Shown in pieces: positions 1-64,000 of a stretch of DNA of 64,000 bases. The stretch is from Endomicrobium sp. (lineage in GTDB: Bacteria; Elusimicrobiota; Endomicrobiia; Endomicrobiales; Endomicrobiaceae): the NCBI GenBank assembly GCA_031262585.1, contig JAISHK010000001.1, positions 124,001 through 188,000 of the forward strand, in the 5' to 3' direction. Below the pieces are notes generated by a model, which was not told the DNA's origin, did not search any database, and saw only the letters and a program-made list of their open reading frames with translations. How positions within the stretch are numbered: the first letter of the stretch is position 1; every line of letters starts with the position of its first letter. A program made the position numbers and the translations under genes.

Positions 1-165
1 TTCTCTAAACGTCTTTTTATCCTTTAATACAAATACATTTCCTCTTTCGCCAGGTAAAATTCCTTCCGCAAACAAAGCGATCCCATCTGAACATCTGCAA
101 AGAGAACGACCTGGAAAAACAATTTTTTCAGATATAACGTTTATGATTTTATTTTTTATAGTCAT
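1..165 (-). CDS. RNA (uracil-5-)-methyltransferase, TRAM domain, N-terminal fragment
   Basis: The first 55 codons of a minus-strand gene run off the left edge of the window. The ATG is at 165. Residues 14-45 read as a TRAM RNA-binding domain: FPGRSLCRCSDGIALF followed by AEGILPGERGNV, matching the usual G-S-L-x-R-x-D-G ... LPGE pattern. A TRAM domain at the very N-terminus is typical of the TrmA/RlmD family, which methylates uracil C5 in tRNA or 23S rRNA using SAM. The catalytic SAM domain lies outside the window, so the tRNA/rRNA specificity cannot be told. A MiaB-type enzyme is unlikely because TRAM is C-terminal there. It is separated from the next gene by about 670 bp of degenerate sequence. 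Confidence 0.7.
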   Translation of the reverse strand, partial: MTIKNKIINVISEKIVFPGRSLCRCSDGIALFAEGILPGERGNVFVLKDKKTFRE

Positions 166-833
166 TACCTATATCTTTTCACAAAGATTTGATTTCTTTC
201 TTAGCTACTGCTAAATCAGAGAAGACCTCTAATTCACAGCATTTTCACTTCAAGATTCTCATAAAGTTTTGTATTGTTCATCAATTGAATAATTTAAATA
301 AATACTGATTTTTTTAAATCAGATTTTACAAAAAACACATATCTACTTCTTTTGTAAAAATTAAATATCCCATTATATAATTGTTTAATATCGCATAGGA
401 CATATTAAAATCGATTTTATTTAAGTTTTTTTATCAAATATATTTTTAATACTTACATAAAAACCAAAGACTTATGACACTTTAAAGAATTACTATATAC
501 TCTTTATGCTAATGCTTAAATTCTCTTCCTTGAGAATCAATCGAAAAAAATGGCAATTCCTCTAGTTTTACTTAAATATGGCATTTTAACTTTCATACAA
601 AACAACTAATACTTTGATATCATTTCTTCCATCACCTTATTAACTAATATGACAAACTAGACCAATCTATATTAAAAATTTATGAATTCTTTCATTATCA
701 ATTTTTAACATTGCCTCATTATCATTGCCATTTTCAATCGAAAAAATTTTATAATCTAAAAATTCATATATTAAAAATTTTACGTTTTCATCAATTATTA
801 ATCGCCTTGTTAACAGATTTTTAACTTCCTTAC
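166..833. other. gene-poor stretch with decayed minus-strand remnant
   Basis: No intact gene is seen. On the minus strand a frame stays open for about 55 codons from just below the yajQ stop down to a TAG at 667-669, with protein-like content (for example DENVKFLIYEFLDYKIFS), but it has no start codon or ribosome-binding site. It looks like the residue of a lost gene. The rest is AT-rich sequence with scattered stops in all frames. Confidence 0.4.
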
Positions 834-1331
834 TTACCTATAGTTGATAAACTGCAATGGCAATGAAAAAGGAATCTGTTTCAAATAAGCTATAATTTTT
901 TGCAAATCATCTTTTTTAGAAGAAATAACTTTTATTTTTGAACCATCTATTTGTGATTGCACTTTTATTTTTGAATTTCTAATCAATTTTATAAGTTCTC
1001 TAGCTTTATCTAAAGGAAGTCCTGAAATAATTTCTGCTGTTTGTCTAATATATCCTTCAAAAGCATTTTCCTTCGTTCCATAATTTAAAGATTTTATTGA
1101 AACCCCTCTCTTAGCAAAACGAGATTCCAAAATATCCTTTAAGGCCTTCATTTTATATTCATTATCAGCTATAAGAATTATCTTCTTAGTATTTTTATAC
1201 AACTCCACCGACGACTTACTGTTTTTGAAATCAAACCTATTGGTAAGTTCTTTCCGTGCTTGATTAACGGCATTGTCAACTTCCATCATATTTACATCTG
1301 AAACAATATCAAAAGAAAATTTATCGCTCAT
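834..1331 (-). CDS. yajQ: YajQ family nucleotide-binding protein
   Basis: A 165-residue protein of the UPF0234/YajQ family, close to the usual length of about 163. It begins SDKFSFDIVSDVNMMEVDNA, the characteristic family N-terminus, and ends SLPLQFINYR, matching the conserved (I/L)PLQFxNxR tail. Family members bind nucleotides (cyclic di-GMP in Xanthomonas) and have a double RNP-like fold; their cellular role in most bacteria is unsettled. I start it at the ATG at 1331, which has AAAGGA about 8 nt upstream, rather than the ATG seven codons earlier. It follows a small membrane-protein gene by 38 nt, so the two may be co-transcribed. Confidence 0.9.
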   Translation of the reverse strand: MSDKFSFDIVSDVNMMEVDNAVNQARKELTNRFDFKNSKSSVELYKNTKKIILIADNEYKMKALKDILESRFAKRGVSIKSLNYGTKENAFEGYIRQTAEIISGLPLDKARELIKLIRNSKIKVQSQIDGSKIKVISSKKDDLQKIIAYLKQIPFSLPLQFINYR

Positions 1332-1369
1332 TATATAATCCTTTCTCATATAATTTTAAATTCCATCTA

Positions 1370-1510
1370 TCACAAGTTTTTAAATTTATCATTTGATGAT
1401 ACATCTCTTTTTGTATTTCCTTTTATAATAACATACACAAAAAACACAATAAACAACACCATAAATAAATATGCTGGCCAGTCTGATGTAAAATTTAAAT
1501 TAATGTACAC
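1370..1510 (-). CDS. small single-pass membrane protein (46 aa), unknown function
   Basis: A 46-residue ORF starting with GTG at 1510 and ending with TGA at 1370-1372. A strong Shine-Dalgarno GGAGG sits 5 nt before the GTG. The predicted protein has a short polar N-terminus, the sequence TSDWPAY, one clear transmembrane helix (residues about 15-29, LFMVLFIVFFVYVII) and a basic tail starting KGNTKRD. It fills the gap between nifS and yajQ on the same strand with small spacers, so an operon nifS - small protein - yajQ is plausible. Topology would be N-out/C-in by the positive-inside rule. I do not recognise the family; it resembles other tiny one-helix subunits or assembly factors only in size. 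The ribosome-binding site and an intact frame in a decaying genome argue that it is real. Confidence 0.6.
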   Translation of the reverse strand: MYINLNFTSDWPAYLFMVLFIVFFVYVIIKGNTKRDVSSNDKFKNL

Positions 1511-1561
1511 TTTTCCTCCAAGATAAATTAACAATTTACACTAAATCTTACTATATTTATC

Positions 1562-2761
1562 TTAATGATTCTTTTCAAATTTTTTATTCCAAACAGGAGA
1601 CATTATACGCAAATTATTTACAACTTTTGGTAAAACTTCAAGAACATAATCAACATCTTTCAAAGTATTGTAATGTCCAAAAGAAAAACGAATGGCACCT
1701 TGAGCAGCAACAGGCTCAACACCCATGGCAGATAAAACATGCGAAGCTCCTAAAGAACCAGAAGCACACGCAGATCCTGTAGAAACAGCTATACCATTTA
1801 TATCAAGCATAAGAAGCAATGATTCACCTTCTATATACTTAAAACTCACATTTAAAATGTTGCATACCGCTTTATTCCCACTTCCATTTACAACTACTTC
1901 AGGTACTTTATCAAGGATACCATTTTTAAGCTTTTCTTTCAATAATAAAACATGATTATTACTCTCTTCCATTCTAACATTTGAAATTTCAAATGCTTTT
2001 GCAAGACCTACAATATAAGCAACATTTTCAGTTCCAGGTCTAAGTCCTTTTTCATGATGACCGCCATACATTATAGAAGATATATTTGTTCCTTTTTTAA
2101 TGTATAAAATTCCTACGCCTTTAGGCCCATTAAACTTATGCGCCGATATTGTAAGTAAATCCACTCCAAGTTTTTTAACATCTAAATCAAGTTTCCCAGC
2201 TGTTTGTACAGCATCTGTATGAAAATAAATTTTATTTTGTCTTTTTTCATTTATTTTTTCTAATTCTGTTGCAATTTCTCCTATAGGCTGGATCGTTCCA
2301 ACTTCATTATTTGCATGCATTATACTTACAAGTAATGTATTCTCTCTTATAGATTTTCTTAAACACGTAATTGGAATCACTCCATTTTTATCAACATCAA
2401 GATAAGTCACTTCATATCCTACTTTTTCAAGATGTTTGCAAGAATATAAAACAGCATGGTGTTCAATTTTACTTGTAATTATATGTCCCTTTTTTTCATA
2501 GGCTCTAAGAGTGCCAAATATCGCTATATTATCAGATTCTGTACCAGAACCTGTAAAAAATATTTCTTCAGGAGTCGCATTTAACAATAATGCTACTTTC
2601 ATTCTAGCATTATCAATAGCTATCTTCGATTGTCTGCCAAAATAATGAAAACTTGAAGCATTCCCATATATATCACCAAAATATGGGTGCATCTCTTTTA
2701 TAACTTCAGGATTAACAATAGTCGTAGCACTATTGTCCAAATAAACTTTCCTACTTTCCAT
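1562..2761 (-). CDS. iscS: cysteine desulfurase (NifS/IscS type)
   Basis: A 399-residue PLP enzyme that takes sulfur from cysteine to supply Fe-S cluster assembly and thiolation of tRNAs. The N-terminus VYLDNSATT is the standard start of class V aminotransferase-fold desulfurases. The PLP lysine lies in TISAHKFNGPKGVG (around residue 207), and the cofactor-contacting histidine in SKIEHHAVL. The mobile catalytic cysteine is in STGSACASGS (around residue 333), with the longer loop of group I (IscS/NifS) enzymes. Fe-S demand in this genome is evident from the nearby hydrogenase with its many clusters, RimO and the uracil-DNA glycosylase. No iscU is visible next to it. It starts 18 nt from the end of mltG. 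Confidence 0.93.
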   Translation of the reverse strand: MESRKVYLDNSATTIVNPEVIKEMHPYFGDIYGNASSFHYFGRQSKIAIDNARMKVALLLNATPEEIFFTGSGTESDNIAIFGTLRAYEKKGHIITSKIEHHAVLYSCKHLEKVGYEVTYLDVDKNGVIPITCLRKSIRENTLLVSIMHANNEVGTIQPIGEIATELEKINEKRQNKIYFHTDAVQTAGKLDLDVKKLGVDLLTISAHKFNGPKGVGILYIKKGTNISSIMYGGHHEKGLRPGTENVAYIVGLAKAFEISNVRMEESNNHVLLLKEKLKNGILDKVPEVVVNGSGNKAVCNILNVSFKYIEGESLLLMLDINGIAVSTGSACASGSLGASHVLSAMGVEPVAAQGAIRFSFGHYNTLKDVDYVLEVLPKVVNNLRIMSPVWNKKFEKNH

Positions 2762-2779
2762 AATTTTCCTTTATCAATT

Positions 2780-3733
2780 TTATTTTTGCCTTTTCAATTT
2801 CAATCTTTGTTTATTTTTTGTATGTTCATTAAAATCCTTCGCAAACAAATGTTTTCCATTACCGCTTGAAACAAAAAACAAATTCTCAGTATTTGCTGGA
2901 TATAAAGCCGCTTTTATTGACTCTATTCCAGGATTACTTATAGGCCCAGGGGGAAGTCCATAATATACATATGTATTATAAAGCGATTCAAATTTCACAT
3001 CCTCTGCAGTAAGCTTAACTTTATTTACTCCCATAGCATACAAAACAGTCGCACATGATTGCAACTTTATTTTCTTCTTAAGTCTATTATAAAAAACCGC
3101 TGCTACAATAGATCTTTCTTCACTATTAGCAGCTTCTTTTTCAATAATTGACGCCATTATTATTATATCTTCAAACGAAATATTTAATTCTGCTGCTCTT
3201 TTATACATATCTTGAGTTATTTTTCTATCAAATTCAGTCCTCATAATTTCAATGAGTTGTTCCTCACTTACTTCCAAACTTACAAAATATGTTTCAGGCA
3301 TCAAATAACCCTCCAAATTCCTATCTGTAGCAATTTGAACAAATTTTTTTTTATCAATATTTATTACCTTAGAAATAATATCCGCAATTTGCTTAATATT
3401 ACTACCTTCTGGAATTGTAAATTGCAAAATATTATTAGACCCTGTTTTTAATTTCCATAATATTTTAAACATTCCGTCTTTTTTTGAAAAACTGTAAACT
3501 CCAATCTTAAGCTTATTTTGAAAATTAGTAATTTTAGATAGTATTATAAATAATTTTCTGGATAATATAAGATTTTTTTCTTTTAGATGCGAAGCTATTG
3601 TAAAGCTACTATCACCTTTTTGAACATTCAATAAAATTTTTTCATTTGATAAAAAAACACTTTTAATGATAAAAACTAAAACCAATAATAATATTATTGT
3701 TTTTAATAACTCAATTATTATTTTTTTAGTCAC
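2780..3733 (-). CDS. mltG: endolytic peptidoglycan transglycosylase MltG
   Basis: A 317-residue YceG/MltG-like protein that cleaves nascent glycan strands and may set their length at the inner membrane. It has an N-terminal membrane anchor (residues about 8-28), then a LysM-like region and the catalytic YceG domain. The conserved block MASIIEKEA ... RSIVAAVFYNRL contains the catalytic glutamate, and it is followed by LQSCATVLYAMG (family: LQSDPTVxYAxG) and the end motif NTYVYYGLPPGPISNPG. Length is typical of the family. Its presence implies that a peptidoglycan wall is kept. It is upstream of and possibly co-transcribed with iscS (18-nt gap). Confidence 0.93.
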   Translation of the reverse strand: MTKKIIIELLKTIILLLVLVFIIKSVFLSNEKILLNVQKGDSSFTIASHLKEKNLILSRKLFIILSKITNFQNKLKIGVYSFSKKDGMFKILWKLKTGSNNILQFTIPEGSNIKQIADIISKVINIDKKKFVQIATDRNLEGYLMPETYFVSLEVSEEQLIEIMRTEFDRKITQDMYKRAAELNISFEDIIIMASIIEKEAANSEERSIVAAVFYNRLKKKIKLQSCATVLYAMGVNKVKLTAEDVKFESLYNTYVYYGLPPGPISNPGIESIKAALYPANTENLFFVSSGNGKHLFAKDFNEHTKNKQRLKLKRQK

Positions 3734-4753
3734 AACTTTTCTATTCCTTTTTTAATTTGGAATTCACAAAATGCACAACTTAATTAATTTTTTATTGTGT
3801 TTTAAATTATTTTCATTTTTTATACTTTTAATATATCAACAAACCAGCTATTCAATTACTATTTTTATAATGTATACACTTCATATAAAGTATATCTCAT
3901 ATTTTCACAATTATACTACTGTCTTTGACGTAAAAACATACATTTTAATCACTCGCAGAGATAACAACTCGATTCAATATGTTTCAAGGAAATCACAACA
4001 ATTATTAAACGGACTAGTCATGTTAACAATTTTTCCATACGGTCCCATTTGACACTGACACACAATCATTTTCTGAAACAAGAACTGAAATTGTATTAAA
4101 CAATTAATTGCATATCTATATTACTTAAAACTATTGTTTACAATTTCATATCATTTTATATTCGAAAATTTCTATCCTATTAAAAAAATGCTTTTATTAT
4201 AACTCTTTTAAATTACATATTAAAACGATCTAATGAATTAATGAATTGATAAGTAAAAAAACAACTTTGACTAACATTCTAAATCATCTTAAATTATTAA
4301 ATGTTGCGTTCCAAACTTGAAAATCTGATATATGAATTATTTCACCATATCCACGTCCGTTTTATTGACGAACTTCCTATTCACACTTATGTTTATCTCT
4401 TTTTAGCGGCAAAATTAAAATATAACTAATCTTCACACTTTTATCATTTCATACAATATATAATGTATCATCAGTAAAATATAAAAATTTATTCCTCAAT
4501 CTAAAACAAAATTTGCTATTATCTAGTAAATACATATTAATAATATATTGTATTTTAATTTTTCTATAAATTCTATATATTTTTTAAACTATTTTTCACA
4601 ACAACTCACACACAAAGAAAGTAGTTCTAAAAAAGATTTATCCAAAAATCATCTTCCATTAAATTATATTTAATCATAACAACATTATCTTTACAAATCT
4701 TTAACATATTTACATAGAGCATAAACTAAATCCAATTTTTTAAATAACTGTTC
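3734..4753. other. about 1 kb without an intact gene
   Basis: Between mltG and ruvX no frame with family-like sequence is intact. A decayed minus-strand frame is annotated separately at 4284-4535. A plus-strand ORF of 93 codons at 3771-4052 is low-complexity, has no convincing ribosome-binding site and runs against the gene direction, so I treat it as chance. Confidence 0.5.
4284..4535 (-). pseudogene. decayed minus-strand reading frame
   Basis: One frame of 84 codons keeps protein-like composition from an ATG at 4535 through three internal stop codons (TGA, TAG, TAA) to a TGA at 4284. Legible pieces include RLRNKFLYFTDDTLYIV, SVKISYILILPLKRDKHK and YGEIIHISDFQVWNATF. Several in-frame stops without a frame change point to loss by point mutation. 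I cannot name the family. Confidence 0.4.
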
Positions 4754-5173
4754 CTATTTTATAAGTGTATAGCAATATATTTGCAAAATAAGAGCTGCTG
4801 TAATCTGATCCTTAAGATTTTTTCGCTTATCTCTTGAAATATTATATTCCTCAATAAGCATCCTCTCTGCTTGAACTGTCGTAAGCCTTTCATCTACTGT
4901 GGCGACTTCTATATCTGAAATAGTTCTAATCTCTTTTATAACTTTATGAACGATATTTGTCATTTTACCTTCTGTACCATTCATATTTATAGGTAAACCA
5001 AAAACCATAACTGATGAATCATTTTTTTGAGCAATTTCTAAAAGCCTTACTGCATCTTTTTTAAAAGACATACTTTTAATAGTATCAAAAGGACATGCTG
5101 TAATTTGCAACATATCAGTCATTGCAATACCTATCCTTTTTAATCCATAATCTATTCCCATTATCCTATCCAT
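4754..5173 (-). CDS. ruvX: Holliday junction resolvase-like protein RuvX/YqgF
   Basis: A 139-residue RNase H-fold protein of the YqgF family, of typical length. The motif IMGIDYGLKRIGIAMTD carries the first catalytic aspartate, VFGLPINMNGTEG is the conserved mid motif, and VATVDERLTT carries the DER residues. The family acts in pre-16S rRNA 5' end maturation and is related to Holliday junction resolvases. ATG at 5173 has an AGG 8 nt upstream; a TTG one codon earlier is also possible. It lies about 30 nt downstream of hydA and may be read through from the hydrogenase operon. Confidence 0.88.
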   Translation of the reverse strand: MDRIMGIDYGLKRIGIAMTDMLQITACPFDTIKSMSFKKDAVRLLEIAQKNDSSVMVFGLPINMNGTEGKMTNIVHKVIKEIRTISDIEVATVDERLTTVQAERMLIEEYNISRDKRKNLKDQITAALILQIYCYTLIK

Positions 5174-5202
5174 CAAAATACCTATTTTTAAAAATATTCA
5201 CA

Positions 5203-7215
5203 TTAACATTCATCTTTCAATCTATCAAATTCATCACGTATTGCATCCTCGACCATCTTAAGACTGCATCGCTCTATAATTTTTCCATTTACTTTTATAT
5301 TAGGCCCATTAAAACATCGCTCTAAACAAATATGGGATGTTATATTTACTCTATCTTTATACTTTCCATTCTCTACAAAATTGACAATATGGCTTAAAAT
5401 TTCTCTAGACTCTCTACTAATACAATTATTGCCAAAACACACATCTATTTTAATATTATCATCTTGTAAAGAATCAGAAATTTTAAGAATTTCTTTAAAA
5501 CGTTTTTTATAACTATAATTTGTATGTAAATACTCATGAGCTTTAAGATTACCAGGTTTACCTATATAATTTTTATACAATTTTTGGACGTATGGATTAT
5601 CGCTAGATTTATGCAGATTCATAACTTTATCATTTTCATATAAAGTTTCAGTTCTTTTTTTTCTCACAATTAAATCAGTACATATAGGTTGTCCTGCTCC
5701 TCCAACGCATCCTCCCGGACAGGCCATAACTTCCACAAAATCGTACTTTGATCCGGCTTTAATACTTTTTAAAATTTTCCTAGCGTTATTTAATCCATAT
5801 ACAATAGCTATTTTAAGTTCTTTATCTCCAATACTTATTTTAAACTTTCTTAAACCTCTTTCACCACGCACAAAACTAAACTGTTCAACTTCATTTAAAT
5901 TTTTAAATTTAGTATTCATAATATTTCTTAAAATAGCTTCAGTTACACCACCAGAATTTCCGAAAATTACACCACCACCAGTCTTAAAGCCTAAAGGCAT
6001 ATCAAATGCACAAGATTCAAGTTTTTCAAAACAAATACCAGCCTCTTCAATCATCATTGCAAGTTCTTGAGTTGTTAGGACACAATCTATATCATTTATG
6101 CCATTTTTAGCAAGTTCATGTCTTCTTGCTTCGTATTTTTTAGCTGTACATGGCATTACTGAAACAACAACTAAATCTCTATCTGGAATATCAAAAACTC
6201 TAGGCATAATTCTTCTAACAATTGAACCATACATACCCTGAGGAGAACGACAAGTAGAAAGATGACTAATAAAATCAGGATAATACTGCTCAACAAATCT
6301 TACCCATGCTGGACAACACGAAGTAAACATTGGGATATTATCATTTACTTCAATACGTTTTAAAAACTCATTCGTCTCTTCCACTATAGTCATATCAGCA
6401 GCAAATGAAATATCAAAAACTTTTGCAAAACCTAAAGTCTTTAAAGACGTTACAATTTTTCCCGCAAGTTCGTCTCCATTATATTTTCTTAATCCAAAAA
6501 GTTCACCTATAGCTGCCCGTACCGCAGGAGCTATTGCAACTATAACTTTTTTCTTACTGTCACTCAAAACTTTCCATACATAATTTACTTCATATTTTGG
6601 CATTATTGCACCGGTTGGGCATACTCTTGCACATTGTCCACAATAAACACATTCTGAATCATTTAATTCACGATTAAAACTTACACAAACTAAAGATTTA
6701 GGACCACGATTCGCAAAGCCTAAAGCACCTATACCTTGTATTTCATCACAAAATCTTACACAATCACCGCAAAGAACACATTTACTAGGTTCTCTCACTA
6801 GAGCATAAGTAGACGCATCTTCTGATGATTTCTGCAAAACATTCTTAAACCTAATTTTTTTAATACCAAGTCTTCTTGCTAATGTTTGTAACTTACAACT
6901 TTCACTTTTTGCACAAATCGTACATTCTCTATTATGATTTGCAAGTAAAAGTTCAATTATTATCTTTCTTATCTTTATTATTCGTTCAGTATTTGTTTTT
7001 ATGTTCATTTCAGGTTCCGGTGGAACAGAACATGCAGATATTATTCCTCTGTCTTCAACTTCTACTAAACATAATCTACATGAACCATAAACACTTAGTT
7101 CAGAATGATAACAAAAAGTATGTAATTCTATATTTTCATTTCTTATAACCTCTAAAAGACTTTTTTCATTATTAAAAGAAACTTTTTTACTGTTTATAGT
7201 TAAATATTTCTCCAT
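5203..7215 (-). CDS. hydA: [FeFe]-hydrogenase catalytic subunit HydA (trimeric, bifurcating type)
   Basis: About 670 residues. In order it carries: an N-terminal plant-type [2Fe-2S] domain (CYHSELSVYGSCRLC), a His-Cys [4Fe-4S] site (HNRECTICAKSESCKL), two ferredoxin-type [4Fe-4S] sites (CVLCGDCVRFC and CVYCGQCARVCP), and then the H-cluster domain. All three H-cluster signatures are intact: FTSCCPAW (near residue 300), VMPCTAKK and MACPGGCVGGAGQP. The C-terminus holds an extra thioredoxin-like [2Fe-2S] domain (CFGNNC ... CLERCF), as in group A3 hydrogenases such as Thermotoga HydA. It reduces protons to H2. I choose ATG at 7215, which has GAGAGGGA upstream and starts 4 nt past the hydB stop; the longer ATG at 7239 would overlap hydB. 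Confidence 0.95.
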   Translation of the reverse strand: MEKYLTINSKKVSFNNEKSLLEVIRNENIELHTFCYHSELSVYGSCRLCLVEVEDRGIISACSVPPEPEMNIKTNTERIIKIRKIIIELLLANHNRECTICAKSESCKLQTLARRLGIKKIRFKNVLQKSSEDASTYALVREPSKCVLCGDCVRFCDEIQGIGALGFANRGPKSLVCVSFNRELNDSECVYCGQCARVCPTGAIMPKYEVNYVWKVLSDSKKKVIVAIAPAVRAAIGELFGLRKYNGDELAGKIVTSLKTLGFAKVFDISFAADMTIVEETNEFLKRIEVNDNIPMFTSCCPAWVRFVEQYYPDFISHLSTCRSPQGMYGSIVRRIMPRVFDIPDRDLVVVSVMPCTAKKYEARRHELAKNGINDIDCVLTTQELAMMIEEAGICFEKLESCAFDMPLGFKTGGGVIFGNSGGVTEAILRNIMNTKFKNLNEVEQFSFVRGERGLRKFKISIGDKELKIAIVYGLNNARKILKSIKAGSKYDFVEVMACPGGCVGGAGQPICTDLIVRKKRTETLYENDKVMNLHKSSDNPYVQKLYKNYIGKPGNLKAHEYLHTNYSYKKRFKEILKISDSLQDDNIKIDVCFGNNCISRESREILSHIVNFVENGKYKDRVNITSHICLERCFNGPNIKVNGKIIERCSLKMVEDAIRDEFDRLKDEC

Positions 7216-7219
7216 AATA

Positions 7220-9091
7220 TTAATCCCTCTCAATAGCATTAAACTTGCAAGATGCTACACAAACATCACATTTAATACATTTTATAGAATTAATTTTATA
7301 ATGACGATTATGTTCGACACTTATAGCCTTTACTGGACATTTTGCAAAACAAACACCACACCTTACACATTTATCTGTTATTTTGTAACTTAAAATATCT
7401 ACACATTCACCTGCTGGACATTTCTTTTCTTTAATATGAGCATCATATTCATTCCTAAAATATCTTAAAGTTGAAAGTATCGGATTAGGTGCAGTTCTCC
7501 CCAAGCCACATAACGAACCTACTTCAACAGCTTTAGCAAGCTCTTCTAAAAGAAAAAGAGAATCTTCACTGGCACTACCCTTTGTTATATCCATAAGTAT
7601 TAAAAGCATTTGTTTAGTTCCTTCTCTACATAAAACACATTTCCCACAAGATTCATTTTGAGTAAATTGCATAAAAAATTTTGCCATATTCACCATACAA
7701 TTTTTATTACTCATCACTACAAGCCCTCCTGAACCAACCATTGCTCCAACCTTTTTTAAGGAATCAAAATCTAAAGGAATATCAAGATGTTCTCTAGTTA
7801 AACAACCCCCTGAGGGACCTCCAATTTGAACTGATTTAAAATTTTCTTCCCACACTTCTCCATTTTCATCAGTAACACCACCAGCAATATCAAAAACTAT
7901 ATGTCTTAATGTTGTTCCTAAAGGAACTTCAATAAGACCTGTATTTAAAACATTACCAGTTAATGCAAAAGTCTTTGTTCCCGGTGAAGATTCGGTACCA
8001 ATTTGTCTAAAGGCTTGTACTCCACGATTTACTATTACAGGAATCGTCGCAAGGGTTTCAACATTATTTATTGTAGTAGGACTTTTCCATAATCCACTTT
8101 GAGCAGGAAACGGAGGTTTAGGAGAAGGCATTCCTCTTTTTCCTTCAATAGAGGCTATTAAAGCAGTCTCTTCTCCACATACAAAAGCACCTGCCCCTTC
8201 CATAACATTAATTGTAAAACTATGATTCAATCCAAAAATATTCTCACCTAAAAGGCCTATTTCAATTGCATCTTTTACAGCTTTTTTCATTCTTTTAACA
8301 GCAAGATCATATTCTGTTCTTACATATATATATCCTTCATTTGCTCCAGTAGCCTTAGATGCAATTATCAATCCCTCTATAACACTATGAGGATTGCCTT
8401 CCATAACACTTCTATCCATAAACGCACCAGGATCACCCTCATCACCGTTACAAATTACGTATTTTTTTGAAGCCTTTTGATTTCTAGCTAAATCCCATTT
8501 TTTCCCAGTTAAAAAACCAGCTCCTCCACGACCTCTTAACCCAGACATTAAAATCATATTACATATTTCTTTATCTGTCATTTCTCCACATACCTTTTTT
8601 GCTGCCACATATCCACCATTTGCAATATACTCCTTAATATTCTCAGGATCTATAACACCACATTGTTTAAGAACCATCCTGCACTGCTTTTGATAAAAAG
8701 GTATTTCTGATTGTCCTTTACATAACTTACCTTTATTATGGTAACAAAGTCTATCTATAAGAATATCACTCAATATACTTTCTTCCAAAATTTCTTTTAC
8801 ATCATCTGTTTTAACTTTTATATAAAGTATTCCCGATGGTAAAATATTAACAAGCGGTCCATTTTGACAAAAACCTTGACAACCACTTTTCGTGAGAAAA
8901 TATCCTTTTTCTTCCCCCTTTAGCTCAATATTTACATCTATATTCATTTCCTTTGCAATATTTACAAAACTTTTAAAAACTTCCAGAGAACCATTCGCTA
9001 CACACCCGGTTCCCGCACAAACAATAATCCTTTTAGTTATATTTTGATTAGCCTTTTTAAATGTCTGCACTATATTTTCTAAATTTATCAT
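7220..9091 (-). CDS. hydB: NADH-binding hydrogenase subunit HydB (NuoF-like)
   Basis: A 623-residue flavoprotein subunit of the trimeric hydrogenase. Domain order: thioredoxin-like [2Fe-2S] (CAGTGC ... CQGFC), the FMN/NADH-binding NuoF core (GLRGRGGAGFLTGKKW, NGDEGDPGAFMDR), the SLBB region, a [4Fe-4S] site (ESCGKCVLCREGTKQM) and a C-terminal double ferredoxin domain (CVRCGVCFAKCP, CIKCDVCVASCK). This layout equals HydB of confurcating/bifurcating [FeFe]-hydrogenases, where electrons from NADH and reduced ferredoxin combine to make H2. It starts inside the hydC stop codon (TAATG), so the two genes are translationally coupled. Confidence 0.95.
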   Translation of the reverse strand: MINLENIVQTFKKANQNITKRIIVCAGTGCVANGSLEVFKSFVNIAKEMNIDVNIELKGEEKGYFLTKSGCQGFCQNGPLVNILPSGILYIKVKTDDVKEILEESILSDILIDRLCYHNKGKLCKGQSEIPFYQKQCRMVLKQCGVIDPENIKEYIANGGYVAAKKVCGEMTDKEICNMILMSGLRGRGGAGFLTGKKWDLARNQKASKKYVICNGDEGDPGAFMDRSVMEGNPHSVIEGLIIASKATGANEGYIYVRTEYDLAVKRMKKAVKDAIEIGLLGENIFGLNHSFTINVMEGAGAFVCGEETALIASIEGKRGMPSPKPPFPAQSGLWKSPTTINNVETLATIPVIVNRGVQAFRQIGTESSPGTKTFALTGNVLNTGLIEVPLGTTLRHIVFDIAGGVTDENGEVWEENFKSVQIGGPSGGCLTREHLDIPLDFDSLKKVGAMVGSGGLVVMSNKNCMVNMAKFFMQFTQNESCGKCVLCREGTKQMLLILMDITKGSASEDSLFLLEELAKAVEVGSLCGLGRTAPNPILSTLRYFRNEYDAHIKEKKCPAGECVDILSYKITDKCVRCGVCFAKCPVKAISVEHNRHYKINSIKCIKCDVCVASCKFNAIERD

Positions 9092-9579
9092 TATTTTTCC
9101 TTTTCTTCTTTTAATACATTATCAATTAATCTGACAACAGCATTAGGAGTCGCCTGTCCATAAACAACACCATCAACAACAATAACTGGAGCAAGTCCAC
9201 AGGCACCTAAACAGGCAACAGTTTCTATACTAAAAAGCATGTTTTTTGTTAATATCTCGTCATCTTTTAATCCTAATTTTTTTTTTATTGCATCTATAAG
9301 ACCTGTTGATTTTTTTACATGACAAGCTGTTCCATCACAAATTTTAATAATATATTTCCCCTTTGGCTGCAATGTGAAAAAAGAAAAAAAAGTTACAACA
9401 CCATAAACTTTCGATAGCGGCATATTTAAAGATGAAGCAATGAAAGCTAAAATATCTTCTGGCAAATACTTATATTCTTCTTGCACGCCTTGTAAAATAG
9501 ATATTAGTTTTGACTTATCAAATTCATTTTCTTCTAAAATCTTACAAGTTTTCTCAAATTTATTATAATTTAAACCCAT
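9091..9579 (-). CDS. hydC: hydrogenase subunit HydC (NuoE-like, [2Fe-2S])
   Basis: A 162-residue NuoE/HydC-type thioredoxin-like protein. The four cluster cysteines appear as CDGTAC (Cx4C) and CLGAC (Cx3C), followed by GLAPVIVVDGVVYG. The N-terminal half has the helical region ending in KVYGVVTFFSFFTLQPKG, conserved in complex I 24-kDa subunits. It is the first gene of hydC-hydB-hydA and shares one base with hydB (TAATG). The upstream 330 bp is the likely promoter region. Confidence 0.94.
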   Translation of the reverse strand: MGLNYNKFEKTCKILEENEFDKSKLISILQGVQEEYKYLPEDILAFIASSLNMPLSKVYGVVTFFSFFTLQPKGKYIIKICDGTACHVKKSTGLIDAIKKKLGLKDDEILTKNMLFSIETVACLGACGLAPVIVVDGVVYGQATPNAVVRLIDNVLKEEKEK

Positions 9580-9908
9580 TTATTTACTCCTTAAAAATTA
9601 TAACAAATAAAATTCAATATTCCTTCTCACAAAACTTTTTAAGCTAATGTTAAACACCTTATTAAAAATAAAAATTATGAGACTATGGAACGGTATTTAT
9701 TATAAGCAGACGCAACTCCACATAACTACTATATACTACTTACTATACCATCAATATATTCAATTTCATTTTATTTAACTGATTTAACTGATTTATATGG
9801 ATCTTTTTATTATTTTCTCAGTTACTAAAAAATTTATCTACACTACAAAATAAATTTCATAAAAAACTATTAGCAACAATCTAAAATACTTTTCCTTTAA
9901 TCATATAA
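9580..9908. other. intergenic region upstream of hydC
   Basis: About 330 bp with no gene. It must hold the promoter of the hydrogenase operon (minus strand) and the 3' end of the antiporter gene. I see no convincing operator, riboswitch or terminator in it. Confidence 0.4.
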
Positions 9909-11075
9909 TCATTCTCTAGCTTTATTAATAAAATATTTTAATATTACAGGTGTCACAAAAGTAGTAAGCATTATTACAGCAACCAACGAACTATAATTTT
10001 TAAGTCCAAAAACATTATTTTTTAATCCAATATCTGCAAATATAAGTCCTACTTCTCCACGTGGTACCATTGAAACACCTATTAAAATCTTATTAACATT
10101 TTTTTTCAACACAGCAAAACCTGCAACCACTTTCCCAACAAAAGCAAAAATAAAAAGAATTATTGTTAATACAAAAATTTCTTTATTTGCTACAACAAAA
10201 GGATTGAACGTACTAATATCTACATTAGTACCCATTAAAACAAAAAATATAGGAACAAAAAATGCATAAACAGGCTTTATATCTATATTTATTTCTTCAC
10301 TTTCTTTTGTTGTTGATAGAATAAGTCCAGCAATAAATGCACCTACTATAGGCGCAAGACCTACTTTAGTCGAAAATGCAGAAACAATAAAACAAACAAT
10401 CACACCCATAATAAATATTACATGAGCTTGTTTCATTTTAGAGATAATTTTAAAAACTTTAGGAACTATAAGAATGCCTATAACAATAGATAATATTAAA
10501 AATGTTATTGCTATTCCGCTTATAAAAAGAACCGTTCCTAACGTAACATTATCGCCTTGAATAAGTTTTAAAACAATAGCAAGTACCGCAAGACCTATGA
10601 CGTCATCTACAACCGCAGCACCAAGAACTATTTTGGCTTCTTTAGTTTCAAGACATTTTAAATCCATAAAAACTCTTGCGGTAATGCCTACGGACGTTGC
10701 TGTAAGCACAGCACCAGCAAAAATTGATTGCATATTTGAAAAACCAAAATATAAAAATATCAAGTACCCTAAAAAATATGGAACTACAACCCCTACAATT
10801 GCTACTACTACAGCCCAACCACCAACTTTTAAAAACTCTTTTACATCGGTTGAAAGTCCTACTTCAAAAAGCAAAATTATAGCACCTATTTCGGATATAC
10901 TTGCCAAAATAGAAGTTTCATGAACAAGTCCTAAAATGCTTGGACCTATAAAAATACCTGCTATAAGTTCACCTATTATTGCACTTTGTCCAAATTTTAA
11001 AGCAATTTCACCAAAAATCTTCGCGAACAAAAGAATAATAGCTAAATCTATCAAAAAATTAAAAATATCATGCAC
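9909..11075 (-). CDS. cation:proton antiporter, CPA2 family (Kef/NapA-like)
   Basis: A 388-residue membrane protein made almost wholly of about 12 hydrophobic helices, without the C-terminal TrkA-N domain found in full KefB/KefC. GQSAIIGELIAGIFIGPSILG is the conserved CPA2 segment, VVDDVIGLAVL holds the paired aspartates expected in the ion-binding site of electrogenic Na+/H+ antiporters such as NapA, and FVPIFFVLMGTNVDI is the family's late signature. It probably exchanges Na+ or K+ for H+ for pH and salt balance. It begins 3 nt after the thyX stop, indicating co-transcription with thyX. Confidence 0.85.
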   Translation of the reverse strand: MHDIFNFLIDLAIILLFAKIFGEIALKFGQSAIIGELIAGIFIGPSILGLVHETSILASISEIGAIILLFEVGLSTDVKEFLKVGGWAVVVAIVGVVVPYFLGYLIFLYFGFSNMQSIFAGAVLTATSVGITARVFMDLKCLETKEAKIVLGAAVVDDVIGLAVLAIVLKLIQGDNVTLGTVLFISGIAITFLILSIVIGILIVPKVFKIISKMKQAHVIFIMGVIVCFIVSAFSTKVGLAPIVGAFIAGLILSTTKESEEINIDIKPVYAFFVPIFFVLMGTNVDISTFNPFVVANKEIFVLTIILFIFAFVGKVVAGFAVLKKNVNKILIGVSMVPRGEVGLIFADIGLKNNVFGLKNYSSLVAVIMLTTFVTPVILKYFINKARE

Positions 11076-11078
11076 TTT

Positions 11079-11756
11079 TCACTCCACGCTATTTTTTTTC
11101 CATGGTTTTGCACATGGGAAAGTTTCGTGGCAAGCTTTTCTAGTACAACTAGGCCCAGCATCAGAAAATAATAAAGGTGCTTTTTTCTTAACTATCTTTA
11201 ACATACGACATGTCATATCTCTTATTTCCCATTGCGATCTATTACAACTTCTTAATGAAAAAAAATGCCTTAACTCTCTAGCATTCATTGTTATTACTAT
11301 CTTTGTCACACAAGCATTAGGTAAAACATATCTAGCATCTTCAGCAGAGATTCCAAAATCCAAAAATTCCTTATATAACTTTTCTGAATTTTTTAAAAAA
11401 TTATTATATTTTTTCAAAAGATTTACATTCTTATTTATTGTTTGCGGAACTACAAAATCTATCCCATTTTTAAATTTAACATATCTTTGACTCTGTACTG
11501 AAAAAGAAGCAATTCTATGCCTCGTAAGCTGAGTAAGTAAAGCTCGAGAAACACCTTCTATGCCAAAAGTAAACGAAACATGTTCAAGAACAGAATGATG
11601 CCCTGAAGAAATAACTTTAGCAAGAAGCTTTTTAATTTTTCTCGTTGTAAATTCCTCAACAATTTTATCTATACCCGCATTACTATAACATAACCTTGCA
11701 GCCATTGCACAAATCTTTTCAGGTTCTTGAGTAAACTTTAAGAGTTTTACTTTCAT
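11079..11756 (-). CDS. thyX: flavin-dependent thymidylate synthase ThyX
   Basis: A 225-residue ThyX/Thy1 protein. The ThyX signature RHRxxSxxxxSxR is present as RHRIASFSVQSQR, and the N-terminal ARLCYSN, GHHSVLEHVSFTF and C-terminal LRHFFSLRSCNRSQWEIR blocks match the family. It methylates dUMP to dTMP using methylene-tetrahydrofolate, FAD and NADPH. ThyX is common in anaerobes and does not release dihydrofolate, so dihydrofolate reductase is dispensable for this step. It sits directly upstream of the antiporter gene. Confidence 0.95.
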   Translation of the reverse strand: MKVKLLKFTQEPEKICAMAARLCYSNAGIDKIVEEFTTRKIKKLLAKVISSGHHSVLEHVSFTFGIEGVSRALLTQLTRHRIASFSVQSQRYVKFKNGIDFVVPQTINKNVNLLKKYNNFLKNSEKLYKEFLDFGISAEDARYVLPNACVTKIVITMNARELRHFFSLRSCNRSQWEIRDMTCRMLKIVKKKAPLLFSDAGPSCTRKACHETFPCAKPWKKNSVE

Positions 11757-11836
11757 TTTCTAATTTTTAATTATTTTTACAAAATTTACTTAAAAAAGTA
11801 CTAATAAGACACCTTTATCTACAATGTTCAATACAA

Positions 11837-13126
11837 CTAAAACCATTTTATATTTTTTACAACTTCTATCATCTCTTCTCGCTTCCTTCCAATGGAAATC
11901 AAACTGACAGGAATACCAACAAGTTGTCCCAATCGTTTAACATATTTTTGAGCATTAATAGGTAACTTATCAAAATCAGTAATACCTTTTATTTTTTCCT
12001 TAAAACCAGTTATTTCTTCATAAACCGGCTTAGCATATTTTTGAATAGTTCTCGAGGCAGGGAATTCTTTATATAACTTATTCTTGTATTTATATGCAAC
12101 ACATATTTTAATCGTATCGATACCTTCTATGCAGTCAAGTTTTGTAAGAATTAAATGTTTTATTCCATTCACTCTAATGCTATAACGTACAACAACCGCA
12201 TCAAACCAACCACAACGGCGGGGTCTTCCAGTCGTAGCACCATATTCTTTACCCTTTTCTCTTAAAAATTCTCCCATTTTATCAAAAAGCTCTACTGCAA
12301 AAGGACCTTCTCCAACCCTTGTTGTATAAGCTTTTACAACGCCTAATATATTGTTAATTTCCATAGGGCCAATACCAACTCCAGTACACACTCCACCAGC
12401 TATCGGATTTGATGAAGTTACATAAGGATATGTCCCAAAATCCAAATCTAGTAAAGTACCTTGAGCACTTTCAAAAAGTATTTTTTTATTTTTATTTACA
12501 GCTTTTTCAATCATGAAACTAGTATCTGCAACAAAAGGTCTTATAAATTCTGAAAATTTTTTATGATCCTTCAATATTTCTCTTTTAAGTTTATTGACAT
12601 TTATTCCATTCTTCTCTAAAATAGCTGCTTTTTCAAGTAAATTTCTTTCTAAAAGATTTACAAATACATTTTTTTCCAAATAATCTATTACTCTTATTCC
12701 CATTCTTTTTACTTTATCAGCGTAACATGGCCCTATGCCCTTACCCGTAGTCCCTATTTTTACATTTTTTTCTTCAACAATACTATCTATAAACTTATGA
12801 TACGGAAGTATTATATGAGCTTGTTCACTTATAAAAATCCGTCCTTTAATTGATATCTTTTTCTTCCTTAAAAAAACAATTTCTTCTTTTAAAGCTTTAG
12901 GATCAATCACAGCTCCGTTAGCAATTAAACAATACTTCTTAGGGAACAATATACCCGAAGGTATTAAATGAAGCACAAAAGGATTGTCTTTGTAAATTAG
13001 GGTATGACCTGCATTATTACCACCTTGATAACGGACGATATAATCCGCTTGTTTTGCAAGATAATCAACAATTTTCCCTTTACCTTCATCTCCCCATTGT
13101 GTCCCTAAAACAACTAGTGTAGACAT
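11837..13126 (-). CDS. purA: adenylosuccinate synthetase
   Basis: A 429-residue enzyme joining IMP and aspartate with GTP to form adenylosuccinate on the way to AMP. The N-terminus VVLGTQWGDEGKGKIVDYLA contains the P-loop-like GDEGKGK motif with the catalytic aspartate. NNAGHT, GTTGKGIGPCYADK and TTGRPRRCGWFDA are conserved PurA blocks. The C-terminus ends in the usual base-binding region (SIGRKREEMI). Length and motif order are normal. Confidence 0.96.
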   Translation of the reverse strand: MSTLVVLGTQWGDEGKGKIVDYLAKQADYIVRYQGGNNAGHTLIYKDNPFVLHLIPSGILFPKKYCLIANGAVIDPKALKEEIVFLRKKKISIKGRIFISEQAHIILPYHKFIDSIVEEKNVKIGTTGKGIGPCYADKVKRMGIRVIDYLEKNVFVNLLERNLLEKAAILEKNGINVNKLKREILKDHKKFSEFIRPFVADTSFMIEKAVNKNKKILFESAQGTLLDLDFGTYPYVTSSNPIAGGVCTGVGIGPMEINNILGVVKAYTTRVGEGPFAVELFDKMGEFLREKGKEYGATTGRPRRCGWFDAVVVRYSIRVNGIKHLILTKLDCIEGIDTIKICVAYKYKNKLYKEFPASRTIQKYAKPVYEEITGFKEKIKGITDFDKLPINAQKYVKRLGQLVGIPVSLISIGRKREEMIEVVKNIKWF

Positions 13127-13186
13127 ACTTTGCCTTCCATAAAATAACCCTACAAACTCTCATTTCAAATATATTTTAAAATGAAA

Positions 13187-13259
13187 TGCTCCCAACGAGA
13201 TTTGAACTCGTGTCGCAGGATTGAAAATCCTGTGTCCTAGACCCCTAGACGATGGGAGC
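13187..13259 (-). tRNA. tRNA-Glu (UUC)
   Basis: A full cloverleaf is readable on the minus strand: acceptor GCTCCCA pairs with TGGGAGC, the anticodon stem CAGGA/TCCTG flanks the loop TTTTCAA with anticodon UUC, and the T-loop is TTCAAAT. The CCA end is not encoded. Confidence 0.93.
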
Positions 13260-13264
13260 AAAAA

Positions 13265-13337
13265 TGAGCCCGGTGCGGCTCGAACGCACGACAACCTCAT
13301 TAAAAGTGAGGTGCTCTACCAACTGAGCTACGGGCCC
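13265..13337 (-). tRNA. tRNA-Lys (UUU)
   Basis: Minus-strand cloverleaf: acceptor GGGCCCG pairs with CGGGCTC, D-arm GCTCAGTTGGTAGAGC, anticodon stem CCTCA/TGAGG with loop CTTTTAA (anticodon UUU), and T-arm GTGCG-TTCGAGC-CGCAC. It lies 5 nt from tRNA-Glu, so the two are probably one transcript. Confidence 0.94.
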
Positions 13338-13457
13338 TTGATTCTAAATTTTAACAAACTTATTATTAATTATAGACATTATTATAGTCCAAACCACCAG
13401 CCCGCAAAGGATAGCAAAAAATTTTATTCTTGTCAATTAGATATATATTTCCATTAA

Positions 13458-15347
13458 TTATTTTATGCTTTCGAGCCACTCTTTAGCACTACTTTCTGTT
13501 GCCATTCTCCAATCTCCACGTGGCGAAAGCGAAATTGTTCCAACTTTAATTCCATCAGGCATACAATTACGTTTAAATTGATTTGCAAAAAAACGTTTTA
13601 TAAATATTTTCAGATATTTTGTTATAGCATCCTTATTATATTTACCTTTAAAAGCCTTTTCTGCAAGCATAAGTGTCTTATCTAATTGTTGTCCAAAACG
13701 TACAGTATAATATAAAAAGAAATCGTGAAGTTCATAAGGTCCTATTATATTTTCTGTCAATTGTGTAATGTTTCCATTTTGAGAAGGAATAAGTTCAGGA
13801 CTAATTTCTGTATTTAAAATATCTGTTAAAACATTTTTATAATTAATAACTCTATTAGCCTCATAAGATACTAAATATTTAACAAGTGTTTTTGGTATTG
13901 ACGAATTTACAGCATACATAGATATATGATCACCATTATAAGTACACCAACCAAGAGCATTTTCAGATAAATCACTAGTACCTACAACTAAACCATTTTC
14001 TGCATTTGCTATATCCATTAAAATTTGCATCCGTTCACGTGCTTGAGCATTTTCATAAGTTACATCTTTTGTTCCTTTATGAGAAATATCAGCCAAATGA
14101 TTCACAACCGCATCATTTATAGAGATCTTTCTAATTTTCACACCAAGATTACTAGCAAGTTTTAACACATTTTTCATAGTTTGTTTACTCGTTCCGGGAC
14201 CAGGCATAGTAACAGCTATAATATTTCTTTTGTCCCAGTCTAAAATTTTGTAACTTCTCATCACAACTAAAAGAGCAAGAGTTGAATCAAGGCCACCAGA
14301 AATCCCTATTACAGCATCAAGTTTTGTAAGCTTCAATCTGTTGGCAAGTGCTACCGACTGCATCTGAAGTACAAGCTCCGCTCTTGCAGATACTGATTCT
14401 AAATTATAAGGAACAAACGGAAACTGCGAAATATGACGTGTTAAATCTATACTTGTTTTATCAAAATCGAATTTTATTATTGTATATTTTCGAGAATTAT
14501 TTTCAAAAACATTAAGTCTACGCCGCTCATAAGAAAGTCTTTGTGCATCTATCTCAGATATAGTAAAACCTTTTTCAAAAAGATTATTTTCAGAAATAAT
14601 TTCTCCATTTTCAGCGATAATGCGGTGAGCTGAAAAAATCATATCGCTTACAGATTCATCACTACCGGCTGAGGCGTAAACATATCCACATAACAAACGA
14701 CCACTTTGCGATTTTATAAGAGTTTTTCTATAGTCACTTTTACCTACAAGCTCATTAGACGCAGAAAGATTTACTATAATCGTAGCACCTGCTTGTGCAT
14801 GTCGATTAGATGGTGGATAAACAATAAACATATCCTCGCATATTTCAGCAGCAATTTTAACATTATCATCATTCTTAGCTGAAAAAAGTATATCAGTACT
14901 AAAAAGAGAAGTTTGTCCACACAAATTAATTAATCCTGAAACATTTTTGCCAGATGTAAAATAACGAAGCTCATAAAACTCAGAATATGTCGGCAATGCA
15001 GTCTTAGGAATAATGCCAAGAATTTTGCCATTTTGAAAAACAACAACACAAGAATAAAGCTTACTTTCATACCATATAGGAGAACCCAAAAAAATAATAG
15101 ATCTTTTGCCAATACTTGCTTTACAAATTTTATTAAGACTGCTATTGACAGAATGTTTAAGAACATTCGATAAAAATAATTCACCACAAGTATAACCCGT
15201 TACGCTCAATTCCGGAAAAACCAAAACTTCAACGCCGTAATTATTAGCCTGATTTATCAATTTTATTATTTCTATAGTGTTTGCAGAAGAATCTGCAACT
15301 ACAACATTAGGCGTTACTGCAGCAACCTTCACAAATCCGTATTTCAT
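13458..15347 (-). CDS. nadE: NAD+ synthetase, glutamine-hydrolysing
   Basis: A 629-residue two-domain NadE. Residues about 1-280 form a nitrilase-type glutaminase: glutamate in VFPELSVTGYTCGE, lysine near IIPKTALPTY, and the catalytic cysteine in AAEICEDMF. The C-terminal part is the ATP-pyrophosphatase synthetase domain with the P-loop GISGGLDSTLAL and VGTSDLSENALGWCTY. It converts deamido-NAD to NAD using glutamine nitrogen, the last step of NAD synthesis. Length and both active sites are intact. Confidence 0.95.
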   Translation of the reverse strand: MKYGFVKVAAVTPNVVVADSSANTIEIIKLINQANNYGVEVLVFPELSVTGYTCGELFLSNVLKHSVNSSLNKICKASIGKRSIIFLGSPIWYESKLYSCVVVFQNGKILGIIPKTALPTYSEFYELRYFTSGKNVSGLINLCGQTSLFSTDILFSAKNDDNVKIAAEICEDMFIVYPPSNRHAQAGATIIVNLSASNELVGKSDYRKTLIKSQSGRLLCGYVYASAGSDESVSDMIFSAHRIIAENGEIISENNLFEKGFTISEIDAQRLSYERRRLNVFENNSRKYTIIKFDFDKTSIDLTRHISQFPFVPYNLESVSARAELVLQMQSVALANRLKLTKLDAVIGISGGLDSTLALLVVMRSYKILDWDKRNIIAVTMPGPGTSKQTMKNVLKLASNLGVKIRKISINDAVVNHLADISHKGTKDVTYENAQARERMQILMDIANAENGLVVGTSDLSENALGWCTYNGDHISMYAVNSSIPKTLVKYLVSYEANRVINYKNVLTDILNTEISPELIPSQNGNITQLTENIIGPYELHDFFLYYTVRFGQQLDKTLMLAEKAFKGKYNKDAITKYLKIFIKRFFANQFKRNCMPDGIKVGTISLSPRGDWRMATESSAKEWLESIK

Positions 15348-15510
15348 ATTTTTATCGTCCTTATAAGTTACATATATATCTTATGAAGATTTTAATTGCA
15401 ACAAATTTTCAAACATAAAACACAACAAAAGCATACTAAATTATTATTTTCTTACATAATAAACAATAAAAATTTATTCTATCAAGTGATACTCCCATTA
15501 ACCCCAAAAT

Positions 15511-17496
15511 TTAAATTAAATTCAAAGGATCAATTTCAATATTTATGATGGTTCCGCAAGATTGTTTAAACATATCTAAATAATCCGCAAGTTTTAATAT
15601 ATTCTGCCTTTCGCCTTTAACTATTATATATCTTCTATAAACATTATCAAGCTTGGCAATATAAGCAGATACCGGTCCCAAAAGCTTTAATCTTAAGTTG
15701 AAATTTTCAATTATTTTATCAATAAAAGAAAAGAGAGTCACAGAATCTTCATCAACTGTTTTTTCAATTTTATTTTTTATTGAAATTTTAGCTAAATTAC
15801 AATAAGGTGGATAAAACATTTTTTTTCTATGCTCTATTTCAATATTATAAAACGATACAAAATCGTGATTTTTAGCACATTTGATCACGTAGTGATTAGA
15901 ATGATTAGTTTGAACTATAACGCTGCCTCTTACATCTCCTCTGCCGCAGAGACCCGCAACCTGCGTTATAAGTTGAAAAGTCTTCTCAACAGACCTAAAT
16001 CCAGGTAAATACAGAGAAGTGTCGGCATCCATAATACATACCAAACTTACCTTTTGAAAATCAAAACCCTTAGATACCATCTGTGTACCAAGAAGTATAT
16101 CATATTCTCCATTTTTTATTCCATTATAAACTTTTTCATAACTTCCTTTTGAGGAAACAGTGTCACCATCAAGTCTAAATATCTTCACATTTTGAAAAAG
16201 TTTTTTCAATTCTGCTTCAATTTTTTGTGTACCAGTACCAAAAACCATTATTTTTTTACTTTTACATACAGAACATGTTATTGGTAAACGCTTTATCTGT
16301 CCACAATAATGGCATTTCAACAAATCTGGATTTTTATAAAAAATCATTGAAATAGAGCATCTAGAACATTGATAAACACTTCCACATTCTCTACACATAA
16401 TTGCAGGTGCATAACCTCTTCTATTTAAAAAAACGACAATTTGCTCTTTTCTTGTTAACGTTTTTGATATCGCCTCAACTGTACCAGGTAGTAATAAACT
16501 AGATTTAAATATTCTATTCTTTAAAGACACAATTTTCATTTCAGGCAATTCTTTATTATTTATACGTTCATTTATTTTTATCAAACTTATCTTACAATCA
16601 AGAGCATCTTTATAAGTTTCAAGCGAAGGTGTAGCTGAACATAACACTACAACTCCATTGTGATAATTTGCGCGCCATTTTGCTATCTCTCTAGCATCAT
16701 AAGAAGGTTTTTGATCTTGCTTGTAAGTATATTCATGCTCCTCATCTATAATTATCAGTCCTAGATTTTCAAATGGAACAAAAATAGCTGATCTTGCTCC
16801 TATCATTACTCTTATATTACCAGTTTTAGCCTTCAAAAACAAATTATATTTTTCTATATTACTCACTCCACTATGCCATATACCAATATCCGAACCAAAG
16901 CTTTTTGTCATAATATTTACAAATTGTGGTGTAAGTGAAATTTCAGGAATAAGCATTATAACACTTTTGCTATGTTTTAGAGCATTTTCTATGATATTTA
17001 TATACACTTCTGTTTTACCTGAACCTGTAACACCATGTAAAAGAAACAAAACATAATTATTCTTATCAATAGCTTTATTTATTAAATTAACCGCATTAGT
17101 CTGTTGTGTATTCAAAGTATGCCTTTCTTGTATTATTTTATTTAATATGTCTTTATTTTTTAAAAATCGCTTAGGAGGCTTCATAGAAACTGGGATTATT
17201 GATGCAAGAGACTCACCTAAAGAACAAATATAATTCTTTGAAATATATTCAGAAAGTTTTATAACCTCTTGAGTTATAAGAGAAACATTGTCTAGAACAT
17301 CTAAGATATATTTCAATTTAAAGGAATTATTATCGTCAATGTCTTGACAAGTAATAGCATACCCGACTAAAGTTCTCTTGCCAAATGAAACTTTAACTCT
17401 TTTACCTACGATATCTTTAGGATCTACACTTTTACTTGGTAAGTAATAAAACGTTTTATTTAAAGGAATAGGAATCGCTACCTCTAAAACTATCAT
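15511..17496 (-). CDS. priA: primosomal protein N' (replication restart helicase PriA)
   Basis: A 661-residue superfamily 2 helicase that reloads the replisome at stalled forks. The N-terminal 3' DNA-binding domain precedes Walker A HGVTGSGKTEVY, the DEEH box IIDEEHE, and LCSATPSLE. Two zinc sites follow (CRECGSVYQCSRC and CHYCG ... CSVC), and GTQMVSKGFDF is a late helicase motif. Length is slightly below the usual 700-730 residues. Its ATG overlaps the stop of the uracil-DNA glycosylase gene (ATGA), showing translational coupling. Confidence 0.94.
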   Translation of the reverse strand: MIVLEVAIPIPLNKTFYYLPSKSVDPKDIVGKRVKVSFGKRTLVGYAITCQDIDDNNSFKLKYILDVLDNVSLITQEVIKLSEYISKNYICSLGESLASIIPVSMKPPKRFLKNKDILNKIIQERHTLNTQQTNAVNLINKAIDKNNYVLFLLHGVTGSGKTEVYINIIENALKHSKSVIMLIPEISLTPQFVNIMTKSFGSDIGIWHSGVSNIEKYNLFLKAKTGNIRVMIGARSAIFVPFENLGLIIIDEEHEYTYKQDQKPSYDAREIAKWRANYHNGVVVLCSATPSLETYKDALDCKISLIKINERINNKELPEMKIVSLKNRIFKSSLLLPGTVEAISKTLTRKEQIVVFLNRRGYAPAIMCRECGSVYQCSRCSISMIFYKNPDLLKCHYCGQIKRLPITCSVCKSKKIMVFGTGTQKIEAELKKLFQNVKIFRLDGDTVSSKGSYEKVYNGIKNGEYDILLGTQMVSKGFDFQKVSLVCIMDADTSLYLPGFRSVEKTFQLITQVAGLCGRGDVRGSVIVQTNHSNHYVIKCAKNHDFVSFYNIEIEHRKKMFYPPYCNLAKISIKNKIEKTVDEDSVTLFSFIDKIIENFNLRLKLLGPVSAYIAKLDNVYRRYIIVKGERQNILKLADYLDMFKQSCGTIINIEIDPLNLI

Positions 17497-18254
17497 ATTT
17501 TACCTGTATCTAAAAAATACATAACCTTTTTCATATCTTCCCATACTAACTTTTTAAGATTTGGATTTCTCAAAAGAGCTGCAGGATGATAAGTAGGCAT
17601 AAGTTTTATCCCATTATATTCTCTTACTGTACCTCTTATTTTACTTATAGGTTCTTTATTATTTAAAAGTCCTTTAGTTGAAGATGCTCCTAATGCTACA
17701 ATTATTTTCGGTTTAATAATTTCAAGTTGCATATCCAAATAAAATCTACAAATTTTCATTTCTTCAAATGTAGGTGGTCTATCATTTGCACGCTTTTGTG
17801 GATCAGCAGAATCTATCATGGGATGACATTTAACAATATTTGCTATATATACATTTTTTCTAGTTCGCCCCATCGCTTCAATAATTTTTGTTAAAAGTTG
17901 TCCTGCTCTTCCTATAAACGGTTCGCCTTTATGATCTTCGTCATATCCTGGACCTTCTCCAACAAACATCAAACCAGCATCTAATGCTCCTGTTCCAAAC
18001 ACAGCATTCAAACGAGTTTCTCCTAAAGAACATTTTTTACATGAAAGAACTTCTTCTTTTAATTTATCTAATTTTTTTTTCGAATTTAATATTTCTGAAA
18101 AGGGAAATTGTTGTTTACTTGTTTGTAAAATGTCAGTAACTGAATTATCATTTTTATTAACGAGTTTATAAATTTCAATTTCGCCCCAATTTTCATATTC
18201 TTTAAGAGTCGTTTTTGTAAGTTTTAATATTTCTATATATTCGTATAGTTTCAT
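17493..18254 (-). CDS. uracil-DNA glycosylase, family 4 (Fe-S type)
   Basis: About 253 residues. It belongs to the thermophile/SPO1-polymerase-related UDG family 4, which removes uracil from DNA. Cysteines of the [4Fe-4S] site appear as CKKCSLGETR, VKCHPM and KICRFY. Active-site motif 1 is GEGPGYDEDHKGEPFIGRAG, and motif 2 is MPTYHPAALLRN. I use the ATG at 18254; a TTG at 18272 is also in frame. Either start lies within the coaB coding end, an overlap of over 50 nt. Retention of uracil repair is notable in an AT-rich genome where cytosine deamination is a main mutation source. Confidence 0.9.
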   Translation of the reverse strand: MKLYEYIEILKLTKTTLKEYENWGEIEIYKLVNKNDNSVTDILQTSKQQFPFSEILNSKKKLDKLKEEVLSCKKCSLGETRLNAVFGTGALDAGLMFVGEGPGYDEDHKGEPFIGRAGQLLTKIIEAMGRTRKNVYIANIVKCHPMIDSADPQKRANDRPPTFEEMKICRFYLDMQLEIIKPKIIVALGASSTKGLLNNKEPISKIRGTVREYNGIKLMPTYHPAALLRNPNLKKLVWEDMKKVMYFLDTGKI

Positions 18255-18858
18255 TGATAATTCTTCTTGCAATAATATTTTTCTTTTTATCTTTTATTTC
18301 AATAACACTATTATCACTTATTATATTAACATTAATAACATCTAATTCAAAAGATTTTGTTCCATTAGAAACAATTAAGTCAAGATTTTTGGATTTCAAC
18401 TTAATACTAGCATTTTTTATCAAATTTTCAGTTTCAAGAGCAAATCCAACAACAACTTGATTACTTTTATTTTTTCCACAATATTTGATAATATCAGGAT
18501 TTTGTTTAAACTCTATTGAAAATATTTTCGAATTGTCTTTTTTTATTTTACGCTTATAAGTTTTATATGGTCTATAGTCAGAAATAGCCGCGACACTTAT
18601 AATAATATCAGCTTTTCTAAAATTAGCTTTTACTTCCTTAAACATTTCTAATGCTGTTACAATTTTAATCAATCTTACGTTTTTAGGCAAAAAAGCTGCA
18701 GGACCAGAAATAAAGATAATTTTATGACCTCTTTTTAAAACAGCTTGAGCTAAAGCCACTCCCATTTTTCCCGACGACTCATTACTTATATATCTAACCG
18801 GATCAATATACTCTCTTGTAGGACCAGACAAAATAAGAAATGTAAGTCTTTTTGACAT
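18202..18858 (-). CDS. coaB: phosphopantothenate-cysteine ligase CoaB (separate ORF)
   Basis: A 218-residue protein matching only the C-terminal half of the usual CoaBC (Dfp) fusion. LILSGPTREYIDPVRYISN is the conserved start of the CoaB domain, SGKMGVALAQA and ISVAAISDYRP are further signatures, and VGFALETENL is the nucleotide-binding region. It couples cysteine to 4'-phosphopantothenate in CoA synthesis. It starts inside the coaC stop (TAATG), so the two halves are made as separate but coupled polypeptides. The C-terminus overlaps the next gene by over 50 nt. Confidence 0.9.
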   Translation of the reverse strand: MSKRLTFLILSGPTREYIDPVRYISNESSGKMGVALAQAVLKRGHKIIFISGPAAFLPKNVRLIKIVTALEMFKEVKANFRKADIIISVAAISDYRPYKTYKRKIKKDNSKIFSIEFKQNPDIIKYCGKNKSNQVVVGFALETENLIKNASIKLKSKNLDLIVSNGTKSFELDVINVNIISDNSVIEIKDKKKNIIARRIINETIRIYRNIKTYKNDS

Positions 18859-19403
18859 TATTTAAAAAATTCCTTTACTGCGGACACAATAATGTCAATT
18901 TTGGCAAGTCTTCCATTACCATGCTCTTGACATGCAAGTTCACCTTCTTCAGGCATTATAAATTTATAACCATAACTTTTCAAAACCGCAATATTATTTT
19001 GAGTTGCTTTATGATTAAACATATTTGAGTTCATGGAAGGACATACTAAAACATTTGCAGTAGAAGCAAGAATCGTACATGTAAGCAAGTCATTAGCTCT
19101 TCCATATGCAAGCCTTGCAATTATGTCCGCGGTTGCTGGAGCAACAAGAATAATATCAGCTTTTTGGGCAAGAGACATATGATTTATTTCCCATTTATTG
19201 AATGGCGTGAACATATCAATATATACCTTATTTCTTGACAATGTCTGCAACGTAAGCGGAGTTATAAATTCAGCTCCACTTTTTGTTAAAATACATTCAA
19301 CATTTGCTTTAAGTTTAATAAATTGTCTTATAATATCACAACTTTTATATGCTGCAATCCCACCACAGATACCTAAAATAATTTTTTTATTCTCAAAAGA
19401 CAT
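18858..19403 (-). CDS. coaC: phosphopantothenoylcysteine decarboxylase CoaC (separate ORF)
   Basis: A 181-residue HFCD flavoprotein, the N-terminal half of a usual CoaBC. ILGICGGIAAYKSCDIIR begins the FMN-binding fold, WEINHMSLAQKADIILVAPA carries the catalytic histidine, and CPSMNSNMF is the PxMNxxM substrate motif. GELACQEHGNGRL is the substrate clamp, where family members usually have LACGxxGxGR; here a glutamine replaces the first glycine. It decarboxylates phosphopantothenoylcysteine to 4'-phosphopantetheine. Confidence 0.92.
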   Translation of the reverse strand: MSFENKKIILGICGGIAAYKSCDIIRQFIKLKANVECILTKSGAEFITPLTLQTLSRNKVYIDMFTPFNKWEINHMSLAQKADIILVAPATADIIARLAYGRANDLLTCTILASTANVLVCPSMNSNMFNHKATQNNIAVLKSYGYKFIMPEEGELACQEHGNGRLAKIDIIVSAVKEFFK

Positions 19404-19475
19404 ATATTTTCACCGCTATAAAACATATACAGTTTGACAACAGTATATAATTTATTAGTGGAAATGATTAATTTC

Positions 19476-19709
19476 TTACTCTTGTTTATCCACTTTTTTA
19501 CGCGCTTCTCCAATCTTTTCAAAAGTTATGACATTTGTTACAACATCAGCTAAAACTTTGTTTATAGTATCAGCCTGATTAAGTTTTTTAAATTCTTCTT
19601 TCCTTTTACTTACAGCAATCCATTCCAAAGCTAACTTTACTATATCATATCTTCCTATTTTAGATAATGAAATAACTTCTTCTAATTGTTTTTCCATTTC
19701 TAAAGTCAT
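19476..19709 (-). CDS. rpoZ: RNA polymerase omega subunit
   Basis: About 77 residues. The segment SKIGRYDIVKLALEWIAV matches the conserved omega core (xxRYxLVxLAAxRAR), and KVLADVVTNVITFEKI matches the following helix. The order gmk-rpoZ-coaC-coaB-priA is a widespread bacterial cluster, which supports the call more strongly than sequence alone. I choose ATG at 19709, which has AAAGGAG 6 nt upstream; an upstream frame extension to 19736 lacks such a site. Confidence 0.82.
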   Translation of the reverse strand: MTLEMEKQLEEVISLSKIGRYDIVKLALEWIAVSKRKEEFKKLNQADTINKVLADVVTNVITFEKIGEARKKVDKQE

Positions 19710-19746
19710 TTTAGCTCCTTTATGTGAATAAATCAAACATACATTT

Positions 19747-20346
19747 TTAATTATTTATCTTATACGCTAAAGATTTTATAACTATCTCTATTTCATTTAC
19801 GGCGGTATCTAAATCTCTATTTATAATCAAATATTCATACTGCACAATTTGTTTAAGTTCTTCTCTTGCATTTTTTAAACGTATTTTTATTTCATTTTCA
19901 GAATTATTACCTCTCATTGTTAATCTTTCTTTTAAAATTTTCAAATTAGGTGTCATTACAAAAATCATACAAGAATTAGGATATCGCTTTTTTATATTTA
20001 TTCCCCCCTGAACATCTATTCCTAAAATAATTTTTTTATCAGTTTTTAGAACACTTTTTAAAAAATCCTTTGAAGTACCGTAATAATTACCATGTACCTT
20101 AGCCCATTCAATAAATTTATTTTTCTTAATCATTTTTTCAAAGTCAGATTCGTTAATAAAAAAATATTCTCTAGCATTTCTTTCACATTTCCTTGGAGGT
20201 CTTGTAGTATATGAAATTGAACGTACAATATTCTTATTATTCTTAACAATGGCATTGCATACCGTAGTCTTCCCCGCACCAGACGGCGCAGAAATAATAA
20301 TTATCTTCCCTCTTTGACCAGTAAAATTATTCAATTTTTTATCCAA
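19747..20346 (-). CDS. gmk: guanylate kinase
   Basis: A 199-residue P-loop kinase converting GMP to GDP. Walker A is SAPSGAGKTTVC, with the GMP-binding blocks SISYTTRPPRKCE and EYFFINESDFE, and the lid segment MRGNNSENEIKIRL. The only starts available are TTG codons (20346 or four codons later), without a clear Shine-Dalgarno sequence, so the precise start is uncertain. It heads the gmk-rpoZ-coaC-coaB-udg-priA cluster. Confidence 0.93.
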   Translation of the reverse strand: MDKKLNNFTGQRGKIIIISAPSGAGKTTVCNAIVKNNKNIVRSISYTTRPPRKCERNAREYFFINESDFEKMIKKNKFIEWAKVHGNYYGTSKDFLKSVLKTDKKIILGIDVQGGINIKKRYPNSCMIFVMTPNLKILKERLTMRGNNSENEIKIRLKNAREELKQIVQYEYLIINRDLDTAVNEIEIVIKSLAYKINN

Positions 20347-20449
20347 TTTAAAACCACAACAAAAAATTATATAAAAACCAAAAAGCTTTCACTATTAACT
20401 TTCATAACAAACCTATGACACATTTACCAAAGACACTTCAAATAAAAAT

Positions 20450-20523
20450 TCGGGGAGGCGGGACTTGAACCCACAACCTCCTGCTCCCAAAGCAGGCGCG
20501 ATAGCCAATTACGCTACTCCCCG
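20450..20523 (-). tRNA. tRNA-Pro (UGG)
   Basis: Minus-strand cloverleaf: acceptor CGGGGAG pairs with CTCCCCG, anticodon stem CCTGC/GCAGG with loop TTTGGGA (anticodon UGG), T-arm GTGGG-TTCAAGT-CCCGC. No encoded CCA. Confidence 0.94.
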
Positions 20524-20953
20524 ATTCTATTAAATATCGGATCTATGATTAATTGGGTTTTTGTTTCAGCCCATAATTCTGAAAAAGCTTTTTTCTATAT
20601 TCTGAAACCAAAAGAACTACACCCAAAACTTTAATTCCTACAAATCCTAACATCTATTATACCAAATATTGAAACTTTGGACAAGTAAACCTTTTAAATT
20701 ATGACTTGATCATGACATCCTTTTAAAACGACAAGAATTTTTATCAGCACAAGAGTATCTTTCCTAGCACATCTTTCTAAATAAATACTTTAGATATTTT
20801 TTAAAATTAATTTCTAATTCTAAATCTATTGGCAATATTTTATTTTAAAAAAATTAGCCGTTTTCGCAACTTTTACAGCATTAGCTTCAAACACAAATCT
20901 ATTCTTTTAAATACCAGATACTTTATACTTATACAATCCTTTAAGAATTCTAT
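20524..20953. other. intergenic region downstream of valS
   Basis: About 430 bp without a gene. A plus-strand ORF starting here reads into antisense of valS and is a shadow. No terminator with a clear stem and T-run is seen. Confidence 0.4.
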
Positions 20954-23605
20954 TTACCTAAAAAAATCCAAATTTTCATTTATTTTCGCAATTTTCAAAT
21001 TTGCTTCATTAAATCTTATTTTAATTTTTTCTATTTCAATTTTTGGAGCTCTTTTGATAAATTCTTCATCCTGCAATTTTAAAGATGTCCTTTCTTTTTC
21101 TTGCTTTGCAAGAGTAATCTCTTTTAAAAGTCTTGCTTTTGCTTTTTCAACGTCTATTACCCCAACTAACGGTAAAAATATCTCAAAATCACTTGAAACA
21201 GTTAATGCAGAGTCTTTAGGTCTTACAAGATTTTTACCAAATTGAATTGAATTTATTTTGGCAAGTTTTCTTATATAATGTTGATTTTCTTTTACAATTT
21301 TCTCTTTATCATCATTTAGTATGTTAAACAAAATCCCTATTTGAATACCTGGCGGAATATTCATTTCACTTCTTAAAGTTCTTATTCTTACAATAATATC
21401 TTGAATACTTTTCATCTTTTCAACAGAAGTTTTACATTTTAATTCTTTTTTATCCGGCAATGTACTTTCAGCGATTATTTTTGTATCTTTATTCAATACT
21501 TGCCAAATTTCTGAAGTTATAAAAGGCATTATTGGATACATTAATTGTAGAATAGATTTAAGTATATATACAAGTACTGAAAGAACTTGTTTTTTTTCAT
21601 TCATATTTTTAGACATTATACGTATTTTTGAAAATTCTATATACCAATCGCAATATTTAGTCCAAAAGAAATCATAAATAACTCTAGTCACCACAGCAAT
21701 ATCATAAGAATCATAAGCAATTTTAACTTTTGCAAAAGTATCATAAAATTCCGATATAATCCAATCATCGGCAAGATCAACAGAGTTAATATTATCGTCA
21801 ATTTTATCAATATTTTCTAGATGCATTAATACAAATCTAGATGCATTCCATACTTTGTTTGTAAGATTTCTAGCACTTAAAAAAGCTTCTTCCGAAACTT
21901 GCATATCTCTTCCTGGTGTAGCAATTTGAGCCAATACAAATCTCAACGTATCCGCGCTGTACTTCTCAATAATATCACAAGGATTCACTACATTACCTAA
22001 AGATTTTGACATTTTCTTGCCATGTTTGTCTCGTACTATACCATGAATAAAAATATCTTTATAAGGAATATCATTCATAAATTCAAGTCCAAATTGAACC
22101 ATTCTTGCAACCCATAAATATATAATTTCATGTCCTGTACATAAAACTGATGTAGGATAGAAATACCTTAACTCTTCATTATTTTCCTTTTCACCCCATC
22201 CAAAAACGCTTAGAGGCCACAAAGCTGAAGAAAACCATGTATCTAAAACATCATCATCTTGAATAAAATTTTTCCCTTTACAATATGGACATTCATCTGG
22301 TTTATCAAATGAAGCAATAGGTTTACATCCCGTTTTATTTCCTTCTTCATCTAAACAATAGTAAACTGGTACTCTATGTCCCCACCATATTTGCCTACTT
22401 ATACACCAATCTCTTAAATTCTGAAGCCACAAAATATAAGGCTTTTTCCATGAACATGGATAAAAAACTGTTTTCGCATTGTTAGTCACATCAATAGTCT
22501 TTTTTGACATCTCTTCTACTTTCAAAAACCACTGCTCAGACATCAAAGGCTCTATTTTAGTACAACATCTATAACATCTGCTCACGGAGTGATTATAATC
22601 TCGCACTTTTACTAAAAATCCAGATTCCTCCAAATCTTTAACTATTTCTTTTCTTGTTTCCTCAACAGAAAGTCCACAATACTTTGCAGAAACATTTATC
22701 ATCTTACCATTAGTATCTATTATTTCTATTATTTCAAGGTTATTTCTCATAGCTATTTCATTATCAATTGCATCATGAGCAGGTGTAATTTTAACTGCAC
22801 CAGTACCAAAAAATTTATCAACAATATAATCCGAAACTATTTTTATTTCTCTATTAACTAAAGGAAGTTTCAAAATTCGGCCAACTAAACTAACGTATCT
22901 ATCATCGTCAGGATTAACAGCAACCGCTGTATCTCCAAGAATAGTTTCAGGTCGTGTCGTGGCGACAACAACATAATCTTTAGAGTCTCTTAAAGGATAT
23001 TTTATGTACCATAAACTACTCTTTTCAGTTTCATACTCAATTTCTATATCAGACAAAGCTGTTAAACACCTAGGACACCAATTTACAAGTCTTTTACTTC
23101 TATAAATAAAACCTTTATTGAACAATTGTATAAAAGCTTTTTTTACAGCTTTAGAACGACTTTCATCCATCGTAAAAGCAACTCTGTTCCAATCTAAACT
23201 ACAACCTATTATTTTAAGTTGTTCCAATATTGCATTACCAGTTTTATTTTTCCATTGCCACATTTTTTTTAAAAATTTTTCACGACCCAAATCATATTTA
23301 GTTTTTCCTTCTTTTTTGAGGAACTTTTCCACCACATTTTGCGTGGCAATGCCTCCATGATCGGTTCCAGGTACCCATAAAGTATTATAGCCTTGTAATT
23401 TTTTAAATTTTATTATAATATCTTGCAAAGTAGCATTTAAAGCATGTCCCATATGCAAAGAACCAGTAACATTTGCTGGTGGAATAACTATAGTGAACGG
23501 TTTTCTATTTATATCAATTTTTGCTGAAAAAGTTTTATTATCCACCCAATATTTACTCCATTTCTTTTCAACAGACTTAGAATCATAAATTTTTTCCATG
23601 TTCAT
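20954..23605 (-). CDS. valS: valyl-tRNA synthetase
   Basis: An 883-residue class I synthetase charging tRNA-Val. The HIGH motif appears as GSLHMGHALN, with KMSKS in HGKKMSKSLGNVVNP. The editing (CP1) domain contains TTRPETILGDTAVAV. Zinc-binding cysteines are seen in YRSKRLVNWCPRC and CYRCC. The last 60 residues are a charged coiled coil typical of ValS. Length is normal. The MNMEKIYD N-terminus allows a start two residues later. Confidence 0.97.
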   Translation of the reverse strand: MNMEKIYDSKSVEKKWSKYWVDNKTFSAKIDINRKPFTIVIPPANVTGSLHMGHALNATLQDIIIKFKKLQGYNTLWVPGTDHGGIATQNVVEKFLKKEGKTKYDLGREKFLKKMWQWKNKTGNAILEQLKIIGCSLDWNRVAFTMDESRSKAVKKAFIQLFNKGFIYRSKRLVNWCPRCLTALSDIEIEYETEKSSLWYIKYPLRDSKDYVVVATTRPETILGDTAVAVNPDDDRYVSLVGRILKLPLVNREIKIVSDYIVDKFFGTGAVKITPAHDAIDNEIAMRNNLEIIEIIDTNGKMINVSAKYCGLSVEETRKEIVKDLEESGFLVKVRDYNHSVSRCYRCCTKIEPLMSEQWFLKVEEMSKKTIDVTNNAKTVFYPCSWKKPYILWLQNLRDWCISRQIWWGHRVPVYYCLDEEGNKTGCKPIASFDKPDECPYCKGKNFIQDDDVLDTWFSSALWPLSVFGWGEKENNEELRYFYPTSVLCTGHEIIYLWVARMVQFGLEFMNDIPYKDIFIHGIVRDKHGKKMSKSLGNVVNPCDIIEKYSADTLRFVLAQIATPGRDMQVSEEAFLSARNLTNKVWNASRFVLMHLENIDKIDDNINSVDLADDWIISEFYDTFAKVKIAYDSYDIAVVTRVIYDFFWTKYCDWYIEFSKIRIMSKNMNEKKQVLSVLVYILKSILQLMYPIMPFITSEIWQVLNKDTKIIAESTLPDKKELKCKTSVEKMKSIQDIIVRIRTLRSEMNIPPGIQIGILFNILNDDKEKIVKENQHYIRKLAKINSIQFGKNLVRPKDSALTVSSDFEIFLPLVGVIDVEKAKARLLKEITLAKQEKERTSLKLQDEEFIKRAPKIEIEKIKIRFNEANLKIAKINENLDFFR

Positions 23606-25329
23606 TTTTTAAACCTCTTAAAATTAATTTAAGAATTATATCAAAAAATCACTTTATATAATAATTTTTTTATAATTTATATTGTTGCTAAATTTTACTA
23701 TGATAAAATAAATGATGTTGATAAGTGAAGTATCCAGAGAAATAGATGAAAACAGCTTATACTTATTTTTTCTAAAAATAAACGAGTATTTGGACGTTAT
23801 AAAATACTTCTGATTATGACATTCCGGATTCAAAGTTTACAAAAATTAATATATCACATAATTATGATAAGACAAAAGCACTAATAAAAAACACAATTAA
23901 TATATACGCAAATTTGACTGTGTTATAAATAATGCATATCTATTAATATAAATTCAATTATTTTTAATATAACAAATTAAAATATAAATCAGTCGTTGAA
24001 GCAAACTTAAATAGTACTTTTATATAATTAAAAAATCATTAAAACAAATGACTAAAAAATGATCCTGTAACAAATACAGTATTCATACCAGCGTCTAAAT
24101 CTTTATATAGTTCGAAAAATTATTCCACTTTAAAACTGAAATAATAGCATTTATAAGACTCGTGATAAAGGAAGTACATACTTAGATAATTGTAGATTCT
24201 GTTATGTCAACAAATTTCATTTTACTGGAATTGGTGCTAACGCAAATAATAAATATATTGATACTATTAAAAAATAAAATTTTTATTTGAACAAAAAATT
24301 TCCAAGTTCTTTTGATGAAAATAAAAACGACATTGCAACTATTGAAGCGATCATGTCTTATTATAATTTAAAATATAGAAAATATAAAACATAATTTAAA
24401 TTTATTGTGAGTTAAAGTTTTTAAAATGAAATTTATTCAAATAATACTCCCTATCTATAAGTCCATATAAAAATATGGTAATAATTATAAAACTCATAAA
24501 CTTTCAAATATCGAATCATATTTACATACATAAAGAATATGGATAAAAGTAAATAATTATAATGAAAATGTGTGAAATCAAAAATTTAAGAATACAAATA
24601 AAATATCAATTAATACTCTAAAGCTGATGAACAGTTTTTTCAATTTTGACACTGGGAACAATATTGCTCCTTCAACTTTGAGTTTTAAAAAAACAAATAT
24701 AAATTTAAGGTTGATTACACTCAAAATATATATAAAAAATCATAAATTCAACTTTTATAGTATCATTTGAGTTTTGAGTTTAATTGACAAAAAGCAACTT
24801 TATTTTTATTAAAAATTTCGTAATAACATAATTAGATTACATATTTCACTCGTCCATAATTTTCGTCAAATTTTCAATAAAAAAAAACATTGTTCCTATA
24901 GATAAAAGTCTAATTTATCTTTTGTTTTATAGTCATCACAGTTCCTCTATAGATAATTTACCTTTTAAATAAATATCGCCGTTATATTCAAAACTATAAA
25001 GACACCTGAAAATAAACTATTTAAGCTGCTGCTTACTAGTCATTACACAAATCCAACATCCTCATTTATAAAAACACTCGCAGTTATATGATGTTAGCGT
25101 ATTAACCAAAAGACCTTCTTTAATTTTGTTGTTTGAAACAGCGTTTTGAATTCACACAAATCATATTTACCAAGTACATTTTCTTATTAATATTAAAAAT
25201 AAACTTCTTTTTATAACACTTCAGTAAAATGTACAGTAAAGTTCATTTTTATGTACTATATTTATCAATGCACGATATTATATTATTATAACGATTTTCA
25301 ACACATTTACATTTTATTTTTTCCAAAAT
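23606..25329. other. gene-poor, decayed stretch upstream of valS
   Basis: About 1.7 kb without an intact gene. The first part holds a ruined plus-strand gene (annotated at 23712-24394). From 24400 to 25330 only short open frames remain, none with recognisable family motifs. Two similar short segments near 24890-24930 and 24953-24985 (each beginning GTTCCT and containing TATAGAT) suggest an old local duplication. Confidence 0.4.
23712..24394 (+). pseudogene. ruined plus-strand gene, unknown family
   Basis: A series of protein-like plus-strand fragments in changing frames: SREIDENSLYLFFLKINEYL (near 23728), YDIPDSKFTKINISHNYDKT (near 23817), TNTVFIPASKSLYSSKNY (near 24072), then KGSTYLDNCRFCYVNKFHF followed by an in-frame TAA and DENKNDIATIEAIMSYYN. 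At least two frameshifts and two stops are needed to join them. The fragment VFIPASKSLYS recalls the IPASRSL segment of AAA15/OLD-like ATPases, but that is a weak resemblance. It is one of very few coding traces on the plus strand. Confidence 0.4.
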
Positions 25330-28018
25330 CTCTCTTTTTTTGCTTTTGTTATGCTTGACAAACAAATCTAATATTTTTTTGCACTCTCTTCATTAAATAT
25401 TACATTTTTACTTATATACTTTAAAAATAATTTCCCTAAAAACTCAACTGATTCAGTAGATTCAGTATGTTTAGCTAAATTTAACAAATTTTTTAAGAAT
25501 AAATCCTTTTTTACACTATTAAAATAATTATCACTCAGTATATCAATAATTTTTTTCTATCTGAATATTATAAACATTGTAATTTAGTCCTTTCAATGTA
25601 GAAATTAATTTCAACATTCCTACTCCTAATAACATCTTTTGCTCTTTTAATAATTTATTGTCTAGATGAATCTTTTCATATAAATATTCTCAATAGTTTT
25701 TGTATAACTCTTTCATCTTTAAATTTATAATTATTTATCACTTTATGTGCAATTTCAATAATGTAACGATATAATAAATTAAATTCTTTCTTTTTATAAC
25801 AATAACTCAACAATGAATATCCATTTGGGAGATTATCCATGTCAGATAAGAAAAAGATACTCGAAAACATGAGAAATTGCTCTCCATTAAAACTAAATTT
25901 ACTTCTATTAGTTTTCCACAAATCAATGCCCCTTTTTGGAATGCTTTTGCATACACTTGTAAATACTAGACAAGGCACACGAGCCACTATTTGAGAAACC
26001 ATCAAAAAATGCTTCCACAAGTATAATTTAGATGATATTAATGATACTATTTTTTCACTTTTTTCAACGACCTACTTTTTATTAAATTGAAGAGAAAATA
26101 AGTGGAATATTTTTCAAAAATATACACGCTTCCATAATATCTTTTAAAAATAATTTCTCATACAGTTCTCATATTCTTTTATATTCTTTTTCATTACCAT
26201 CTCAATTTTCATATTTTCTAAAAAATAAATGAAGAAATTTATCTAAAGTCACTCCCATTGGAGTAAACGATAACTTTTGAAAATTTAACATCATCATACA
26301 TACTTAGAAGTTCACAAACTAACTTATATACAATATCATCAAAGCTTATTACATTAAAATTATTAAGAATAATGCTAACAAAGGCACTAATCACAGCAGC
26401 AATTTCTTTTTTATCTTTACCTATATATTTCTGTATAAATTTCACTAAATTAGTACATAAAATATTCGGTTTATTAATGGTACGTTTTAATCCATGAAAA
26501 ATATCTTTTACATATAATGAATTATTTAATTTTTTAAAAATATACATCCTTTTCAAAATCTATTTTAAAATTTTTATCAAACTCATTTATCTTCACGATA
26601 AAACTATTAGCATCACCATATAACCGTTGTATCATTTCTTCTTGACTAAATTTTGATTTATAACTACCATTTTTTATTCCATCATCTCTAAAACTAAAAA
26701 ATCTTTTTTGCACCTGTATCAATACATAAAGCATCATATTCAACTAAACTCGCTATTATTTTTAGTTTTTTTGAATCAAATTGACAAACGTTTTTTTCTT
26801 TTATTCTATATATTTAAACTTAAAATGTAATATCACAAAGCAAAAGTTATTTTTTTTATATATTAAATCAAGCAGTGCACCTCTTGTTTTTTGAAATTCT
26901 TTTCCATAACAACACAAAAGAATTCTTCTAAATATAAAACACTTATTTTTTGCTGTAACTTTATCATATAATTTTTTAAATTCTTTTATAGTTAAATTTT
27001 TTAGTTTTTCCTGCAAAAGCTCTTTAAGAACATAACATAAGTATATTTTTAAAATCTTCATAATCTGGATTATCAAATAAAAATGGATAAAATATATAAT
27101 TAAAATCATTCCATATATATACAATAAAATATTTTTTCTATGATTTTTTGAAACTTTTGTTTTTTAATTTTTGGGCTAATATCTTGAACATTTAATTTTT
27201 TCTATTATTGGTCTACAATATTTTATTTTTCTAAAAAGTCAATATATGGCAAATTTGATTTTATATTTATATTAACAATAATATCAATAGAACAATCTTT
27301 TCATTTTAATAAATACAATTTTGTATTATCTATATTTATATCTTATATCTGAAGTTTTAATGGCATAAAACAATTTATTGACTATTTCTAAAACAAAATC
27401 ATCACTACAAAATTTAGTCAAAGTACTAATAATACTATTTTCAACAAAAAAAATTACACAATAAAACATATTTTTATAATTACTTTCTCTGCTTAAAATA
27501 TTTGTTATTATTAAAACTAGTTTTTCTGCTTTTGAGTTTTCATTTTCAACCAGCTTTTTCAAAATAGAAAATAATTCAGTTAAGGTTTAATCGACATATT
27601 TACTTTTCTTTTTATTAAGACACAAATTAAAAAACTTAATAATCTCATCATCAAAGTACTCTAATTCTAAATTATTTATTACAGATGCTATTTTTTCTGA
27701 AATACATCCATGACTCATATCATTATTTTTATAGTTATTAAAAATGTCTTTGAGTGTCTTAGAAACAAATTGAGTATTCTTGTCTTATATTTTTTCTAAT
27801 ATATTCTCATTTTATTCTTCCAAAAACTTTAAATAAGTAACTAACAAAAAATTCGTATTTTTTTTCTACCATTGACTGTAATCACATCAAAAAAATCAAA
27901 CGAGGTCTAAAACGCAAATTATAAGATTCTCTAGAAAATTATATAACGCCATTTCATTTTTTTCAGTATTTTCAATATTTTTTCTTACTCATTTAAAATT
28001 TCCATTTTTAAATTTCAT
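25330..28018 (-). pseudogene. large helical-protein gene, ruined; translationally coupled to the SIR2 gene
   Basis: An ATG at 28018 overlaps the stop codon of the SIR2 gene (TAATG), the normal signature of a second operon gene. It is open for only 9 codons. Beyond that, about 2.7 kb of minus-strand sequence reads as a long alpha-helical protein interrupted by many stops and several frameshifts. Legible blocks include NIENTEKNEMALYNFLENL, SEKIASVINNLELEYFDDEI, AEKLVLIITNILSRESNYKN, LKELLQEKLKNLTIKEFKKL, ASLVEYDALCIDTGAKK, KEIAAVISAFVSIILNNFN and SESVEFLGKLFLKYISKNV-like text near 25440. No P-loop or other catalytic motif is legible. The original product may have had about 900 residues, perhaps a repeat (HEAT/TPR-like) solenoid. 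The open pieces inside it are fragments, not separate genes. The left boundary is approximate. Confidence 0.6.
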
Positions 28019-29004
28019 TACTTTTTTAAATTGTCAAAATCTTTTGAAGATTTAATTTTATCTTTATAACTCTTAATTCTAGAATTTCTTATCTTTTTAG
28101 ACCAAACTTTTAATATATCTTCTAATTGATGATAGCCTTTTTCAGATTTATTGAAAAAAATAGGCTCTACATTAAGAATTTTATAATACTTTATATACTC
28201 TTCTAAAACACATTGTTCATATTCGGAAACACCTAAAAGCAAATAATGAGTTACATCACTTGTTGGGGGAAGAATATGCTGAATAATTTCAAATTCTTGT
28301 AATTCAAGTCCTATAAACAAAATCATTTTATTAAATATCAATTTCAAAAACTTTTTACCCTGTCCCATATATTTATTATCTTGTGAATCTTGATAATGAT
28401 CTATATAATCTTTTAATGTTAAAATAATCTTATTTACACAATCTTTTTCATTCTCTTTACAAGTTGCTTTTCCATGTAAGTAAACTATTTTATTTTTAGG
28501 ATCATCCATATTATCATTATCTGATAATTTTACTAATTTCAAATCTTCTTTTACTGGCATCTTCAATTTTCTTAATAATTTTTTTTCTTCTTCTTCTAAT
28601 TTATCATCCGTATATTCAGCTCTTTCTATATAATCATCATAATTAGTCGTAACATAACCTGCCTTAAAATCTCGTAAATATGCACAAATTTCTAATATCT
28701 TTTTTTCATCTTTGGGCCTTAGTTTATCTTTTAAATTTTCTCTTCTAAAGCTATTATGTCCAGAACATATAGTTAATAATTCTAAAGGATTCTTCTCTTT
28801 TAGCTTTTCATAACCATCATAATCAATATCTCCACTTTCTAACCAATCCTCTAAATAACTTAATGCTAATTCTTTCCAAGATGGAACACCACCTAACCTA
28901 GCTATTCCATTTCCTAAGAAAATAATGACTTCACCTTTTTCAAGTTTCTCAAAAATTTTTGCAGGTATTTCTGGTATTTTGAATATTTTATTATTTTTTT
29001 TCAT
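28018..29004 (-). CDS. SIR2-like domain protein (probable NAD-dependent defence effector)
   Basis: A 328-residue protein with a SIR2-like domain of the type found in anti-phage systems. Visible motifs: the NAD-loop FLGNGIA (residues 29-35) followed by PSW (41-43), TTNYDDYIE (119-127) with the conserved asparagine, YLHG (175-178) with the histidine expected to act in catalysis, and LFIGLELQEFEI (229-240), equivalent to the family's FIGxxLxDxEI. Such domains in defence systems typically hydrolyse NAD+ rather than deacetylate proteins; that function is inferred here. The frame is intact with no stops. Downstream, its stop codon overlaps the start of a ruined large gene, so this is the surviving half of a two-gene operon. 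The gene stands alone in a decayed accessory island between valS and typA. Confidence 0.75.
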   Translation of the reverse strand: MKKNNKIFKIPEIPAKIFEKLEKGEVIIFLGNGIARLGGVPSWKELALSYLEDWLESGDIDYDGYEKLKEKNPLELLTICSGHNSFRRENLKDKLRPKDEKKILEICAYLRDFKAGYVTTNYDDYIERAEYTDDKLEEEEKKLLRKLKMPVKEDLKLVKLSDNDNMDDPKNKIVYLHGKATCKENEKDCVNKIILTLKDYIDHYQDSQDNKYMGQGKKFLKLIFNKMILFIGLELQEFEIIQHILPPTSDVTHYLLLGVSEYEQCVLEEYIKYYKILNVEPIFFNKSEKGYHQLEDILKVWSKKIRNSRIKSYKDKIKSSKDFDNLKK

Positions 29005-30757
29005 ATACTCACTTCCTAAACTATGTAAATTGGCATATTATAACAACCTAAAACCATTATTACATATCTATTTTAATATTCAAACTCTTTTTTATTGTTC
29101 TGATTTTGCTTTACTTTGAAGACAAATTATATTTAATTTATCTTGAAATTAAGAACGTTATATTTATATCCTTGTTTTTTAATTATTTTGTAACTCTCTT
29201 TAACCATTACTTATTTTTCGTCTAAATATATTTAACATACTTAAAGCTAGATATTTTTGTAATATCAAATTATTAAATAACTAATACTTTAAGAAAATTT
29301 TTTAGCTCATTTCTTAAAGTTTATCATTTGTAATTTTACTTACATAAAAATGTTATAAAAAATTTTCACTATTTAATATTTTCATTAGTGTTACTGAAGG
29401 AACGATTATTTGATTTTAGTAAAAAATTATTAATGGTTACAATTCTTCCATTTTTATAATTTCTAACATTTTTATATCGTAAAACGATAGTATTTTTTTA
29501 GTTTTTCTAATAGATTTAAGCAATTGGAATTAGTTAGTAGTTTATAAAAAATCATAATTCAAACTTATTAAAACATAAAGCAATAACATTTACTCCTTAC
29601 TCGCTTCAAGAAGTGTTTCAGTATCTTCACAGACCACAATAATTTCGTATAACATACTTTTTCATTTCTATATCTCTGAGTAAATTAGATATAATCCTAA
29701 CAAAATTTTAACTTATTACGTTATATTATTTATCATTTTTCTTGTTTCATATTCTTTCTTACTTTAACTATTATTACTATTGCTTGTTCTTTTTATTTTT
29801 ACTACATCATTAAAAATTCATGTATATATTAATTTTAGTTTCCAGAGTTTATATTTATTTGCATTATACTATTTTGGATATTTAACATTTACAAATTAAA
29901 TTTAAACAAATTCAAAAAAATCAATATGAAATACGAAATAATAAAAATTTACATTATAAATTTGAACTTTATTAAACAATAATTTTGCAATTTCAAAACT
30001 TTATACAATGTAATAAATTATCTTTATAAAAACTAAATTGCATCATCAAACAATATTAATAATATACAAGAATACACCTAACGAACGCTGTTATTATACC
30101 AATTTACTATAAAAACAATATATTATCAAGATAAAAAAAAGTTTCTGCAATACTAAATAACAATTACAAAAGAAATATCTAAAATCAATTGTGTAATAAT
30201 TATAATTTATATAAAAGCAATGAAAATTAGCAAAATAATTTTAAAATTACAAATAACGGTACTCAACCCGATTTTTGCACTATAAAAAATGCTGGATAAA
30301 TTTCAGATTATTTAATAATTTTGAAAATCTGTTTCTCATTTTATAAACGGAAGACAGAATTACTCTTATATAAGAAACATTCAACTAAATTTAGAAAACT
30401 CATTTTAAATACTTCTGGAGGACTTTCTCATATAACCATTATTTAGAGATAATTTTTATTTACAATCCTTCAGTTTGTAAATGATTTTACAGAAAATGGT
30501 TATATTATAGTTTTGTTCTTTCAAAATCACACAATCATACAAACACTACATTTAGAACTTAGATAAACAGTGAGAAGCATAAAAATTACATATTAATATA
30601 GTATTAAATACTGAATATTTTATGATATTTCAAATTTTCTAAGTTACAAGTATAAGCAGCACAATTTCATATAAATAAACCAGCTCTTACTACAAACAAT
30701 ATAGATCAAATTTAAAATTTACTACTTCTTTTAACCTTTACCTTTAGAGATTAAATT
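29005..30757. other. 1.75 kb without a recognisable gene
   Basis: Very AT-rich sequence with stops in every frame. The only structure I see is a two-step inverted repeat at 30431-30504, annotated separately. Faint plus-strand text near 30345-30450 (RQNYSYIRNIQLNLENSF) may be another gene relic, but it cannot be assigned. Confidence 0.4.
30431..30504. repeat. nested inverted repeat (possible hairpin)
   Basis: Outer arms TATAACCATT (30431-30440) and AATGGTTATA (30495-30504) enclose inner arms ATTTACAA (30458-30465) and TTGTAAAT (30475-30482) with a 9-nt loop. It lies about 250 nt beyond the typA stop. It could be a folded RNA or a terminator, but AT-richness makes chance possible. Confidence 0.3.
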
Positions 30758-32593
30758 TTATTTCGTAGTTTCGTCTTTATAAAAACGTTTCCTTACCAAA
30801 TGATTCAAAATTTTTTTTCTCAAACGTATAGAAGTAGGAGTAACTTCTACAAGCTCATCAGAAGCAATATATTCTACGGCACGTTCAAGATTCATAAGTC
30901 TTGGTGGAGTAAGTATTGGAGCATCGTCAGAACCTTTACTTCTCATATTACTTAATTTTTTTAATTTACAAGGATTTACAATCAAATCATTTTCTCTAGA
31001 ATTTTGCCCTATGATCATTCCTTCATATACTTCAACACCTGGTCCAACAAACAACTGCCCACTTATTTGTAAACTATCTAAAGCATAAGCAGTAGTTTTT
31101 CCTTGCTCTCTTGCTACAAAAACACCATTTTTTCTTATAGCTGACATATTAACTTTTGGAAGATAATCGTAAAAACTATAATGCATAATACCACGTCCTT
31201 TAGTATTTGTCAAAAATTCATTTTTAAAACCTATTAATGCCCGTGAAGGGATTATATATTCAAGACGTATTCTATTTTCACCTTCATTTATCATATCTTT
31301 AAAAATGGCTGCTCTTGCACCTGCAAGTTCAAAAACAGCTCCCTGATATTGACTCTCTATATTTAAAGTAAGAAACTCCATAGGTTCATAAACTTTATTA
31401 TCTATCTCTTTATATATAACTTCAGGTGATGATACCGAAAGCTCAAACCCTTCGCGACGCATAGTTTCAATAAGCACTGTAAGATGCAATTCACCCCTTC
31501 CTGAAACCTTAAACCGTCCGTCGCCACCTTCTAACACTTCAACACCTAACCCTAAGTTTGTTCGAACTTCTTTATCTAAACGTTCCTTTATATGTCTACT
31601 TGTTAAAAATTTGCCCTCTCGCCCAGCGAATGGAGAATCATTTACAAAAAAATACATAGAAACCGTAGGATCATCTATAGAAAGCTTAGGTAACGGAAGA
31701 ATATTATCTAGACTACATATAGTGTCACCAACTTTTACATTTTCAAGACCAGATATTGCAACTATGTCCCCAGCTTGTGCATTCTCAACTTCTTGTTTCT
31801 CAAGTCCGTAAAATTTATCTATACGAAGTGCTTTTGTAATTTTTGGAGAATCAATACCAGAATCACTTACAAGAGCTATTAATTGTCCCTTCTTAATAAA
31901 TCCGTTTAGAATCCTTCCTATTCCTATACTTCCTAAAAAATTGTTATAATCAAGCATAGTTATTTGCATTTGCAGTGGTTTCTGAGAATCAACTTCCGGT
32001 GCTGGAACATAAGACATAATCGTCTTAAAAACAGGTTCAATATCTTTACCTTTCTTTTCCATATCTAAACTTGCCCACCCATCGCGCCCGGACGCATAAA
32101 TTATAGGAAAATCAAGTTGTTTATCAGTCGCACCCAATTTTATAAATAAATCAAAAACATTATCTATAACAATGCTCGGATTAGTATTAGGTCTATCCAT
32201 TTTATTTACAATAACTATTGGCTTCAATCCTAATGATAATGCTTTTCTTAAAACAAAACGAGTTTGCGGCATAGGACCATCAACAGCATCAACCATAAGA
32301 ATCACACCTTCAACCATTTTTAAAACTCTTTCTACTTCACTGCCAAAATCAGCATGACCAGGAGTATCTACAATATTTATTATATTATTTTTATAATTTA
32401 CAGATGTGCATTTAGCAAGTATTGTTATTCCCCTCTCTCTTTCAAGCGGATTTGAATCTAAAACCATAACCTGAACATCACCATTTTTTACATTAAATTG
32501 CCCAGAAAATTTTAACAACGAATCTACTATAGTTGTTTTACCGTGATCCACATGAGCTATAACAGCAACATTTCTTACATCATTTCTTTTCAT
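30758..32593 (-). CDS. typA: translational GTPase TypA/BipA
   Basis: A 611-residue ribosome-associated GTPase of the elongation-factor type, involved in stress adaptation and 50S assembly. G1 is AHVDHGKTTIVDSLL, G2 region RERGITILAKCTSV, G3 DTPGHADF and G4 NKMDRP. The C-terminal BipA-specific part includes EFLTNTKGRGIMHYSFYDY and TPPRLMNLERAVEYIASDELVE-type text. Length is typical and all motifs are intact. Confidence 0.96.
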   Translation of the reverse strand: MKRNDVRNVAVIAHVDHGKTTIVDSLLKFSGQFNVKNGDVQVMVLDSNPLERERGITILAKCTSVNYKNNIINIVDTPGHADFGSEVERVLKMVEGVILMVDAVDGPMPQTRFVLRKALSLGLKPIVIVNKMDRPNTNPSIVIDNVFDLFIKLGATDKQLDFPIIYASGRDGWASLDMEKKGKDIEPVFKTIMSYVPAPEVDSQKPLQMQITMLDYNNFLGSIGIGRILNGFIKKGQLIALVSDSGIDSPKITKALRIDKFYGLEKQEVENAQAGDIVAISGLENVKVGDTICSLDNILPLPKLSIDDPTVSMYFFVNDSPFAGREGKFLTSRHIKERLDKEVRTNLGLGVEVLEGGDGRFKVSGRGELHLTVLIETMRREGFELSVSSPEVIYKEIDNKVYEPMEFLTLNIESQYQGAVFELAGARAAIFKDMINEGENRIRLEYIIPSRALIGFKNEFLTNTKGRGIMHYSFYDYLPKVNMSAIRKNGVFVAREQGKTTAYALDSLQISGQLFVGPGVEVYEGMIIGQNSRENDLIVNPCKLKKLSNMRSKGSDDAPILTPPRLMNLERAVEYIASDELVEVTPTSIRLRKKILNHLVRKRFYKDETTK

Positions 32594-32926
32594 AATTTAA
32601 CCATAACTCACTAAAATTAATAATATATCACGAAAGTTTTCTCATTTTTTATAGATTACAAACCAAACAAAAATTTACTAATAACAATTTTCTAATTTTT
32701 AGACAATCGTCAATTTTTGCTTTTACATTTTTTACTTACTTTCTCACGTATTTTATTTCTTTTTTCATAATTTTTCAATACTTACTTATATTTTGTGGAT
32801 TATTTATGTTTTTCAATAACTAAAATATTAAAAAATATTCTTCTCATTTTTTTATGTATTCTTTACAAAAATGTTAATAAATAAAAAATACTATAAAAAA
32901 CTCCTATATCATATTTTATTACTTTT
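32594..32926. other. intergenic region between typA and the DJ-1/PfpI gene
   Basis: About 330 bp, AT-rich, with no gene recognised. It probably holds the promoter of typA. Confidence 0.4.
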
Positions 32927-33460
32927 CTAATTACAAAAAACTCTTGTAAACTTACTTTCAAGAATTTTTAAAATAGCTTTCCCAAATTCTTCTGCAACTT
33001 GCGGACCATTCGCTGTAATTATGCCTCCATCAACTTCTAAAGAATTACCCATATATATGGCTCCACCTTTTAAAAGAGAATCTTTGCCATCAATATATAC
33101 TGTTGCTTTTTTATTTTTTAAAATACCAGAATTTGCAAGTATTACTCCCGCTATACATATTGAAGCCACTGGTTTTCTTTGCTCAAAAAAAATATTGGCA
33201 AGCTTTAAAGCATAAGGATTATTAAAAAATATCTCACAGCCACTTCCACCTATATACGCTATGGCATTAAAATTATCCGGATTAATAGTTCCAATTAAAG
33301 TAGAACTTATTGCCTTAAAACCAAATCTTCCAATGAGTTCTCCAGTTTTTACACTTGCAGTTATCACATTAATACCTGCATCTTCAAGAATTTGTTTTGG
33401 TTTGCAGTACTCTTCATCTCTAAACATTTCAGGTGCAACTATAAATACGACTCTTTTCAT
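32927..33460 (-). CDS. DJ-1/PfpI family protein
   Basis: A 177-residue class I glutamine amidotransferase-like protein of the DJ-1/PfpI superfamily. The nucleophile elbow is PVASICIAGVILANSG, with the cysteine in the expected place (around residue 100), and the preceding AYIGGSGCEIFFNN matches the family's GGxG turn. Family members include deglycase-like, chaperone and protease activities; the exact role cannot be read from sequence. It is divergently arranged with bioD across a 605-bp gap. Confidence 0.82.
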   Translation of the reverse strand: MKRVVFIVAPEMFRDEEYCKPKQILEDAGINVITASVKTGELIGRFGFKAISSTLIGTINPDNFNAIAYIGGSGCEIFFNNPYALKLANIFFEQRKPVASICIAGVILANSGILKNKKATVYIDGKDSLLKGGAIYMGNSLEVDGGIITANGPQVAEEFGKAILKILESKFTRVFCN

Positions 33461-34065
33461 AAAATATCCTCTTTCTTATCTTTCTATAATTACTTTTTCA
33501 ATTATAACAAGTTTAATAAACTTATCTGAAAATCAATTTCAACACTTGCTATCATCATTGTATCTATCTAACCTATCCAAAAAGATAGTGTAGTTCAATG
33601 TTAAACAAAAGAGCTGTGTGAATTATTTTTGTAATAAAAAATTACAAACCATTAAGACAGTATTTTCTATTACTAAAACACCAAGTTTTAAACTTAAAGA
33701 AACATTTATTTCATCTTGAAATTTATATTTTTAATCATTACCCCATTATCAATACCTAAAGGATACGTCTTGCATCATAAACTCAGGTATAACTCCAGTA
33801 AATTCTTTTGTCTTTTCTACAAGTTCAAGAAAATTTAATACCCAATACATTTATAGAAAAATTTAATTTTCTACAAAAACGTTTCAGTAACACTGTTATT
33901 TTTAAATTCTCTCTACTTTAATAATATATAATTATATCAATTTATTATTTTTTAAAAATAAAATTTTAAACAATCAAACATTATTTAAACTTGACTTATA
34001 TTTATGATTAGTTTTAAAATAAATATCAAATATAAAAGCAAAAAATTGTTTTCAAAGGATTATAT
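33461..34065. other. divergent intergenic region upstream of bioD
   Basis: 605 bp between the minus-strand DJ-1/PfpI gene and plus-strand bioD. A minus-strand fragment, LELVEKTKEFTGVIPEF (near 33770-33825), looks like a gene relic. The bioD promoter is annotated at 33991-34020. No BirA-type operator palindrome was recognised. Confidence 0.4.
33991..34020 (+). promoter_or_regulatory. predicted sigma70-type promoter of bioDA
   Basis: A TTGACT -35 element (33991-33996) and a TAAAAT -10 element (34015-34020) are separated by 18 bp. The spacing from the -10 to the bioD ATG at 34066 leaves a short leader with AAAGGA before the start codon. Confidence 0.5.
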
Positions 34066-34704
34066 ATGCACAAAGGAATATTTGTGACAGCAACAGGTAC
34101 TGAAGTTGGCAAAACTTACGTATCATGCAAAATAGCTGAAAGTCTTAAAAAATTAAGGATAAACGTAGGAGTTTTTAAACCTGTTTCAACAGGTGATAGA
34201 AACGATGCTCAAGCTTTGATTAAAGCAGCAAAAATACAAGAAACTCTTGAAACTGTTACTCCTATATTTTTTAATAATCCAATGTCTCCTTATGGAGCAT
34301 CTCTTTTAGAAAAAAAACAATTAAATTTAAAAAAGATTTACAGTACATTTAAATATTTTTTAAACAAATACGAATTCATTATTGTAGAGGGAATAGGAGG
34401 ATTAATGGTTCCTTTAAAAGAAAATTTTTTTGTAAATGACCTTATAAAAAAAATGAATTTACCTACAATAATTGTTACAGAACCAGGACTTGGAACAATA
34501 AATCACACTTTACTTACAATTGAAAAATTAAAAAATGATAAACAAAAAATTCTTGGAATTATCTTAAGTAGATATGGAAATAAATACGATATTTCGGCAA
34601 AATCTAATGCAAAAATAATAAAAAAAATAACAGGATTACCTATTTTTGAATTGGGATATAACAAGAAAATAAAACTAAAGGGAAATGAATGGATAATAAA
34701 ATAA
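34066..34704 (+). CDS. bioD: dethiobiotin synthetase
   Basis: A 212-residue ATP-dependent carboxylase closing the ureido ring of dethiobiotin from diaminopelargonate. The P-loop is FVTATGTEVGKTYVSC (family: GTDTGVGKT), FKPVSTG carries the substrate lysine, and IVEGIGGLMVPL is the conserved acidic block. Ribosome-binding site AAAGGA precedes the ATG. bioA begins inside its last codons (16-nt overlap), so the two are translated together. It and bioA are the only intact plus-strand protein genes in the window. Confidence 0.95.
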   Translation: MHKGIFVTATGTEVGKTYVSCKIAESLKKLRINVGVFKPVSTGDRNDAQALIKAAKIQETLETVTPIFFNNPMSPYGASLLEKKQLNLKKIYSTFKYFLNKYEFIIVEGIGGLMVPLKENFFVNDLIKKMNLPTIIVTEPGLGTINHTLLTIEKLKNDKQKILGIILSRYGNKYDISAKSNAKIIKKITGLPIFELGYNKKIKLKGNEWIIK

Positions 34705-36092
34705 AAGCGACTTTAATAAAATCTGATAAAAACAATATTTGGCATCCTTTTACGCAAATGGCAGATTGGATAAATGACGATCCATGTACGCCTTTAATAA
34801 TAGATAAAGCAAAAGGTGTATATTTGTACGATATTGATGGTAAAAAATATATTGATGGTGTAGCTTCGTTATGGGTAAATCTTTTAGGGCACAGAAATTC
34901 TAAAATAGATAAAGCTATAAAAAAACAAATTGACAAAGTTTCGCATACTACGTTTTTAGGTCTTACACATATACAAGCAATAAGATTATCAGAAAAACTT
35001 TTATCTATACTACCAAATAATTTTAAAAAAATTTTTTATTCCGATAATGGTTCTACAGCAGTAGAAGTTGCATTAAAAATGGCTTATCAATATTGGCAGT
35101 TTAAAAATGAAAAAAGAACATCATTTTTATCTTTAAAAAATGCATATCATGGAGATACAATAGGAGCTGTTTCCGTAGGGGGTATGGATTTATTTCATTC
35201 AAAATTTAAATCGTTACTTTTTAAAAATTATTTCGCAAAATCTCCTTATTGTTATAGATGTACTTACAGAAAAAAAGAAATAAATTATCCTATAAAAGCA
35301 AAAAATTTTAAAGACCATAATATACAAATGAACTGTCTTGGAGAATGTATAAAACAAGTAAAAGATATTCTTACACAAAATCATAAAAATATTGCCGCTG
35401 CTATTATAGAACCATTAAACCAAGCCGCTTCAAACATGATCATAATGCCAAAAGGTTATTTAAAAGAATATGCAACTCTTTGTAAGCAGTATGGAGTTCT
35501 TTTAATTTGTGACGAAGTTGCCACAGGATTTGGAAGAACTGGCAAAATGTTTGCCATAGAACATGAAAATATTAAACCTGATTTTATGTGTTTATCTAAA
35601 GGAATAACCGGGGGATACATACCATTAGCAGTTACAGCTGTAACAAATAATATTTATAATGCTTTTTTGGGAAAATATGAAGAATTTAAAACATTTTTTC
35701 ATGGACATTCATATACCGCAAATCCTCTGGCATGCGCTGCAGGTAACGAAGTTATAGATATATTAAAACATAATAATTTTTTTATAAAATTACAAACTAA
35801 AATCAAACATTTTGAAAAAGAATTAGCACTTCTATCTAATCATGATAATGTAGGAAACATCAGACATTGTGGTGTAATGGCAGGCATAGAAATTGTTGAA
35901 GATAAAAAAACAGGTAAATCCTACAATCCTAAGTTAAAAATTGGAGCAAAAATTTGCAACAAATTAAGACAACACGGGATTATACTCAGAAATCTAAGCG
36001 ATACCATAGTTTTATTTTTACCGCTTACAATCACAAATAAAGAAATAACAAAAATAATAAAAGCACTTAATATAGAGTTAAACAAACTATAA
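34689..36092 (+). CDS. bioA: adenosylmethionine-8-amino-7-oxononanoate aminotransferase
   Basis: A 467-residue class III PLP aminotransferase making 7,8-diaminopelargonate, the BioD substrate. IWHPFTQMADW at the start is a BioA hallmark, YSDNGSTAVEVALKMA binds PLP phosphate, LLICDEVATGFGRTGKMFA carries the PLP-contacting aspartate, and CLSKGITGGYIPLAV the Schiff-base lysine. SYTANPLACAA is the late conserved block. Length is in the range for BioA from diverse bacteria (about 430-470). bioF and bioB are not in the window. Confidence 0.95.
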   Translation: MDNKIKATLIKSDKNNIWHPFTQMADWINDDPCTPLIIDKAKGVYLYDIDGKKYIDGVASLWVNLLGHRNSKIDKAIKKQIDKVSHTTFLGLTHIQAIRLSEKLLSILPNNFKKIFYSDNGSTAVEVALKMAYQYWQFKNEKRTSFLSLKNAYHGDTIGAVSVGGMDLFHSKFKSLLFKNYFAKSPYCYRCTYRKKEINYPIKAKNFKDHNIQMNCLGECIKQVKDILTQNHKNIAAAIIEPLNQAASNMIIMPKGYLKEYATLCKQYGVLLICDEVATGFGRTGKMFAIEHENIKPDFMCLSKGITGGYIPLAVTAVTNNIYNAFLGKYEEFKTFFHGHSYTANPLACAAGNEVIDILKHNNFFIKLQTKIKHFEKELALLSNHDNVGNIRHCGVMAGIEIVEDKKTGKSYNPKLKIGAKICNKLRQHGIILRNLSDTIVLFLPLTITNKEITKIIKALNIELNKL

Positions 36093-36739
36093 ATAGTTAA
36101 CTCAATTTTGCTTTATTAATAAAGATTTTATTATTAATCTTTAGGACTTTTTAAAATACTACCATTGCAAATATTTTATATGTTATCATTCTTAGAGTTG
36201 CTTATTTTAAGATAGACAATTAAAAAACTTTTTTATATCCTTGCAAATATGATCTTGTCCGTCGTAAGAGAATTTTTTAATCTTGATTGTTTTTTAGAAA
36301 AACAAATATCTTCATCTAACAATTTTAAAGATAATTTTTAAGTATCTTGAATACTTCAGTTGTTACAGGTACAACTTACGATTGTGAGTTTAAAACATTA
36401 AATCTCAACTTAATCAATTCATCGCTCAATAAAATTGATATATTATGCAAATATAGTCTTCCATCATTATCATTTTTATAATCTCTAAAAATTTTACATA
36501 TATAGTTATCAAATTATTATAACAAATGGTCTACTTTTATTAATTAAAAATTTATAAGTTATAGCAAACTGCACATAAAACCACTATATAACTCTAGTTA
36601 TTATCACATCTACTTGTTCTTTTATATCAAAAACACACCAACAACCACATTTTCTTTTTCAAAAATTCATGTTAAATGAGCTTCATTCACAATGCTTACA
36701 GCATCGTATCTTTGGACAGAACTGCGTAAAATTTTTTAA
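36093..36739. other. gene-poor stretch after bioA with decayed frame
   Basis: No intact gene. The minus-strand relic at 36325-36486 is given separately. I see no clear terminator for bioDA. Confidence 0.4.
36325..36486 (-). pseudogene. decayed minus-strand frame
   Basis: A 54-codon frame reads RDYKNDNDGRLYLHNISILL and ELIKLRFNVLNSQ, then an in-frame TAA, then VVPVTTEVFKILKNYL and a final stop. Composition is protein-like; the family is not recognised. It appears to be the tail of a lost gene. Confidence 0.35.
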
Positions 36740-37051
36740 AAAATAAAAGTACAAATAAAATAAAGTTTATTGACTTATTGTTCTGTTTAATTTACCTACA
36801 ACAGACAATAATGAGAAGAATGTACAATAAATAATCTAATCGCAAAAACTGACCATAAAGATTGCGTAAACGAATAACTTAATTTTAATAAAGATTTATT
36901 TTGTATACTTTAATATAGAATTAAAACAGTTTTCACTTTAATTAAGACGAAACTAAAATTAAACATATTGAAATGGATTTATAATTAAGCTTTACAAAAA
37001 ATATATTTGTAATATCAAGCATATCCAATTTTTAATACCATCAAAACAGAT
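36740..37051 (+). repeat. left arm of a long inverted repeat (about 300 bp)
   Basis: This segment is repeated in reverse complement at about 37930-38252. Over the central 215 bp (36762-36980) I count roughly ten differences, mostly transitions, with an uninterrupted identical stretch of nearly 80 bp around 36857-36935. Similarity fades gradually toward both ends. The arms enclose about 880 bp. Confidence 0.85.
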
Positions 37052-37124
37052 GCCAAAAGTCTTATCTATTTATAATATTAAAATGAAACAGACTGTTGCT
37101 AACTATAATTTACTTTTAACGTTT

Positions 37125-37298
37125 TTATTTTAGTACTTTCTTTTTAGCAAGCATAACACGCAAATAATTTAAACTTGCATCGGAGGCTTTTTGTTTTTGC
37201 AAATTGTATTTGTAATTTTTTTTTACCCACAAATATATAAGTATAAAAGATATAACTATCAAAATAAAAGCGAAAATTGTATAAACTATATAATTCAT
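37125..37298 (-). CDS. small single-pass membrane protein (57 aa), unknown
   Basis: A 57-residue frame from ATG 37298 to TAA 37125. It has a short start (MNYIVY), one strong transmembrane helix (residues about 5-24, ending ILIYLWV) and a basic, coiled C-terminal tail (KKNYKYNLQKQKASD ... LAKKKVLK). This layout resembles tiny cytochrome-maturation or oxidase accessory proteins such as CcmD in general form only; no such partners are nearby. There is no good Shine-Dalgarno, but it begins 5 nt after a 21-codon ORF with a strong one, so coupled translation is possible. It lies in the spacer of the inverted repeat. A longer frame on the same strand (37144-37329) overlaps it but has no helix-plus-tail logic and is rejected. 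Confidence 0.4.
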   Translation of the reverse strand: MNYIVYTIFAFILIVISFILIYLWVKKNYKYNLQKQKASDASLNYLRVMLAKKKVLK

Positions 37299-37303
37299 TT
37301 GTT

Positions 37304-37369
37304 TTATTCCAGTACGCCATCACAATCATTAGTTAATATTTCTTCTACACTTTTATTTATCTTCAACAT
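37304..37369 (-). CDS. 21-residue ORF upstream of the small membrane protein
   Basis: ATG at 37369 has AAGGAG upstream with good spacing. It encodes KINKSVEEILTNDCDGVLE after a short start and stops 5 nt before the ATG of the 57-residue membrane protein. It may be a leader peptide or the remnant of a longer gene. Too short for a family call. Confidence 0.3.
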   Translation of the reverse strand: MLKINKSVEEILTNDCDGVLE

Positions 37370-37867
37370 AATTTTTACTCCTTATTTTTCAATGTGCTAA
37401 ATTCTAAAACCATTTCAAATACCCTTAATGTTAAATTTCAATGCTATTTATTGCTAACAGTAATATATAAAGTTTGTGATTTATATTAATTTAAACAACT
37501 TTAAAATTAATAATCAAATATTTTTATTTATGTGTGATAATATTTTCACATCAACATTTTTTTACATTTCAAAAAACTAATGATTTATCAAAAAATGATA
37601 AATTTAATCTCTTTAATTATATGTATCGCATTAATCATGCATCACATAAATTTACAACTTCATTATACGTATTTTCTAAAGTTCTTACAACCCTATATCT
37701 ATCACAATAACAAATAAAGTAGAAATAAGAAATGGAATAATTTTTCTTAAAAAATTCAAACTCTAAACCTTAACTATAACAAATTTACATTCTCTCACTT
37801 GAAATATCAAAATTATTTCTTTAGTAATTTTTACAAATATTTGATTGCATTTTTCTTTGTGAATTTT

Positions 37868-37909
37868 TATTATAAAACAGTAAATTCATGAATTTACTGT
37901 TTTATAATA
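37868..37909. repeat. perfect 42-bp palindrome
   Basis: The two 21-nt halves are exact reverse complements, centred on TTCATGAA with no loop. The left half begins TATTATAAAACAGTAAATTC. It is located 20 bp inside the right arm of the long inverted repeat. It may be a bidirectional terminator between the convergent bioDA and M20 peptidase genes, or a recombination/protein-binding site; no long T-run follows on either strand. Confidence 0.85.
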
Positions 37910-37929
37910 TTACTGCATTTTCAACTTAT

Positions 37930-38252
37930 ATCTGTTTTGACTGTACTAAAAATTGAATGTACTTAATATTATAAATATATTTTTTGCAAGACCTAACTAT
38001 CTATATAAACCCATTTCAATATATTTAATTTTAGTTTCGTCTTAATTAAAGTAAAACTGTTTTAATTCTATATTAAAGTATACAAAATAAATCTTTATTA
38101 AAATTAAGTTATTCGTTTACGCAATCTTTATGATTAGTTTTTGCGATTGGATTATTTATTATACATTCTTCCCATTATTATCTGTTGTAGGTAAATTAAA
38201 CAGAACAAATAAGTCAATAAACTTATCTTACTTATATTTTTATTTTTTATTA
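37930..38252 (-). repeat. right arm of the long inverted repeat
   Basis: Reverse-complement partner of 36740-37051. The best matching core runs from the inner side at about 38018 (TTTCAATATATTTAATTTTA) to about 38230. Outer similarity continues weakly to about 38252. No target-site duplication was found by eye. Confidence 0.85.
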
Positions 38253-39076
38253 AATTAAACTATGTTTATTGATTTTGATGTTATGTACTTTTCTACAGCA
38301 ATACTAAAACTCATTTTTTTGAATCAAATACATTAATAATATTTTAACAGTTTAAATAATGTATTCAATTTCTAAAACATAACAATACAAAATCAGAAAA
38401 TATTTTCAGAGGCCCATAATATCTCACAAACAAAAGGATAAGATCTAAATCTATATTTGATGATTAACTATATTTTATCAATAGGTCTATAATTATGATA
38501 ATATTATAATAACACCGATATCTTAACAATGCTGTCAAACATTTTTTAATATTTTAAATTATTCTTATAATTTTTATTATGCATCTCTTTAAAAATCTTA
38601 ATTTAGAATTCATATTTCTTTTATCCTAAAGTAATATCTTTAAAGCATCTACTTAAGGATAAAACAAATTAATTTCTTCATTATATCTTAGAAAACATTA
38701 TATGCTTTTTAAGTATGATTATTTCTTGAAAAGACTATAATATTTTAATATCTTTTAATTCTATTTTATCCAAAATATCATTTTTCTTAACACTACAATT
38801 TTCATTTTTTTAAAATTTTTTAACATTATTTGCTTATTTGCATATAAAAACATAAAAGAACTATAAACAACACTATAGACTTTTAAATAAAATAAAAAAA
38901 ATGAGTAATAAAACGAGCAAATCATCTTTAACAATATTTATATTCGATAATAAAACACCAAGAAACTCTGTTAAAATATTCAAAATCACGTTCACAATAT
39001 CACTTTTACTTACACACTATTTTTTAAAAAAACTTGTTGAATTATTACTAAATTTAAAGTCTACTTATTATGAATA

Positions 39077-40225
39077 TTATTTATTTAAATTTTTTTCTAC
39101 AGTATAAGCAATGTACTTTGCAGCTTTGGGAAGAGCTGATTCATCAATATTAAAATTAGTATGATGCCAAGGGTAAGAAGTGTGTTTATCTCCAGAAGTA
39201 CCTATATAAATAAAATTACCTGGAACTTTATCCAAATATTCTGAAAAATCTTCTCCACCCATAGACGGTTTTTTCATAATTTCTACTTTTTCATTGCCGT
39301 AAAATTCTTTCGCACTTTCAATACATTGTTGAACAATATCATCATTATTTACTAAAGTATTACTTATCACTTGATATTGAACTGTACACTTAACACCATA
39401 AGCTATTTCTAAACTTTTAATTTTATTCAAAATACTTGTCCTTATTAAGTGTCTTACTTCATTACTAAAAGTCCTTACAGTACCTTCTAACGTTACTTCC
39501 TTACAAATAATATTGTACGCATCTCCACCTGTTATTTTTCCAAATGTTATAACGCTCCCTTCAAGAGGATCAATTTCCCTAGAAATAATTTCCTGAACCA
39601 TATTTACAAAAATTGAAGTTATAACTAAAGCGTCTTTGCCTTTATGAGGATAAGCACCATGAGTTACTAAGCCTATTATTTTAACTTTTATTTTGTCAAC
39701 TGCCGCCATCATCGTGCCAAATTTAAAACCTATTTTACCGGATTTAAGCCATGGATAAACATGAATTCCTAAAATAAAATTTACGTTCGGATTTTTTAAA
39801 GCTCCACATTCAATCATAACTTTTGCACCATCGAAAGTTTCTTCATTCGGTTGAAAAATAAATCTAACATTTCCTTTTAACTTATTTTTTCGTGACTGTA
39901 AAAGTTTCGCCACACCAAGTACTACCGCTATATGAGCATCATGACCACAAGCATGCATTATTCCACTTTTTGTTGACTTATATTCAACATCATTATTCTC
40001 ACAAATAGGCAAGGCATCTATATCTGCCCTTAAAGCTATTGTTTTTCCTCGCTTCGTAGTATTAATAGTTGCTATCACTCCCGTTTTTCCAATACGTTTA
40101 TAAGGAATATTCAATTCTTTAAGATTAGATTCAATAAATTTTGCTGTTTCATATTCATTACCACCAAGTTCAGGATTTTTATGTACATGTCTTCGTATTG
40201 TTAAAACTTCTTGTTCAAAATTCAT
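39077..40225 (-). CDS. M20 family amidohydrolase (N-acyl-amino acid hydrolase type)
   Basis: A 382-residue metallopeptidase. The N-terminus has RRHVHKNPELGGNEYETA, the family start. The metal ligands are in MHACGHDAHIA, the acidic residues in FQPNEETFDGAKVMI, the dimerisation-domain histidine in THGAYPHKGKDA, and the last ligand region in MGGEDFSEYL. It hydrolyses N-acylated amino acids or related amides (hippuricase/IAA-amino acid hydrolase group); the substrate cannot be told. It may serve in scavenging. It is isolated, with gaps of over 700 bp on both sides. Confidence 0.9.
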   Translation of the reverse strand: MNFEQEVLTIRRHVHKNPELGGNEYETAKFIESNLKELNIPYKRIGKTGVIATINTTKRGKTIALRADIDALPICENNDVEYKSTKSGIMHACGHDAHIAVVLGVAKLLQSRKNKLKGNVRFIFQPNEETFDGAKVMIECGALKNPNVNFILGIHVYPWLKSGKIGFKFGTMMAAVDKIKVKIIGLVTHGAYPHKGKDALVITSIFVNMVQEIISREIDPLEGSVITFGKITGGDAYNIICKEVTLEGTVRTFSNEVRHLIRTSILNKIKSLEIAYGVKCTVQYQVISNTLVNNDDIVQQCIESAKEFYGNEKVEIMKKPSMGGEDFSEYLDKVPGNFIYIGTSGDKHTSYPWHHTNFNIDESALPKAAKYIAYTVEKNLNK

Positions 40226-40969
40226 TGAATACCTCCTAAAAAAATATTAAAACAAATTACATTTATAAAATTTAACTACTAAACAATACAAAATTTCATT
40301 AATATAATTTATTATTTTTACTATTTAGAAAATTCAAAACAAACATCTAATTAATTGTTTAAAAATTAAACAATATCAATACAAAACACATACAAATACA
40401 CTTTAAAAAATATTTTTTACTAAAATTTTTATATTATCTAAAATAATTACTTGTTATAGGTACTGTATTTTATCTATCAAGAGTTGAACATTTGAAAATG
40501 TAATTATAGATTTCGTGCTTACATTTTCTCTAGATTTTATGTCTATTTACTCTTTTCAACTTTCCTATTGCATTCACATTACTTAACTTATACTTGTAGT
40601 ACATTCATTTTCCTTGTTTATTTACATTATAATTCTTTTTAAATTATCCAATTTTCGTCATTCTCCAATAACAGTTGTTTTTATTTCTTAACCTTTCATT
40701 TTAATATGATAAACTCTATAACACATTTTTTCTTGCCTATATAATAAAAGCACGCACACACCTTCTCTTAATTTTTTAACTCACTTCTAATTCCACATTT
40801 TTTGATCTGTATCATCACTAATCACAATTCTTTTTTATTTTGACATTTATTTGATATTTTAACAACAAATAATTTTACATAAAAAAACTTCAACACATAA
40901 AAAATCATCTTACCCATATTTTGCAAAAATAATCTACTTCTTTTCATATTGTTTAACGAAATCTATTTT
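40226..40969. other. 744 bp without a recognisable gene
   Basis: AT-rich sequence between the M20 gene and the metallohydrolase gene. No family-like frame, strong hairpin or promoter pair stands out. Confidence 0.4.
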
Positions 40970-41578
40970 TTAACTCATCCACACGTTATTGCGCAACTCA
41001 CTTTTTAATGTAGTCACGTTACCATGACCCGGATAAATTACAATAGACGGATCCAACTTTTTTAATTTGTTAAGTGATTGAGGAAGCATTTCAGAATTAC
41101 CTCCTTCTAAATCCGTTCTTCCCACTGTACCTGCAAAAAGAGTATCTCCAGTAATTAAAAAACCATCGAACAATAAACATATACTACCTTTTGTATGACC
41201 AGGTGTATGAATAACCTTAAAAATTGTAAAAGACAACTTAATTTCTTGATTATCTTCTAATAAAATATCTGGTTCTTTAACAATTACAGTACTCTTAAGC
41301 TTTTTAGAATTTCCACAAACCATTGACACTTCATCACGATGTAACGCTAATGGGATTTTAAATTTCGAACGTATTTGCTCATCAGTATATATATGATCAT
41401 AATGACCATGCGTATTTATAAGAATTTCAGGTTTAAATTTATTTTTCTCTATTTCAGAAATCAGTTCCTCATCATCCTCGCCAGGATCAATTATAGCGGC
41501 ATGCAAATTCTCAGAATCATATACTACATAACAATTTGACCTCAAAAAACCAGATACTATTCTTTTAACTTTTATCAT
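40970..41578 (-). CDS. metallo-beta-lactamase-fold hydrolase (glyoxalase II-like)
   Basis: A 202-residue MBL-fold protein. The metal-binding motif is NTHGHYDHI (THxHxDH), followed by HTPGHTKGSICLL, GDTLFAGTVGRTDL and the last ligand IYPGHGNVTT. It is the short form lacking the C-terminal helical domain of true glyoxalase II, so a general thioester hydrolase role is safer. It closes the cluster ftsK-lolA-rodZ-rimO-pgsA-pgpA, beginning 15 nt after pgpA. Confidence 0.9.
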   Translation of the reverse strand: MIKVKRIVSGFLRSNCYVVYDSENLHAAIIDPGEDDEELISEIEKNKFKPEILINTHGHYDHIYTDEQIRSKFKIPLALHRDEVSMVCGNSKKLKSTVIVKEPDILLEDNQEIKLSFTIFKVIHTPGHTKGSICLLFDGFLITGDTLFAGTVGRTDLEGGNSEMLPQSLNKLKKLDPSIVIYPGHGNVTTLKSELRNNVWMS

Positions 41579-41593
41579 GCCTTATTACCTCTC

Positions 41594-42055
41594 TTATCTA
41601 TCTAATAAAAATCTAACACATTGCAAAATCACATTTGTAAATATTCCGGCTATAATATCATCAATTGTTATACCAAAACCTCCACTTAAATTTTGTGAGT
41701 TTTTGATAAATAAAGGTTTTCTTATATCAAAAAACCTAAATAACAAAAAACCAGAAAGCAAAAATATAATTGTTTTAGGTAAAAATGCGATTGAAAACCA
41801 AGTACCTGCAACCTCATCTATAACTATTCTTTTGTCATCTTTCGTATTATATATATTTTGTGCTACAGAAGAAAATAATATTGAAACTAAAAACATTACA
41901 ATAAGAATAAAAATTTGGAATACAAAAACATTCGGAACAAACAATATCCAAATCAAAATTCCTGCTAAACTGCTTATTGTCCCAGGAGCACATTTAATAT
42001 AACCAATACCAAAAACAGAAGAATAAACTAATATTATTCTATTTATTACTCGCAT
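41594..42055 (-). CDS. pgpA: phosphatidylglycerophosphatase A
   Basis: A 153-residue inner-membrane phosphatase producing phosphatidylglycerol from its phosphate. Conserved PgpA features: GYIKCAPGTISSLAGI near the start, VIDEVAGTW, FRFFDIRKP and the late GITIDDIIAGI with paired aspartates. Hydrophobic helices alternate with these motifs. It overlaps the end of pgsA by 10 nt, so the two consecutive steps of phosphatidylglycerol synthesis are translationally coupled. Confidence 0.92.
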   Translation of the reverse strand: MRVINRIILVYSSVFGIGYIKCAPGTISSLAGILIWILFVPNVFVFQIFILIVMFLVSILFSSVAQNIYNTKDDKRIVIDEVAGTWFSIAFLPKTIIFLLSGFLLFRFFDIRKPLFIKNSQNLSGGFGITIDDIIAGIFTNVILQCVRFLLDR

Positions 42056-42663
42056 ATTAAATTTCTGTATTTATATATATACTTTACACCTGAAAAAATT
42101 GTAATCATAACAACAATTAAGCTTAACCAAAACGTAGCTTTCGCCATTATAGCGTATAATATAAAATAGTATTCGTTATCACAAATCTTAAAAACATTTG
42201 GAGTAATATTTGAAAATTTAAAACGCGCTTCGTTTAATATCAGAATTATCATTACAAACATAATTACAACAATTTGAATTGTAGTTTTAATTTTACCAAA
42301 TTTATCCGCGGGTATTACTATATTTTTAGAAGCAGCAATAGAGCGCAAAGCTGTAATTAGAAATTCTCGTGCTATTATTGTTATAACTATCCACGGTTCC
42401 ATCTCAAGAGATGGAATTTTTATAAAACATATGAAAGCAGACGAAATCAATAACTTATCAGCAAGAGGATCTAAAAATATTCCCAAAGATGTTATAATCT
42501 TATTTCTTCTAGCTACCCGCCCATCAAAAAAATCAGTAATTGACGCTATACAAAAAACAATAAGTGCTAACACAACATTATAAAAACCACCTAATTCCAT
42601 GAACAAAATATAAAGTGGAACCATACATATTCGCACAATAGTCAGCTTATTTGCCAAATTCAT
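42046..42663 (-). CDS. pgsA: CDP-diacylglycerol-glycerol-3-phosphate 3-phosphatidyltransferase
   Basis: A 205-residue CDP-alcohol phosphotransferase with about six transmembrane helices. The family signature D-x2-D-G-x2-A-R-x8-G-x3-D-x3-D is intact in TDFFDGRVARRNKI plus GIFLDPLADK. ANKLTIVRICMVPLYILF is the standard PgsA start. It makes phosphatidylglycerolphosphate, which PgpA (next gene) dephosphorylates. Confidence 0.94.
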   Translation of the reverse strand: MNLANKLTIVRICMVPLYILFMELGGFYNVVLALIVFCIASITDFFDGRVARRNKIITSLGIFLDPLADKLLISSAFICFIKIPSLEMEPWIVITIIAREFLITALRSIAASKNIVIPADKFGKIKTTIQIVVIMFVMIILILNEARFKFSNITPNVFKICDNEYYFILYAIMAKATFWLSLIVVMITIFSGVKYIYKYRNLICE

Positions 42664-42764
42664 TTTTATTCCTCATACTTTGCTCTCTAGATTTTTTAAC
42701 AAAATAAACTTTATATATTATATTATACCAACCATAACTTAACAATCAAATTGCATTTGATTAC

Positions 42765-44102
42765 CTAGTTCCTCAGATCATCTTGCAAAACCGCTTTAAT
42801 ATCATACCCTTTAACACCAACTACTTTGACTTTATAAAAACTACCTATTTTAACGGAACAACTGCTTATTGCTATTACATTACCATCAATTTCAGGCGCT
42901 TGAAAATAAGCTCTCCCTTTTACAGTATAATTTCTGCCATTTTTAAAACAATTTTCAACAAGAATAATGATAATATTGTCTGATATTTTAGCAATTTTAA
43001 ATTTAAAAATACCATACTGTATATTTTCTATAAGTAATTTTCGATCTTTTATAACAGATCTTTTAATTTTTTTATCAAATTTTGAAGAAGTTGCTTCCTT
43101 TTGATCCGAATATTCAAAAACACCAACATATTGAAAGTACATTTTGTTGAGAAAGTCTACAAGTTCACTCACATCTTTTTCAGTCTCTCCTGGAAAACCG
43201 ATTATTATAGATGTCCTTAAAATTACATTCGGCAATTTATTTTTTATTTTTTCAATAATATTTACTGTATTTAGTGGACGCTTCATTGAAGCCAAGATAT
43301 TCTTACTTATATGCTGTATAGGAATGTCAATATAATTACAAATATTATCATACTCTTTAAATACATCAAGTAAATTATCAGTAATACTTGATGGATAAGC
43401 ATAAAGCAACCTTATCCATTTTAATTCTTTAATCTTTGAAAGTTTTATAAGCAATTTATCCAAAGCAAAAACTTTGTAAATATCTTTACCATAACTTGTG
43501 ACATCTTGAGCAATTAATATAAGTTCTTTTATTCCATTGTCTGCCAAATATTTAGCTTCATTAACTAAAACCTCTATTCTGCGACTCTCATAATTCCCTC
43601 GTAGTAAAGGAATTATACAAAAACTACACTTATGATCGCAGCCTTCGGCAATTTTTAAATACGTTGAAGATGTATTTGAAGAAAGTAATCTATAGATTGA
43701 ATTATTTAAACCGCCTGGATAAAAATGAAGCCTACTTAAATAAAATTCATTTGAACTTTTATTAAAAATCAATTCTGGAAGTTTATTCAACGTACCAGTA
43801 CCAACGAAACCATCTATTTCTGGGAATAATTCAAACATTTCTTCTTTTAACAATTGTGGCAAACATCCAGAAACATATACACGCAAACCCGTCACTTTTT
43901 TTATATTTAAAACATTTTGTATACATCTTTCAGATTCTGCCTTAGCTGCTTTTATAAAAGAGCAAGTATGTACTACAGCAATATCTGCTTCATTAATATC
44001 ATTAATAATAATCAGTCCCTTATTTTTAAATATACCAAGTAAATATTCAGCTTCAACTATATTTTTAGGACATCCCAAAGAAATCATTACTACTTTTTGC
44101 AT
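42765..44102 (-). CDS. rimO: ribosomal protein S12 methylthiotransferase RimO
   Basis: A 445-residue radical SAM enzyme that adds a methylthio group to an aspartate of ribosomal protein S12. The N-terminal MTTase domain starts VVMISLGCPKNIVEAEYLLG with its cluster cysteines (also VHTCSF and VSGCLP). The radical SAM site is CDHKCSFCIIP, followed by LRGNYESR. A C-terminal TRAM domain is present. RimO is preferred to MiaB because of the SLGCPKN start and the neighbouring rodZ/pgsA. It needs two [4Fe-4S] clusters, fitting the cysteine desulfurase nearby. Confidence 0.93.
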   Translation of the reverse strand: MQKVVMISLGCPKNIVEAEYLLGIFKNKGLIIINDINEADIAVVHTCSFIKAAKAESERCIQNVLNIKKVTGLRVYVSGCLPQLLKEEMFELFPEIDGFVGTGTLNKLPELIFNKSSNEFYLSRLHFYPGGLNNSIYRLLSSNTSSTYLKIAEGCDHKCSFCIIPLLRGNYESRRIEVLVNEAKYLADNGIKELILIAQDVTSYGKDIYKVFALDKLLIKLSKIKELKWIRLLYAYPSSITDNLLDVFKEYDNICNYIDIPIQHISKNILASMKRPLNTVNIIEKIKNKLPNVILRTSIIIGFPGETEKDVSELVDFLNKMYFQYVGVFEYSDQKEATSSKFDKKIKRSVIKDRKLLIENIQYGIFKFKIAKISDNIIIILVENCFKNGRNYTVKGRAYFQAPEIDGNVIAISSCSVKIGSFYKVKVVGVKGYDIKAVLQDDLRN

Positions 44103-44107
44103 AATTC

Positions 44108-44887
44108 TTATATATCGTCGCCTTTTTTTAAAATAAGTGTATTAACATTTTTTATAGAACCTGCTATAGCATCAATCTGTTCTCCATTAAAAAAAACTTT
44201 TACACCTGGAGTATAGCCTATTTTTAAAGTAAAAAATTCATTAGACTTCCATGTTTTTTTATCACCTTTTAAAAGAGTATCTTCATATACCGTTACGTTA
44301 TCACAATGTACCTTAAGCCAAACATCTGTTATTGCTTCAACAAAAAGTTTTTGTTTTAAAACAAAAGAAGATTTTTGCTTATTCAAATCTTTCGTCGTAT
44401 TTGAATACTTTTCTGTTTGAATTAATTTATTTAAATCTTCATCGTGTTTATTATTTTGAGATATTGCACCTTCAATAGAATTAGACGTATTTTTATTAAA
44501 AAATAATAATATAAACAAAAAAACTATCGCTGCACCTATAATTAAAACTATCAATAATTTTTTCATATAAAAAACTAATTTTTCTTTATAAAAAGTTTTT
44601 TGAATAAATTTAGAATCATCAATCAATTTTTTTTTAACATTATCCAACTGCTGTTCTAAATTACATTTATTATAAATTTCAATTATTTTTTCAGGATCAA
44701 ATCCAAGATACTTCGCATAAGATCTTATAAAACTTTTACAATAGACTTCAGCAGAAAAGAAACTCATATCGCCTTCTTCTATAGCAATGAGATACTTTTC
44801 ATGAATCTTAATGGCCTTATGGATATCAGAAAGAGATATTTTCATCTGTTTGCGTCTTTCTCTAAGCATCCCTCCCATTTCTTTCAT
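44108..44887 (-). CDS. RodZ-like helix-turn-helix membrane protein
   Basis: A 259-residue protein with an N-terminal Xre-type helix-turn-helix (residues about 7-70, including GGMLRERRKQMKISLSDI), a single transmembrane helix (residues about 106-130), a low-complexity linker and a C-terminal DUF4115-like domain (KLFVEAITDVWLKVHCDN ... TLKIGYTPGVKVFFNG). This is the RodZ layout, a cytoskeletal partner of MreB in rod-shape control. Position next to pgsA and rimO is a common RodZ context. Confidence 0.85.
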   Translation of the reverse strand: MKEMGGMLRERRKQMKISLSDIHKAIKIHEKYLIAIEEGDMSFFSAEVYCKSFIRSYAKYLGFDPEKIIEIYNKCNLEQQLDNVKKKLIDDSKFIQKTFYKEKLVFYMKKLLIVLIIGAAIVFLFILLFFNKNTSNSIEGAISQNNKHDEDLNKLIQTEKYSNTTKDLNKQKSSFVLKQKLFVEAITDVWLKVHCDNVTVYEDTLLKGDKKTWKSNEFFTLKIGYTPGVKVFFNGEQIDAIAGSIKNVNTLILKKGDDI

Positions 44888-44903
44888 TATTTCTCCAAAT
44901 TAA

Positions 44904-45572
44904 CTAATTAAGTTTTATTATTTCAATATTGTCCACTGTATCTAATTTAAACATATTCTTATCTAAAGAAGGATTTATAGTATAACTTTTAAATATAATT
45001 TCTATCGTTGTACCATCAGATTTTGCAACAGCTTTACAAGGTAACATAGTCAATTTTGAAATACATACTTTTAAGCTCCAATTTTTATTAACAGAAGTTA
45101 TTTTGATTATAGCATATCTTTCATTCTCACCAACTAAATTTATTTTACTCGCTTTTTTTATTTTTCTCCAACTACTACCAAAATTAACAACAATCGCTGA
45201 AACAAAGTCCTTCCCAATTATATCATTCCATTTACCAATTATAGCTTGCTTATTGTCAGGAGTATAAATTGTTACATTTTTACCATTAATATATATTAAC
45301 TGTTCCTGAGAAGTTTTTTGATTTATATATATGCTGTCAGGTTTTTTAAAGTAAATAACTCCTACTATTTTCTGTTCTTCTTTTGTAGATTCAAAAAGTA
45401 CAGTTTGAGTAAAATCAACTCTTAGAGAATCTATCTTATTATTAGTTTTTTCCATTTTTAGAAGAAAATCAAGTGCTTTACCTTGAGAAGCACAAACAAA
45501 ATCTAAAGAAAAAATAATAAAAAACATAATAATTATAATGCTCTTTTGAAATAATAAACAACTATTTTTCAA
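44904..45572 (-). CDS. LolA-like outer-membrane lipoprotein carrier
   Basis: A 222-residue secreted protein. A signal peptide covers residues about 1-28 (hydrophobic core SIIIIMFFIIFSLDFVCA). The mature part has the LolA pattern: LRVDFTQTV near residue 52, GVIYFKKPDSIYI, then GKNVTIYTPDNKQA and a late IEIIFKSYTINPSLDKNMF. It would ferry lipoproteins across the periplasm, implying a Gram-negative envelope. Its start overlaps ftsK by 11 nt. Confidence 0.82.
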   Translation of the reverse strand: MKNSCLLFQKSIIIIMFFIIFSLDFVCASQGKALDFLLKMEKTNNKIDSLRVDFTQTVLFESTKEEQKIVGVIYFKKPDSIYINQKTSQEQLIYINGKNVTIYTPDNKQAIIGKWNDIIGKDFVSAIVVNFGSSWRKIKKASKINLVGENERYAIIKITSVNKNWSLKVCISKLTMLPCKAVAKSDGTTIEIIFKSYTINPSLDKNMFKLDTVDNIEIIKLN

Positions 45573-47709
45573 TTTTACTTTCCATATTGTTTAAATATTG
45601 AGTGATTTTATCAAAATCTATTCGCCATTTATTAGTGCCTTCTGGTTTAGATATAAAACCTTTAGTTTCAAGTATACTTAATATATTTGTAGCTTTTGCA
45701 GAACCTCCAAAATTTGCCTTAAGTAAATCTTGAGATATTCTCCTGCGCTCATTTATGAGTTTAAGAGCAGAAATTAAGTCATTCGTTACTTTCTCTTTAC
45801 TTAAGTTAAAACCACATTTTTCTTCAATACGTAACGGTTTATAAATTCTTGGGAATTTTTGTTCATTTATAAATGAAATTATTTTTTCAGTTTCTTTTAA
45901 AGAAACAAATGCTCCTTGAAGACGCACAGGTCTTGCTTCACCAGGTGGTAAAAATAACATATCTCCTTTACCCATCAAGGACTCAGCACCAACCATATCT
46001 AAAATTACTCTTGAATCTATCTTAGATGTAGTTTGAAATGAAAGTCTTGCAGGAAAGTTAGCTTTAATAATACCCGTTATTACATTAACTGAAGGTCTTT
46101 GTGTAGCAAAAATCAAATGTATTCCTACAGCCCTCGCCATTTGTGCTAAACGTTGTATATAATTTTCTATCTCTTTTTTAACTACAAGCATTAAATCTGC
46201 AAGTTCATCTATTATGACAACAATATAAAATTCTTTTTCACCATTTATTTCAAGCATTTTATCATTATAATCTTCAATATTCCTCACCATAGCTTTTGCA
46301 AACTTCTCATATCTTTTCTCCATAACAAAAACCAAATTTTTTAGAACATTAGCAACTTCTTTAGGATTGGTTATGATATCTGCATCACTAGCACTTGTAC
46401 ATGGATTATACAGATGAGGAATAGATCCATATATAGACATCTCAACACGTTTAGGATCAATTAATAGAAATTTAACTTCATCAGGACGAGCTTTATACAA
46501 AATGGAAAGTATTATTGTATGAATACTCACACTTTTTCCAGAACCTGTAGCACCTGCTATTAACAAGTGCGGCATTGAAGCTAAATTTGTCACATAACCC
46601 ATTCCATCTGTTGTTTTCCCTAAAGCTAATGAAAGAAGGGAATGTGAATTCATAAATATATCGTTTTCTAAAATACCTCTGAGGCCAACAATAACACTTA
46701 AATGATTAGGCACTTCTATACCAACAACAGATTTTTCAGGTATTGAAACAATCCTTATTGATGCCGTGCGCATCGTTAGAGAAATATTATCTATTATATT
46801 TGATACAGTTTGTATTTTTGTCCCGGGAGCTAAAACCAAATCATAACGCGTTATAACAGGACCTGGAATAATATCTTTAACTTCAGCCACGATATCAAAA
46901 TCTGCAAGAGTCGTTCTTAAAAGTTCTGCTCTTTTTAAGAGTTCATTCTCATCAATAATAGAATTTGAATCATTATCATTTTTAAGTAAGTCTGCAGGAG
47001 GAAGTTTATAGTCAAACTCTTTACTATCAACTGCACTTTGTTTAATAAACTCACGAAAAATAACACCTTTCCTTTTATTCTTTTCTTTTAGTTCATTGTT
47101 ATTTACAATATTAGGCGTTAAATTTGCTCCTTCATTAAAACTAGAGTTTAAAAATAAGTTCGTTATATTATCAATATTCTGCTTTCTCTCACATCTTTTC
47201 ATATCCACTTTTAAATTATTCCAAAAATTACACAAAAAATAAAACACAGAAAGCCTTAAAAATTTTGCAAAAGATAGAAGAACTACTAATACTATAACTG
47301 CAAATCCCAGCCTAGAACCAAATAATTTTTTAAAAAAAGAATATAAATTGACTCCAAGCCACCCACCAGCAACCTCTAATTTAAATATATAACGTACAAA
47401 TTCAAGTAATACTGACACTGAAAGCATACAAAAAATGGATTGAATAAAAGCAGCACGCCCTCTTATTTTTATAGATTGTTTAAAACTTATTATAAAAAAC
47501 CACAAAAATATAAACGGTAAAATATACACAGCAGTACCAAATATTTTGAACAAAGTATTAGAAAACACTTGACCTATAATGCCTGATTTATCTGGAACAA
47601 CAAATACATAGGCACTCAAAAAAGACATCACACCAAAAAACAAAGCATTGGTTTCCCTATTTTTTTTAATATTATATTGTCTTTTATTTGCTTTTTTATT
47701 TTTCTTCAC
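45562..47709 (-). CDS. ftsK: DNA translocase FtsK/SpoIIIE
   Basis: A 715-residue DNA pump that moves chromosome termini through the division septum. About four N-terminal transmembrane helices (residues about 20-165) are followed by a short linker, then the motor: Walker A AGATGSGKSVSIHT, LLIDPKRVEMS, Walker B VVIIDELADLMLV and FATQRPSVNVITG. A C-terminal winged-helix gamma domain (RRISQDLLKANFGGSAKA) would read KOPS-like sequences. The start codon is GTG with GAAGAGG upstream. It is first of the ftsK-lolA-rodZ-rimO-pgsA-pgpA cluster. Confidence 0.95.
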   Translation of the reverse strand: MKKNKKANKRQYNIKKNRETNALFFGVMSFLSAYVFVVPDKSGIIGQVFSNTLFKIFGTAVYILPFIFLWFFIISFKQSIKIRGRAAFIQSIFCMLSVSVLLEFVRYIFKLEVAGGWLGVNLYSFFKKLFGSRLGFAVIVLVVLLSFAKFLRLSVFYFLCNFWNNLKVDMKRCERKQNIDNITNLFLNSSFNEGANLTPNIVNNNELKEKNKRKGVIFREFIKQSAVDSKEFDYKLPPADLLKNDNDSNSIIDENELLKRAELLRTTLADFDIVAEVKDIIPGPVITRYDLVLAPGTKIQTVSNIIDNISLTMRTASIRIVSIPEKSVVGIEVPNHLSVIVGLRGILENDIFMNSHSLLSLALGKTTDGMGYVTNLASMPHLLIAGATGSGKSVSIHTIILSILYKARPDEVKFLLIDPKRVEMSIYGSIPHLYNPCTSASDADIITNPKEVANVLKNLVFVMEKRYEKFAKAMVRNIEDYNDKMLEINGEKEFYIVVIIDELADLMLVVKKEIENYIQRLAQMARAVGIHLIFATQRPSVNVITGIIKANFPARLSFQTTSKIDSRVILDMVGAESLMGKGDMLFLPPGEARPVRLQGAFVSLKETEKIISFINEQKFPRIYKPLRIEEKCGFNLSKEKVTNDLISALKLINERRRISQDLLKANFGGSAKATNILSILETKGFISKPEGTNKWRIDFDKITQYLNNMESKIEK

Positions 47710-47936
47710 GAAAATAAACCTCTTCGATAGAAAAATTTTTGGAAGTTATTTTAAAGATACCATGCAACCATTTTCATCTCGCATAATACCAATTTTACTC
47801 CTCTTAAAAGTCATCTTAATTGCAAGGTTAAAGTATCATTTTGAGATACAAAGACCAACTTTAACTTATTAATTCGTTGACAAATGTACCCCCCAGCCAC
47901 AATACTTGTCACTTTAACGACATATACGGCCATTGC

Positions 47937-48371
47937 TCAAACTTTTTCTATTTCAAATAAGTCTTGTCCAGAAGATACTGCTTTACCGTTCTCAACCAAT
48001 ATCTTAACTATCCTCACTTTAAATACCGCTTTAATCTCATTCATGACTTTCATAGCCTCAATTATACACAAAGTTTTACCCATTTCAACAACATCCCCTT
48101 CATCTACAAATATAGGTAACGAAGGAGAAGGTGCTCTATAAAATACTCCAGCTATTGGAGATTTTATTGTTTCAAATAAAGAAATAACATTCTTTTTTGT
48201 ATCATCAACAGGGATATTCTGTTTTTTTAAAGAAGCTTGTTTATTATCACTATTATCTTTACGCTTTATACAAACACTATAATCTTTTGAATTCACTTCA
48301 AGTTCTTGAATTTTTTCCTCTTTCATTATTTCGTAAAGAGATCTCACTTTGTCTTTAATATCATCTGTCAT
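47937..48371 (-). CDS. accB: acetyl-CoA carboxylase biotin carboxyl carrier protein
   Basis: About 144 residues. The C-terminal biotinyl domain has the canonical IIEAMKVMNEI site, where the lysine is biotinylated; the block FYRAPSPSLPIFVDEGDVVE precedes it. The N-terminal half is a charged linker. ATG 48371 has AAGG upstream; a TTG two codons earlier is possible. accC, its usual partner, is not adjacent. Presence of BCCP gives the biotin made by bioDA a clear use. It follows pnp, separated by a hairpin. Confidence 0.93.
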   Translation of the reverse strand: MTDDIKDKVRSLYEIMKEEKIQELEVNSKDYSVCIKRKDNSDNKQASLKKQNIPVDDTKKNVISLFETIKSPIAGVFYRAPSPSLPIFVDEGDVVEMGKTLCIIEAMKVMNEIKAVFKVRIVKILVENGKAVSSGQDLFEIEKV

Positions 48372-48404
48372 TATCAACCTTCTTTTACTAAAGGGGGAAG
48401 GACA

Positions 48405-48440
48405 AAATGTAGCAAAAAATGTGTATTTTTTGCTACATTT
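48405..48440 (-). terminator. perfect 16-bp hairpin between pnp and accB
   Basis: Arms 48405-48420 (AAATGTAGCAAAAAAT) and 48425-48440 are exact reverse complements around a 4-nt loop, starting 2 nt after the pnp stop in the direction of transcription. Only a short T-run (TTTT) follows on the minus strand, so it may be a weak terminator, an mRNA-stabilising 3' end or an attenuator before accB. Confidence 0.65.
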
Positions 48441-48441
48441 G

Positions 48442-50511
48442 TTAATTTGCCGCTTTAATACTTAAATTTATCCTACCATGCTTATCTATTTCAATTACTT
48501 TTACTTTTACTACATCGCCTTCTTTTACAACATTTTCTACTCTTCTTGTATGTTGATGAGAAAGTTGAGAAATGTGTATTAATCCTTCACGACCTGGCAA
48601 AATCTCAGCAAAAGCACCAAAAGCCATCAACTTTGTAATTTTTGCACTATATATTTTACCTACTTCAGCTTCTAATATCATAGCTTCAATATATTCTTTT
48701 ACAACATTAACTCCATTTACATTCGAACCTGAAATAAATACTTTTCCATTTTCTTCTATATCTATTTTAACACAATTATCTTCTTGAAGTCTTCTTATAT
48801 TCTTTCCACCAGGTCCTATAAGCTCTCCTATTTTATTTTGTGGAACTGTTAAAGTCACCATACACGGAGCATAATTCGAAAGTTTATTTTTAGGAAGCAA
48901 AATCGTTGCATCCATTTTATCTAATATAAAAAATCTCCCGCGCTTAGCTTGTTCTAAAGCTTGTTCCATAATTTTAGTTGTAAGACCAGAAATCTTTACA
49001 TCCATCTGAAGTGCGGTAATCCCCTTTTTGGTACCTGCAACTTTAAAATCCATATCACCAAGATGATCTTCTATACCCATAATATCAGTTAAAATAACAT
49101 AACTATCACCATCTTTTATCAAACCCATTGCCACACCGGAACAACTTGCTTTCACTGGAATTCCCGCATTAAAAAGTGCAAGAGAACCACCACAAACTGA
49201 AGCCATTGACGAAGATCCATTAGATTCTAATATGTCAGACACTATTCTTATTGTATATCCAAAATCATTTTCATCTGGTAAAATTGGGTTTAACGCTCTC
49301 CTAGCCAAGTTTCCATGTCCAATTTCCCTTCTACTTGTTCCTCTTTCGCCCTTAACTTCTCCCGTTGCAAAACCAGGAAAATTATAATGAAGCATAAAAC
49401 GTTCTTTATACTCTCCTGAAAGTTCATCTACAATCTGTGCATCGCCTGGAGTTCCAAGCGTTACCGTCACCAACGCTTGAGTCTGTCCTCTAGTAAACAA
49501 GCTAGATCCATGAACTCTTGGAAGCACACCAGTCTCACAAGTTATAGATCTTATTTCTTCTAGGCCACGTCCATCTATACGAATATTTTTCTTTAAAATA
49601 AATTTTCTTGCTTCCTTATAAAAAATATCTTCCAATAAACTATTTATTATAGATGGCAACTCTCCCGTATATTTTTTTAAAAGCCTTGCAGATACATCCT
49701 TTTTAAATGAAGTCCAAAAAAATTCTCTTTCACTTTTTTCTTTAATTACAAAACTTTCCCTAGCCTTTACAATAGCCTCTGACTCAATATCAACCTTCAA
49801 TTCGGCATTGTACTCAGGTTCAGATACACCAACTTTAACTTTCGCTGGAAATGTTTTTTGAATTAAACATATTTCTTTTATTGTTTTTTCCGCAAGATTT
49901 AAACCATCTAATATTTCTGACTCTGAAAGTTCTTGAGCACCAGCTTCAACCATTGTTAACCCATCAGCTGTGCCACTCACAACTAAATCTAAAGTACTTA
50001 ACTCTTGTTCCGAAATCAATGGATTTATAATGAGCTTACCATTTATTTTGCCTATTCTTACAGATGCCACTGGCATTGTAAAAGGCAAATCGGACATATA
50101 TAACGCAACAGACGCTCCTAAAATAGCCATAATATCAACATCATTTTCTCCATCATGAGAAAGAACAATAGCAGATACCTGCGTATCATTGCGCCAATAC
50201 TTAGGAAATAAAGGCCTAATACTTCTATCTATAAGTCTACTTACTAATATTTCGCCGTCTCTTGGTTTAGCTTCTCTTTTAAAAAACCCTCCGGGAATTT
50301 TACCAGCGGCATAAGTTCTTTCTCTATAATCTACAGTCAAAGGCATAAATTCTATATCTGATTTAGGCTCATTAGAAGCAACTACTGTAACTAAAACTGT
50401 CGCTTCTCCAACTCTAACAGTACACGACCCTCTTGCCTGTTGTGCAACCTTACCCGATTCAACAACAAACTTTTTACCGGAAACTTCCAATTCTTTTTTA
50501 AAATATTCCAT
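48442..50511 (-). CDS. pnp: polyribonucleotide nucleotidyltransferase (PNPase)
   Basis: About 689 residues. Two RNase PH domains carry VTVVASNEPKSDIEFMPLTV and GGFFKREAKPRDGEILVSRL in the first, and RGQTQALVTVTLG and EINGERGTSRREIGHG-like text in the second. KH (IGELIGPGGKNIRRLQ) and S1 (GKIYSAKITKLMAFGAFAEI) domains follow. It degrades RNA 3'-5' by phosphorolysis. I start it at the ATG of MEYFKKELEV (50511), with GGGA just upstream, rather than the longer frame from 50550. It follows rpsO, the classic rpsO-pnp order. Confidence 0.95.
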   Translation of the reverse strand: MEYFKKELEVSGKKFVVESGKVAQQARGSCTVRVGEATVLVTVVASNEPKSDIEFMPLTVDYRERTYAAGKIPGGFFKREAKPRDGEILVSRLIDRSIRPLFPKYWRNDTQVSAIVLSHDGENDVDIMAILGASVALYMSDLPFTMPVASVRIGKINGKLIINPLISEQELSTLDLVVSGTADGLTMVEAGAQELSESEILDGLNLAEKTIKEICLIQKTFPAKVKVGVSEPEYNAELKVDIESEAIVKARESFVIKEKSEREFFWTSFKKDVSARLLKKYTGELPSIINSLLEDIFYKEARKFILKKNIRIDGRGLEEIRSITCETGVLPRVHGSSLFTRGQTQALVTVTLGTPGDAQIVDELSGEYKERFMLHYNFPGFATGEVKGERGTSRREIGHGNLARRALNPILPDENDFGYTIRIVSDILESNGSSSMASVCGGSLALFNAGIPVKASCSGVAMGLIKDGDSYVILTDIMGIEDHLGDMDFKVAGTKKGITALQMDVKISGLTTKIMEQALEQAKRGRFFILDKMDATILLPKNKLSNYAPCMVTLTVPQNKIGELIGPGGKNIRRLQEDNCVKIDIEENGKVFISGSNVNGVNVVKEYIEAMILEAEVGKIYSAKITKLMAFGAFAEILPGREGLIHISQLSHQHTRRVENVVKEGDVVKVKVIEIDKHGRINLSIKAAN

Positions 50512-50610
50512 TTTCATCCCATTGCTTAGCACACTTACACAAAGTCTCAAGCAAACACTAAAACAACTTAAGCGTCTCTTAATACATTTGCAATTACCGA
50601 AGCATTATTT

Positions 50611-50871
50611 TTACTTTCTTAAATCCAGTTTTTTAATCAAAGAAGCATACCTTTTCTTATTGTGTTTTTTTATATAATCTAACAACTTTCTTCTCTGTCC
50701 TATCATTTTAATAAAGCCTACTTTAGAAGCATAATCTTTTGGAAACTTTCGAAAATGCTCTGAAAGATATTTAATCCTTGTAGTAAGAAGAGCAACCTGA
50801 ATATCAGACGACCCCGTATCAGTCGAATGAATTTTATATTGCTCAACTATTTCTTTTTTTACAAATACCAT
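50611..50871 (-). CDS. rpsO: ribosomal protein S15
   Basis: An 86-residue S15, near the usual 88-89. The block HSTDTGSSDIQVALLTTRI is the conserved core, followed by LSEHFRKFPKDYASK and GFIKMIGQRRKLLDYIKK. It binds the central domain of 16S rRNA early in 30S assembly. It is directly upstream of pnp. In many bacteria S15 represses its own mRNA; no such structure was resolved here. Confidence 0.96.
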   Translation of the reverse strand: MVFVKKEIVEQYKIHSTDTGSSDIQVALLTTRIKYLSEHFRKFPKDYASKVGFIKMIGQRRKLLDYIKKHNKKRYASLIKKLDLRK

Positions 50872-51404
50872 CTGATACCCTCACTTTATCATTCATTACT
50901 CTTATCGCTTTTATTACACACAACACACTTAAATAACATATCCATATAATCACTAATAATTTTACCGCATTGTGTGCATTATATAAAATATTTTCCTCTA
51001 TGTCCAATGTACGTACCATAACCCCAAAACTTCAATTTATACATTTAACTATTTTTAAATGATATAAATATTTAGTAACGACACAAATATGCTCTTTAAC
51101 AACACAAAAATTACATTCGTAGATAACGAATATCTAACTCAAAGTAAATGAGCGTGAGTGCGATGGAGAACTATTTATGCTAAAATGCAAAATATTAACA
51201 CAAGTATAAGGTTTATTAACACAATTAAAACTCCTTTCATAAATTTTGAAATTTTATCCAAAAATAAACCAAAAGAAGCTTTAGATGAGATATCAGATTA
51301 TTTTATAGCTAACACTATTGTAAAATCAAGCATCGAATTGTCATAGAAAAAATTTATATAAGCAAAAAATAGAAATTTTAGATTTAAGTTTTTTTAGCTG
51401 TTTT
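50872..51404. other. intergenic region upstream of rpsO
   Basis: 533 bp. It must contain the rpsO-pnp promoter. A plus-strand fragment at 51185-51346 is described separately. No other gene is seen. Confidence 0.4.
51185..51346 (+). pseudogene. possible plus-strand gene fragment
   Basis: A 53-codon plus-strand frame starts MQNINTSIRFINTIKTPFIN and contains SKNKPKEALDEISDYFIANT. The mixture of residues looks more protein-like than the usual chance frames here, but it is short, has no good ribosome-binding site and matches no family I know. It may be a relic. Confidence 0.25.
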
Positions 51405-52046
51405 TTATAAGACAATATCAACTATATCCTTAGCTGTTTTAACTATATAATTAGGACTATATTTTTTAAAACATTTTACGTTCGAATATCCATATGATAC
51501 AGCCATAGATAGCACTCCTGCTGATTTTGCAACTAAAAAATCATTTACACTGTCACCAATCATAATAGTTTTTGAAATATCAGAATTTGTAAGTTTTACC
51601 AAATCTAATACTGTTTTTGGATTAGGTTTCTTAACATCTATACTATCTCCTCCTCGTATTTGTACAAAATAAGAAGAAATGCCCAATACTTCAACAATTT
51701 TCTTGCAAAAATTCTCATTCTTATTAGATAAAATAGCCTTTTTTTTATCTCTCAAAGCTTCTAACATTTCTCTAACACCTTCATACATAACCGTGGTTTT
51801 GGTTAAATTTTGTTTGTAATAAAATTTAAACTTTTCAACTATCTTATTCATATTTACACCAGCTTTTTCAGACATAACTTTATTCATAAGGACATTGATT
51901 CCATCACCTAAATAAGAACGCACTTGTTCTACTGACAAGGCATTAAAACCATACTCCTTTCTAACAAGATTAATACACAACGTTATATCATACTGAGAAT
52001 CAACAAGAGTGCCATCTAAATCAAAAATTAAAAAATCAAAACTCAT
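51405..52046 (-). CDS. HAD-superfamily phosphatase (phosphoglycolate phosphatase-like)
   Basis: A 213-residue HAD hydrolase. Motif I is IFDLDGTLVDSQYD with the nucleophilic aspartate, motif II is AILSNKNE, the motif III lysine is in DVKKPNPK, and motif IV is MIGDSVNDFLVAKSAG. An alpha-helical cap lies between motifs I and II. It is closest to Gph/PgmB-like phosphatases acting on small phosphorylated metabolites; substrate is uncertain. It is monocistronic. Confidence 0.88.
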   Translation of the reverse strand: MSFDFLIFDLDGTLVDSQYDITLCINLVRKEYGFNALSVEQVRSYLGDGINVLMNKVMSEKAGVNMNKIVEKFKFYYKQNLTKTTVMYEGVREMLEALRDKKKAILSNKNENFCKKIVEVLGISSYFVQIRGGDSIDVKKPNPKTVLDLVKLTNSDISKTIMIGDSVNDFLVAKSAGVLSMAVSYGYSNVKCFKKYSPNYIVKTAKDIVDIVL

Positions 52047-53648
52047 ATTATTTTATATCCATTTTATTATTCCTGCATATACTAAATTTTATAACTATTA
52101 TTGAGTTAATACTTTAACAGTTAACACTTTTAAACTTTATCAATCAAAATATTATATTCCATAACATATAGGACATAGATTTTTTATATACTCTTCTATC
52201 ATTTCGTTTAATTAAAAACGAACAATATGGATTGCTTTGAAAACTTCATTTTTGGACCATGTACTTAGACTGAATTTACAATCACATTTAGTCAAAATAT
52301 CTAATGATATAAAACTTCACCAATATAATTTATAATATTCTTTGAGATCACTATTTCTTCCAATCTGATGATAAAATCTTATTCTTACAAAAAAATTAAT
52401 TTCTCTCTTCTTATTTCATAACTTCTCAACAACTTAATCGTTGTGAATATTTGATTTTTTTTAAATCAAACAATTATCAATTTATTTTCTACGAATCATC
52501 TAATATTTATCAAACAAACTGACAAGAAACCCACTGTTATAAATCATACATTATAAAAACAAAGCTGACCAAATATTGTCCACATATTCCTAAGTAGTAT
52601 GAATGAAAACCTACTTACTCCTCTTGTTTTATTTAAAACACACAAAACCAGAACTGACATATTTGAAATACTGTTTCAAAAGAAAACGCATCATTCTCGA
52701 TATTTGATGATTCTTTCAAACAGAAAAATCTTGAATGATCTAACCTTCATTTATATCGTATTACGTCAGAATTAATTTCTAAAACTTTTAAAAGCCTATT
52801 TCGCACATCTCTAAACTATTTCTTGACTACCAGCACTTCCAAATTACCTTCTCGCACAACCATCTTGTAACTTCTCTTGCATTTTTTGAATTCACAAAAA
52901 CACCTTTGATAGCCAAAAGATAATAAAGGAATTATATTAAAGTTTCCATGCTTTCGTATAAGAACATTATTTCAATTAAACATCACACACATCATCTTAT
53001 CCTCTAGTAACTGTAACCGTATCTGCAAAAAACTATTTACAATATACTTTTTCTGCTGTAAACCATCAAGATTTATGAATTGCTTATAAAATATCTATTA
53101 ATTCATATTTACATAAAATTCTGCCCAATTTTAAGTTCAAATACTAAAAACAAAACTCTTCGAACCACGTACTCATCATAATAATATATCTATCAGAACA
53201 TTTTTAACTATTTCAGTAGAATAAAATGGACGCTGTCATTCTTAAAAAGCTTCATAATTCCTTCCTGACTTTTTCAAGAACAATTTTAGAATTGTGACAC
53301 GTTTTCTCTCATATATAATCTCTCCATTTATCATTTTAAATAATTCCATAACACATCAACATTACACCCCCCACAACAAACATTATTTATAATTACAACT
53401 AAAGATAGAATACTTCAGGTAAATTATATCCACATAATAAATTTTTGTTTTTCATTAAACAAAACATATCCACATTAACTACTTTAAATATAAGTTTAAT
53501 ACTGAAACTGTAACTGCATTATTTAGTAAACTTAAAAATTAAGCAATAATTATCATCCCGAAAAACAAAAATACTTAATCCCGCTGTATTAGTTATAAAA
53601 CAAATTTGTTATAACATTATTAAAATTTCTTAACAATATAATTCATTT
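52047..53648. other. 1.6 kb without an intact gene
   Basis: AT-rich sequence with short decayed minus-strand frames. The clearest is given at 52816-52962. Others, near 52540-52760, have pieces that read like protein but with stops every 10-20 codons. Probably the site of one or more lost genes. Confidence 0.4.
52816..52962 (-). pseudogene. cysteine-rich decayed fragment
   Basis: A 48-codon frame reads LIRKHGNFNIIPLLSFGYQ, then RCFCEFKKCKRSYKMVVREG and LEVLVVKK before TAG. Three cysteines in ten residues and the compact basic composition suggest the tail of a metal- or nucleic-acid-binding protein. No start codon precedes it in an intact frame. Family not recognised. Confidence 0.3.
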
Positions 53649-54944
53649 TTAAATTTTATCAAGTTCATCATAACCTGTTGCTTTCGCCTGCCAAGCAAAT
53701 GAAAGCAATACGACTCCTACAACACCTAAAATTATAAGAAAACCAAAAGAAATTTTCCAACCAAACTTATCTGTCATAAATCCAAGTAAAATCCCTGTAA
53801 TTATAGTAGCTCCATATCCCCATATACCTACAAGTCCATTAGCAACTGCTGCTGCACGTTTTGTAGCTATATTAGAAACTGCTACAAGAATAAGAGATTG
53901 GGTTCCATATATACAAAAACCTGCTGCTACTAACATAAACAACGATACTAAGATCGTAGAATCTATTGTATACCAAAATAAAAACATAAATAATGAAGCA
54001 AGCAGCAGAGTAATAGTACATACTCGAGCCCCTTTACCACTAAAATATTTATCTGTTACCCAACCACAAATGATAATACCTATAGCTCCAGATATTTCAA
54101 AAGCTGCAATTATCCAACCTGCCTTAGCAAGTGCTACTCCTTTCCACTCTTTAAGTATCGTAGGACCCCAGTCTAGAATTGCAAATCTTAAAACATAAAC
54201 AAACAAATTTGAAATTGCAATTATCCAAACATAAGGATTTTTAAATACTTGTTTTTTTATAAATTTATTATATTCTACCGAATTCTCTTTTACGTCATTA
54301 CTTTTTTTATAATTTTCGCCTGCTGAAAGCTCAGGCAACCCAACGGAACTCGGGGTATCTTTAATAAGAAACCATAATGCTACAGCAGTAAGTACCGCAA
54401 TAATAGCGGGAATAAAAAATACAGCCCTCCAGCCAAGCGAAGCTAAATAACCACCTGCAATAAGAATTGCCACTGCTCCGACACAATGAGAAGTATTCCA
54501 TCGCGACATCTTTGTTGCAAGTTCCTGTGGTGGAATCCAATGAGGAAGTAATCTTGCATTAGGTGGCCACCCCATTCCTTGAAACCAACCATGAAAAAGC
54601 CAAATAATACCCATAACAAGAACAGTTGAGCTAAAACCAAAAATAAAATTAGTGATAGCACATAAAATAAGACCACTTACAATAAAATTTCGTGCTATAA
54701 ATTTATGAACAATAAAACCATTTACAAATCTAGATAGTCCATATACAACTCCATGCAAGGTCAAAAAAACACCAAGTTGAGACTTTGAAATACCTAAATC
54801 TGCTTGCATTCCAGGCATAGCCATTGATATACTTTTACGCATTATAAAAAATACGGCGTAAGCCACCCATGTCGCAAGTAAAGTACGAATTTGCCAATAT
54901 TTGAATTTCCTAACAATTTCTGGTGTTACTGGTGATGAAAACAT
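53649..54944 (-). CDS. MFS organophosphate:phosphate antiporter (UhpC/GlpT-like)
   Basis: A 431-residue transporter with 12 hydrophobic helices. YAVFFIMRKSISMAMPGMQ has the conserved arginine/lysine of helix 1, and GWFQGMGWPPNARLLPHW followed by SRWNTSHCVGA is the GlpT/UhpT/UhpC signature (family: QGMGWPPCGRxxxxW). The family exchanges sugar phosphates or glycerol-3-phosphate for inorganic phosphate; UhpC-type members sense or import glucose 6-phosphate. In an intracellular symbiont this is a likely route to host hexose phosphate, which is inference. No UhpA/UhpB two-component genes are adjacent. Confidence 0.9.
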   Translation of the reverse strand: MFSSPVTPEIVRKFKYWQIRTLLATWVAYAVFFIMRKSISMAMPGMQADLGISKSQLGVFLTLHGVVYGLSRFVNGFIVHKFIARNFIVSGLILCAITNFIFGFSSTVLVMGIIWLFHGWFQGMGWPPNARLLPHWIPPQELATKMSRWNTSHCVGAVAILIAGGYLASLGWRAVFFIPAIIAVLTAVALWFLIKDTPSSVGLPELSAGENYKKSNDVKENSVEYNKFIKKQVFKNPYVWIIAISNLFVYVLRFAILDWGPTILKEWKGVALAKAGWIIAAFEISGAIGIIICGWVTDKYFSGKGARVCTITLLLASLFMFLFWYTIDSTILVSLFMLVAAGFCIYGTQSLILVAVSNIATKRAAAVANGLVGIWGYGATIITGILLGFMTDKFGWKISFGFLIILGVVGVVLLSFAWQAKATGYDELDKI

Positions 54945-55716
54945 TTAATCTTCTCCTATCCTATACAAATTTACACCTTATACTAAAAATATCATAGTAA
55001 TCCTAATAACAATTATAAAACCCATTACAAAAATTTTTATATTTATATTTTTTAAAATTTAAAATAAAAATTTCTTAAATTATATTACGATGCAACAACT
55101 AAGAAATACAGCTCTAGATATATTAAATCAAATTTTGATAAATTATTTTTTCCAAAATCAACATACTTAATAAAAAGATCAACGAGAGCCATAAGCATTT
55201 ATAAAAAACAAATCCTATGCACAACTACATCTTTTATGTTTTTTAATACTTACTTTCCTTATTTTTTTATTTCAATTAATATTTCATATCTTTTTTAGTA
55301 ATAGAATTATTACCGTCATTAATTACATCTTCTTCCTCCTCTTTATTGTTAATTTGTACTTGATGTCTTACCATTTTTTATTTCTTTAGTTTTGATCGCT
55401 TTTCTTTTCTTCACTTGTATCTAAATATAAAAAATGACAATGTCTTCTCCTACTCAACATATTTCACTTAATGTAAAACTTTCTTCTTTTAGATTTATCA
55501 TCATTCTTATCAATTTAAACCTCCACACACACTGTACGTACAGTAACCTACTAGTAAATCAATTCTCTACACATTTTCACACATATTAAAACAAGATAAC
55601 AATATTTTATCCCCTCCCTTTTTATACTTTATAGAATCATAAACTGATACAAATCATAATACATTCCAAAAACTTATTTTATTAAATACAAAGAAAATAT
55701 ACCAACAATTGATGAA
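54945..55716. other. 772 bp upstream of the transporter gene
   Basis: No gene recognised. It includes the upstream region of the MFS gene and a 14-bp palindrome at 55531-55544. A 32-codon acidic frame at 55276-55374 was judged too weak to call. Confidence 0.4.
55531..55544. promoter_or_regulatory. 14-bp perfect palindrome, possible operator
   Basis: ACTGTACGTACAGT is self-complementary and GC-rich relative to its surroundings. It lies between tRNA-Arg and the transporter gene, about 590 bp from the transporter start, which is far for a simple operator. Confidence 0.25.
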
Positions 55717-55790
55717 CACCCTGAAGAGGAATTGAACCTCCAACCTTATCCTTAGGACGGATCTGCTCTATCCAGTTGAGCTATCAGGGC
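55717..55790 (-). tRNA. tRNA-Arg (CCU)
   Basis: Minus-strand cloverleaf: acceptor GCCCTGA with TCAGGGT (one G-U pair), D-arm GCTCAACTGGATAGAGC, anticodon loop GTCCTAA (anticodon CCU), T-arm TGGAGG-TTCAATT-CCTCT region. The anticodon stem has one outer mismatch. Confidence 0.9.
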
Positions 55791-56500
55791 ATAAAATATT
55801 ATCATATTTACATTCCACTCTTTTTTATGTAGTTATTATTAACAAAAATAACTTTATCTATAAAAAATCTCAATTTTTAGTTCCACTTTTTATCTTTTGC
55901 TATATTCATTTTGTTTTTCTCTCAATATCATATCTTTCATCAGATAAATAACGAAGTTAAACTTCTCTTCTCTTTTACAATGATCCTTCCAATTCATACT
56001 ATCCGATTATATTTTCTTAATTCCTTTTTGAGTTATAAAATTATATTTTGCAAGAATAACTTTAAACATTTTAAGTGATTTAACTTTAATCTCATCCACA
56101 CTCTTTCACCAGAGATATTCAGTAATCTACAACACTGAAAGATATTGAAACTATTCACTCGATACAAAAATACACCTTATAATTTTTCTTCTCAATCCGA
56201 AAGTTCATCTATACTAATCAGATATTCCACAACCTGCGACTTTATAACCTTGAGATAAATTTGGGAGTTTATCTCTTGCATCCACAATAACCTACTTTTA
56301 AATCGCGTTTCTAAATCTCCTTAAAGTGTAAATTTCTAAAAAAATTACACTACTAAAACATAAGTAAAAAATAACCTTTCTTAAGTAATCAACTTTTCAC
56401 ACAGTCTTTGTATCAACAAATCCACTACTAATATAATCCTTATAAAGTTTTAAATAATCAATCTTTACATTCATTTTAACTATTCTCTTGATAACTTTAA
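55791..56500. other. 710 bp between two tRNA genes
   Basis: No protein gene recognised on either strand. Frames are short and AT-rich. Possibly an eroded gene, but no legible family sequence remains. Confidence 0.4.
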
Positions 56501-56574
56501 TCGGGGCGACTGGACTTGAACCAGCGACCCCACGGTCCCGAACCGAGTGCTCTAACCAACTGAGCCACGCCCCG
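56501..56574 (-). tRNA. tRNA-Pro (CGG)
   Basis: Minus-strand cloverleaf: acceptor CGGGGCG pairs with CGCCCCG, D-arm GCTCAGTTGGTTAGAGC, anticodon loop TTCGGGA (anticodon CGG), T-arm GCTGG-TTCAAGT-CCAGT. The anticodon stem has one mismatch. Second proline tRNA in the window. Confidence 0.92.
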
Positions 56575-56621
56575 AAATATTTTATTCCTATTATTCCCCA
56601 CAAATCATCAATAAAAAGTTA

Positions 56622-56963
56622 CTATCTTATTTTCACAATTTTATTATTTTTATCTAAAAATATAATTTTAGGCTCAATTGGTTTATTTGAAAGTGAAAAT
56701 CCCATTATTATTACCTCTTCACCTCTCTTAATGAGATGCGCTGCTGCTCCATTCATACAAATAATACCAGAACCAGACTTACCAGCAATTACATAAGTTT
56801 CTAAACGTTTACCTGAAGTATTTGAAACAACAAGAACTTTTTCCCCCATCCAAAGACCAACTTTATCACAAAGCTCACTATCTATTGTTATACTCCCTTG
56901 ATACTCCAAATTAGCTTCCGTTACTATACCTTTAAATATCTTTGAACTTAAAACAAACCTCAT
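56622..56963 (-). CDS. panD: aspartate 1-decarboxylase
   Basis: A 113-residue PanD proenzyme that makes beta-alanine for pantothenate. The self-cleavage site that yields the pyruvoyl serine is the Gly-Ser pair in LEYQGSITID (around residues 24-25). The lysine in the SSKIFKGIVTEANL start and the block TYVIAGKSGSGIICMNGAAA are conserved. It links to CoaB/CoaC in CoA synthesis. panB and panC are not in the window. Confidence 0.95.
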   Translation of the reverse strand: MRFVLSSKIFKGIVTEANLEYQGSITIDSELCDKVGLWMGEKVLVVSNTSGKRLETYVIAGKSGSGIICMNGAAAHLIKRGEEVIIMGFSLSNKPIEPKIIFLDKNNKIVKIR

Positions 56964-57303
56964 TTATTACCTCCAGAATATTACACACAAACACAACATC
57001 ATTACACTATTTTATTTTCATCAACAATTAAACTTATTATCAATTATTAATAATAAACCACATAAGTCATAATATATAAAGTTTTTACTTTATTTACATT
57101 TTAAAAATTTATCTGCATGTCCTCAAAACCGCATTTCACTATGTACTTATATACTTGCTATTCCAACGTTCAGTTCATACATTACATAATTCATATTATT
57201 CTCCTTCTTTCAGCATTTAAAAAGACTCTACCACCATCTTCTTAACCCATTACTTATAATCGTAAGTTACCATAATTTAAAAATAAAATATATATTTCAA
57301 ATT
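56964..57303. other. 340 bp between panD and mscS
   Basis: No gene recognised. It probably contains the panD promoter and the 3' end of the mscS operon. Confidence 0.4.
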
Positions 57304-58353
57304 TTATGATAATAATTTATCATTATTACCATTGTCAACTGTAAATACCCTCTTCGGAAATGGAATTTTTATCTTAGCTGCATTAAATTTCTTGTGAATA
57401 TTTTTTAAGATTTCACTCTGTATAAATGCTTTTGAATAAACATCTTTTACTCTAAAAAATAAGATAAAAGTTATAGAAGAATCAATAAAATTTGTAAAAT
57501 ATATTACAGGTTTATAAGTTTTTATAGTATTATCGTGATTATTTATTATCTCTTGAGCGGCAAATTTAGCAACCTTTTCTACATACTCTAAATCACTGTC
57601 GTAAGCTACCGTATAATTTACAAAAGCTGAAACCTCTGCTTTTTGATACTGAAAACTAGTCACTATTGCAGAAGATATTTTATTGTTTGGAATAACAATT
57701 ACAGTATTTGACATTTCCCTTATAATAGTTGTCCGCCAATTAATTTCCATCACTGTTCCTTCTTGTCCCGAATTAAGTCTTATATAATCATTTTTTACAA
57801 TTTGCTTGCATGCAAGAATATTTATGCCTGCAAAAAAATTAGCAAGAGTATCCTGAAGAGCAAGAGCCACAGCTAACGAACCAATACCAAGTGCTGTTAA
57901 AATTGGCGTTAATCTTATACCAATCTGGTTTAATATAAGTGTTAATCCTATAGAAATTATGATAAATTTTATTATATTTGAACTAATTTTTTCGTGAAAT
58001 GAATTCTTAAAAAGTTTGGAAAAAATAGAGGCAATTAAAAATACTATAGAAAAAGCAAGTATTCCATAGAAAATTTTATGAATAATTACATTAACACTAT
58101 TTATTGGTGAGTTTAAAAAAGCAATATACAAAGCTGTAAGAAAGAACCAAAAAGTAATATAATTTTTAAATGTTAAAATTATATTACTGGGTAAAACAAG
58201 ACCAATTTTTGAAAACATATTTTGAATAAATTTTGCCACATATCTTTTAAACAAAAAACCAATAAAAAATATAAATATGAACAAAAATATACTTTTTAAC
58301 CATAATTTGCAGTTTTTGAAAAAAACTACACCTAATAAAGAAGAGATTAGCAT
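57304..58353 (-). CDS. small-conductance mechanosensitive channel (MscS family)
   Basis: A 349-residue membrane protein. It has four or five N-terminal helices; the pore helix contains ALGIGSLAVALALQDTLANFF, the MscS signature with alternating small residues, followed by the beta domain (DYIRLNSGQEGTVMEINWRT and VIVIPNNKISSA). It releases solutes on osmotic downshock. It starts 3 nt after the dksA-like stop and is the last gene of decarboxylase-dksA-mscS. Confidence 0.92.
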   Translation of the reverse strand: MLISSLLGVVFFKNCKLWLKSIFLFIFIFFIGFLFKRYVAKFIQNMFSKIGLVLPSNIILTFKNYITFWFFLTALYIAFLNSPINSVNVIIHKIFYGILAFSIVFLIASIFSKLFKNSFHEKISSNIIKFIIISIGLTLILNQIGIRLTPILTALGIGSLAVALALQDTLANFFAGINILACKQIVKNDYIRLNSGQEGTVMEINWRTTIIREMSNTVIVIPNNKISSAIVTSFQYQKAEVSAFVNYTVAYDSDLEYVEKVAKFAAQEIINNHDNTIKTYKPVIYFTNFIDSSITFILFFRVKDVYSKAFIQSEILKNIHKKFNAAKIKIPFPKRVFTVDNGNNDKLLS

Positions 58354-58356
58354 TTC

Positions 58357-58707
58357 TTATCTTCTTAAACCTTCAGCTTCTTCTTGACACCTAATGCAAT
58401 ATCTTGTCCATGGAATTGCATCTAATCGTTTTATAGGAATAACACTATTACAATTTTCACAACAACCATAAGTGCTTTTTTCTATTTTGACCAATGAATC
58501 ATCTATTGCACTTAAAGTTATTTTATCATTTGAGGCAATCTCAAAATATATTTCTTTTTCACTATTTTGACTGGCTGTATCTATTTCATCTCCAACATTT
58601 GTATTCAAAGCAGCAACCATTCTTTGAGAATTTCCTGTTTTATTCAAAAGCTCTGTTTTTTTTTGCATTAACACTTTTTTAAACATTGTTAAATTTTGTT
58701 TATTCAT
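58357..58707 (-). CDS. DksA/TraR-family zinc-finger protein
   Basis: A 116-residue protein with an N-terminal coiled coil (residues about 5-70) and a C-terminal C4 zinc finger: CCENC (residues 81-85) and CIRC (about 102-105). The family binds the RNA polymerase secondary channel; DksA itself works with ppGpp. The coiled-coil tip does not show the DksA DxxDxA motif clearly (a VGDEIDTASQ stretch is closest), so DksA-like rather than DksA is the safe call. It lies between the decarboxylase and mscS with gaps of 11 and 3 nt, forming an operon. Confidence 0.85.
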   Translation of the reverse strand: MNKQNLTMFKKVLMQKKTELLNKTGNSQRMVAALNTNVGDEIDTASQNSEKEIYFEIASNDKITLSAIDDSLVKIEKSTYGCCENCNSVIPIKRLDAIPWTRYCIRCQEEAEGLRR

Positions 58708-58718
58708 TACTATCTCCG

Positions 58719-60188
58719 TTAATTTGTAAAAATTTTAACTGTCTTTAACATTTCCGTTTCCTGCCCACTTATCCTTATATCTTTTGACATATCCATGAGA
58801 TAATCACATATTTCTTTCGTAATTCTTTCGCCTGGAATTAGAACTGGAATACCAGGTGGATAAGGTGTAAGTATCTGAGCAGCTATATGACCTACTGCCT
58901 TTTTTATACTTACTCTTTTAGTACTATTTGAAAGAAATACTTCCCTAGGTTTCATAACCATTTCAGTAGCAAGTGATGGAATTTTTAATATCCAATTTTT
59001 TTGTTTACCATGATACTTTTTACTTATATCCTCAAGAGCCTTAACAAAGACTTCAACATCCGTTTTATTTGAACCTTCTCCCATAATAGCAATTAAATTA
59101 AATAAATCTGCATAATCAAGTTGTATATTATAGTCTCTAGTCAAAATATTTTCGATTTCATAACCTGAGAGACCGGTTTTTGTAATATTAATCGTAAGTT
59201 TAGTAACATCCAAATCAAATCCTAACTTCTGTATGTCTTGACGACCAAAACATTTCATTAAAGCTATATTTTTACTTATGTAACTACGTCCCCATTCCGC
59301 TGCTTCAATAACTCTATCAAATTTTTTTTTACCTTGTAGAAACACTTGTCGCCTTGCTAAATCAATAGTTGCCAACATCAAATAATTGGGACTGGTCGTC
59401 TGAAGCATTGAAACTATTTTTTTAACCTTGTTAAAATCAATTAACATTGAATTAAAATGCAAAACAGAACATTGAGATAACGCTGATAAAATCTTGTGTG
59501 TAGACTGGACACACATATCTGCACCAGCCTCAACTGCAGATTCCGGTAATTGTCTGTTAAAATGTAAATGGGCCCCATGAGCTTCATCAATTAGAATTAC
59601 TTTTCCTTTTTTATGACACAAATCAACAATTTTGCTTAATTCAGTAACTATTCCATTATAAGTAGGACTTGTGATAAACACAGCTTTTGCTTCCGGATAT
59701 TTATCAAGTGCTTCTTTTATTTGATCATAGGTCGTATTAAAAACTAGATCTAACTTCTGATCTATTCTAGGTTGAATCCATATTGGCCATACACCAGACA
59801 TTATAATCCCAGCCATAACTGATTTATGAGAATTTCTTGAAACTATTATAGAGTCACCTGGCTCACAAGCCGCAAGAAACATCGCCATATTACCAACAGA
59901 CGTACCATTCACAAGAAATAAAGAACGCTTTACTCCATACGCTTGAGCCATCAAATATTGAGCTTTTTTTATAGCACCTACTGGATCGTGCAAAGAATCT
60001 ACTTCATTAAAAACAGTTACATCAAATTTATAAATTCCTTCACCTGTATAATTTTTAAGCTCTTTATCTATGCTTCTTCCATTCTTATGTCCAGGACAGT
60101 GAAAAGATACCACATCCCTTCGTGCGTGAGACAAAAGAGCTTCGAAGAGGGGCACTTCAAATTGATCTTTATTTAATTTTTTCTTCAT
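58719..60188 (-). CDS. Orn/Lys/Arg decarboxylase family protein
   Basis: A 489-residue fold-type I PLP decarboxylase of the short, Gram-positive type (SpeA/YaaO-like). FHCPGHKNGRSID is the family start, LFLVNGTSVGNMAMFLA binds cofactor, VILIDEAHGAHLHFN carries the PLP-contacting aspartate and histidine, and STHKILSALSQ the Schiff-base lysine. HIAAQILTPYPPGIPVLIPGE is the conserved C-terminal block. It would make agmatine, cadaverine or putrescine; the substrate cannot be decided from motifs. It leads an operon with the DksA-like and MscS genes. Confidence 0.92.
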   Translation of the reverse strand: MKKKLNKDQFEVPLFEALLSHARRDVVSFHCPGHKNGRSIDKELKNYTGEGIYKFDVTVFNEVDSLHDPVGAIKKAQYLMAQAYGVKRSLFLVNGTSVGNMAMFLAACEPGDSIIVSRNSHKSVMAGIIMSGVWPIWIQPRIDQKLDLVFNTTYDQIKEALDKYPEAKAVFITSPTYNGIVTELSKIVDLCHKKGKVILIDEAHGAHLHFNRQLPESAVEAGADMCVQSTHKILSALSQCSVLHFNSMLIDFNKVKKIVSMLQTTSPNYLMLATIDLARRQVFLQGKKKFDRVIEAAEWGRSYISKNIALMKCFGRQDIQKLGFDLDVTKLTINITKTGLSGYEIENILTRDYNIQLDYADLFNLIAIMGEGSNKTDVEVFVKALEDISKKYHGKQKNWILKIPSLATEMVMKPREVFLSNSTKRVSIKKAVGHIAAQILTPYPPGIPVLIPGERITKEICDYLMDMSKDIRISGQETEMLKTVKIFTN

Positions 60189-60205
60189 TATGTATCATTT
60201 AAATA

Positions 60206-60279
60206 TGCCCGATAGAAGATTCGAACTTCTGACCCCTTCCATGTCAAGGAAGTACTCTAACCATCTGAGCTAACCGGGC
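60206..60279 (-). tRNA. tRNA-Val (GAC)
   Basis: Minus-strand cloverleaf: acceptor GCCCGGT pairs with ATCGGGC (one G-U), anticodon stem CTTCC/GGAAG with loop TTGACAT (anticodon GAC), T-arm AGAAG-TTCGAAT-CTTCT. Confidence 0.94.
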
Positions 60280-60315
60280 AATATACAACACATTCATTGT
60301 GTACATTTAATTCTA

Positions 60316-60387
60316 AGGTGCGGGCCGGAGTTGAACCGGCGAATAACAGTTTTGCAGACTGCTCCCTTACCACTTGGGTACCGCACC
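60316..60387 (-). tRNA. tRNA-Cys (GCA)
   Basis: Minus-strand cloverleaf: acceptor GGTGCGG pairs with CCGCACC, discriminator U as is usual for tRNA-Cys, anticodon stem GCAGT/ACTGT with loop CTGCAAA (anticodon GCA), T-arm GCCGG-TTCAACT-CCGGC. Confidence 0.94.
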
Positions 60388-60574
60388 GGAAAACAACTTC
60401 GGAGTATATAAAAATAATATTATTAAGTCAATATTCAAAATTTTAATTTATGTCAAAAACCAAAAAATATACGCAATATTAAATTTCAATATATACATAT
60501 TTACAACTACACATATTTAACATTCTAATTAATCTAACTAATCCACATCTATACCCAAAATAGTAAAATATTGC

Positions 60575-60580
60575 TATAAT
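60575..60580 (+). promoter_or_regulatory. -10 element (TATAAT) upstream of tRNA-Ala
   Basis: A perfect TATAAT lies 35 bp before the plus-strand tRNA-Ala gene. No good -35 hexamer is found at 16-18 bp spacing, so the promoter is only partly supported. Confidence 0.45.
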
Positions 60581-60615
60581 GAAGATGTTTACTTACTTTA
60601 AATTCAATAATGAAA

Positions 60616-60686
60616 GGGGCCATAGTTAAATGGGAGAACGTATCGTTCGCAACGATAAGGTGTGGGTTCGATTCCCGCTGGCTCCA
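60616..60686 (+). tRNA. tRNA-Ala (CGC)
   Basis: Plus-strand cloverleaf: acceptor GGGGCCA pairs with TGGCTCC including the G3-U70 pair that marks alanine tRNAs, D-arm GTTA-AATGGGA-GAAC, anticodon stem TATCG/CGATA with loop TTCGCAA (anticodon CGC), T-arm GTGGG-TTCGATT-CCCGC, discriminator A. It is the only RNA gene on the plus strand here. Confidence 0.88.
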
Positions 60687-62678
60687 CTCTGGAAATTAAT
60701 TGTAATTCTAATAAAAAAAGTAAAAATCTTACAACCTTTTGCAAACATGTTATTTTCTTAATCAGAGCATAAGCTTACAACAGATATTAATGTTGTATAA
60801 TACTTATAAGATTGCAATACTTACTCTGTTATAATCTGTAAGTTTTGATGTTCTCACATCATCTGAAAAAAGTTGATCCAATTACTGCTTCTACTTTATT
60901 TTTACTTTTATGCCATAAACTTCCGATAGTTTATATGCCTAAATTTAAAAAACCATCAAGATTCAAATTCTCGATATCTAACTTTTAATTCTGTATTAGT
61001 TATCTTTATACTCCAATCTTATAAATAATGTAATTGGTCAAAACTTAAAATAAAACCATAAATTTTATCATCTACTTCATTTATATTTACAAACTTTTCC
61101 AATACATGAAACAATAATTTTTATTAGTTTTAAAATACGCTTCAATAACATTCATACATAATATTAACAAACTGCACGAGAGCATATGTTAATCTTTCTT
61201 ATTCCTAAACAATAAATAAGATGGGAAAATTAGTCCTAGATTATTTACAAATAATGACTTTAAAAATTGAGTAGCTTTATTTCCACTAATTTTATTACAA
61301 TTTTCATGTAATTTTGCAAATCGTCACTGTTATATTTATAATTCTCTAGATCATTAAACACATTAATGTTTACATAAATTTTTGCACCATTTATTTTTTT
61401 GTTAACTTCAAATTATACTTAAAAAATTAAGATATATGATAAGGATTTTCATTAATTTTTAAAATATTATAAATAACAAATATTCCATTACTTTTAATCT
61501 TAAATAAAGAAATATTTTGTTTTAATTCTTGTGTTCCTAAGGACTTCGTTTTTACTATTTCATCCTCTAAGAAAACAATATCTTCTTTAACATTTGATGT
61601 AAAAAACATCTACAACACACAAAATAATTACACTCTCTAGTTTTTGTTTCTTTGTAATTCCATTTTTCCTTATATGATAATCATTATTAGCTCATCTCTA
61701 TAATTTGCATGTCTAGTCAATTATCTGAATATTTAATTTTCTATGCCATGCTACAAATTTAACAATTCTTAGACTAAATTATTAACAAAATATTCTGAAA
61801 ATTTTCCATGCTTAGCATCACTCTTTTTATACCCTATACAAAAATAGACGTTCTCAGGCACCTTCAAATTTATCATTTGGATTACCAAAATGAACGAACT
61901 CTTACAATTTTATCTTTTCCCAAAGAAAAAGTTCCAATCAAATTCTACGTAAGAAATAATAAAGATAACGACTATAGTATACCTTTTACTTGCAATAGTA
62001 AACCAATCCATATTCTCTCTTTTAGCTAATGTGAACTAGACACATTATTTATTACGCTCTTATTACACTACCCCCAACTGAAAGAGCTTCGCCAGTACAA
62101 TATCATCTTTTTTCTCTGTATTTCTTTACAAGTTTTTCCATTAACTGCACTACTTCTTTTGTTGCATTACGTCAGCTCTACAAAGTAATATATAAAAATT
62201 ATATTAAATAAAAATAGATTTACCAGTTTAGAATCATTTTGTAACCTTGGCACCATTATTAATTCTCCAAACATCAATTGTATTCATTAATATACCTATA
62301 TAATATGAGATTTGATATATATCTCATCACTGTATATAATGTTTATTTCTAGATAAGCATAATCAGCAAGTTGCGAATCCACAAACAATACAATATACAT
62401 TAAAATTATTTAAAAAAGGAAACTTTTTATTAGCAAACAATACTTGTATAAACAGCTCTTTTTGCACAAACTGAACAATCTTTGACAGAATGCAAAAAAT
62501 ACATTGATAGTTAAACCATTATCATCAGAATGTGTAATAAAAACGCCACCATTAACAACTTATACTTTATTTTACTTGTCAATTATCGAAAAATCATAAT
62601 AAAATTTTTACTTTATTTTTCAATCCATTCTACTATAAATGATCAAATAAACTATATCTTAAAATATTTCAATGTAAA
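60687..62678. other. 2 kb without an intact gene
   Basis: AT-rich sequence between tRNA-Ala and feoB. A 60-codon minus-strand frame at 61427-61609 (for example KSLGTQELKQNISLFKIKSN) may be the tail of a lost gene, given separately. Plus-strand frames at 61808-62029 and 62530-62712 look like chance. Confidence 0.4.
61427..61609 (-). pseudogene. possible C-terminal remnant of a lost gene
   Basis: Minus-strand frame with VKEDIVFLEDEIVKTKSLG followed by QELKQNISLFKIKSNGIF. The balance of charged and hydrophobic residues is protein-like. The text loosely resembles the end of class III nucleotide cyclases, but this is not enough for a call. No ribosome-binding site. Confidence 0.25.
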
Positions 62679-64000
62679 TTACACACCTATTCTAAAAAAC
62701 GAACCTACTTGAAAAATAATAAATGAAATTACCCATGCAAAAAACAAATTTCCACCCACAAGTAATAAAAACCATTTATAATTTGATCCTGTCTCTTTAA
62801 AAAAAACTGATACAGAAGCGACACACGGCGTATATATTAAGCAAAAAATAAGAAAAGTCACTCCTTTAAGCGGAGACCAATCTTTATCTTTTAAAATTCT
62901 TTCTTTTAAAGATAATTTACTCCCTGACTCATTTATAGCATAGATTGTCCCTAAAGTACTTAATATTAATTCTTTCGCGGCTAATCCTGCTATTAAAGCA
63001 ATAGCTCTACTACCATCCATCCCAATAGGTTTAAACACTGGCTCAATAACCTTACAAATTCTTCCAGCAAAACTATATTGCATTTGTAACGCTGCTTGTT
63101 CATTTTTACTAAGATTCTCATTAATAGGAGCTTTAGGATATGCAAATATAATCCATACTATAATTGACATAAAAAATATTATTTTCCCAGTTTTACGAAT
63201 ATAAAGCCAACTCCTTTCCCACATTTTCAAAAATAAATTTTTAATTATAGGGATATGATAAGGTGGAAGTTCCATAACAAAATGAGCAATTTCATTTTTA
63301 ATCATTTTAAGGCTTAGAAATTTTGCTACGCTTAATGCAATAACTACACTTAAAAAATACATTAAAAACATAATAGTTACTTTATTAGTATAAAAAAAAG
63401 TATCAACAATTAAAGCAAATACAGGAAGTTTTGCACCACATATCATAAACGGAACAATAAACATAGTTACAAGTCTATCGCTTTTTGAATCTAAAATTCT
63501 TGTAGCAAAAAGACCCGCGACTGCACAACCATTAGTTGAAAGCATTAAAGGTATAAATGATTTTCCAGGAAGACCGAATCTATTCATAATTTTATCCATT
63601 ATAAAAATAGCTCTAACCATATATCCACAATCTTCAAAAAAAGCTATAGAAAAAAACATAAACAATACAAGAGGACAAAAACCTAAAACACTCCTGATTC
63701 CACTAATTACACCATCTATAATCAAAAATTGCAAATGTCCTTCAGGAAGAAGCAATGTTACAACTTCTTCAACCCATTTAAAAAATACACCTAACAAATT
63801 TATTATAGGGGAAGAACAAACAAAAGTAAATTTAAAAATTATGTACATCATAAAAATAAAAATAAAAATTCCTAGATACTTGTTAAGTATAAAAGTATCT
63901 ATAATTTCAGTTATATTTATTTTCTTTTGTTTATACGTAGTTTTAACAACAGTTTTTACAATAAAATTTGCAAATTTGTAACGCCTTTCAGCCAGTTCCA
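62679..64000 (-). CDS. feoB: ferrous iron transporter FeoB, C-terminal part (runs off window)
   Basis: 440 codons ending at 62679; the frame stays open to the right edge of the window, so the internal ATG at 63851 is not the start. The visible part is the FeoB membrane domain: RYKFANFIV and NKYLGIFIFIFMMYIIF at its beginning, FEDCGYMVRAIFIMDKIM, then the two Gate motifs (PLMLSTNGCAVAGLFATR and VPFMICGAKLPVF), and GLAAKELILSTLG near the end. The N-terminal GTPase domain lies outside. FeoB imports Fe2+, suited to an anoxic, iron-demanding cell with hydrogenase and other Fe-S enzymes. No feoA follows downstream. Confidence 0.94.
   Translation of the reverse strand, partial: ELAERRYKFANFIVKTVVKTTYKQKKINITEIIDTFILNKYLGIFIFIFMMYIIFKFTFVCSSPIINLLGVFFKWVEEVVTLLLPEGHLQFLIIDGVISGIRSVLGFCPLVLFMFFSIAFFEDCGYMVRAIFIMDKIMNRFGLPGKSFIPLMLSTNGCAVAGLFATRILDSKSDRLVTMFIVPFMICGAKLPVFALIVDTFFYTNKVTIMFLMYFLSVVIALSVAKFLSLKMIKNEIAHFVMELPPYHIPIIKNLFLKMWERSWLYIRKTGKIIFFMSIIVWIIFAYPKAPINENLSKNEQAALQMQYSFAGRICKVIEPVFKPIGMDGSRAIALIAGLAAKELILSTLGTIYAINESGSKLSLKERILKDKDWSPLKGVTFLIFCLIYTPCVASVSVFFKETGSNYKWFLLLVGGNLFFAWVISFIIFQVGSFFRIGV

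Follow-up and report, generated by a model that had tools for sequence, protein, structure and literature searches.

The 64,000-nucleotide stretch of DNA analysed here (the window), which sits in contig 9 of a draft genome (937 kb, 11 contigs), carries a long inverted repeat whose first arm begins at the cut end of a dead bioF gene. The repeat probably arose when about 330 bp of non-functional DNA were duplicated locally in inverted orientation, via replication template switching, at a rearrangement or truncation junction in an eroding biotin locus. It is a real but ordinary structural scar, and its informative part is the exact position at the cut end of the dead gene. The organism groups with Endomicrobium/Endomicrobiellum, which live as endosymbionts in flagellates of the termite gut. 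The M20 protein encoded to the right of the repeat has its nearest named relatives, at 65-67% identity, in metagenome genomes of Candidatus Endomicrobiellum and Endomicrobium. The locus comprises the following features:

23715-24274, plus strand: decayed fabG-like gene beside valS
24287-24817, plus strand: decayed fabF-like gene beside valS, N-terminal half missing
34066-34704, plus strand: bioD, intact
34689-36092, plus strand: bioA, intact
36210-36739, minus strand: decayed remnant of bioF, interrupted by frameshifts and stops and covering the C-terminal half (residues 191-385 of 387)
36730-37060, plus strand: arm 1 of the inverted repeat, with its best-conserved core at about 36780-36983 and a diverged inner part at 36984-37060
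37061-37929: spacer of about 870 bp, 21% G+C, no recognisable gene
37868-37909: perfect 42-bp palindrome within the spacer, with 20 bp between it and the inner edge of arm 2
37930-38256, minus strand: arm 2, the reverse complement of arm 1
38257-39076: non-coding DNA without known remnant, between arm 2 and the M20 gene
39077-40225, minus strand: M20-family amidohydrolase/peptidase gene, intact, the right-hand neighbour

Arms of the repeat and their copy number

The arms, delimited by pairwise blastn and an inverted-repeat scan, match with 89% identity over 329 columns (E ~1e-117 by blastn), and 878-879 bp separate their well-aligned parts. An earlier note on this DNA had described arms of about 300 bp around a spacer of about 880 bp, in good agreement with the roughly 330 bp and 870-880 bp measured here. 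Similarly, the almost 80 consecutive identical bases that it reported correspond to a run of 80 at 36854-36933, the longest between the arms, and its ten or so differences in the central 215 bp to 8 substitutions and a few indels over 202 bp (36780-36981). The background for repeats and palindromes was a sample of 372 kb of the same genome, taken as stretches of contigs 9 and 10, in which other repeats are nearly absent. As the next-best inverted repeat with separated arms in this sample is only 95 bp long at 76% identity, the structure far exceeds chance expectation.

The conservation of the arms emphasised in the earlier note holds for the core, but a graded divergence was overlooked. In total, 27 of 326 sites (8%) carry a substitution between the arms, and several indels add to this. 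Six of the substitutions fall into the outer 50 bp (about 88% identity), 8 into the core (96%) and 13 into the inner 74 bp, where the identity of 82% counts substitutions alone and a 6-bp gap comes on top. Divergence is thus uneven between the core (8/202) and the inner part (13/74; Fisher P = 5e-4), which suggests that the core has been homogenised to some degree or is constrained; selection on the core could likewise produce the pattern. The probability of an 80-base identical run by chance, given the observed differences, is 0.003-0.014. These differences also bear on whether the repeat might be an artefact of sequencing, assembly or whole-genome amplification. The draft is in 11 contigs, and amplification chimeras are often inverted duplications; however, an artefact would yield identical arms, whereas those found here carry 27 graded substitutions together with indels, making such an origin highly improbable.

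The earlier note had left the choice between an inverted duplication of recent date and a repeat element present twice in opposite orientation, and had proposed additional copies in the genome as the sign of a MITE-like element. A search of the draft genome with the arms returned two copies only, both at this locus. Among 59 relatives, including 35 from the same genus, the arms yielded nothing but short A/T-rich matches; phage and plasmid records contained no copy, and IMG/VR no exact match to the core. A MITE or IS family is therefore unlikely, and of the two readings it is the local duplication that finds support. The arms and spacer matched no Rfam family, and a six-frame Pfam search of both, read through stops, gave neither a transposase nor another match of note, which bears out the former statement that the spacer encodes no transposase.

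It might still be speculated that a degenerate non-autonomous element of 1527 bp, MITE-like or an IS remnant with terminal inverted repeats of about 300 bp, inserted into bioF and lost its transposase. The sharp outer edge on the bioF side, the IS-like size of the repeat unit and the presence of transposons in more than half of Endomicrobiaceae genomes, as reported in PMC11257099, are consistent with this idea. Moreover, the locus resembles MITEs and IS elements with long terminal inverted repeats in that two inverted arms surround a gene-less spacer of IS size. It differs from them, however, in being a single site without related copies in the genome or the relatives, and in lacking a transposase remnant in any of the six frames, although the draft is incomplete and a partner element may lie in the part that it does not cover. 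Nor was a target-site duplication of at least 3 bp visible by eye: the left outer flank ends in ..GCGTAA and the right one begins with AAACTATG, and the flanks ..GAACTGCGTAA and AAACTATG.. have just AA in common. Finally, the N-terminal half of bioF does not lie on the far side of the unit. Taking both sides into account, we regard an inserted element as unlikely. A long and well-matched inverted repeat is, as a caution, not necessarily a mobile element.

The decayed bioF gene and its rearranged surroundings

The intact bioD and bioA genes converge on the bioF remnant, which was first seen by six-frame comparison with the genes located near bioA in relatives; its HMM match has E 1e-11. In a frameshift-aware profile alignment, residues 191-385 of bioF align to positions 36739 to 36210 with a score of 207, compared to 31 ± 4 for shuffled DNA. 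The 3-kb gap between the ends of bioA (36092) and the M20 gene (39077) appears non-coding, as it had been read before; what had been missed is the decayed bioF that is cut at the edge of arm 1. This seemingly intergenic gap is thus eroded DNA.

In relatives, bioF is of full length and neighbours bioA. Here, its homology stops at 36739, no more than about 10 bp from position 36730, where arm 1 has its outer edge. Residues 1-190 are absent from 36730-37420, 37421-38300, 38257-39076 and 24400-30757, of which the first and the last two score at null level for bioF in the frameshift-aware alignment, and a genome search with bioF found nothing resembling the missing N-terminal half. Arm 1 itself had been a candidate for this half, the single words 'FVY' and 'KLT' in its translation being tempting, but its score of 28.9 is at the null level of 29.0 ± 3.2. 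As bioF homology ends at this position and no stretch tested contains the N-terminal half, the edge of arm 1 coincides with a truncation or rearrangement breakpoint.

Several relatives share the gene order valS, fabG-like, fabF-like, bioF. Remnants of the fabG-like and fabF-like genes scored at null level inside the 3-kb gap and were found beside valS instead, where they carry frameshifts and stops and lie on the plus strand, 12 kb from the bioF stump on the minus strand. The locus has thus been rearranged, since the genes that precede bioF in relatives reside here beside valS, away from the stump. Most simply, bioF would have been broken by an inversion or by a rearrangement of equivalent outcome, as judged from a gene order that varies among relatives. 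The gene-poor stretch of low G+C content at 24-30 kb encodes a protein with a SIR2-like domain (PF13289, E 1e-10; 28018-29004, minus strand).

With regard to biotin synthesis, bioD and bioA remain intact beside the dead bioF. The sole other bioF-like match in the genome is a distant intact paralogue with 34% identity (contig 4, 101965-103077). The pathway may accordingly be broken or may be served by this paralogue.

The spacer and possible functions of the repeat

Open frames in the spacer reach 69 aa at most, a chance length at its composition. One membrane-like frame of 57 aa (37125-37298, minus strand), preceded by AAGGAG, was considered as a small gene and rejected, as it has no homologue of note and is of chance length at 21% G+C. 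Prevotella Lak phages gave a weak DNA match to the spacer (E 6e-3, 84 bp), which was judged an A/T-rich coincidence. The 42-bp palindrome close to arm 2 is the longest perfect one in the 372-kb genome sample. Scans of the spacer region for promoters and terminators revealed nothing beyond the level of shuffled sequences.

Recombination between the arms, of the RecA type or other, might flip the 880-bp spacer and thereby alter the expression of flanking or internal small genes. Stretches of 80 identical bases in inverted orientation, as present here, suffice for bacterial recombination, and the uneven divergence of the arms is the pattern expected from occasional exchange between them. However, the spacer is devoid of a recognisable gene, homologue, recombinase or terminator-like site, its promoter-like matches are at shuffle level, and a promoter switch would have no downstream target, since the neighbouring genes are convergent. 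Gene calls, promoter scan and six-frame Pfam search revealed neither a recombinase nor an expression target in or beside the inverted-repeat segment. In addition, recA (PF00154) was not found in the draft genome, although the whole recA locus may have fallen into an assembly gap. The gene is present in 32 of the 40 genus genomes searched, in all 15 well-assembled ones and in 14 of 14 control genomes. Because the draft also lacks both genes between which recA lies in relatives, a gap is at least as likely an explanation as loss; if recA has truly been lost, RecA-dependent conversion between the arms is excluded. Taken together, an invertible switch seems improbable.

We give still less credence to the notion that the arms are kept as a selected long hairpin of RNA or DNA, acting as antisense or double-stranded RNA or as a barrier that separates bioDA from the convergent M20 gene. 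A minus-strand transcript is predicted to fold strongly via the arms, with 311 inter-arm pairs compared to 292 for the plus strand. Transitions account for 24 of the 27 substitutions, and 18 of these 24 retain a G-U pair in the minus strand (binomial P = 0.02 against 50:50). However, mutation in this genome is strand-asymmetric (GC skew of about -0.27 on the plus strand), and the same 18 run in the direction that this asymmetry favours. As this asymmetry predicts the bias equally well, the G-U pairs were rejected as evidence for an RNA hairpin. Furthermore, the predicted structure of a single arm does not exceed that of shuffled sequences (z = -0.24), an Rfam match is absent, and the repeat is not conserved in relatives. 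Altogether, the Pfam, Rfam, promoter and terminator, and RNA-fold analyses revealed no function of the inverted repeat, which probably has none and is due to erode.

Age and origin of the duplication

The remnant of bioF differs from functional bioF by 0.35 at codon positions 1 and 2, while functional copies differ from each other by 0.19. The difference of 8% between the arms (4% in the core), which accrues over two lineages, is far below the 35% of the remnant. On this sequence comparison, the arms would thus be several-fold younger than the decay of bioF, or homogenised. Continuing exchange that keeps the arms alike, by conversion or by inversion via template switching and possibly in a bacterium without recA, appears quite unlikely. 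If it occurs, the locus would be a natural case in which an obligate endosymbiont homogenises an inverted repeat independently of RecA, and it would matter more if reads showed its arms still to recombine.

A local duplication by template switching, the origin that we favour, is consistent with an inverted copy found at a single locus and with an arm edge at a structural breakpoint. We infer the duplication event as well as its direction, that is, which of the arms is the original. A DNA end in the already dead bioF, formed during replication or break repair, may have switched template via a short A/T-rich microhomology, after which nearby sequence would have been copied in inverted orientation. 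This would have set a mirror copy beside the bioF stump, and the gene would have lost its N-terminal half. Later inter-arm conversion or repeated template switching may have held divergence lower in the core than at the ends. The proposed microhomology is ordinary A/T-rich sequence.

Inverted duplications with microhomology junctions have been documented in starving E. coli, where they are attributed to template switching (PMC3161906). The present locus resembles these in having a spaced inverted copy at a rearranged junction, in requiring no mobile element, and in the short A/T-rich homology at the edge. In contrast to the E. coli cases, its arms measure hundreds of bases rather than kilobases and have had time to diverge by 8%, and the intermediate steps are deduced from the final structure. 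A long inverted repeat at the cut point of a dead gene, as found here, illustrates one route by which dying gene regions of endosymbiont genomes become rearranged. Progressive erosion and the loss of biotin synthesis have been documented for Endomicrobiellum (PMC11257099); as at this locus, that study finds pseudogenes and a shuffled gene order together with lost biotin synthesis, and as far as searched it does not describe inverted repeats. In one relative (G018), bioA and the M20 gene are both pseudogenes with many stops each, located at separate loci.
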